A stretch of DNA of 38,431 bases, from contig CAMAGG010000003.1 of the NCBI GenBank assembly GCA_945833805.1, positions 1-38,431 on the forward strand, written 5' to 3'. How positions within the stretch are numbered: position 1 is the stretch's first letter; the number at the start of each line of letters is the position of its first letter. This stretch comes from an uncultured Clostridia bacterium. Its GTDB lineage: Bacteria > Bacillota > Clostridia > Oscillospirales > Ruminococcaceae. The position numbers were made by a program, and so were the translations under genes. Below the pieces are notes generated by a model. That model saw only the letters and a list, made by a program, of their open reading frames with translations, searched no databases and had not been told where the DNA came from. Below are positions 1-38,431 of this stretch, in pieces.

Positions 1-111
1 TATGTTAGAAGAACGAAGTTCTTCAAGGCTGCGTCAGCAGCCTGGCGCGAAGCGGAGAAAACATTTCCGGTGAAATTTGTATCCAAAATACCGAAAATAT
101 TCACAAATATA

Positions 112-140
112 TTGACTAAATGCAGAAAATATTGTATAAT
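112..140 (+). promoter_or_regulatory. sigma-70/SigA-type promoter for the dockerin protein
   Basis: TTGACT (112-117), 17-bp spacer, TATAAT (135-140), 38 bp upstream of the likely ATG at 179. Confidence 0.75.
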
Positions 141-178
141 TATACTATATACTATGTTGTATGTCCGGAGGTATTGGT

Positions 179-3100
179 ATGAAGCTTAAGCAAAGGATTG
201 CGGCGGTTCTTACCGCTTGCGCATTGATGTTCACACTTACTGACCCGTCCGCGCTGGGAGGTATCCTGAATTCGGCAGGAACTGCTTCGGCGGCGGCTGT
301 CGGAAGCATCACTCTGCTGCAAAAGCCGGGGGCTCCGACTGCCGGAATGGCATTCTGGGACGCTACATCTGAATACACAAAAACAGATAACGATACAACT
401 ACCGGTCAGATTTTGGAAAGAACTGTAACATGGTATCTTGACGGAACGGATACCGTGGTCACCGGCAATGCCGGATACAATAAGAAATACCGTGTTGAGA
501 TCAGGTTCAGGATCAACAAATCCAATTATACCTTTTCACAGGACTTCTCAATGCAGTATCACGAGGGAACTTCTTTAAAGGATATTGATTTTGAGCTGGA
601 GGGCGACGATTGGGCTGTCGCAAAAATGAGCTTTGACGCGACCCGTATGCCTAACGCGACCGGAGCGGAATTCATAGCAACTACCACTATCCCTGCCGGA
701 TCAAAGGAGTTCACCTTATCTCCTTCGCTTGCCTGCCATGCTACCGACAGCGATATACTCCGTGCGCTGCCCTCTACCGCGATAATAAGAACCGAGGACG
801 ATTCATTAAACCTGAATTCGACTATCACATGGAAGACCTCGACAGGCGCGTTTGATTTCGTTTCATCAACCTACGACCCCAACGACGTCGAGCAGCAGAC
901 CTTCAAGATCCGCGGTACTGTAAACGTACCCAGCGGCTCACAGGTCGGAAATACAACGTTTTATGACTACCTGTATGTAAACGTAACGGTTCTCGCCGCT
1001 GACGTGCTTCCCAAGCCGACTGCCTCCACTCAGGAGGGTGAATATTTTACCGGAATCACCGTTAAGCTCAGTTCCTCTGAGGACATTTACTACACTATCA
1101 GCAGCAACGACAAAGGTCCCGACCCGCAGGGCGGTGTTGAAAGCGACTCTAACCTAAAGTACAACGGCGGAATTAACCTAGCCGGAGTTGTCGGCTCCAC
1201 AAAGACCTATTACATAAAGGCTATCGCATATAACAAGAACTTCCGGCAGAGCGAGGTCGCAACCTTTGTATATTCCATAACCCTTGAGCCGTCGGAGCTT
1301 ACCAATATCCCCACGGTTCATCTGGACATTGATCCTCCTGTGGGAGGAAAGGTGCTGGATACCACCGCAGAGCTTTCCAGCGACGCAACGGATCTTGAAA
1401 GGGGCGGAATTGCGATCATATCCTCCGTTGCATGGATAGGAACAAATGTCAACGGCAAGGCTGACTATAACACCAGATATTCGATAAGCGTTGAGATCAC
1501 TCCGAAGAATATGTATGCGTTCTTCTCAACTCCGGACGTGTACATCAACGGAATGGAAGCAAAAAGCACCACAAACTCCAGCGGTACTCTCACCATTACC
1601 TATACTTTCCCGGAAAAGACCGAAAAGCTGAAAAGCTTCAAGATTGTTGATCCCAGCTCCACAGTCATGGCGGAAAACGGAACTTCTATAACCAACATCG
1701 GCAAGCTGCTTCCGAATATGGTAGAAATTGAAGCGCCTGTCGGAACTCTGCTTGAGAAAGAGTATCAGGTTACATGGGATCTCAGCACCTCTAACCCCGC
1801 ATACGATCCGAAAATGGCGGAGGCGCAGACCTTTACCCTTACCGGAACGGTCACAATGCCCGATTATATTGAATATACGGCTGGACAGAATACTGCAAAG
1901 GTGACTGTCTATGTCGGTCAGGCGGGAATGCTCACATGGCCTACGGCGTCCCCGGCAGACTCCGCAGAGGGTCAGCGCTCTTTCTATGAGCCGGTAACAG
2001 TTACCCTCAGCTCTGCTCACCCGAATGCAGCAATTTATTACACGATAGGCACTTCTTCAAACATTTCCGCTCCGACGATAAGCGGAGGAAAGGCATATAC
2101 CTCTCCAATTCTGCTGACCGGCGTTCCTGGAGAGATCGTTACCTATTACATCAAGGCGATAGCTACGGCGGCTGGAATGAAGGACAGCCCGGTGAACACC
2201 TTTGTTTACACGCTGGTGATCCCGAAGCAGACGGTGGAGACCCCTACTGCGAACTACTCGTCAGGAACATATAATCAGGCTCTTGAGATCTCTCTTAACA
2301 CAACCACTGTCGGCGCAGATATCTATTACACCACCGACCCGACAGCCAAAAAAGAAGCGTTCAAGCTGTATGACGGAGTATTTAAGCTTGAGGGTATGCC
2401 GAACAGCACAAAGACATACAGTGTAAGGTGTTATGCAAAGGATCCGGAGGGCATAATGAGCGACTCAGAGATCGCGTCCTTCAAATATACAGTAACACTT
2501 CCGAAAAACAAGGCACTTGCGCCGTATCCGAACCTCACCCCCGGAATTTCCTATGAGAAATCTCTGTCCCTGACGCTGAAATGTGATTCTCCGAACACAG
2601 AGATCTATTACACCATTAATTCTTCTCTTGATCCGGATAACGGGATCACAGGAATAAAGTACACCAGCAGTATCAAGCTTACCGAGGACAGTAACAAGAT
2701 CGTCACCTACACGATCAGGACTTATGCGAAATCCCTTGACCTGAATATCGACAACAGTCCTGTGGTAACATACACATATACGATAGGAATTGATTATGGC
2801 GTAAAGTCCATTGAGATCGAACAGCGTCCGCTGAAATATTCTTATTATATAGGCGAGCTGTTGAATGTATCCGGAGGAAAGATCAAGGTCACTTACGTTG
2901 ACGGAACTGTTGAAAGCGTCTACATAGAAGATGAGATGATCGAGGATTTTGACAGCTGGGTAATCGGACAGCAGTCTGTCACCGTAAGATACAAGGGCTG
3001 TATCACCAAGTTCAATATCGTAGTCAGAAAGCGCAGCGATACCACGGACAGCGGAAGCACCACTGACCCTGGAACAGATGGTACCGGAAGCGGTTCGGGT

Positions 3101-3889
3101 ACTGGAACGGGTACTGGAACGGATACTGATCCTGATCCAGATATAGATATCAACGATGGTATTAATAATACTGATGAGGAAACTGTATCTGATCCGACAA
3201 TGGAGGGCAGCGCTGTAAAGGGCTGGGATAAGCTTAAGATTAAGATAAAGGCGGCTGAGGTAGGCTCAAGAGTCATTATCTATCTCAATGGAAACACCTC
3301 GGTGCCTGCGGATATCATTAATACCGCGATGACCAGAAAGGTTACCGTTCAGTTTGTAGTAAACGACTGGATCAGTTGGGTAATTGACACAGGAAAGCTC
3401 AAGAAAACCGTTTCAAACCTAAGCGTTGGTTTGAAGTGCAAGGACGTATATATACCGTCCGTGCTTATCGACAACTCCGGCGACAGCGAGGTTGTCAAAA
3501 TGCACATTAACGGCGAAAACAAGGTTGGCGCTATGCTGTATGTCAGAACCGGCTGCAAAGAGGCAAATCACTTTGTAAATCTGTTCAGATACGATGAGGA
3601 GAACCGACGGCTTGAATTCGTTGACACAGCAAAGGTCATAGCAAATACCGGATTATCTATAGTTAAGCCGACTGCCAGCGGAGATTATGTCCTTATGCTG
3701 GACACCAAGACCCGGCTTCCCGGCGACGCAGACAACAGCACCACAATTGACGTGCGGGACGCTGCTGCAATACTCAGAATGGTAGTCGGTCTGGCAAAGT
3801 TTGATGATACCTGCGATTTCAACGATGACGGATTTGTTGATATTTTCGACGCTTCGGCAATACTGAATTCAGTCGTAGGAATGCTGTAA
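179..3889 (+). CDS. secreted multi-domain protein: signal peptide, Big-type Ig-like and chitobiase/CHB_HEX-like repeats, Gly/Thr/Asp linker, C-terminal type I dockerin
   Basis: ORF 161-3889. ATG at 179 is preferred because it has CCGGAGG at 165-171. N-terminus MKLKQRIAAVLTACALMF is signal-peptide-like. Repeated IYYTI...TYYIKAIA motifs; C-terminus GDADNSTTIDVRDAAAILRMVV...CDFNDDGFVDIFDASAILNSVV is dockerin-like. Confidence 0.88.
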   Translation: MKLKQRIAAVLTACALMFTLTDPSALGGILNSAGTASAAAVGSITLLQKPGAPTAGMAFWDATSEYTKTDNDTTTGQILERTVTWYLDGTDTVVTGNAGYNKKYRVEIRFRINKSNYTFSQDFSMQYHEGTSLKDIDFELEGDDWAVAKMSFDATRMPNATGAEFIATTTIPAGSKEFTLSPSLACHATDSDILRALPSTAIIRTEDDSLNLNSTITWKTSTGAFDFVSSTYDPNDVEQQTFKIRGTVNVPSGSQVGNTTFYDYLYVNVTVLAADVLPKPTASTQEGEYFTGITVKLSSSEDIYYTISSNDKGPDPQGGVESDSNLKYNGGINLAGVVGSTKTYYIKAIAYNKNFRQSEVATFVYSITLEPSELTNIPTVHLDIDPPVGGKVLDTTAELSSDATDLERGGIAIISSVAWIGTNVNGKADYNTRYSISVEITPKNMYAFFSTPDVYINGMEAKSTTNSSGTLTITYTFPEKTEKLKSFKIVDPSSTVMAENGTSITNIGKLLPNMVEIEAPVGTLLEKEYQVTWDLSTSNPAYDPKMAEAQTFTLTGTVTMPDYIEYTAGQNTAKVTVYVGQAGMLTWPTASPADSAEGQRSFYEPVTVTLSSAHPNAAIYYTIGTSSNISAPTISGGKAYTSPILLTGVPGEIVTYYIKAIATAAGMKDSPVNTFVYTLVIPKQTVETPTANYSSGTYNQALEISLNTTTVGADIYYTTDPTAKKEAFKLYDGVFKLEGMPNSTKTYSVRCYAKDPEGIMSDSEIASFKYTVTLPKNKALAPYPNLTPGISYEKSLSLTLKCDSPNTEIYYTINSSLDPDNGITGIKYTSSIKLTEDSNKIVTYTIRTYAKSLDLNIDNSPVVTYTYTIGIDYGVKSIEIEQRPLKYSYYIGELLNVSGGKIKVTYVDGTVESVYIEDEMIEDFDSWVIGQQSVTVRYKGCITKFNIVVRKRSDTTDSGSTTDPGTDGTGSGSGTGTGTGTDTDPDPDIDINDGINNTDEETVSDPTMEGSAVKGWDKLKIKIKAAEVGSRVIIYLNGNTSVPADIINTAMTRKVTVQFVVNDWISWVIDTGKLKKTVSNLSVGLKCKDVYIPSVLIDNSGDSEVVKMHINGENKVGAMLYVRTGCKEANHFVNLFRYDEENRRLEFVDTAKVIANTGLSIVKPTASGDYVLMLDTKTRLPGDADNSTTIDVRDAAAILRMVVGLAKFDDTCDFNDDGFVDIFDASAILNSVVGML
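3097..3120 (+). repeat. two exact copies of a 12-bp unit (gggtactggaac) encoding the GTGT linker
   Basis: gggtactggaac x2 read directly, inside the low-complexity linker of the dockerin protein. Confidence 0.7.
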
Positions 3890-3912
3890 CTTCATAACCA
3901 AAATAACTGAAT

Positions 3913-3950
3913 AAAAACGGTGCGGATTTGCTCATATCCGCACCGTTTTT
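3913..3950. terminator. bidirectional intrinsic terminator between convergent genes
   Basis: 15-bp perfect inverted repeat aaaaacggtgcggat / atccgcaccgttttt with 8-nt loop; lies between stop codons of the dockerin gene (+) and the EamA gene (-). Confidence 0.92.
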
Positions 3951-3951
3951 A

Positions 3952-4839
3952 TTATTCCTTTTCCGGCTGTTTTCGGTTGTTGTATTTGAACATTGCGAAT
4001 GCAGCCGCGATGATAATTGCATATCCCACAAAGCTAAGCGCGTCCGGAACCTGATCCAGCACGAAAAAACCGATAACCGCAGAAAAAATGATCTGTGAAT
4101 AATCGTATATCGAAACCTCCTTTGCCGGAGCGTGGGAATAAGCGTTTGTTATGCAGAACTGTGCGATAGCCGCGCTGACTCCCGCTCCCACCAGCATGAG
4201 AAGCTGATATAGCGTCATCGGCTGATAATTTATAAGGGTTATCGGGAGAGCCGCAAGAGTTGAGAATGCCGAGAAAAAGAATACGATATAGTAGCTTTTG
4301 ACTCCCTTTCCGGTGGCGCGCCGGACAAAGGTGTATGCGGCTCCCGCACCCATTCCACCTAAAAATCCTGCGATCGAAGCTCCGAGCTCTGCGTTCTGAA
4401 AGGAGGGCTTTATCACGAACAGCGCCCCGGCAAACGCGGTGAGGATTATTGCCCACTGGACTTTATTCGCCCGTTCTTTCAGCAGGATCGCGGAGAAAAT
4501 TATCGCAAAGAACGGCGACATTTTGTTCAGCAGCGAAGCGTCAGATATGCTGAGCCTTCCCACTGCGTAGAAGTTCAGGATAACTCCGGTATAGCCGAAA
4601 ATCGAGCGGAGAACAAGGTCAAGCCTTGCTCCCTTAGGTGGGATAATTGGGCAGCGGTTTTTTATCATCGCGCCGCTGGCTATGAACAGCGCGAAAAAAT
4701 TCCGGAAAAAGGTCTTTTGAATCGTCGGAACGTCCCCGGAAAGCCTTACGAACATATTCATCAGCGCAAAGAACAGCGCAGAGCAGATGATGAAAAGTAT
4801 TGCTTTGTGAAGCCGTTGGAGTTTAGGAAGCCTAGCCAT
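3952..4839 (-). CDS. EamA/DMT-family transporter
   Basis: 295 aa, about 10 hydrophobic segments, repeat organisation typical of EamA (FRNFFALFIASGAM, SIYDYSQIIFSAVIGFFVLDQVPD). Confidence 0.88.
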   Translation of the reverse strand: MARLPKLQRLHKAILFIICSALFFALMNMFVRLSGDVPTIQKTFFRNFFALFIASGAMIKNRCPIIPPKGARLDLVLRSIFGYTGVILNFYAVGRLSISDASLLNKMSPFFAIIFSAILLKERANKVQWAIILTAFAGALFVIKPSFQNAELGASIAGFLGGMGAGAAYTFVRRATGKGVKSYYIVFFFSAFSTLAALPITLINYQPMTLYQLLMLVGAGVSAAIAQFCITNAYSHAPAKEVSIYDYSQIIFSAVIGFFVLDQVPDALSFVGYAIIIAAAFAMFKYNNRKQPEKE

Positions 4840-5680
4840 CGGAACTCCTCTTTTCTATGCTGTCGAGCATTTGGATGTATTTCCCGAGTACAGGCTGGAA
4901 GTGTATGCCGTAGAAACGGCGGTCGTCGGCATTTGCAGTGTAGTCCACAGCCTCAAATGTAAACCTTGTCGCGATCTCCAACGCCTGCGCATAGTCAGCG
5001 TCGCGAAGTACCGCGCCCAGAAGCGCGGAGGCGAACACATCACCCGTTCCTGAGCAGGCTACGTCCCGTTTCGGGGTAAGGCACTCGGTGAATTTTCCGT
5101 CACAGCAGCCCACTGCGCCTAGCTTCCCCTTTTCGGAAAAACCGGTGATGACTGCGAATTTCACTCCCATATTGCACAGCTCTGTAAGCATTTCCTTTAC
5201 CTCGTGGAGAGTGGGACAGGGATTGAAGCTGCGTCCGGTGAGCAGGCAGGCTTCGGTGATATTAGGAGTGATCACATCGGCGCAGGATATGAATTTCCGC
5301 ATATGCTCCGGGTAATCATCGGTAAGCGCAGCGTACATCTTGCCGTTGTCGCCCATTACCGGGTCGATGAATACCGGAGCGCCGGGCTTTCTGAACTGCT
5401 CAATGAATTTGCGGATAAGATCTATCTGCTCTACGGAGGCAATATAACCGGTGTATATCCCATCAAAATCAATATGCTCCCGTTTAAGCTGTTCGCTGAT
5501 CGGAGTCAGCTCTTGTGTGAGGTCTACGCTGTAAAAGGTGGGGAAGCCGGTGTGGTTTGACAGCAGCGCCGTGGGTATTCCGCAGCACTCTACTCCGGCG
5601 GCGGACAGCACGGGTATCGCCGCTGTCAGCGAACAGCTTCCTACGCAGGAAAAATCCTGTATTGTAACAATTCTTTTCAT
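4832..5680 (-). CDS. pdxY: pyridoxamine/pyridoxal kinase
   Basis: 282 aa; QDFSCVGSCSLTAAIPVLSAAGVECCGIPTALLSNHTGFP N-terminus and VACSGTGDVFASALLGAVLR ribokinase-like active-site motif. Confidence 0.9.
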   Translation of the reverse strand: MKRIVTIQDFSCVGSCSLTAAIPVLSAAGVECCGIPTALLSNHTGFPTFYSVDLTQELTPISEQLKREHIDFDGIYTGYIASVEQIDLIRKFIEQFRKPGAPVFIDPVMGDNGKMYAALTDDYPEHMRKFISCADVITPNITEACLLTGRSFNPCPTLHEVKEMLTELCNMGVKFAVITGFSEKGKLGAVGCCDGKFTECLTPKRDVACSGTGDVFASALLGAVLRDADYAQALEIATRFTFEAVDYTANADDRRFYGIHFQPVLGKYIQMLDSIEKRSSDG

Positions 5681-5693
5681 TCTATCAGCTCTG

Positions 5694-8552
5694 TTATTTC
5701 TTATTTTTTTTGTATTCCGGAAGCCATTTGCACAGCTCGGAAGTGAGCGAGGTTATTTCCAGCGGTTTTGAAACATGACCGTTCATTCCGTGTTCCTTGC
5801 AGGTTTTTACGTCCTCGATGAACGCATTGGCAGTCATGGCGATTATCGGTATTTCTGACGCGTCCGGGCGGTCAAGGTTACGGATTTTTTTCGCCGCCTG
5901 ATTTCCGTCCAACACCGGCATTTGTATATCCATAAATATCAGACTGTAATAACCAGGTGGAGAGCTTTGGAACATCTCGACCGCCTCTGCTCCGTCGTGA
6001 GCAATTTCGGTGCGGATATTTGCTTCCGCAAGGAATTCCGCAGCTATTTCGGCATTGAAATCCAGATCCTCTGCCAGCAGCACGCGTTTTCCTCCGAAAT
6101 CAAAGTCGGACATACGCACCTTGCGCGGTTCCTCCATTGATATCCCACCGATGTAACTTCCGGTAGCCGCGCCTTTTTTCAGGCATACGGTTATGCCGAA
6201 TTCCGAGCCTTTGCCCGGCGTGCTTTTTATCGAGATATCGCCGTTCATCATTCGTGCGATGTTCAGAGAGATAGTCATACCTAGTCCTGTTCCCTGAATT
6301 CCGCTTATTCTCCTGTCGTCAGCCCGCACGAACGGGTCGTAGATGTGCTCGATGAATTCCGGCTTCATGCCTATTCCGTTGTCCTCGACCTTAAAGAAAT
6401 ACCGGCATACTCCCTGATGATCCGGCTCGATCTCTTTCGCGGTGAAATGGATCTCGCCGCAGTCGGGGGTGTATTTTATCGCATTTCCGAGGATATTGGT
6501 AAGCAGCTGGCGCAGCTTTGTCTGATCGCCGATAACGCTGGAATTCATGCTTGTTGAGATATCCACGACAAGCGTATGGCGTTTTTTGTCGGCAAGCGGA
6601 CGTATCATCTTGAGAGTTTCTTCAAGGAACAGATTAAGGTCAAACGGCTCGCTTGCAAGCACGGTTTTCCCGCTCTCTATCGCCGACAGGTCAAGCACAT
6701 TGTTGACGATCTCGAGCAGATGCCGTCCAGATGCTTCGATCTTGTCAAGGCAGTCCAGAACGCGGCTTGGCTCGTTGATATGCTCCTGCGCGATCGCTGC
6801 CATTCCGAGAATGGAGTTCAGCGGGGTGCGGATATCATGGCTCATCTGGCTCATGAACAGGGTCTTGGCGGAGTTCGCGTGCTGCGCCTGTGTGAAAGCG
6901 TCCCGCAGCGCCTGTTCAACTCTTGTTTTCTGATTATGCTCCTCGGAGATGTTCCGGACGTAGGTAAGACCCCAGATGTCCCCGGTTTCAAGATCCTGAG
7001 TCAGAATGACTGCTTCGCGGAAGTAACCTTTTCTGCCTTCGATCTCAAACTCGTACTCTGTGTCGAAGCTCCGGCGGTGGCTGTTGTACATATCCGCAAG
7101 GGTTTCGGTGCAGAAGGTCTTGCGGAAGGTTTCCGCAGCTGCTTTATCAGTGAAAAAAGTGGCTTTCTTCGCAATATATTTATTATAGGAGCAGGGAACG
7201 GAAAGTCCTAGCATAGGAAGCAGAGGATTAATGCCGTCCTGCTCGATTATTTCATCGTATATCGTGTCTTTTGTTATATTGTAGGTATAAACTGCGATAG
7301 CGTTTGATAGTATCGCCTGACGGTACTGGCTTTCAGCGCGGAGCGCTCTTTCAAGACGCTGCTGATAGCGCAGCTCCTTGAGCTTTTCAGCGGTAATGGG
7401 CTGAACTGTGAGTATTGCGGTTATGGGATCTCCGTTTTCGTCCGCCGATGACATAAACGCCTGAATTCTCAGCCATTCGGAATGCTCGCCGCTGTGCTGG
7501 CATATCTCGCATTCTATCACCTTTTCGCCGGACTTAAAACGCTTTAACATATTTCCGACGCTGAAATTATAAAGCACGGCGTTCTTGTCTTCTTCGCTGT
7601 ATTCATAATTGTTTAAGAATTTATGAATAGCGTCGCTGTAAAAGCCTGTATCGCCAAAATTTTCACCGCTGTGCTCCCTGTTGTCAAAGGAGGAATAGTA
7701 GGTGTTGTTTTTCAGGTTGATAAGATCAAGAATAAGGTAGGGAACTGACAGACCGTTGATAAGCTGATTGCGAAGCTCCTCAATATACACTGTCCGGTGG
7801 TCTGCCTCCAGCTTTCGCAGCACGATGAATTCTGTATATTTACCGCCTATGGGCTGTTTCATCTTCACACAGCGCAGATTAAGCCACGGGCATTTATCAT
7901 CGTGAATAAAACGGAATTCGCCGTATACCTCGTCAAGACTGCCGAAGCTTTCCAGCAGCTTTGTGCGGGACAGAAGCTCGCTTAGCCGTGCGCGGTCGTC
8001 CGGGTGGACATGATCGAGCAGATCCGAGCACCACTCGTCGAAATTGCATTCGCAGCCGGCGGTGGAGCTGGTGTTGAACGTGTCGTTCAGAGTGAGCATA
8101 CGGTTATGGGAAAGATCTGTCAGAGCGCAGAAATTAAAACTCTGGAGCAATTTTTCCGCAAAGAGCCGCGTCAGCAGTTTTACCTCCGGATCAAAATCGA
8201 CAAGCGGCGCATTGCCCTCCGACACTCCCTTGAAAATGCCGTATATAATGCTGGAGCCGCCCTCTTTTTTTGCGAGCATACCTGAGCTGCACGCATTGAT
8301 CATGCCTTTGTCCCTGTACCGCCAGCGGTATCTTACCTCTGCCAGTATATTGTGCATGGTGGTTTCTATTGCTTCCTTTATCAGTGGGAGATCGTCCGGG
8401 TGTATACCCTCTACCCACTTCAGATAGTTCCCCTCAGGGTCAGAATTGTCCGGTATGTCCATGATCTTCAGAAAATCATCGTCGAGAAAAAGCTGGTGGG
8501 GGCAGCCCCCGCGGATTACCATTCTGAAAGTTCCTGTCAATATCGAGTCCAT
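5694..8552 (-). CDS. hybrid sensor histidine kinase/response regulator with N-terminal PAS-like domains, HisKA, HATPase_c and REC
   Basis: 952 aa; FMSQMSHDIRTPLNSILGM H-box; NAIKYTP N-box; DNGIGM and GTGLGMTI G-boxes; receiver MDIQMPVLDGNQAAKKIR; no clear transmembrane segments. Confidence 0.93.
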   Translation of the reverse strand: MDSILTGTFRMVIRGGCPHQLFLDDDFLKIMDIPDNSDPEGNYLKWVEGIHPDDLPLIKEAIETTMHNILAEVRYRWRYRDKGMINACSSGMLAKKEGGSSIIYGIFKGVSEGNAPLVDFDPEVKLLTRLFAEKLLQSFNFCALTDLSHNRMLTLNDTFNTSSTAGCECNFDEWCSDLLDHVHPDDRARLSELLSRTKLLESFGSLDEVYGEFRFIHDDKCPWLNLRCVKMKQPIGGKYTEFIVLRKLEADHRTVYIEELRNQLINGLSVPYLILDLINLKNNTYYSSFDNREHSGENFGDTGFYSDAIHKFLNNYEYSEEDKNAVLYNFSVGNMLKRFKSGEKVIECEICQHSGEHSEWLRIQAFMSSADENGDPITAILTVQPITAEKLKELRYQQRLERALRAESQYRQAILSNAIAVYTYNITKDTIYDEIIEQDGINPLLPMLGLSVPCSYNKYIAKKATFFTDKAAAETFRKTFCTETLADMYNSHRRSFDTEYEFEIEGRKGYFREAVILTQDLETGDIWGLTYVRNISEEHNQKTRVEQALRDAFTQAQHANSAKTLFMSQMSHDIRTPLNSILGMAAIAQEHINEPSRVLDCLDKIEASGRHLLEIVNNVLDLSAIESGKTVLASEPFDLNLFLEETLKMIRPLADKKRHTLVVDISTSMNSSVIGDQTKLRQLLTNILGNAIKYTPDCGEIHFTAKEIEPDHQGVCRYFFKVEDNGIGMKPEFIEHIYDPFVRADDRRISGIQGTGLGMTISLNIARMMNGDISIKSTPGKGSEFGITVCLKKGAATGSYIGGISMEEPRKVRMSDFDFGGKRVLLAEDLDFNAEIAAEFLAEANIRTEIAHDGAEAVEMFQSSPPGYYSLIFMDIQMPVLDGNQAAKKIRNLDRPDASEIPIIAMTANAFIEDVKTCKEHGMNGHVSKPLEITSLTSELCKWLPEYKKNKK

Positions 8553-8695
8553 CGGGAGTACCCCCTGTGTTTTATTTTTTCGCCCGCTGCGGCTTATATC
8601 TGATCTCTACGCATAAGTGCATAAGATTGTTCTGACTATATCATTATATTACTTGGAGCGAAAAATGTCAAGTACAGTATTTGCGCAGATACCTC

Positions 8696-8724
8696 TTGAT
8701 TTATTGTTGGAAATAGTGTATAAT
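8696..8724 (+). promoter_or_regulatory. SigA-type promoter for prmA
   Basis: TTGATT (8696-8701), 17-bp spacer, TATAAT (8719-8724), 50 bp upstream of the ATG. Confidence 0.7.
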
Positions 8725-8773
8725 GTATCATGTGAAATTGTGCGCATTGAAAAAATGATTAGGAGAACAGATT

Positions 8774-9742
8774 ATGGATAACTTTATACAGGCAGATATT
8801 TACACCGCTTCTCAGGCGATAGACGGAATTACCGGAGCGCTGACCGATTATGGAGTGACGGGCTTCATCATCAGCGACAGCGCGGATTTTGAGAGCTTCC
8901 TCGCAGACAAGAACGCAAACTGGGACTATGTTGACGACGAGCTTATGGGGCTTAGCAAGGTTGAGCCGCACATCACGCTTTATGTCCACGACAATGCTCA
9001 GGGCGCGGAAACAATTGCCGCGATACGCTCCCTCATCGAGGGCTGGAAGCAGAACAATTCCGACGGCTATTACGGTAACCTCCGCATGGAGCTTGCGAAC
9101 GTGAAGGAAGAGGACTGGGCGAACAACTGGAAGAAGTATTACAAGCCTTTCCGGGTAGGAAAAAGCCTTGTGGTAAAGCCCTCGTGGGAGGAGGTAACTC
9201 CCGCTCCCGGGGACAGAATTCTGGAGATAGATCCGGCTTCTACCTTCGGTACGGGTCAGCACCACACCACGAAGCTGGTCATGGAGGCGCTGGAGGAGAT
9301 CGTGAAGCCCGGCGACAGAGTACTGGATCTGGGCTGCGGAAGCGGAATCCTGTCTATTGCGTCGCTGCTGTTCGGTGCTGAAAAGGTCACTATGTGCGAT
9401 ATTTTTGAGAACGCGGTCAAGACTGCCTCTGAGAATGTGGAACAGAACAAATACACACACGAGCATTACACGGCTTACTGCGGCAATATCATCGAGGACG
9501 CTGCCCTTCGGGAAAAGCTCGGAACAGGCTATGACGTGATCTGCGCAAACATTGTCGCGGACGTAATCATCGGCATGAGCCCGCTGTTCAGCGGATTTAT
9601 GAAGCCGGAAGCTCGGCTGGTGGTTTCAGGAATAATCGACGAGCGTCTTGACGAGGTGAACGAGGCTCTGACTGAAAACGGATTTAAGATACTTGACAGC
9701 CGGAACGAAGAGGGCTGGAACTGCATTATACTCAGCAGATAA
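8774..9742 (+). CDS. prmA: ribosomal protein L11 methyltransferase
   Basis: 322 aa; ILEIDPASTFGTGQHHTTKLVMEALEEIVKPGDRVLDLGCGSGILSIASLLFGA and CANIVADVI motifs. Confidence 0.95.
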   Translation: MDNFIQADIYTASQAIDGITGALTDYGVTGFIISDSADFESFLADKNANWDYVDDELMGLSKVEPHITLYVHDNAQGAETIAAIRSLIEGWKQNNSDGYYGNLRMELANVKEEDWANNWKKYYKPFRVGKSLVVKPSWEEVTPAPGDRILEIDPASTFGTGQHHTTKLVMEALEEIVKPGDRVLDLGCGSGILSIASLLFGAEKVTMCDIFENAVKTASENVEQNKYTHEHYTAYCGNIIEDAALREKLGTGYDVICANIVADVIIGMSPLFSGFMKPEARLVVSGIIDERLDEVNEALTENGFKILDSRNEEGWNCIILSR

Positions 9743-9789
9743 TAACATCGGCGCATTCATTCGCATATACTGCCGCAGGAGGCGGTATT

Positions 9790-10077
9790 ATGGAATTTTT
9801 ATATGTTTTTCTGCTGATGTTTCTGTCGATATTCGGGCTTTCCATGCTGATAAAGCTTGCCGCCGGAGCGATCCTTTCCGGCTGTACAAGAGAGCATGAT
9901 ATCTATGTCAGGAGCGGCGAGGGAATAGCGGAATTTGTGGAATTTGCGAGAAAAAACCCGCATATCGGCAGGGTGACGATCCTTGCCGCCGGAAACGACT
10001 GGGATAAGGTCGCCGAGGGTCTGTCCCGTAGGTATGGAAATGTCTGCTTCGAGAAGAAAGAACTGCCCGGCGGCTGA
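9790..10077 (+). CDS. small single-pass membrane-anchored protein of unknown function
   Basis: 95 aa ORF; AGGAGG upstream; N-terminal hydrophobic segment EFLYVFLLMFLSIFGLSMLIKLAAGAIL followed by a soluble domain. Confidence 0.7.
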   Translation: MEFLYVFLLMFLSIFGLSMLIKLAAGAILSGCTREHDIYVRSGEGIAEFVEFARKNPHIGRVTILAAGNDWDKVAEGLSRRYGNVCFEKKELPGG

Positions 10078-10130
10078 GGCTGTTTTGCCGTTATCGGCGG
10101 GACAGAATAATTATGGAACGGTGATAGGAT

Positions 10131-12332
10131 TTGGATAAGGAAAATGGTGTGACCCTCGCCGGAACGGTGGAGGACGTGGTTTTCTACAACGAGGAAAACG
10201 GCTATGTAGTCGCGGATCTTGACTGCAACGGCGAGCTGGTTACTGTGGTGGGAAATCTCGGCGACGTCCGTGACGGCGAGAGCCTTACGCTGCTGGGAGA
10301 GTACATAAATTCCCCGAAATACGGCAGGCAGTTCAAAGCGGAGGTATGCGAAAGAAGCCTGCCCAACACCGAGAGCGCCGTGCGTAAATTCCTCGGCTCC
10401 GGAGTTATAAGCGGAGTAGGCCCGGCTATGGCGAAGCGCATCGTTACCTCCTTCGGAAGCCGTGCGCTTGAGATCATCGAGAACGATCCGGCGCAGCTTT
10501 CCTCAATAAAGGGTATTTCCGCCGAAAGCGCCCTCAAGATCGGCGAGGAATTCCGGAAGATTTCCGGGCTTCGCAAGGCAGTGACCTATTTTTCGAGGTA
10601 CGGCATTGCTCCGGCTGTGGTTGCGGCGGCATGGAAGAAGTTCGAGATCTACACGGTGCAGGCGGTGGAGGACAATCCCTATTGCCTTTGCGGAACAGGG
10701 ATAGAGCTTCCGTTCCGTGAAGCGGACAGGCTCGCTCAGGCTCTGGGATTTCCGATGGACAGCGAGGAGCGCATTATTGCCGGAATTATCTGGTGCCTGC
10801 GGACGAACGCAAACAACGGTCACACCTGTGTGCGGGAAAACGACCTTTCGGATAACGTGTGCTATGAGCTGAACGTAAATGAGAAGCAGTTCTGGAACGG
10901 TCTTGTCATTTCGGAGCAGCGGGGGGAAGTCGTGCTTTGCGACAAGTATGACTATAAATTCGTTTTTCTGACGGAGTATTACCGGGCGGAGTGCTTCATC
11001 GCGGAGAAACTTGCGGAGATGATAAAGCGCAATGACTGCGGCGATGTGGACTATTCTGAGGAGATCGCGGGGATAGAGTGGGAGCAGGGTATTCAGTACG
11101 AGCAGCTTCAGCGGGAAGCTATAAGCGGCTGTATGAACAACCATGTTTTCATTCTCACCGGAGGTCCCGGAACAGGTAAGACCACTACTCTGAACGCTGT
11201 GATATCCCTCTGCCGGCAGCGGGGACTAAAGATGAAGCTTGCGGCTCCCACCGGGCGGGCGGCGAAGCGAATGGCAGACCTCACCAAAGCGCCGGCGCAG
11301 ACGATACACCGGCTGCTTGAGGTAGATTTTGCAACCTCATCGCATTCCTTCAAGAGAAACGAGGAGAACCCTCTTACCTGCGATGTGCTGATAATTGACG
11401 AGATGTCGATGGTGGACACGCTGCTCATGGAGTCTCTGCTGCACGCAGTTCGTCCCAGAACCCGGCTGATCATGGTAGGCGACAGCAATCAGCTCCCCTC
11501 TGTCGGGGCGGGAAATATCCTGCGGGATCTGATTTCCGGCGGGAGAGTGCCTACTGTGGAGCTTAAAGAGATATTCCGTCAGGCGGCGCAGAGCCTTATC
11601 GTAACCAACGCGCACCGCATAGTCCGGGGTGAAATGCCGGTACTGAACGACCGCAGGAACGATTTCTTCTTCATGCCGACGGAAACTGAGGAGGATACTC
11701 TGCGGCTTGTGATCGAGCTGTGCAAGACCCGTCTGCCGAACACCTACGGCTATTCGCCGATGGAGGATATTCAGGTGCTCTGCCCCTCCAGAATGGGAGT
11801 TGTCGGAACTCAGAGCATAAACAAGGAGCTTCAGCTTGCGCTGAACCCTCCGGCGAAGAACCGCCCGGAGGTGAAGTACGGCAATGCACTGTTCCGCACC
11901 GGGGACAAGATAATGCAGACCAAGAACGACTATGACGCAGAATGGCGGCGGGGCGCGGAGCTTTCCCACGGCATATTCAACGGCGATATCGGAATAATCC
12001 GCCGGGCGGACAGGGTGAACGCGAAGCTGGATATTGACTTTGACGGGAGAATGACTACCTATGACGGCGATATGATGAAGAAGATCGAACACGCCTATGC
12101 GGTGACGATACACAAAAGTCAGGGCAGCGAGTATCCGGCGGTGATAATCCCGCTTCCGAACGGCATGGACAGGCTCACCTACCGCAATCTTCTGTACACC
12201 GCCGTCACCCGCGCGAAAAAGACCCTGATACTCATTGGAACGGTTAGAAAGGTGCAGAGTATGGTTGAGAACGACCGCAGAATGCTGCGATATTCCTGCC
12301 TTAAACCGATGCTGGAGGATATGTTCGTATGA
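10131..12332 (+). CDS. recD2: RecD-like (RecD2/TraA) ATP-dependent helicase
   Basis: 733 aa; Walker A LTGGPGTGKTTTLNAV; IIDEMSMVDT; AYAVTIHKSQGSEYPAVIIPLP; helix-hairpin-helix N-terminal region. TTG start (GTG at 10149 is an alternative). Confidence 0.95.
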   Translation: MDKENGVTLAGTVEDVVFYNEENGYVVADLDCNGELVTVVGNLGDVRDGESLTLLGEYINSPKYGRQFKAEVCERSLPNTESAVRKFLGSGVISGVGPAMAKRIVTSFGSRALEIIENDPAQLSSIKGISAESALKIGEEFRKISGLRKAVTYFSRYGIAPAVVAAAWKKFEIYTVQAVEDNPYCLCGTGIELPFREADRLAQALGFPMDSEERIIAGIIWCLRTNANNGHTCVRENDLSDNVCYELNVNEKQFWNGLVISEQRGEVVLCDKYDYKFVFLTEYYRAECFIAEKLAEMIKRNDCGDVDYSEEIAGIEWEQGIQYEQLQREAISGCMNNHVFILTGGPGTGKTTTLNAVISLCRQRGLKMKLAAPTGRAAKRMADLTKAPAQTIHRLLEVDFATSSHSFKRNEENPLTCDVLIIDEMSMVDTLLMESLLHAVRPRTRLIMVGDSNQLPSVGAGNILRDLISGGRVPTVELKEIFRQAAQSLIVTNAHRIVRGEMPVLNDRRNDFFFMPTETEEDTLRLVIELCKTRLPNTYGYSPMEDIQVLCPSRMGVVGTQSINKELQLALNPPAKNRPEVKYGNALFRTGDKIMQTKNDYDAEWRRGAELSHGIFNGDIGIIRRADRVNAKLDIDFDGRMTTYDGDMMKKIEHAYAVTIHKSQGSEYPAVIIPLPNGMDRLTYRNLLYTAVTRAKKTLILIGTVRKVQSMVENDRRMLRYSCLKPMLEDMFV

Positions 12333-12982
12333 AGCCGTGGGAGCTGCGCAGGGCGGCGGCTGCTCTGTTTCTGCCGAACCGCTGTCCGTTCTGCGACGAG
12401 CTTATCGGAATACGGGAGCTATGGTGCGTCAGGTGCTATAATCGGCTTCGTTTCCTGTCAGACCCGGAGGAGACTCCGGAGGGGCTTGACGGATTTATGG
12501 CGGTATGCCGCTACACCGGAAGGGCGAGGTCTGCGGTGCTTCGCATGAAGCAGGGGTATTACAGATACCCGATAGACGCATTCGCGGCGCTTATCGCGGA
12601 GAACGCAAAGCCGCTCATAGACCGGGCGGAGGTGATAACCGCAGTTCCCACCGGGAGAGCCAGAAAAATGGAGCTTGGCTATGCCCAGAGTGAGAAGATC
12701 GCAAAGCTGATATCAGAAATGACCGGAAAGCCATTTCGCAGCGTACTCTCGGTAACTGCGGAGAAACGTGAGCAGAAGCTGCTGAACGCAGAGGAACGGC
12801 GGGAGAACGCGCTGAAAGCCTATTCGGTGTCCCGCCCGGAGGATATCCGGGGAAAGTCTGTGCTGGTGATAGACGACGTATGCACCACCGGGGCAACTCT
12901 GGGTGCTGTCGCGGATATGCTGAGAAATTCTGGCGCAGCTAGTGTAATGGGCGCGGTTTTTGCAAAAACTGTCAGGAAATGA
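12329..12982 (+). CDS. ComF-family phosphoribosyltransferase
   Basis: 217 aa; N-terminal CPFCDE...WCVRC zinc-ribbon-like Cys pairs; PRPP motif VLVIDDVCTTGATL; overlaps recD2 end by 4 nt. Confidence 0.92.
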   Translation: MKPWELRRAAAALFLPNRCPFCDELIGIRELWCVRCYNRLRFLSDPEETPEGLDGFMAVCRYTGRARSAVLRMKQGYYRYPIDAFAALIAENAKPLIDRAEVITAVPTGRARKMELGYAQSEKIAKLISEMTGKPFRSVLSVTAEKREQKLLNAEERRENALKAYSVSRPEDIRGKSVLVIDDVCTTGATLGAVADMLRNSGAASVMGAVFAKTVRK

Positions 12983-12995
12983 AAACGCTCTGTGC

Positions 12996-13024
12996 TTGAT
13001 TTTTTTGCGGTTTTGTAGTAAAAT
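12996..13024 (+). promoter_or_regulatory. SigA-type promoter for miaB
   Basis: TTGATT (12996-13001), 17-bp spacer, TAAAAT (13019-13024). Confidence 0.55.
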
Positions 13025-13062
13025 AATATTTTAAGATCATCTCGGATAAAGGATAATTTGCA

Positions 13063-14460
13063 ATGACGACAAACGTTACTGCCGCAGAGCTTGCGGCACA
13101 GCAGGAATTCTCCCGGAAGGTAAGGGAGCTTAATTCCGCAAAGGAGCAGCCGCCGGTGGCGCACGTTCACAGCTTCGGCTGTCAGCAGAACGTCAGCGAC
13201 GGCGAGAAAATAAAGGGAATGCTGGCGATGATGGGCTACGGCTTCTCAAATTCCCCGGACGACGCGGATCTGGTGCTGTTCAACACCTGCGCAGTCAGGG
13301 AGAACGCGGAGGACAGGGTGTTCGGCAATCTCGGCGCATTGAAGCACAACAAGCGCCGCAAGCCGGATATGCTCATCGGGGTGTGCGGCTGCATGGTTCA
13401 GCAGGAGCATATCGCGGAGAGGATACGCAGAAGCTTCCCTTACGTTGACATGGTGTTCGGAACGCACGTTCTGCACACGCTGCCGCAGCTTATTTATGAA
13501 GCTATGACCACCCACAGGCGACAGATATCAATTCCGCAGTCGGACGGCGTTATTGCGGAGGGAATACCGCTGCGCCGTGAAAGCGGATTGAAAGCAAGCA
13601 TACCGATAATGTACGGCTGTAACAACTTCTGCACCTACTGCATAGTGCCGTATGTGCGGGGCAGGGAGCGTTCCCGGGAGCCGGAGGTAATTGTTGAGGA
13701 GGCAAGGCAGCTTGTTTCCGAGGGCTACAAGGAGCTTCTGCTGCTGGGGCAGAACGTCAACAGCTACGGGCGCGGCACGGACGTGGATTTCCCGGAGCTG
13801 CTGCGGCGTATAAACGCTATCCCCGGAGAATTCAAGATAAGCTATATGTCAAGCCACCCGAAGGACGCGACCCACGAGCTTATCGACACCATAGCCGAGT
13901 GCGAAAAGGTAACAAGGCATTTCCACCTCCCGGTGCAGTCCGGCAGCAGCAGAATTTTAAAGCTGATGAACCGAAGCTACACAAGGGAGCATTATCTTGA
14001 GCTGATAAACTACGCGAAGCAGCGCATTCCGGACGTTGCGCTGACCTCGGATATAATCGTGGGCTTCCCCGGTGAAACCTATGAGGATTTCAGGGAAACA
14101 CTGAGCCTTATCCGGGAGGTAAAGTACGACTCGCTGTTCACCTTTATTTACAGTCCGCGAAAAGGAACAAAGGCGGCGGAAATGCCCGACCCGGTTTCGC
14201 AGGAGGAAAAGGGAAAGTGGTTCAGAGAGCTTCTGGAGGTACAGCAGGAGATAGGCGAGGATTCCTACCGGGGATATATCGGCAGGACGATGCGGGTGCT
14301 GTGCGAGGGAGTCGGCAGGACGCGGGACGGCTGTCTTACCGGAAAGACCATTCAGAATATCATTGTTGACTTTGACGGAGATAAGTCGCTTATAGGCAGC
14401 TTCGTTGATGTAAAGATCACCGGCGCGCTTAACTGGGCGCTTCTGGGTGAAATAGTATAA
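13063..14460 (+). CDS. miaB: tRNA-2-methylthio-N6-dimethylallyladenosine synthase
   Basis: 465 aa; HSFGCQQNVSDGE, NTCAVRENAEDRVFGNLG, radical SAM motif YGCNNFCTYCIVPYVRGRERSR, TRAM C-terminus. Confidence 0.96.
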   Translation: MTTNVTAAELAAQQEFSRKVRELNSAKEQPPVAHVHSFGCQQNVSDGEKIKGMLAMMGYGFSNSPDDADLVLFNTCAVRENAEDRVFGNLGALKHNKRRKPDMLIGVCGCMVQQEHIAERIRRSFPYVDMVFGTHVLHTLPQLIYEAMTTHRRQISIPQSDGVIAEGIPLRRESGLKASIPIMYGCNNFCTYCIVPYVRGRERSREPEVIVEEARQLVSEGYKELLLLGQNVNSYGRGTDVDFPELLRRINAIPGEFKISYMSSHPKDATHELIDTIAECEKVTRHFHLPVQSGSSRILKLMNRSYTREHYLELINYAKQRIPDVALTSDIIVGFPGETYEDFRETLSLIREVKYDSLFTFIYSPRKGTKAAEMPDPVSQEEKGKWFRELLEVQQEIGEDSYRGYIGRTMRVLCEGVGRTRDGCLTGKTIQNIIVDFDGDKSLIGSFVDVKITGALNWALLGEIV

Positions 14461-14474
14461 AAGGAGAAATCATT

Positions 14475-14891
14475 ATGGACGCAATACAGGCAGTAAGAGA
14501 ACTCGGCAAGGCTATTCAGGCAGACGAACGCTACATTGAATACGCAAGAGCAAAAAAGGTGAACGACGATGACGCGGAGCTTCAGAACCTCATCGGCGAA
14601 TTCAACCTTATCCGTCAGAACGCCGCTATGGAATACAACAAGCCGGAGGAGGAGCAGAACAAGGAAAAGCTCGCAGACCTCAACGCGAAAATGCAGGAGG
14701 CTTATGAAAAGGTAATGGCGAACGAGAACATGGCTCTGTTCACCGTTGCAAAGGCGGGAATGGACGAGCTTATGGGACAGGTGAACACCGTACTCACCCT
14801 CGTTTTACAGGGCGCAGACCCTGAAACCTGCCCGACCACTCAGCCCACCGGCTGCACCGGAAGCTGCTCCAGCTGCGGCGGCTGCGGCTGA
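14475..14891 (+). CDS. YlbF/YmcA-family protein with Cys-rich C-terminal tail
   Basis: 138 aa helical YlbF-like body immediately downstream of miaB; tail CPTTQPTGCTGSCSSCGGCG. Confidence 0.85.
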   Translation: MDAIQAVRELGKAIQADERYIEYARAKKVNDDDAELQNLIGEFNLIRQNAAMEYNKPEEEQNKEKLADLNAKMQEAYEKVMANENMALFTVAKAGMDELMGQVNTVLTLVLQGADPETCPTTQPTGCTGSCSSCGGCG

Positions 14892-14926
14892 TTTCTGAGG
14901 GAATAAACTGACGGAGGTGTAAGCGC

Positions 14927-17518
14927 ATGGCGCAGGAAACGGAAAAGCTGTCCCCGATGCTGAAACAGTATCTTGACATCAAGCAGAAGTACAGCGATTA
15001 TATACTATTCTTCCGGCTGGGGGATTTCTACGAGATGTTCTTCGACGACGCGGAGAATGTTTCGCGGGAACTGGAGCTTGCGCTGACCTCCCGTGCAGGC
15101 TCTCCCATGTGCGGAGTTCCCTATCACAGCAGCGAGGTCTACATCAAGAAGCTGATCGACAAGGGCTACAAGGTGGCTATATGCGAGCAGCTCACCGACC
15201 CTGCGACCACCAAGGGGCTTGTGGAGCGGGACGTAATACGTCTTGTCACTGCGGGAACTGTCATTGAAGCAAGTATGCTGAACGAGGACTCCAACAACTA
15301 TATCGCCTGCGTATGCCCAGACAAGGGCTGTCAGTCCGCCGCGCTTGTATTCGCGGATATTTCCACCGGAGAGGTACACGTTTTCAGCAAGGAGGGGAAA
15401 AATCTCCAGCAGGAGATAATTTCCGAGCTGTCGAGATTCAGCCCGGTGGAGCTGCTTATCAACGAGGAATTTCTGAGCCTTAAGGAGGTTCACGAATTTG
15501 TCCGTGACAGGCTCAAGCGCTGCCTTTGCGAGATGCTTGACGAGGAAAGATTCGACAGCTCCGACATGAGCGTTATCACCGGACAGTTCGAGAACGGCGC
15601 GGAGCTTGGTATTTCCGAAATGCCGCTGGTGAAAAAAGCTCTCTGTGCTATGTTCCGCTATTTCGGCGAAACCCAGAAAGCCACTGTGAAGCGCTTCGTT
15701 TCGCTGACTATCCATGCGGACGGGGAGTTCATGGGGCTTAACCTCACCACCCGGCGCAATCTGGAACTAACCGAAACCATGCGCACCAAGGAAAAGCGCG
15801 GCTCTTTGCTGTGGGTGCTGGACAAGACAGTTACCTCTATGGGCAGGCGGAAGCTGAAAACATGGGTGGAGCAGCCGCTCATCAGCCCGACAGCAATATT
15901 AAAGAGGCTGGACGCGGTTGAAGCGCTGACAAAGGATTCCGCTTCGCTGTACGATATCTGCGACGCGCTGAACGGTATTTACGACCTTGAGCGGCTTATG
16001 ACGAGGGTAATGTACAAATCCGCGTCGCCGAGGGATATTTATTCGCTGGGGCAGACCTGCGCCCGGCTGCCGCTTCTGAAAAGGTGTCTGTCGCAGGTGA
16101 ACAGCCCGCTGCTTGATTCTCTCAACGGCGAGATTGACGAGCTGAACGACGTTTCTTCACTGGTGGAGAACGCGATAGTTGACGACCCGCCTATTGTACT
16201 CAAAGACGGCGGGGTCATAAAGGACGGATTCAACGAGGAGATAGACCGCCTGCGGAAGATAACCGGCGGCGGCAAGGATATCCTCGCGGAAATGGAGGAG
16301 CGGGAGCGCGCAGCTACCGGAATACGCACGCTGAAAGTCGGCTACAACCGTGTGTTCGGCTATTACATAGAGGTGTCAAAGGGACAGCTTGATTTAGTCC
16401 CGGCGCATTATGTCAGAAAGCAGACCCTCACCACCGGCGAGCGTTACATCACCGATGAACTGAAAAAGGTGGAGTCGGAGATACTCGGCGCGAACGACCG
16501 CATTCTTGCGCTGGAAGCGGCTATCTTCGGCGAGGTGCGGGACTTCATCGGCACACGTCTGGAAGCGATACAGGCTGCGGCAGCGGCTGTGGCTGCGGTG
16601 GACGTGCTTTGCAGCTACGCAAAGGTGGCAATCGAAAACGGTTATGTCAAGCCGGAGATAACCCTTGACAGCGTAATCGAGATACGGGACGGACGTCACC
16701 CGGTTGTGGAGAAAGTTCTTACCGACCACCCTTTCACCCCGAATGACGCTTACCTTGACACCAATACCAATCGTCTTATCATCATCACAGGTCCCAATAT
16801 GTCCGGTAAATCCACGTTCATGCGGCAGGTAGCGATAATCGTGCTTATGGCGCAGATTGGCTGCTTTGTTCCGGCGGCGTATGCGAAAATCGGCGTTGTG
16901 GACAAGATATTCACTCGTGTGGGCGCGTCCGACGACCTTACTTCCGGGCAGTCCACATTCATGGTTGAGATGAACGAGGTTGCGGATATCCTCAAGAACG
17001 CGACCAAAAAGAGCCTTGTCATTCTGGACGAGATAGGCAGGGGAACTTCCACCTTTGACGGAATTTCAATCGCAAAGGCAGTCGCAGAGTACATCAGCGG
17101 AAAGAACATCGGCTGCAAGACCCTTTTCGCGACCCACTACCACGAGCTTATCTCCATGGAAAAGGAGTACGAGGGCATACGCAATTTCAGCGTTGCGGCG
17201 GTGAAGCGCGGGGACGAGCTGAAATTCCTGCACAAGATATGCGAGGGCGGCACCGATGACAGCTACGGCATTGAAGTCGCGAAGCTGGCGGGACTGCCCA
17301 ACGCAGTGATAAACCGCGCAAAAGAGGAACTTAAAGAGCTTGAAGTGCTGGGAAGGCAGAAGCTGTCCGAAACGCTGGAAAAGACCGCAGACCACCAGTT
17401 CAGCTTCAATGCGATAAACGAGCAGAACGCTATCGCGAAGTTAAGGGCGGCGGACATCAACACCATGTCGCCAATGGACGCGCTGATGTTCATTAAGGAC
17501 ATCAAGGACACGCTGTGA
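14927..17518 (+). CDS. mutS: DNA mismatch repair protein MutS
   Basis: 863 aa; LSPMLKQYLDIKQKYSDYILFFRLGDFYEMFFDDA mismatch-binding motif; ITGPNMSGKSTFMRQ Walker A; ATHYHEL. Confidence 0.98.
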   Translation: MAQETEKLSPMLKQYLDIKQKYSDYILFFRLGDFYEMFFDDAENVSRELELALTSRAGSPMCGVPYHSSEVYIKKLIDKGYKVAICEQLTDPATTKGLVERDVIRLVTAGTVIEASMLNEDSNNYIACVCPDKGCQSAALVFADISTGEVHVFSKEGKNLQQEIISELSRFSPVELLINEEFLSLKEVHEFVRDRLKRCLCEMLDEERFDSSDMSVITGQFENGAELGISEMPLVKKALCAMFRYFGETQKATVKRFVSLTIHADGEFMGLNLTTRRNLELTETMRTKEKRGSLLWVLDKTVTSMGRRKLKTWVEQPLISPTAILKRLDAVEALTKDSASLYDICDALNGIYDLERLMTRVMYKSASPRDIYSLGQTCARLPLLKRCLSQVNSPLLDSLNGEIDELNDVSSLVENAIVDDPPIVLKDGGVIKDGFNEEIDRLRKITGGGKDILAEMEERERAATGIRTLKVGYNRVFGYYIEVSKGQLDLVPAHYVRKQTLTTGERYITDELKKVESEILGANDRILALEAAIFGEVRDFIGTRLEAIQAAAAAVAAVDVLCSYAKVAIENGYVKPEITLDSVIEIRDGRHPVVEKVLTDHPFTPNDAYLDTNTNRLIIITGPNMSGKSTFMRQVAIIVLMAQIGCFVPAAYAKIGVVDKIFTRVGASDDLTSGQSTFMVEMNEVADILKNATKKSLVILDEIGRGTSTFDGISIAKAVAEYISGKNIGCKTLFATHYHELISMEKEYEGIRNFSVAAVKRGDELKFLHKICEGGTDDSYGIEVAKLAGLPNAVINRAKEELKELEVLGRQKLSETLEKTADHQFSFNAINEQNAIAKLRAADINTMSPMDALMFIKDIKDTL

Positions 17519-17528
17519 GGTGGATTTT

Positions 17529-17939
17529 ATGAAGCTTTCAGACAGAAAAGTCGCAAAGCGTGCGCTGCTGATCCTGGCGGCATTTGTACTGATATCCGGC
17601 GCATTTGTCGGCGGTTTCTTTGCGGGTAAGAGCGGACAGAGGGTGGAAACTCAGCTTGCGTGGTCTGACAGCGAGGTGGTTTACGCTGAAATCCTTGACG
17701 TGAATGACGGCTTTTTCCATGTGAAAGGGCTTGACGTCAACGACATAAACGGCAGGGGCGAGTTCACATTTACCGCAAAGGAGAACACCCGGCTTATCTG
17801 GCGGGGAACGGAGATTTCCCTGTCTGACTTCCACACCGGGGACAGAATAGCGTTCTTTTATGTTGGCGAGGTTCTGGAAACCTACCCGGCGCAGGTGTCG
17901 AATGTCGTGAAGATAAAGCTGCTGGACGATGAACTTTAG
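17529..17939 (+). CDS. membrane-anchored small protein, possible DUF3221/OB-like extracytoplasmic domain, unknown function
   Basis: ORF 17520-17939. ATG at 17529 preferred (GAGGTGG upstream). N-terminal TM ALLILAAFVLISGAFVGGFFAG; lies between mutS and mutL. Confidence 0.75.
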   Translation: MKLSDRKVAKRALLILAAFVLISGAFVGGFFAGKSGQRVETQLAWSDSEVVYAEILDVNDGFFHVKGLDVNDINGRGEFTFTAKENTRLIWRGTEISLSDFHTGDRIAFFYVGEVLETYPAQVSNVVKIKLLDDEL

Positions 17940-17951
17940 AACGGAGAACAA

Positions 17952-19907
17952 ATGCCAAAGATAAATCTGCTTGATAAAAGCGTATATGAGCTTATCGCCG
18001 CCGGAGAGGTGATAGAGCGCCCTTCCTCGGTGATAAAGGAGCTTGCGGAGAATTCCATTGACGCAGGCGCGACCTCTATTACCGTGGAAATAAAGCGGGG
18101 CGGCATATCCTACCTCCGGGTGACGGACGACGGCTGCGGGATGGCCTACGAGGACATTCCCACGGCGTTCATGCGGCACGCCACCAGTAAGGTGTACACT
18201 CAGGACGACCTAGACAGCATAAATACGCTGGGCTTCCGGGGAGAGGCTCTTGCCTCGGTATGCGCGGTCAGCCGGGTGGAACTTCTAACAAAGCAGCGGG
18301 AGGACAGGCTCGGCAGCCAGTACCGCATTGAGGGCGGCGAGCCGGTGGAATACGACCGGGCGGGCTGCGCGGACGGAACTACGATAATTATACGCGACCT
18401 GTTCTTTAACACCCCGGCGCGGCTGAAATTTCTCAAAAAGGACGTGACCGAGGGGAATTACTGCGCTTCCGTCATCGAAAAGCTTGCGCTGAGCCACCCG
18501 CAGATCTCTTTCCGGTTTATCCGGGACGGACGGCAGACAATGCTGACCAGTGGCGACGGAGAGTATTACAGCGCAGTTTACTCGGTGTTCGGAAAGCAGT
18601 TCGCCGCGGGAATGATACCGGTGGAGAATGTATATCAGAATACGGCGGTGACAGGTTTTGCGTCCTCGCCGCTGTTCACAAGGGCAAACCGCTCAATGCA
18701 GCATTTCTTCGTGAATGGCAGGAGCGTCAAAAGCCCGCTTTGCTGCGCGGCTCTTGAGGAAGCGTTCCGCAACACGATAATGGTGGGGAAATTCCCCTCT
18801 TGCGTGCTGTGCATAAACACCGACCCGGCGCAGGTGGACGCGAATATCCACCCGACCAAGACGGAGGTGCGCTTCACCAACGAAAAGACTGTGTTTGACG
18901 CGGTGTATTTCGCGGTGAAGAACGCGCTCATGGGCTATGACGAGAGCCGTGAGATAAAGCTTGCTCCGGCGCAGCCGCAGAGTACAGCTCTGCTGGGATC
19001 GTCAAAGACCGAAGCGCAGCCTGCTGCCGCAAAGCCCGAATATCAGCCGCAGACCATGCCTATTCCCTCCGGCAGGGACGCGGTGGTTTATCCTCAGAAG
19101 CAGTCAGAGCCGACAAAATTCACACTGCGGCAGGAAGCGCCGTTTCGCATGAATACCTCCGCGCCCGCCGCCGAGCAGACCTTCATTCCGGAGCTTGCCC
19201 CGGAGAAAAAGCCGGAGCCTAAGGAAACTCCGCTGTCGGAGCTGCCGGGATTTGCGTTTCTGTCGGAGAAATCCTTTGAGAAGAAGCAGCCGGAGCAGCC
19301 GGTTCAGCAGCCGGAGGCTTCGCTTCATGAAAAGTCCGCGAAAGAGCCCATACGGGTGATAGGTGAGCTTTTCAAGACCTATATCCTGTGCGAGAGCGAG
19401 GACAGCCTTATACTTATCGACAAGCACGCGGCGCATGAGCGGGTCAATTTCGAGCGGCTTAAATCCAGCTTCGATAGCTCCGCGCAGTACATAGTCCCGC
19501 CGGCGGAGGTGTATCTTTCTCCGGAGGAATACAATGGCGTCATGGAGTACTCCGACAAGCTTTCGGAGGTGGGAATACTGCTGGAATTCCGGGACGGAAA
19601 GGCGATAGTAACCGGACTCCCACAGATGCTTGACCAGTCGGACGCGGCTGAGATAGTCGAGGAGATAGCGAAGATAGCCGCAAAGGGCAACACAAACGCC
19701 GAAGGCGAGCTGTTTGACGATATGCTTCATACGGTGGCCTGCAAGGCTTCTATCCGTGGCAGGGAGGACAACAGTATTCTGGAGCTTCAGGCACTTGCGC
19801 AGGAGGTTTTCAATAACCCGGATATCCGCTATTGCCCACACGGCAGACCTGTAATTACTCAGTTGTCCAGAAAGCAGCTTGAACGGTATTTCGGCAGAGT
19901 TACGTAA
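17952..19907 (+). CDS. mutL: DNA mismatch repair protein MutL
   Basis: 651 aa; AAGEVIERPSSVIKELAENSIDAGAT, LGFRGEALASV GHKL ATPase motifs; C-terminal ACKASIRG and CPHGRP. Confidence 0.97.
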   Translation: MPKINLLDKSVYELIAAGEVIERPSSVIKELAENSIDAGATSITVEIKRGGISYLRVTDDGCGMAYEDIPTAFMRHATSKVYTQDDLDSINTLGFRGEALASVCAVSRVELLTKQREDRLGSQYRIEGGEPVEYDRAGCADGTTIIIRDLFFNTPARLKFLKKDVTEGNYCASVIEKLALSHPQISFRFIRDGRQTMLTSGDGEYYSAVYSVFGKQFAAGMIPVENVYQNTAVTGFASSPLFTRANRSMQHFFVNGRSVKSPLCCAALEEAFRNTIMVGKFPSCVLCINTDPAQVDANIHPTKTEVRFTNEKTVFDAVYFAVKNALMGYDESREIKLAPAQPQSTALLGSSKTEAQPAAAKPEYQPQTMPIPSGRDAVVYPQKQSEPTKFTLRQEAPFRMNTSAPAAEQTFIPELAPEKKPEPKETPLSELPGFAFLSEKSFEKKQPEQPVQQPEASLHEKSAKEPIRVIGELFKTYILCESEDSLILIDKHAAHERVNFERLKSSFDSSAQYIVPPAEVYLSPEEYNGVMEYSDKLSEVGILLEFRDGKAIVTGLPQMLDQSDAAEIVEEIAKIAAKGNTNAEGELFDDMLHTVACKASIRGREDNSILELQALAQEVFNNPDIRYCPHGRPVITQLSRKQLERYFGRVT

Positions 19908-19976
19908 GAATAGTTTTCAACAGTGTTCACAAAATGTTGAACGTTTGTGAGATCAACCCGTCCGGAGGTGGTATTT

Positions 19977-20924
19977 GTGAAAAAAATAATCGTGGTAAGC
20001 GGGCCTACCGCCTCCGGAAAAACCGCCCTTGCGGTGGAGCTTGCCAAGCGGTATGACGGCGAGGTGATCTCTGCGGACAGTATGCAGATATACACCGACA
20101 TGGACGTGGCAAGCGCAAAAGCTACCCCGGAGGAGCAGCAGGGAATACCTCATCATCTCATGGATTTCCTCGACCCGTCGGAGAGCTTTTCAGTTGCGGA
20201 CTGGGTGAAACTTGCGGGGCAGTGCGCCGACGATATCCTAAAAAGGGGAAAGACCCCGGTGATATGCGGCGGCACGGGGCTATATATCTCGTCCTTTGTG
20301 GATAATCTCCGGTTTGACGAGTCGGAGTGCGATTACCAGTTCCGTGAGGAAATGCGGAAATTTGCGGAGGAAAACGGCGCGGCGGCGCTTCTTGAAAGGC
20401 TTCGCACCGTTGACCCGGAAACTGCGGAAACCCTCCACGAAAACAACGTTTCCCGTATAATCCGGGCGCTGGAGGTCTACAAGACTACCGGTCACACTAT
20501 CTCCGAAGCGAAACGGGCTTCCAGAGCGGAGCCGTCCCCCTATCGGTTCATTCTGCTGACGCTGGATTTCGAGAACCGCGAGCAGCTCCACGAGCGCATA
20601 AACGCGCGGGTGGACAAGATGCTGGAACTGGGACTTGAGCAGGAGGCGAGAAACTGCTTCATGCAGCAGAACCGCCCAACCGCGGCGCAGGCAATAGGCT
20701 GCAAGGAGCTGTACCCCTATTTCCGGGGCGAGCGAAGCCTTGAGGACTGCGTTGAGGAACTGAAGCTGCGCACACGGCAGTACGCAAAGCGGCAGCTTAC
20801 ATGGTTCAGGAGGGACAGCCGCTTCCACAGAATAATTATCCGCCCCGGCGACGGACTTACGGAAGTCCTCGGAGAAGCGGTGAAGATCATTGAGAGTGAA
20901 AAAACAGCCGGAATTGATGAATAA
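19977..20924 (+). CDS. miaA: tRNA dimethylallyltransferase
   Basis: ORF track starts at 19947; GTG at 19977 preferred (CCGGAGG upstream). [41 protein letters not shown]. Confidence 0.96.
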
Positions 20925-20968
20925 ATTACAGTATATGGATAATTGTTGATAATAATTCCGGTTTTTTT
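20908..20968 (+). terminator. candidate intrinsic terminator at the 3' end of miaA
   Basis: ccggaatt (20908-20915) / aattccgg (20954-20961) followed by T7 (20962-20968); large loop and left arm inside CDS lower confidence. Confidence 0.45.
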
Positions 20969-21029
20969 AGAAATACCAAAAACTTTTTCCTGTTTTTTTT
21001 AAAAAAAGTAAAAAAAATTATAGCTTTTT

Positions 21030-21059
21030 TTGAAAAAGTATGCTATACTAGTCTATATA
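21030..21059 (+). promoter_or_regulatory. promoter region for hfq (two overlapping candidates)
   Basis: TTGAAA (21030-21035), 18 bp, TATATA (21054-21059); alternatively extended -10 TGCTATACT (21041-21049); long A/T tracts upstream. Confidence 0.5.
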
Positions 21060-21172
21060 GGAATACTATTTCTTGTTTTTGCCTCATTTGTGGCGTAAAT
21101 GGTGTTCCTGTTTGGGGTACAGGGGATCTTCCCCGACGTATTGAATTGCAGAGAGAGAAAAGGTGGTTTAAT

Positions 21173-21418
21173 ATGGCAAAAGACATAAACTTACAGGACG
21201 TGTTTCTTAATCAGGCTAGAAAGGACAGAATTCCGGTCACGATCTATATCACGAACGGTTTTCAGTTCAAGGGCGTGGTTAAGGGCTTCGATAATTATAC
21301 GGTGATCCTTGACACCGACGGAAAGCAGAACCTTATTTATAAGCATGCTATTTCCACTATCACACCGCTCAAGCCCATTTCTATTCTTGACGCCTACGAT
21401 AAGGCTGACGAAGAGTAA
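21173..21418 (+). CDS. hfq: RNA chaperone Hfq
   Basis: ATG 21173 with AGGTGG upstream; [46 protein letters not shown]...[12 protein letters not shown]. Confidence 0.97.
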
Positions 21419-22638
21419 TGGAATCCCGGTGGACGTCAATAATCATTCTCGTGCTGTCGCTTTTCGTGCTGGTCTTTTTTGTGGGGCAGGTCTTTTTTGC
21501 CGGCGGTGAGAAGGTCGTTACTGAAACCGCATTTACTTACAGCATGACGGAGGACGTTCCGTTTGAAGGAGTGTTCCTGCGGGACGAAACAGTGGTTTAC
21601 GGCAGCGGGGGCGGAGTGCTGGATTATGAGCATTCCGACGGCTCAAAGGTCGGTAAAAGCTCTGTTATCGCCAGACGCTACCGCAGCGAGGCTGATATAG
21701 AGTACCGCCGCGAGATAGAGAAGATAAACGAGCAGATCGAGGTCCTCACCGACGCTCAGCGTCTGGCGGGAACTGACAACAATCAGCTGGAAACTATCTC
21801 CAGCCAGATAAACGAGCGCCATTCGCTTATCCTTGAAAGCCTGATAAATGGGGATTATTCCGCCGCTCAGGAGCAGGAGAATGCGATGCTGGGAGCACTT
21901 TCAAAGCGAGAGATCTCCCGCGGTGATGTTGACAGCTATGAAGCGAAGATATCCTCGCTGCGAAGCCGCGCGGCAGAGCTTGAGGCTATGCTTTCCGGCG
22001 ATGTGGAGGAGATATGCGCAGGTGGCGCGGGGTATTTCGTCAGCAGCGTTGACGGCTATGAGAATAAGCTGTCTTTCAATGATTCCGACACCATAACCGC
22101 CGACCGAATAGAGGAGATCATTAATAATCCGGATCTCGGCTCCGGCTCAGGCACAGTGGGGAAGCTGATCGCCGACTACCGCTGGAGGGTCGCGGCTGTG
22201 ATAGACAGCGAGTTGATGTTCGGCTGCTACGAGGGCGGCGAGGTCACACTGAGAGTCCGCAGCGACCCTACCCCGATCGAAGCGGAGATAGTGTCCATAA
22301 CAGATACCGGACGCGGTGACGGCACAGCGGTGTATGTGTTTGAATGCGCAACGCTGACTTCCTCGGTCGCTTCCGGAAGGACTGCTCAGTTCAAGTATAT
22401 CGTCAACAGCTACGGCGGTCTGAGGGTTTCCCGGAGCGCGATACGCTACAATGACGAGCAGGAGCGCGGCGTGTACATCGTACAGGGCGGAAAGCTGGTT
22501 TTCAGAAAGATCAGCGTTGAGTACTGGGGCGAGGATTACATCATCTGCGCACAGAAAGCCGACGACGGCTATCTGAAGCTTTACGATAAAATAGTAACAG
22601 AGGGCAAGAATTTGTATGAAGGAAAAGTTGTTGAGTAA
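21418..22638 (+). CDS. HlyD/membrane-fusion-like protein, single N-terminal TM
   Basis: 406 aa; TAATG overlap with hfq stop; N-terminal TM, split lipoyl/barrel-like regions flanking a helical hairpin (SEADIEYRREIEKINEQIEVL...). Confidence 0.7.
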   Translation: MESRWTSIIILVLSLFVLVFFVGQVFFAGGEKVVTETAFTYSMTEDVPFEGVFLRDETVVYGSGGGVLDYEHSDGSKVGKSSVIARRYRSEADIEYRREIEKINEQIEVLTDAQRLAGTDNNQLETISSQINERHSLILESLINGDYSAAQEQENAMLGALSKREISRGDVDSYEAKISSLRSRAAELEAMLSGDVEEICAGGAGYFVSSVDGYENKLSFNDSDTITADRIEEIINNPDLGSGSGTVGKLIADYRWRVAAVIDSELMFGCYEGGEVTLRVRSDPTPIEAEIVSITDTGRGDGTAVYVFECATLTSSVASGRTAQFKYIVNSYGGLRVSRSAIRYNDEQERGVYIVQGGKLVFRKISVEYWGEDYIICAQKADDGYLKLYDKIVTEGKNLYEGKVVE

Positions 22639-23335
22639 CACGCAGACAAGCTTTGACGACATCAGAGAAAGCTATGCCAGGATCTGTGAAAACATAGAAA
22701 AGGCAAAGGCTGCCGCCGGACGCACCGATAACGTCCGTCTGATGGCGGTCACAAAAACAGTTACCCCGGAGCGTATAAACTACGCAGTGGGGCTTGGTAT
22801 TGACCTGCTTGGCGAAAACCGCGTCCAGGAATTTATGGACAAGCGTGAGCAGTATCTTCCGGCGGAGGTTCACTTCATTGGTGGATTGCAGACAAACAAG
22901 GTCAAATACATCATCGACAAGGTTTCAATGATACATTCCGTTGACAGCCTGCGTCTCGCGGAGGAAATAAGCCGCAGAGCGGGTCAGCACGGACTGGTCA
23001 TGGATATACTCGCCGAAATAAACATCGGCGGAGAAGAAACAAAGGGCGGGATAACTCCGGAGAGCGCACCTGAATTATGCGCTCAGTTCCGTGAGCTGCC
23101 CAACATCAGGCTGAGAGGTCTGATGACAATACCGCCGCCCGGCTGCGGGGAGGATACCTTTGCAGCAATGCAGCGGCTGTTCAGTGACATTCGCTCAGAT
23201 AAATCGGTGAATGAAGCTGGCACGTTCGATACTCTCTCCATGGGGATGTCGGGAGATTATGAAACGGCGGTAAAGCATGGGTCCACAATTGTCCGGATCG
23301 GTTCAGGACTATTCGGATACAGAAAATATTTATAA
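22616..23335 (+). CDS. YggS/YlmE-family pyridoxal phosphate homeostasis protein
   Basis: 239 aa; LMAVTKTVTPERI, GENRVQEFMDK, HFIGGLQTNKVKYI, LSMGMSGDYETAVKHGSTIVRIGSGLFG. Confidence 0.95.
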   Translation: MKEKLLSNTQTSFDDIRESYARICENIEKAKAAAGRTDNVRLMAVTKTVTPERINYAVGLGIDLLGENRVQEFMDKREQYLPAEVHFIGGLQTNKVKYIIDKVSMIHSVDSLRLAEEISRRAGQHGLVMDILAEINIGGEETKGGITPESAPELCAQFRELPNIRLRGLMTIPPPGCGEDTFAAMQRLFSDIRSDKSVNEAGTFDTLSMGMSGDYETAVKHGSTIVRIGSGLFGYRKYL

Positions 23336-23351
23336 TTGGGAGGAAAATATC

Positions 23352-23801
23352 ATGGGTTTAGGCGACTTTTTTGCAAAGCTCCGTCAGGACGATGAGTTCG
23401 AGGAGGAGGAGTACGACAACAGCTACGACGTTTCTTCATCGGCTGTAACCGAGGAAGAGGCTGAGGCTCCGTCAAGATTCTCTTCGTCCAGAACAAACGA
23501 CAAGGTGATCAATATGCACAGCAGCACCGGTTTTCACGGTTCTTCCGTGAAGGTAGTTCAGCCCCTCAAGTATGAGGACATCATGAAGGAGCCGGTTCGC
23601 TTCCTCAGAGAGAACACCAGCGTTGTGCTCAACCTTGAAAAGGTTGCAAGCGTTGATTCCAGAAAGAGGATCGTTGATTTCATGGCAGGCGTTGTTGCCG
23701 CTATCGACGGCAGGATCGTAAGAATCGCAGAATGCACTTATTTCGTAGTTCCCAGAACCGTTGACCTCAGCGGAGATATGATGGAAAACGACCAGTTCTG
23801 A
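23352..23801 (+). CDS. sepF: cell division protein SepF
   Basis: ATG 23352 with GGGAGG upstream; KVVQPLKYEDIMKEPVRFLRENTSVVLNLEKVASVDSRKRIVDFMAGVVAAIDGRI. Confidence 0.95.
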   Translation: MGLGDFFAKLRQDDEFEEEEYDNSYDVSSSAVTEEEAEAPSRFSSSRTNDKVINMHSSTGFHGSSVKVVQPLKYEDIMKEPVRFLRENTSVVLNLEKVASVDSRKRIVDFMAGVVAAIDGRIVRIAECTYFVVPRTVDLSGDMMENDQF

Positions 23802-23806
23802 TCTTT

Positions 23807-24562
23807 ATGGATCCGGGACTGCTGAACGAGGAGGAGCGTTACCTCTCCGTCCACATAGCCGATATGCAAAGACTGGCTGAGAGATCCGGCGTGCCGAAGT
23901 TTTCAGCGTTCCTTAACGAGCGTGAGGCGATCGTCGCCCGGCGCGCCGTTAAGGGCAGTCTTTGCTTTTACGGCGGCTATGACGGAGCGATGAGAACAGT
24001 GGGCGGCGTTCTTGAGGGGACATACGCGCAGGAGCTTCCGCCGGAGGATATATTTCCGGTGCGGACGGTGACTTTCAGCTTCAGAAAAAGCGATACTCTT
24101 ACCCACAGGGATTTTCTCGGCGCGCTTATGTCGCTTGGAATAAAAAGGAATCTGTTGGGAGATATTCTTATTGCTGAGGGTTATGCGGTGGTTTTTGTTC
24201 ATGAAACCGCCGAAGAGCTTGTTCTCGGCATGGATAAAATAGGAAAAATCGGAGTTTCTGCCGAAAGCGGGGCGACAAAGCCGCTGCCGGAGCAGAAAAT
24301 GCAGCGCATCGACGCCACCGTATCATCTCTGCGGCTGGACTGCATAGTCAGCGCCGCAGTAAACACATCAAGAGAAAAATCCGCAGCCCTCATTAAATCG
24401 GGTATGGTAAATGCGGACTTTTCGCCCTGTACAAATGTAAATGCAGCGGTCAGGGAAAACACAGTCATTTCAGTCCGGGGAAGCGGCAGATACCGCATAG
24501 CCGGAATTGCCGGAGAAACCCGCAAGGGCAGGATCCGAATTATTATCGAAAAATATGTCTGA
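23807..24562 (+). CDS. YlmH-like S4-domain RNA-binding protein
   Basis: 251 aa between sepF and divIVA; S4 motif RLDCIVSAAVNTSREKSAALIKSGMVNADF. Confidence 0.9.
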   Translation: MDPGLLNEEERYLSVHIADMQRLAERSGVPKFSAFLNEREAIVARRAVKGSLCFYGGYDGAMRTVGGVLEGTYAQELPPEDIFPVRTVTFSFRKSDTLTHRDFLGALMSLGIKRNLLGDILIAEGYAVVFVHETAEELVLGMDKIGKIGVSAESGATKPLPEQKMQRIDATVSSLRLDCIVSAAVNTSREKSAALIKSGMVNADFSPCTNVNAAVRENTVISVRGSGRYRIAGIAGETRKGRIRIIIEKYV

Positions 24563-24668
24563 CGGCGCGGTGCGGTCCATGCCGTTATGAATAGGAATAT
24601 CAGCTGCGGTGTCAAGGCAGCGCAGCAGCGCCGTTTTATGCGGTAATTCAGGAAGGGAAGTATTGTAC

Positions 24669-25571
24669 ATGAACGCAAAGGATATTTTGTCAAGACGTTT
24701 TGAGAAGGCAGCCTTCAACGGTTACAAGACAGATGACGTTGACGAGTTCCTCCGTGAGGTTTCCAGCGAGTATTCCCAGCTCCAGAAGGACAAGAACGAA
24801 CTGGAGCGCAAGCTTGAGGTGCTGGCTGACAAGATCCGTGAATACCGCGATGACGAGGACGCGCTCAAGGACGCTCTGCTGCTTGCTCAGAAGCAGGGCA
24901 ATCAGATAATCAGCGAGTCGAAAACCGCCGCCGAGAAGCTCAGCAAGGAAACTCAGGAGACTGTTGAAAAGCAGCTCAGAGAAGCTAAGGAAAAGGCAGA
25001 CAAGATAACCGCAGACGCTGATGAATATTCAAAGCGCATAACCAAGGAAACCAATGAGCGCGCGGACAAGATGATAAAGGAAGCCCGCGCTAAGGCTGAC
25101 GAAATAGATCAGATGATGAAGAAGCAGACTGAGATCCAGCAGAACGTTCTTCAAAAGACCCGCAAGGAAGCTGACGAGTACAGAAACCGCCTGCTCACCG
25201 CATACAAGTCCCACATGGATCTTATTGCGAAGCTGCCGGAGATGTGCGAAAACGAGTATGTCAAGTCCGTGTCCGCCGAGGTAGAGAAGCGCGAGGCTGA
25301 AAAGGCTAAGGCAGCAGCCGCTGCAAAGCAGGCTCCGAAGCCTGAGAAAAAGCCTGCTCCCGTCGCAGAAAAGCCTGATGACGAGCAGAAGTCCGAAGAA
25401 AAGGAGCCGGTTGTTGCAGGCGCAGCTCCCGCAGAGGAGCCGTTCAAGTCAATGCCGCAGGAATCCGGCAAGACAGATGAGTACGACCTGCCGTTCTTCA
25501 GCTCATCTTCTGAGAAGAAGCCCCGCCACACCGATCTTCAGTTCGGCAAGGGCAACACCATGAAAAAGTAA
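24669..25571 (+). CDS. divIVA: DivIVA-family protein with long charged/Pro-Ala C-terminal tail
   Basis: MNAKDILSRRFEKAAFNGYKTDDVDEFLREVSSEYSQLQKDK; coiled coil; ATG 24669 preferred over the track start. Confidence 0.92.
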   Translation: MNAKDILSRRFEKAAFNGYKTDDVDEFLREVSSEYSQLQKDKNELERKLEVLADKIREYRDDEDALKDALLLAQKQGNQIISESKTAAEKLSKETQETVEKQLREAKEKADKITADADEYSKRITKETNERADKMIKEARAKADEIDQMMKKQTEIQQNVLQKTRKEADEYRNRLLTAYKSHMDLIAKLPEMCENEYVKSVSAEVEKREAEKAKAAAAAKQAPKPEKKPAPVAEKPDDEQKSEEKEPVVAGAAPAEEPFKSMPQESGKTDEYDLPFFSSSSEKKPRHTDLQFGKGNTMKK

Positions 25572-25624
25572 ATTATCTCTCCGTTTACGGAGATCATACA
25601 AATATAATACAAGGAGCACAACTG

Positions 25625-28456
25625 ATGTCAGAGGATTACAACAACACACTTAATTTACCGGAAACCGACTTTCCGATGAGAGGTAATCTCCCCCAGAGAG
25701 AACCTGAGATGCTGGAAAAGTGGGAGCAGGATCGCCTGTACTATGCGCTTTCTGAGAAGAACAAGGGCAAGCCCTCCTATACCCTCCACGACGGACCTCC
25801 ATACGCAAACGGCAATATCCACATGGGTACTGCAATGAACAAGGTGTTAAAGGATATCATTGTTAAGTACAAGAGCATGACCGGGTACAACGCAAACTAT
25901 GTTCCCGGCTGGGACTGCCACGGTCTGCCTATCGAGCTTAAGGCGATAAAGCAGATCGGTCTTGACAGCGGCTCTATCGACCCGGTAACTCTCAGAAAGA
26001 GCTGCCGCGACTTTGCGCTGTCCTGCCTTGACGGTCAGAAGAAGCAGTTCAAGCGCCTTGGCGTATGGGGCGATTTCGACGATCCCTACCTCACCATAAA
26101 GCCGGAATTTGAGGCAAAGCAGGTCGAGGTTTTCGGCAAGATGATGCAGAAGGGCTACATCTACAAGGGTCTGAAGCCGGTTTACTGGTGCGCAGACTGC
26201 AACACTGCCCTTGCTGAAGCGGAGATCGAGTATCAGGACGATCCCTGCTACTCTATCTATGTAAAGTTCCCGATATCCGATTCAAAAGGCAAGTTTGACG
26301 ATCTCGGCATCGACCTTTCAAAGGCTTATGTTGTGATCTGGACTACCACCACATGGACTCTGCCGGGCAATCTTGCTATCTGTCTTGGTCCGAATTACGA
26401 ATACACCTTCGTTAAGGTAGAGGACGAGGAGAGCAAGTCTTTCGGCGAGTATCTGCTTATGGCCACCGACCTTGTTTCCACTGTTATGGAGGCAGTCGGA
26501 ATTAAGAAGTACTCCACGATGGGCAGCTTCCTCGGCTCTGAACTGGAGCTTATTGAAACCGATCACCCGTTCATGGGCAGAAAGTCCCCGGTAATTGTCG
26601 GCGACCATGTAACCCTCGACAGCGGTACCGGCTGCGTACACACCGCTCCGGGCTTTGGTCTTGAGGACTTTGAGGTCTGCAACAAGTACAAGGGAATGTT
26701 CAAGATCATCGTTCCTGTTGATGAAAAGGGAATTCTTACCGACGAAGCAGGCGATTTCAAGGGCTTAAAGACAGCAGACGCCAATAAGGCTATCGCGCAG
26801 CGTCTGGAGGACGACAACACCCTGCTCGCAATGCAGAAGATCGTCCACCCCTATCCTCACTGCTGGAGATGCCATGAGCCGATCATCTACCGCGCGACAG
26901 ATCAGTGGTTCTGCAACGTGGATATGTTCAAGGACGAAACTATCAAGGCGATTGAGGACGTAAAGTGGATCCCTGAATGGGGCGAGGAACGCATCAAGAA
27001 CATGGTAAGCATGCGCAGCGACTGGTGCATTTCCCGTCAGCGCCGCTGGGGTGTTCCTATCCCGATCCTCTACTGTCAGGACTGCGGCAAGACCGTTGTA
27101 AATGACAAGACTATCAAGGCGATTTCAGATATGTTCCGCAAGGAAAGCTCCGACGCATGGTATTCCAAGGATCCGTCCGAGTTCATTCCCGCAGATGTAA
27201 AGTGCGAGTGCGGCTGCAATAAATTCCGCAAGGAAATGGATATCTTCGACGTATGGTTCGATTCCGGCTGTACTCATGCGGCGGTTCTTGAGGAACGTCC
27301 GGAGCTTAGTTGGCCGGCTGACCTCTATCTTGAGGGCTGCGACCAGTACAGAGGCTGGTTCCAGAGCTCTCTGCTGACCTCAGTTGCGACCACAGGAAAG
27401 GCTCCGTACAAGGCTGTCTGCACCCACGGCTGGGTAGTTGACGGCAAGGGCGAGGTAATGCACAAATCCAAGGGCAACGTTGTGCTGCCTGAGGAGGTAA
27501 TCAGCAAGTACGGCGCTGACGTGCTCCGTCTTTGGGTAGCTTCTCTTGACTTCCATAACGATGTCCGCGTATCTCCTGAGATGCTCAAGCAGCTCTCCGA
27601 GGCTTACCGCAAGATCAGAAACACCGCCCGCTTCATTCTTGGCAACATCTGCAACCGCGGCGGCTTTGACCCGGATACCGAAATGGTTTCTCTGGATAAG
27701 CTTAGTGATATCGACAGATGGGCGCTGTCAAGACTTGATACAGTCATCGAAAAGGTAAAGGCTTCCTACGAAGCGTTTGACTTCTATCTCGCATATCACG
27801 CTATCCACAGCTTCTGTGTTGTCGATATGTCCAACTTCTATCTGGATATCGTCAAGGATACGCTGTACTGCTGCGCTGAGAAGTCCGAGGAAAGAAAGGC
27901 AGTCCAGACCACAATGTATATCATTCTGGATTCGCTGGTAAAGCTGGTTGCGCCTATCTTAACCTTTACTTCTGACGAGATCTGGAAGTTCATGCCCCAC
28001 AAGTCCACAGACGACCTGAGAGGCGTTCCTTTCAACCAGATGCCTGAAAAGACCGGAGTAACCGCTGACGCTGCGTTTGAAGCAAAGTGGAGCAAGATCC
28101 ACGCAGTCCGGGACGACGTGCTGAAGGCACTTGAGGAAAAGAGAACCGCAGGGGTTATTGGCAAGCCTCTTGACGCAGGTCTTGTTATCTATGCAGACGA
28201 AGCGAACTTCAAGGAGCTTTCCTCCTACAACGAGCTTACTCAGGCTTTCTCGGTATCCTATGTAAATGTTAAGCCCGCTTCCGAGGGCGAGGGCGAGTTC
28301 AAGGGCGCTGTCGAGGGTGTAACTATCACCGTTGAGAAGGCGGCAGGCGAGATGTGCGAGCGCTGCTGGAGCCACGCTCCGACAGTAGGCACTGACGCTC
28401 AGTTCCCGCACCTTTGCGCACGCTGTGCGGCGGTTATGAAGCTCAACTTAGGCTGA
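25625..28456 (+). CDS. ileS: isoleucyl-tRNA synthetase
   Basis: 943 aa; HIGH-like NGNIHMGTAMNK; KMSKS-like MHKSKGNVV; C-terminal zinc site CERCWSH...CARC. Confidence 0.98.
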   Translation: MSEDYNNTLNLPETDFPMRGNLPQREPEMLEKWEQDRLYYALSEKNKGKPSYTLHDGPPYANGNIHMGTAMNKVLKDIIVKYKSMTGYNANYVPGWDCHGLPIELKAIKQIGLDSGSIDPVTLRKSCRDFALSCLDGQKKQFKRLGVWGDFDDPYLTIKPEFEAKQVEVFGKMMQKGYIYKGLKPVYWCADCNTALAEAEIEYQDDPCYSIYVKFPISDSKGKFDDLGIDLSKAYVVIWTTTTWTLPGNLAICLGPNYEYTFVKVEDEESKSFGEYLLMATDLVSTVMEAVGIKKYSTMGSFLGSELELIETDHPFMGRKSPVIVGDHVTLDSGTGCVHTAPGFGLEDFEVCNKYKGMFKIIVPVDEKGILTDEAGDFKGLKTADANKAIAQRLEDDNTLLAMQKIVHPYPHCWRCHEPIIYRATDQWFCNVDMFKDETIKAIEDVKWIPEWGEERIKNMVSMRSDWCISRQRRWGVPIPILYCQDCGKTVVNDKTIKAISDMFRKESSDAWYSKDPSEFIPADVKCECGCNKFRKEMDIFDVWFDSGCTHAAVLEERPELSWPADLYLEGCDQYRGWFQSSLLTSVATTGKAPYKAVCTHGWVVDGKGEVMHKSKGNVVLPEEVISKYGADVLRLWVASLDFHNDVRVSPEMLKQLSEAYRKIRNTARFILGNICNRGGFDPDTEMVSLDKLSDIDRWALSRLDTVIEKVKASYEAFDFYLAYHAIHSFCVVDMSNFYLDIVKDTLYCCAEKSEERKAVQTTMYIILDSLVKLVAPILTFTSDEIWKFMPHKSTDDLRGVPFNQMPEKTGVTADAAFEAKWSKIHAVRDDVLKALEEKRTAGVIGKPLDAGLVIYADEANFKELSSYNELTQAFSVSYVNVKPASEGEGEFKGAVEGVTITVEKAAGEMCERCWSHAPTVGTDAQFPHLCARCAAVMKLNLG

Positions 28457-28467
28457 TAAAAATTCCG

Positions 28468-28502
28468 GCAGGGAAGGGATTTATTCCCTTTCCTGCTTTT
28501 TT
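28468..28502 (+). terminator. intrinsic terminator downstream of ileS
   Basis: 12-bp stem gcagggaaggga / tccctttcctgc (one G-U), 5-nt loop, T6. Confidence 0.9.
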
Positions 28503-28540
28503 GTGTGAAAGAAAAAGCTGTTTTCGGGGAAAGTTATGAT

Positions 28541-29113
28541 ATGAGAGCATTTTTGAGCAAATACAGGCAGTTTGCCGCGCTGCTTCTGGCGGCGGCTATT
28601 GTGGGAATTGACCAGCTTACCAAGTGGCTGGTGTCTTCCAACATGGAGATGTACAAGGCGCTTAACCTCATCAAGATCGGGGATACAGAGGTTCTGAACC
28701 TCTATTACTGCACCAACAACGGCTCTGCGTTCAGCATGATGGAGGGAAAGACTGCATTCCTGATCGTGGTCACTTCGGTGGTAATTCTCGTGCTTATAGC
28801 CGGGCTTCTGCTGAAGAAGATACGCCGCGCGCCGTATGTGATTTCAGTGTCGCTTATCATCGGCGGCGGTGTCGGCAATCTTATTGACAGAATATTCAAC
28901 GGCGGCAGCGTCGTGGATTTCATCGATGTCCGGATAATCAATTTCCCTATCTTCAATTTCGCGGATATCTGCGCGGTCGTGGGAGGAATTCTGTTGTGCC
29001 TGTTCGTGATAATTGACGAGGTAAAGGAGTCAAGGGCGAAAAAGGTACAGAAATCTGCTTCGCCTGATAACACCGCGCAGGACGGAGAGCCGGGCGAAAA
29101 TGGACAGAATTGA
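28541..29113 (+). CDS. lspA: lipoprotein signal peptidase
   Basis: Track ORF 28505-29113; ATG 28541 (MRAFLSKYRQ) likely start. GIDQLTKW, NNGSAFSM, GNLIDRIFNGGSVVDFIDV, FNFADICAVVG. Confidence 0.95.
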   Translation: MRAFLSKYRQFAALLLAAAIVGIDQLTKWLVSSNMEMYKALNLIKIGDTEVLNLYYCTNNGSAFSMMEGKTAFLIVVTSVVILVLIAGLLLKKIRRAPYVISVSLIIGGGVGNLIDRIFNGGSVVDFIDVRIINFPIFNFADICAVVGGILLCLFVIIDEVKESRAKKVQKSASPDNTAQDGEPGENGQN

Positions 29114-29996
29114 GCTTTTCGCCAACGGCGGCGTGCGTCTGGATAAGCTTATCTCAGACGGAACGGAGCTTTCCCGGAGCGCGGCAGTAAGGCTTATTGA
29201 GCAGGGAAACGTGCTGGTGAACGGCAGTCCCTGCGGGAAAAAGGACATTCCGGCGGCGGGGGCACTGATTGAGATAACGCTCCCGGAACCCCAGAGCGCG
29301 GATATTATTCCGGAGGACATTCCGTTGGAGATAGTCTATGAGGACGCAGATCTTCTGGTGGTGAACAAGCCAAAGGGCGTGGTAGTCCACCCGGCGGCGG
29401 GGCATTACTCCGGGACGCTTGTTAATGCGCTGATGTTCCACTGCGGCGAAAGCCTTTCCGGAATAAACGGCGAGATACGTCCGGGGATAGTCCACCGTAT
29501 CGACAAGGACACAAGCGGTTTGCTCATGGTGGCGAAGAACGATTTCTCCCACCTTGCGCTATCGGAGCAGATAAAGGCGCACAGCTTCACCAGAGAATAT
29601 GAAACCGTGGTCTGCGGCTCTATAAAAGAGGACGGCATGGTAAACGCTCCGATAGGGCGGCACAAGACCGACCGCAAGAAGATGTGCGTAACTGCCGAGA
29701 ATTCAAGGGAAGCGGTGACGCATTATTTCGTGCTGGAGAGGTTCGCAGGATACACTCATCTGAGAATAAGGCTTGAAACAGGGCGCACCCACCAGATAAG
29801 GGTGCACATGGCGTACCTCGGACACCCGGTAGCCGGAGATCCGGTCTACGGAAACGGAAAACCTGCGTGGCTTGAGGGGCAGTGCCTCCACGCGAAGAAG
29901 ATAGGTTTTGTCCACCCGCGCACCGGGGAATATTTGGAGTTCGACAGCGAATTGCCGGATTATTTCAGAAAATTCTTAAAAAGCATAGAGGGCTGA
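29100..29996 (+). CDS. RluA/RluD-family pseudouridine synthase
   Basis: 298 aa; S4 domain; GIVHRIDKDTSGLLMVAK; LETGRTHQIRVHMAYLGHPVAGDPVYG. Confidence 0.95.
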   Translation: MDRIELFANGGVRLDKLISDGTELSRSAAVRLIEQGNVLVNGSPCGKKDIPAAGALIEITLPEPQSADIIPEDIPLEIVYEDADLLVVNKPKGVVVHPAAGHYSGTLVNALMFHCGESLSGINGEIRPGIVHRIDKDTSGLLMVAKNDFSHLALSEQIKAHSFTREYETVVCGSIKEDGMVNAPIGRHKTDRKKMCVTAENSREAVTHYFVLERFAGYTHLRIRLETGRTHQIRVHMAYLGHPVAGDPVYGNGKPAWLEGQCLHAKKIGFVHPRTGEYLEFDSELPDYFRKFLKSIEG

Positions 29997-29999
29997 TAA

Positions 30000-30806
30000 A
30001 TGGATTTCAGCAAGGTAATACTGATGACAGACCTTGACGGAACGCTTCTCACCGACGAAAAGCGCATTCTGCCGGAGGATCTGGCTGCAATTGACCGCTT
30101 CCGTAAGGGCGGCGGTATTTTTACGATGGCGACCGGGCGGGGGTACTCAATGGCGCGCTCCGTTGCGGAGAAGCTGGAACTTGACGCTCCGGCGGTATTG
30201 TTCAACGGCGCGGCGGTGTTCGATTTCAAGCAGGATAAATTCCTGTGGCGCTGCGAGATAGGCGGGCAGGCGGTGGACATCATAAACCGCATTGCGGAGC
30301 GCTTCCCGGACGTTGGTGTGGAGGTCTTGCAGGAGCACACCGTGTTCGTACCGTTCCTGAACGAAACAGAGCAGTGGCACCTTGATTTAGAGAGCGTTCA
30401 CCCGGACAAGCGACAGCTGGAGGATATTCCAGCAGGGGGCTGGTTGAAGGTGCTGTTCGCCTATCCTCCGGAAAAACTGGACGGACTGGAGAGATTCGTG
30501 CGGGAATGTCCGGAATTGCAGGGAGTACAGTGGGTGCGTTCCGCACCGATGTTCTTCGAATGTCTGCCGAAAGGTATCGACAAGTCCGCAGGCTTTCGGG
30601 AGTTGATACGCATTGTCGGCGCACAGGACAGATTCACCGTGGCGGCGGGGGACTTCATGAACGACCTCGCCATGATAAAGCAGGCAGACCTCGGCGCGGC
30701 GGTAGCTTCCGCGCAGCCGGAGGTCAAGGCGGGCGCAGACATAGTTCTGTGCGACAATAATTCCGGAGCAATGGCTCAGCTTATCGACTATATTGAAAGG
30801 TTGTGA
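30000..30806 (+). CDS. Cof-type HAD-IIB family hydrolase
   Basis: 268 aa; MTDLDGTLLTDEKRILPEDLAAI; TMATGRGYSMA; AAGDFMNDLAMIKQADLGAAVASA. Confidence 0.93.
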   Translation: MDFSKVILMTDLDGTLLTDEKRILPEDLAAIDRFRKGGGIFTMATGRGYSMARSVAEKLELDAPAVLFNGAAVFDFKQDKFLWRCEIGGQAVDIINRIAERFPDVGVEVLQEHTVFVPFLNETEQWHLDLESVHPDKRQLEDIPAGGWLKVLFAYPPEKLDGLERFVRECPELQGVQWVRSAPMFFECLPKGIDKSAGFRELIRIVGAQDRFTVAAGDFMNDLAMIKQADLGAAVASAQPEVKAGADIVLCDNNSGAMAQLIDYIERL

Positions 30807-30811
30807 AAACT

Positions 30812-30946
30812 ATGCAGATGATGGTTTTTGTTCAAAGCGATTTGGATATGGACGAGCTTAACACGATGTTTGAGGATGGCTGGCGGCTGGTCAGCATGGT
30901 TGCGGCTGCCGGGGGCGGCGTTTATGCTGTGATTGAAAAGAACTGA
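30812..30946 (+). CDS. 44-aa small protein, DUF4177-like, absent from the ORF track
   Basis: MQMMVFVQSDLDMDELNTMFEDGWRLVSMVAAAGGGVYAVIEKN; AAAGG upstream; starts 5 nt after the HAD stop. Confidence 0.6.
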   Translation: MQMMVFVQSDLDMDELNTMFEDGWRLVSMVAAAGGGVYAVIEKN

Positions 30947-30984
30947 TAAAGCAGCGCGACCTTGATGATTCGGGAGGATCCATA

Positions 30985-31068
30985 ATGAAAAAGGCTGTCC
31001 GCGGGCTGAAAATCACAGGCATTGTGCTGCTGTGCCTGCCGTTTGTGGACAGTATTGTGGAGCATTAA
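30985..31068 (+). CDS. possible 27-aa hydrophobic peptide, absent from the ORF track
   Basis: GGGAGG at 30972-30977; MKKAVRGLKITGIVLLCLPFVDSIVEH. Confidence 0.4.
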   Translation: MKKAVRGLKITGIVLLCLPFVDSIVEH

Positions 31069-31189
31069 GCAATACAGGGGATATCAGCAATGATCCCAAT
31101 GATCTTGAGAACAAGTAAGTTTATTCAGCGGAAAACCGCTTGATATATAGCTAAAAGGGCGAAAGCCCATAAAATCACAGGAGGTCTAT

Positions 31190-32035
31190 ATGGACGCATT
31201 ACTGAAAAAGCAGCTTGAGATCGCTGCAACAAAGGTCAGAATGGGCGTGATCGAGGGTGTTCACAGCGCTAAGGCTGGTCACCCCGGAGGATCGCTCTCC
31301 GTTGCTGACACACTGACTTACCTTTATATGCACCGCATGAATGTTGACCCGAAAAATCCGGATATGCCCGACAGGGACAGACTGGTGCTTTCAAAGGGTC
31401 ATACCGCTCCGGCGCTGTATGCAGTGCTTGCTGAGAGAGGATTTTTCCCTGCTGAGGAGCTTAAGACCCTGCGTAAGATCGGATCAAGACTTCAGGGACA
31501 CCCCTCCATGGGCAAGCTTCCCGGAATCGACATGAGCACCGGCTCTCTCGGACAGGGTATTTCCACTGCCTGCGGAATGGCGCTTTCCGGCAAGATCTCC
31601 AACGAGATCTACAAGGTTTACGCAGTTCTCGGCGACGGCGAGATCGAAGAGGGACAGGTATGGGAGGCTGCAATGTTCGCGGCTCACTATAAGCTGGACA
31701 ATCTGGTCGCAGTAGTTGATAACAACGGGCTTCAGATCGACGGCAGGATCGACGAGGTAATGTCCCCCTATCCCATTGATGAGAAGTTCAAGGCGTTCGG
31801 CTGGCACGTCATCAACGTTGACGACGCTCACGACTTTGACAAGCTGGAAAAGGCTTTCAATGAGGCTGAAACCGTGCTCAACCAGCCCACAGTTATTATT
31901 CAGAAGTCAGTCAAGGGCAAGGGCGTTTCCTATATGGAAAATCAGGTCGGCTGGCACGGCAAGGCTCCCAACGACGAGGAATACGCAGTTGCGATAAAGG
32001 AACTCAGCGACCACCTCGCAGAGCTTGAGAAGTAA
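31190..32035 (+). CDS. transketolase, N-terminal (TPP-binding) subunit
   Basis: 281 aa; GHPGGSLSVADTLTYLY; DRLVLSKGHTAPALYAVLAERGFF; GDGEIEEGQVWEAAMFA. Confidence 0.96.
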   Translation: MDALLKKQLEIAATKVRMGVIEGVHSAKAGHPGGSLSVADTLTYLYMHRMNVDPKNPDMPDRDRLVLSKGHTAPALYAVLAERGFFPAEELKTLRKIGSRLQGHPSMGKLPGIDMSTGSLGQGISTACGMALSGKISNEIYKVYAVLGDGEIEEGQVWEAAMFAAHYKLDNLVAVVDNNGLQIDGRIDEVMSPYPIDEKFKAFGWHVINVDDAHDFDKLEKAFNEAETVLNQPTVIIQKSVKGKGVSYMENQVGWHGKAPNDEEYAVAIKELSDHLAELEK

Positions 32036-32061
32036 TAAACATCGAAAGGAACATTTCAGAT

Positions 32062-32997
32062 ATGGAAAAGAAAGCAACCCGTGACAGCTACGGCGAAGCG
32101 CTTGTAATGCTCGCCGAAAAGCGCCCCGACCTTGTAGTGCTGGACGCAGACCTTGCGGCGGCTACCAAGACCGGAACCTTTAAAAAGGCATATCCTGACA
32201 AATTCTTTGACTGCGGTATCGCAGAAGCTAATATGATGGGCGTTGCGGCAGGTATCGCAAGCACCGGAAAGCTCGTATTTGCAAGCTCCTTTGCAATGTT
32301 CGCGTCCGGCAGAGCGTTTGAGATCGTCCGCAACAGCATAGGCTACCCCCACCTCAACGTAAAGATCGGAGCTACCCACGCAGGTATTTCCGTAGGCGAG
32401 GACGGAGCCTCCCACCAGTGCAACGAGGATATCGCGCTGATGAGAGCTATTCCCGGAATGACCGTCATCAATCCGGCTGATGATGTCGAGGCAAAGGCGG
32501 CGGTTCTTGCAATGGCTGATTATGTAGGCCCGACCTACATGAGATTTGGAAGACTGGCAGTTCCGATCTTCAACGACCCGTCAACCTACAAGTTTGAGGT
32601 AGGCAAGGGAATTCAGATAAAGGACGGCAAGGACGTTACCATTATTGCCACCGGTCTTATGGTAGCTGAGGCGATCGAGGCAGGCAAGGCTCTTGCGGAG
32701 CAGGGAATTGACGCCCGTATAATCAATATCCACACAATCAAGCCCATTGACCGCGAGATCATTGTCAAGGCGGCAAAAGAAACCGGAAAGATCATCACCG
32801 TTGAGGAGCACAGCATTATCGGCGGTCTTGGCTCTGCGGTGGCTGATGTAGTTACTGAGGAATGCCCCGTTCCGGTAATCAAGATCGGCGTAAAGGACGT
32901 GTTCGGTCACTCCGGTCCTGCGGTAGACCTGCTCAAGGAGTTCGGTCTTTGCGCGGAGAATATCGTGGCGGTAACTAAGGCGGCACTCGGCAAGTAA
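32062..32997 (+). CDS. transketolase, C-terminal (pyrimidine-binding) subunit
   Basis: 311 aa; RDSYGEALVMLAEKRPDLVVLDADLAAATKT; FFDCGIAEANMMGVAAGIA; VEEHSIIGGLGSAV. Confidence 0.96.
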   Translation: MEKKATRDSYGEALVMLAEKRPDLVVLDADLAAATKTGTFKKAYPDKFFDCGIAEANMMGVAAGIASTGKLVFASSFAMFASGRAFEIVRNSIGYPHLNVKIGATHAGISVGEDGASHQCNEDIALMRAIPGMTVINPADDVEAKAAVLAMADYVGPTYMRFGRLAVPIFNDPSTYKFEVGKGIQIKDGKDVTIIATGLMVAEAIEAGKALAEQGIDARIINIHTIKPIDREIIVKAAKETGKIITVEEHSIIGGLGSAVADVVTEECPVPVIKIGVKDVFGHSGPAVDLLKEFGLCAENIVAVTKAALGK

Positions 32998-33012
32998 TTT
33001 TTGTTGAGAATT

Positions 33013-33045
33013 TCGGGCTGATTTTCGGGTCAGCCCGACTTTTTT
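33013..33045 (+). terminator. intrinsic terminator downstream of the transketolase genes
   Basis: 9-bp stem tcgggctga / tcagcccga, 8-nt loop, then cTTTTTT. Confidence 0.9.
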
Positions 33046-33054
33046 ATGTCTCAA

Positions 33055-33086
33055 TGTAACCTTTTATGAACTCAGCCTGTTATATT
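33055..33086 (+). promoter_or_regulatory. candidate ECF-type promoter upstream of the membrane regulator
   Basis: TGTAACC (-35-like, with an AAC core) and GTTATATT (-10-like) about 18 bp downstream; no TTGACA-like -35 at SigA spacing. Confidence 0.35.
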
Positions 33087-33126
33087 AGTTGAAAGATAAC
33101 AGGACTGTGCAGAAAGGAATGTAATT

Positions 33127-34908
33127 ATGAATTCACAGATATGGAAAACCATACTTGACGACCTTGGCGAGGATATAGTGAACTCCGCGGCGGAGCGGTT
33201 CGGAAAGGAGGAATTCTCCGGCGATGACCCGGCGAACTACCCGGCTGACAGAAGCCCCGTTGAATACCGTTTCACGGAGAAAAAAATCTCGAAACGCATA
33301 GGTCTAGCTATCGGGATAGGATCTGCGGCGGTGGTCGCTTTAGGTGTCGGAATAGCGGCTTATGTCAGGACAACGACCCTAGATGATATAGTACTCCCTA
33401 ATTCCGGGGCAGTCAGCAGCGATCCGTCAGCAACCATATCCTCTACATACGACAGCCAAGTGGAATACATTGAATCTAATGACGAGCCGAGCGTAGAAGA
33501 AATTATTGAGTTGAAATACGATGGATTTGACCTTGAACTGTTTGAGGAGTATTTCTATGGCTCGTGGGTAGACGACGGCGGCTGGTCAATGCAGCTCGGC
33601 TATTCGCCGAATGAGTTTTTCGGTTACAGCTCTGGGAGAATAGTTGCAGGAATGGTCAGGGATTTCATGGGCTGTTATATGATTCAGCAAACAAACGATG
33701 GCTATGATATGCTGTTTGTGCCGCAGTCCGAACAGGATAAGCTGTATTATTTCTATAACGTTACGCTGACGGACGATGGTGGATTGCCAGAGGATTTCTG
33801 GACGTCAGATCATGAATACACCGCAATTTACACCCGCGGGGAAGCTGTGTCCGAGGGGAATTCGCTGGGCTATTTCGGAGTTGAAAAGCTAGCCTATGAA
33901 ATGGGCGTAACTTCGGATTGGCTGCTTACGCAGGACATTCAGTTCGAGGGCGGCGAAGCGGAACTATGGACAAGAAGCGGAGCGGAATTCCCGGACTGGG
34001 AAAACATTATCCTGCTCGACCAGAGCGATAACAGCGTGACATTGTGTATGGCTTATGTTTCGGCGGATAATACCGATGACAGGAAGTACTTTGATGTCAC
34101 ATTCGAGCGGGATAACAGCGGCTCTTGGGAAATGACAACGGTTCAGTCGGGAAAGCTTTATTTCGGTGATGCTGAGCTTTACAGCGGGCTTACCAAAGAG
34201 GGCTTTCAGCTTTTCAAGCAGCATTTCTCCGACTGGTGGTACAGCGAAACCGATGAGTACCCGTCAATTGTCCTGATTTATAAAGATGATGTCTTTACAC
34301 CGACTGAACCCTGCTCCGGAATAGCAGAAGCCGCGGGCGGCTGGGCTATGCGTCAGGAATCTGACGAGGGAAGAATATACTATATTCCGGAAAATGACGC
34401 TCAGCATATGTATCTATACATTCCGGACGAAAATGGTTTTGCCAAGCGTGATGAATATGCGGCAGTATACGAACGCTCCGGCGGCGCTATGGGCTATGCC
34501 GGCAGCGTTCGGGTTTCGTGGCTGGGTCTGGAGCGCTATAAATTCATGCACGACTACAACCCGGACGGCGACAGCCTTGCTTCGGCGATAGAGCGGGCGC
34601 TCACGCAGGATATAGAAATAGGCGGTTCTGCTGCAAACTATACCGCCGACATGGAGGGCTGGGACGGCTATCGTATCTCTGAGCAGTCCGAAAGCCTTGT
34701 GCTGTTCTCCTATCAGCTTTTTAACGCTATTGGAGAAAGCTGCTGGGTAACTCAGGAGCTTGTGAAGAATGGCGCAGACTGGACTCTGGGCGAGATCACC
34801 GAGCGCGAACTCACCAACGATGACATTGTGCGGGAAGAGGGCTTTGTGCCGATAACATGGTCTGATGATTTCCCGTTAGAAAGCGAGGTCGAAGTTGATG
34901 GAAGATAA
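33127..34908 (+). CDS. single-pass membrane protein with large ectodomain; putative anti-sigma/sigma regulator
   Basis: 593 aa; about 56-aa N-terminal cytoplasmic region, TM IGLAIGIGSAAVVALGVGIAAYV, about 500-aa ectodomain; overlaps the sigma gene by about 10 nt. Confidence 0.65.
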   Translation: MNSQIWKTILDDLGEDIVNSAAERFGKEEFSGDDPANYPADRSPVEYRFTEKKISKRIGLAIGIGSAAVVALGVGIAAYVRTTTLDDIVLPNSGAVSSDPSATISSTYDSQVEYIESNDEPSVEEIIELKYDGFDLELFEEYFYGSWVDDGGWSMQLGYSPNEFFGYSSGRIVAGMVRDFMGCYMIQQTNDGYDMLFVPQSEQDKLYYFYNVTLTDDGGLPEDFWTSDHEYTAIYTRGEAVSEGNSLGYFGVEKLAYEMGVTSDWLLTQDIQFEGGEAELWTRSGAEFPDWENIILLDQSDNSVTLCMAYVSADNTDDRKYFDVTFERDNSGSWEMTTVQSGKLYFGDAELYSGLTKEGFQLFKQHFSDWWYSETDEYPSIVLIYKDDVFTPTEPCSGIAEAAGGWAMRQESDEGRIYYIPENDAQHMYLYIPDENGFAKRDEYAAVYERSGGAMGYAGSVRVSWLGLERYKFMHDYNPDGDSLASAIERALTQDIEIGGSAANYTADMEGWDGYRISEQSESLVLFSYQLFNAIGESCWVTQELVKNGADWTLGEITERELTNDDIVREEGFVPITWSDDFPLESEVEVDGR

Positions 34909-35446
34909 CCAGATAATCGAGTTGTACTTCCAGCGTGACGAGCAGGCTATCGCAGAAACCCAGAGCAAATACGGCAGGCTGTGCGGGAAGATAGCCGGGG
35001 GAATTCTCACCCGCCCTGAGGACGCAGAGGAAGCGGTGAGCAGCAGTTACATAAAGCTGTGGAATGCGATACCGCCGAAGCGCCCGACTTCGCTGTGCGG
35101 CTATCTGTGCGCAATAGTCCGGAACACGGCGCTGAACCTGTACGACAACCTGCGGCGGCGTTCCTGCGAGGAGCTTTACGGAGAGCTTGCGGAGGTTATT
35201 CCAGACAGTGTGAGCGTTGACCAGCAGCTTGACAGCCGGGAGATATCCGACAGCCTTAACCGTTTCCTGCGGGGCTGCAATAAGAAGAGCCGGGATATTT
35301 TCACCGGGCGGTATTACTTCAATATGTCAGTGAGGGATATCGCCGAGGGCATGGGAATGACCGAAACTGCGGTAAAGACACGGCTTTCCCGCACCCGCGC
35401 CGAGCTGAAAAAATATCTCGTCAGCAGCGGGGTCTTTACAGATTAA
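34898..35446 (+). CDS. ECF-type sigma-70 family RNA polymerase sigma factor
   Basis: 183 aa by track (TTG 34895; ATG 34898 equally possible); region 2 RPEDAEEAVSSSYIKLWNAIP, region 4 FNMSVRDIAEGMGMTETAVKTRLSRTRAELKKYL. Confidence 0.9.
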   Translation: MEDNQIIELYFQRDEQAIAETQSKYGRLCGKIAGGILTRPEDAEEAVSSSYIKLWNAIPPKRPTSLCGYLCAIVRNTALNLYDNLRRRSCEELYGELAEVIPDSVSVDQQLDSREISDSLNRFLRGCNKKSRDIFTGRYYFNMSVRDIAEGMGMTETAVKTRLSRTRAELKKYLVSSGVFTD

Positions 35447-35451
35447 TTTAT

Positions 35452-35485
35452 TAGCTCCTGTGTTTTGCGCAGGAGCTATTATTTT
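35452..35485 (+). terminator. intrinsic terminator downstream of the sigma gene
   Basis: 9-bp stem tagctcctg / caggagcta followed by ttatttt. Confidence 0.8.
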
Positions 35486-35507
35486 GGCAAATTAGCTAAA
35501 AAACCGA

Positions 35508-35536
35508 TTGACAAAGCAACTGAAAAGAGGTATAAT
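35508..35536 (+). promoter_or_regulatory. SigA-type promoter for galE
   Basis: TTGACA (35508-35513), 17 bp, TATAAT (35531-35536): full consensus. Confidence 0.9.
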
Positions 35537-35605
35537 AATAATGTATTTTCAGTCCGTGGATATTAAACGGGCGGACTGTACATAATTATTTCGGAGGGTC
35601 AGGAT

Positions 35606-36616
35606 ATGGCTATTCTTGTAACAGGAGGAGCAGGTTTTATCGGCTCCCACACCTGCGTTGAGCTTCTCAATGCCGGTGAAGATATCGTTGTCATGGACAA
35701 CTTCTACAACTCAAATCCCCGCGCTCTTGACGGTATCAGAAAAATCACCGGCAAGGACTTTAAATTTTATGAAGCAGATATGCTGGATATCTCTGCCGTG
35801 GACAGAATTTTTGCGGAAAACGATATCGAGCAGGTCATTCATTTCGCAGGCTACAAGTGCGTTCCTGAGAGCGTTAAGAAGCCGCTGATGTATTATTCCA
35901 ACAATCTCCGCGGCACTTTCAATATTCTGGAAACCATGAAGAAATACGGCTGCACGAAGTTTGTGTTCAGCTCCTCCGCAACGGTTTACGGGATTCCCGC
36001 GAGCGTTCCGGTAAGGGAGGATTTCCCGCTGTCCGCGATAAATCCCTACGGCAGCACCAAGCTCATTATTGAGAATCTCTGCCGTGAAATGTCCGCCGCA
36101 GACCCGGCATGGACGATGATCCTGCTGCGGTACTTCAACCCGGTAGGCGCGCATGAGAGCGGTCTTATCGGCGAAGACCCCAACGGTATCCCGAACAACC
36201 TTATGCCGATAGTCCTTGACAAGGCGACTGGAAAGCGCGATGTGCTGAGCGTTGCGGGCAATGATTATCCTACCCCGGACGGCACCTGCGTCCGCGACTA
36301 CATACACGTTGTTGACCTTGCAAAGGGGCATGTTGCGGCGGTGAAAAAGGCGAGAACAATTACCGGTGCGCCGGCTTACAACCTCGGTACGGGCAAGGGC
36401 TACTCCGTTCTGGAAATACTTGACACATTCCAGAGGGTGAACGACATCGACCTCGGCTACACCATCGGCGAAAGACGTCCCGGCGACGCCGCTGCGACCT
36501 ATTCCGATCCCTCTCTCGCTGAAAAGGAGCTTGGCTGGAAAGCGGAAAAGACCCTTGATGAAATGTGCCGCGATGCATGGCATTTCAGAAAGCTCCGTGA
36601 GGAAGAGAATAAGTGA
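35606..36616 (+). CDS. galE: UDP-glucose 4-epimerase
   Basis: 336 aa; MAILVTGGAGFIGSHTCVELLNAG; NPYGSTKLIIENL (YxxxK); DGTCVRDYIHVVDLAKGH. Confidence 0.97.
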   Translation: MAILVTGGAGFIGSHTCVELLNAGEDIVVMDNFYNSNPRALDGIRKITGKDFKFYEADMLDISAVDRIFAENDIEQVIHFAGYKCVPESVKKPLMYYSNNLRGTFNILETMKKYGCTKFVFSSSATVYGIPASVPVREDFPLSAINPYGSTKLIIENLCREMSAADPAWTMILLRYFNPVGAHESGLIGEDPNGIPNNLMPIVLDKATGKRDVLSVAGNDYPTPDGTCVRDYIHVVDLAKGHVAAVKKARTITGAPAYNLGTGKGYSVLEILDTFQRVNDIDLGYTIGERRPGDAAATYSDPSLAEKELGWKAEKTLDEMCRDAWHFRKLREEENK

Positions 36617-36659
36617 TATGAAAAAAACGCATTTTTCTGAAAAAATCGCAAAAAACCTA

Positions 36660-36688
36660 TTTACAAAGCAGAAAAAATGTGATATAAT
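36660..36688 (+). promoter_or_regulatory. SigA-type promoter for rpsO
   Basis: TTTACA (36660-36665), 17 bp, TATAAT (36683-36688). Confidence 0.85.
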
Positions 36689-36694
36689 ATCCAT

Positions 36695-36806
36695 GTTGTG
36701 CATAAGCACGACCATACCGGCTCCGTGGACTGCGGATTCTGCTCCGACCGGAGAAACACCATGTCCCTTTACTGCGAAACCGGAATAAATTCAACGAGGT
36801 GTTACT
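36695..36806 (+). promoter_or_regulatory. structured rpsO mRNA leader, candidate S15 autoregulatory element
   Basis: About 110-nt leader with hairpins gttgtgc-ataa-gcacgac, tccg...cgga and ctcc-gacc-ggag. Confidence 0.45.
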
Positions 36807-37073
36807 ATGTTAAGAAAAGAAGAAAAGACAGCCGTTATCGAGGCTAACCGTCTGCATGACCATGACACAGGTTCTCCTGAGGTTCAGATCGCTATTCTCA
36901 CACAGAGAATCAACGAGCTGACCGAACACATCAAGGTTCATCAGAAGGATCACCACTCCCGTCGTGGCCTTCTGAAGATGGTAGGTCACAGAAGAAACCT
37001 TCTGAACTACCTCCAGAAGAAGGATATCGAACGCTATCGTGCGATCATTGCTAAGTTGGGTATCCGTAAGTAA
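36807..37073 (+). CDS. rpsO: 30S ribosomal protein S15
   Basis: 88 aa; [53 protein letters not shown]. Confidence 0.98.
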
Positions 37074-37082
37074 TCTTTGGAG

Positions 37083-37124
37083 AAAAGGGCAGCGCTGCGC
37101 ACAAAACAGTTCTGCCCTTTTAAT
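37083..37124 (+). terminator. intrinsic terminator downstream of rpsO
   Basis: aaaagggcag (37083-37092) / ctgccctttt (37112-37121), then taat. Confidence 0.75.
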
Positions 37125-37138
37125 CTAAGGCTTTGATC

Positions 37139-37215
37139 AAAGGCACAGATTTTGGCATTTAAACTGAGTATCCGGGCAGCCGGATATTGACTTTAATTGC
37201 TGATACTGTGCCTTT
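37139..37215 (+). promoter_or_regulatory. long imperfect hairpin in the pnp 5' leader
   Basis: aaaggcacag (37139-37148) pairs with ctgtgccttt (37206-37215); apical hairpin atccgg-gcag-ccggat (37170-37185); intermediate gca.ttaaa / tttaa.tgc pairing. Confidence 0.6.
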
Positions 37216-37248
37216 AGAAAATGTATTAAATGAAAGGAAATAAAGGCG

Positions 37249-38431
37249 ATGTTTGAAAATTACAGAGTATTCAAGACCATGTTTGCCGGACGCGAGCTTA
37301 CAGTTGAAACCGGCAAGGTATGCGGGCTTGCCAACGGCTCCTGCTGGGTAAGATACGGCGAAACCGTTGTCATGGTAAACGTTGCGGCAAGCGCAAAGCC
37401 CCGGGACGGCGTGGATTTCTTCCCGCTTTCCGTTGACTATGAGGAAAAACTTTATTCTGTCGGCAAGATTCCCGGAGGCTTCCTCAAGAGAGAGGGCAGA
37501 CCCAGCGAAAAGGCTATCCTGACCTCCCGTGTTGTTGACCGTCCTATGCGTCCGCTGTTCCCGAAGGACATGAGAAACGATGTTGCTATCACCATGACAG
37601 TTCTCGCAGTTGACCCCGACTGCTCCCCGGAAATTCTCGGCATGATCGGCGCTTCTATCGCGGTTTCGATTTCAGATGTTCCGTGGAATGGTCCGATAGG
37701 CGGTATCAGCGTTGGTCTGGTTGACGGCGAGATCGTGCTTATGCCGAACCTTGAGCAGAGGGCAAAGTCCGATCTGAACCTCACCGTTGCTTCCTCCGAG
37801 AAAAAGGTCGTTATGATCGAGGCAGGCGCGAACGAAGTTCCGGACGATGTTATGTTTGACGCTATCATGGCTGGTCACAATGAGATCGTGAAGTCCCTCA
37901 TTCCGTTCATCAAGGACATTCAGGCGCAGATCGGCAAGCCGAAGTTCGCGTTTGAGTCACAGGAAGTTGACCATGATATGTTCGACGCGATCTCCGATTT
38001 CGCTATCGAGAGAATCCGTTATGCGCTTGACACCGATGACAAGAATATCCGTGAGGAGCGCTTAAAGCCTATCGTTGACGATATCCACGCAAAGTTTGAC
38101 GAGGTATATCCCGAAAAGATCGCAATGATCGACGAGGCTATATACAAGCTCCAGAAGTTTGTAGTACGCCGTTGGCTGCTGGACGACAACAAGCGTGTTG
38201 ACGGCAGAAAGATGGACGAGATCCGTCCGCTGGCAGCAGAGGTAGGCTTCCTGCCCAGAGTACACGGCTCCGGTTTGTTCACCAGAGGTCAGACGCAGGT
38301 AATGACTATCTGCACCCTCGGTCCGGTAAGCGACAGCCAGAAGCTGGAGGGCCTGGACGAGGAAGACGGCAAGCGTTATATGCACCACTACAACTTCCCG
38401 GCATACTCTGTCGGTGAAACCAAGGCAAGCC
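37249..38431 (+). CDS. pnp: polyribonucleotide nucleotidyltransferase (5' part, truncated by window end)
   Basis: Open frame from ATG 37249 to the window end, hence absent from the ORF track: MFENYRVFKTMFAGRELTVETGKVCGLANGSCWVRYGETVVMV...GGFLKREGRPSEKAILTSRVVDRPMRPLFPK. Confidence 0.96.
   Translation, partial: MFENYRVFKTMFAGRELTVETGKVCGLANGSCWVRYGETVVMVNVAASAKPRDGVDFFPLSVDYEEKLYSVGKIPGGFLKREGRPSEKAILTSRVVDRPMRPLFPKDMRNDVAITMTVLAVDPDCSPEILGMIGASIAVSISDVPWNGPIGGISVGLVDGEIVLMPNLEQRAKSDLNLTVASSEKKVVMIEAGANEVPDDVMFDAIMAGHNEIVKSLIPFIKDIQAQIGKPKFAFESQEVDHDMFDAISDFAIERIRYALDTDDKNIREERLKPIVDDIHAKFDEVYPEKIAMIDEAIYKLQKFVVRRWLLDDNKRVDGRKMDEIRPLAAEVGFLPRVHGSGLFTRGQTQVMTICTLGPVSDSQKLEGLDEEDGKRYMHHYNFPAYSVGETKAS

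What the first reader, a model, noticed from the sequence alone, without database searches (positions are those of the whole stretch)
33127..35446. Large-ectodomain membrane regulator encoded upstream of, and overlapping, an ECF sigma factor
The first ORF has a short cytoplasmic N-terminus, one TM segment and an ectodomain of about 500 aa. Its end overlaps the sigma ORF, suggesting translational coupling. The cytoplasmic segment (MNSQIWKTILDDLGEDIVNSAAERFGKEEF...) has no HxxxCxxC zinc anti-sigma motif. Established knowledge: ECF sigma genes often pair with membrane anti-sigma factors, usually encoded downstream of the sigma gene; here the order is reversed. Inference: this is a non-canonical sigma/anti-sigma envelope or nutrient sensor with an unrecognised ligand.
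Basis: partly seen in the sequence, partly recalled or inferred. Interest (0 to 1): 0.62.

Follow-up and report, generated by a model that had tools for sequence, protein, structure and literature searches.

The report
Sigma-factor operon with swapped gene order
A gut bacterium carries a two-gene switch, a membrane receptor and the transcription factor it probably holds back, that belongs to a large and mostly undescribed family, but here the two genes sit in the opposite order from nearly all their relatives.

Summary
ORF1 (33127-34908) has a 57-aa cytoplasmic N-terminus without Cys or His, one TM segment and a 513-aa ectodomain. It overlaps an ECF sigma gene (34898-35446) by 11 nt. The pair forms its own transcription unit: terminator, ECF-type promoter TGTAACCTTT-N14-GTTATA at 33055, ORF1, sigma, terminator.

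The sigma belongs to a large Clostridial family (37 of 43 genomes of the genus). In 90 of 96 loci sigma comes first, usually with a 4-nt overlap, and the second gene encodes a single-TM protein with a shared N-terminal motif (LxxAIxxIDDxxIxEA). Only four orthologues, all just after the transketolase genes, put the membrane gene first. They form one clade nested among sigma-first members. The same promoter precedes ORF1 in these four and precedes sigma in seven close sigma-first relatives.

The ectodomain is two copies of a roughly 210-aa module with no Pfam or PDB match. The module also occurs in sigma-first partners, in lipoproteins and next to an M56/BlaR1-type peptidase. Exact promoter matches in a sister species precede lipoprotein genes.

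Most likely this is a membrane anti-sigma/ECF pair sensing an extracellular signal. The order is a derived swap, not a new mechanism. Inhibition, ligand and release are inferred.

The parts
33013..33038 (+). Terminator-like hairpin after the transketolase gene, upstream boundary of the unit
   Evidence: 11-bp stem followed by T tract
33055..33084 (+). ECF-type promoter TGTAACCTTT-N14-GTTATA, 72 bp before the ORF1 ATG
   Evidence: Only match in the window and only exact match in the own genome. Same place in 3 orthologues; -35 box 100%, -10 box 81%, spacer 48% mean pairwise identity
33127..34908 (+). ORF1, 593-aa single-TM membrane protein, predicted anti-sigma/receptor
   Evidence: ORF and translation; orthologues L034, L035, L036
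33127..33204 (+). Conserved N-terminal motif (aa 1-26), predicted as two short helices 3-12 and 15-26; proposed sigma-binding element
   Evidence: Shared with 90 sigma-first partners; helices from AF2 at low confidence
33298..33363 (+). Transmembrane segment, aa about 58-79
   Evidence: Hydropathy
33511..34146 (+). Ectodomain module copy 1 (aa about 129-340)
   Evidence: hhalign of copy 1 against copy 2 E 1.8e-9; HMM; AF2 pLDDT 87.8, pTM 0.85
34183..34800 (+). Ectodomain module copy 2 (aa about 353-558)
   Evidence: As above
34898..35446 (+). ECF sigma factor, 182 aa (ATG 34898); sigma2 aa 24-87, sigma4 aa 129-170
   Evidence: Pfam and NCBIfam TIGR02937; tree
35452..35478 (+). Terminator-like hairpin closing the unit
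   Evidence: 12-bp stem followed by a T-rich tail

Best explanation
ORF1 and the sigma gene are one autoregulated signalling unit of a Clostridial ECF sigma/membrane-regulator family. The short N-terminal helical motif of ORF1 binds and holds the sigma at the membrane, and the two-module ectodomain senses an extracellular signal. On signal the sigma is freed, directs RNA polymerase to TGTAACCTTT-N14-GTYWTA promoters, raises its own operon and, in relatives, surface lipoproteins. The gene order, with the regulator first, is a lineage-specific swap that kept the promoter at the head of the operon. Shown by sequence: pairing, common N-terminus, promoter conservation, duplication in the ectodomain and the single origin of the swap. 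Inferred: binding, inhibition rather than activation, sensing, and release (probably by regulated proteolysis).
For: Domains. 90 of 96 sigma loci of the family are followed directly by a single-TM protein with the shared N-terminal motif, mostly with ATGA overlap. N-terminal motif distances track sigma distances (Mantel r 0.58, null maximum 0.08), and the closest N-termini to ORF1 outside the four swapped operons are mainly partners from the same sigma clade. The four regulator-first loci form one clade (99/94) nested in a mostly sigma-first clade (100/100), one change of order. The promoter heads the operon in both orders. Exact sites: 1 in the own genome and 4 in G014, against about 0.005-0.007 expected per genome; the three non-operon sites in G014 and one in G030 precede lipoprotein genes. 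The ectodomain module recurs in lipoproteins, in another sigma partner and next to an M56 sensor peptidase.
Against: ORF1 alone is a weak match to the family N-terminal HMM (E 0.015, beaten by 1 of 1000 shuffles of itself, though orthologue L036 scores 1.3e-5). The Mantel correlation falls to 0.12 among distant pairs, so it shows co-inheritance, not contact. In the window's own genome the only exact promoter is its own, so the regulon there is not shown.
Confidence: 0.8

Rival explanations
1. ORF1 is a positive regulator: its N-terminus is needed for sigma folding, stability or activity, and the sigma is inactive without it.
For: Sequence alone cannot tell an inhibitor from an activator. Regulator-first order would supply the regulator before the sigma.
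Against: Comparable sigma/single-TM partner systems with extracellular sensors studied so far, such as SigV/RsiV (PMC4183432) and SigI/RsgI (PMC12203970), are inhibitory. The sigma-first homologues have the order typical of anti-sigmas.
Confidence: 0.1
2. The swap has functional meaning: with the regulator translated first and the sigma start inside its end, sigma synthesis is coupled to receptor synthesis, giving tighter inhibition or a sharper threshold than in sigma-first operons. (Compatible with the best explanation; it adds a purpose to the order.)
For: Overlap of 11 to 23 nt in three of four orthologues, and order kept in four species at one locus.
Against: L035 has a 35-nt gap, so coupling is not conserved. 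A neutral origin, such as tandem duplication followed by differential loss, explains the order equally well.
Confidence: 0.3
3. The two genes are only neighbours, and ORF1 is an unrelated surface protein not acting on this sigma.
For: None beyond the lack of a known anti-sigma domain.
Against: Conserved pairing through a change of order, shared N-terminal motif, common promoter and operon boundaries.
Confidence: 0.03

Closest known systems
Sigma-first ECF/single-TM partner pairs of the same family (e.g. L038, L097, L086, and own-genome paralogues on C9, C14, C73, C210)
   Same: Homologous sigma, N-terminal motif, TM; in the nearest clade the same promoter and the same ectodomain module
   Different: Gene order; number of module copies or a different ectodomain (serpin, WG repeats, DUF4349)
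SigI/RsgI of Clostridium thermocellum (PMC4711584, PMC12203970)
   Same: Works alike: many paralogous pairs, shared cytoplasmic N-terminus, varied extracellular sensor domains
   Different: Different sigma group; no match to a known anti-sigma Pfam family in ORF1; no carbohydrate-binding domains found
SigV/RsiV of Bacillus subtilis (PMC4183432)
   Same: ECF sigma with single-TM regulator and extracellular receptor domain
   Different: Sigma-first in the known system (own knowledge); no match to the RsiV ectodomain families in Pfam
Class II anti-sigma CnrY (PMC7406223)
   Same: Short, non-zinc, two-helix cytoplasmic element
   Different: No sequence match found; the fold of the element here is only a low-confidence prediction
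NepR-EcfG and SpoIIAB-SigF operons (own knowledge)
   Same: Anti-sigma gene lies before the sigma gene, so that order has precedent
   Different: Soluble partner-switch regulators, not membrane receptors

Membership tests
ECF (group IV) sigma factors | sigma2 and sigma4 only, short linker | tested here: met
   Sigma70_r2 24-87, Sigma70_r4_2 129-170, 182 aa, TIGR02937 75.5 bits over a cut-off of 42.9
ECF (group IV) sigma factors | Autoregulated operon with an ECF-type promoter (common, not universal) | tested here: inconclusive
   Sequence supports it: conserved TGTAACCTTT-N14-GTYWTA at the operon head in both gene orders; transcription by this sigma not tested
Zinc anti-sigma (ZAS) | HxxxCxxC in the cytoplasmic domain | tested here: not met
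   No Cys or His in ORF1 residues 1-57; 0 of 90 partners
RsgI, FecR, DUF4179 and other Pfam/NCBIfam anti-sigma families | Match to the family profile | tested here: not met
   No Pfam or NCBIfam anti-sigma match for ORF1
Class II anti-sigma (CnrY type) | Two helices wrapping sigma2 and sigma4 | tested here: inconclusive
   Two short helices predicted at pLDDT about 50; binding not testable here
Clostridial sigma/single-TM partner family found here | Homologous sigma adjacent to a single-TM protein with the N-terminal motif | tested here: met
Clostridial sigma/single-TM partner family found here | Sigma gene first (usual order, not held to define the family) | tested here: not met
   Regulator first in the window and 3 orthologues only
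M56/BlaR1 sensor peptidases | M56 peptidase domain | tested here: not met
   ORF1 shares only the extracellular module with L031

The most novel reading that the evidence does not exclude
The short N-terminal motif defines an undescribed class of non-zinc anti-sigma factors, used in many paralogous ECF pairs in gut Clostridia (up to 31 sigma-family matches in one genome), each with an exchangeable extracellular sensor. These include the new duplicated module here and a serpin in the same genome, so that the family forms a broad surface-sensing repertoire.
Probability: 0.5. Interest if true: 0.65.

Novelty: new variant of a known kind. Interest (0 to 1): 0.45.

Why it matters
If right, one short motif marks a large set of unannotated anti-sigma receptors in gut Clostridia. 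The promoter pattern gives each a testable regulon, and the swapped operon is a natural experiment on whether the order of sigma and anti-sigma genes matters. The extracellular module links sigma partners, lipoproteins and an M56 sensor, so finding its ligand in one would inform the others.

Tried and rejected
PDB sequence hits of the ORF1 profile to viral fusion protein F0/fibritin cover the TM and low-complexity stretch and are taken as chance. Fold searches of the whole model (model pLDDT 60.7) and of one module (pLDDT 87.8) gave nothing at E<=0.001 and TM-scores near 0.1-0.2; weak lipid-binding beta-barrel (FABP) hits and the F-x-G-x-W start resemble lipocalins, but this is only a lead. 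A one-mismatch promoter site on G000:C126 before a glycoside-hydrolase-like gene is expected by chance about once in four genomes (own estimate) and is not claimed as a target. A looser promoter pattern is not enriched in the own genome (2 matches, control 6). The N-terminus has no relative among solved structures. The paper with the current ECF classification is not held, so the ECF group number was not assigned and prior description of this family cannot be excluded. One row of alignment A5 (L050) was read in a wrong frame; A5 was not used.

Full report
What is there. ORF1 runs 33127-34908 and the sigma ORF ends at 35446, with ATG 34898 giving an 11-nt overlap. ORF1 has 57 cytoplasmic residues without Cys or His, one TM segment and about 513 residues outside. 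It has no Pfam or NCBIfam family; the sigma is a two-domain ECF sigma. Terminator-like hairpins lie at 33013-33038 and 35452-35478, and the next gene, a galE-like epimerase, has its own perfect sigma-70-type promoter at 35508-35536, so the pair looks like a separate transcription unit.

Relatives. The own genome holds four further sigma paralogues at 37-47% identity. In all four the sigma comes first and a single-TM protein follows. In the genus, 37 of 43 genomes have members of this sigma family, up to 31 in one genome. I read the context of 96 distinct loci: 90 are sigma-first with a single-TM partner, mostly with an ATGA overlap, 4 are regulator-first, and 2 run off a contig. The loci from other families found by a public genome scan are all sigma-first where readable. 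The four regulator-first loci (window, L034, L035, L036) all follow the transketolase genes, while the gene downstream differs.

Origin of the order. In a maximum-likelihood tree of the 96 sigmas the four regulator-first rows form one clade (99/94) inside a clade of 17 (100/100) whose other members are sigma-first; one change suffices. The closest N-termini to that of ORF1, outside the four, come mainly from partners in that clade, so sigma and partner stayed together through the swap. Tandem duplication with loss of the outer copies is a likely route (inference); no remnant was seen in the short flanking gaps.

Promoter. Upstream of ORF1 lies TGTAACCTTT-N14-GTTATA (33055-33084), absent elsewhere in the window. 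All three orthologues have it 67-71 bp before ORF1, with the -35 box unchanged and the spacer at 48% mean identity. Seven sigma-first relatives carry it 49-54 bp before the sigma (two of them with a spacer shorter by one); no similar site lies in the last 250 nt of ORF1. A search over 16 genomes found one exact site in the own genome, the operon itself, and four in G014; the other three G014 sites and one in G030 precede genes for lipoproteins without a Pfam family. About 0.005-0.007 exact sites are expected per genome by chance under equal base use. That this sigma reads the sites is inferred; another ECF in the genus appears to use a near-identical TGCAACCTTT motif.

N-terminus. Ninety partners share a motif of about 20 residues, roughly [LIFW]xx[AI][ILV]xx[ILV][DS][DE]x[YFLI][IV]xEA, before a basic stretch and the TM; cytoplasmic length has a median of 41 and none has a zinc motif. 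The window protein matches weakly (E 0.015; 1 of 1000 shuffles of it does better), its orthologues L036 and L034 better (1.3e-5, 4.7e-4). AF2 gives two short helices at low confidence. By size and lack of zinc it resembles class II anti-sigmas as described in PMC7406223, but no relation was shown.

Ectodomain. The two halves align by profile (E 1.8e-9). The module occurs four times in L038, twice in L097 and in L086, L087, L088 and L090, in a further sigma partner L215, in lipoproteins L213, L217, L218 and L219, and downstream of an M56 peptidase frame in L031. It is rare outside the genus: 5 of 394 genomes of the order, the own genome included. One module folds well in AF2 (pLDDT 87.8, pTM 0.85) but has no match among solved structures at E<=0.001.

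Comparison. The design, many paralogous pairs with one cytoplasmic N-terminus and varied outer domains, works like SigI/RsgI of Clostridium thermocellum (PMC4711584, PMC12203970), but ORF1 matches no RsgI or other anti-sigma profile, so it is not filed there. Partners in this family carry serpin, WG-repeat or DUF4349 ectodomains.

Conclusion. The pair is best read as a membrane anti-sigma and its ECF sigma. What appears new is the family's motif, its exchangeable ectodomains and the duplicated module; whether published ECF classifications already list the group could not be checked. Interaction, inhibition, ligand and release remain inferences.

Noticed in passing
L014 74-1495 (-), own genome contig C14; also L052 5549-7075: A sigma partner of the same family has a complete serpin as its ectodomain (PF00079, E 2e-66), suggesting a receptor that may sense proteases.
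   Followed up: partly
Own genome C7:8124-8153, C46:11361, C141:4268, C154:5032; many genus genomes: TGCAACCTTT-N14-GT[AT]TTA sites recur; one heads another ECF sigma gene, others precede secreted or lipoprotein genes. Likely the regulon of that other sigma.
   Followed up: partly
L031 about 1-2109 (+): An M56 peptidase frame and the module-bearing frame are in the same reading frame, split by a single stop codon; broken gene, error or two genes not resolved.
   Followed up: no
L038 1220-5314 (+), residues 1212-1361: A 1365-aa sigma partner with four modules ends in a stretch resembling the IseA DL-endopeptidase inhibitor (PF16800, just below cut-off).
   Followed up: no
Own genome C126, C193, C202: The identical 30-mer AGTAACATTTCATTTGTAGCATCTGTTATA occurs three times, probably part of a repeated element.
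   Followed up: no
L035 about 5550-5770: An inverted repeat (actaataaccatttaaac ... gtttaaacggttattagt) follows the sigma gene, possibly a small mobile element.
   Followed up: no
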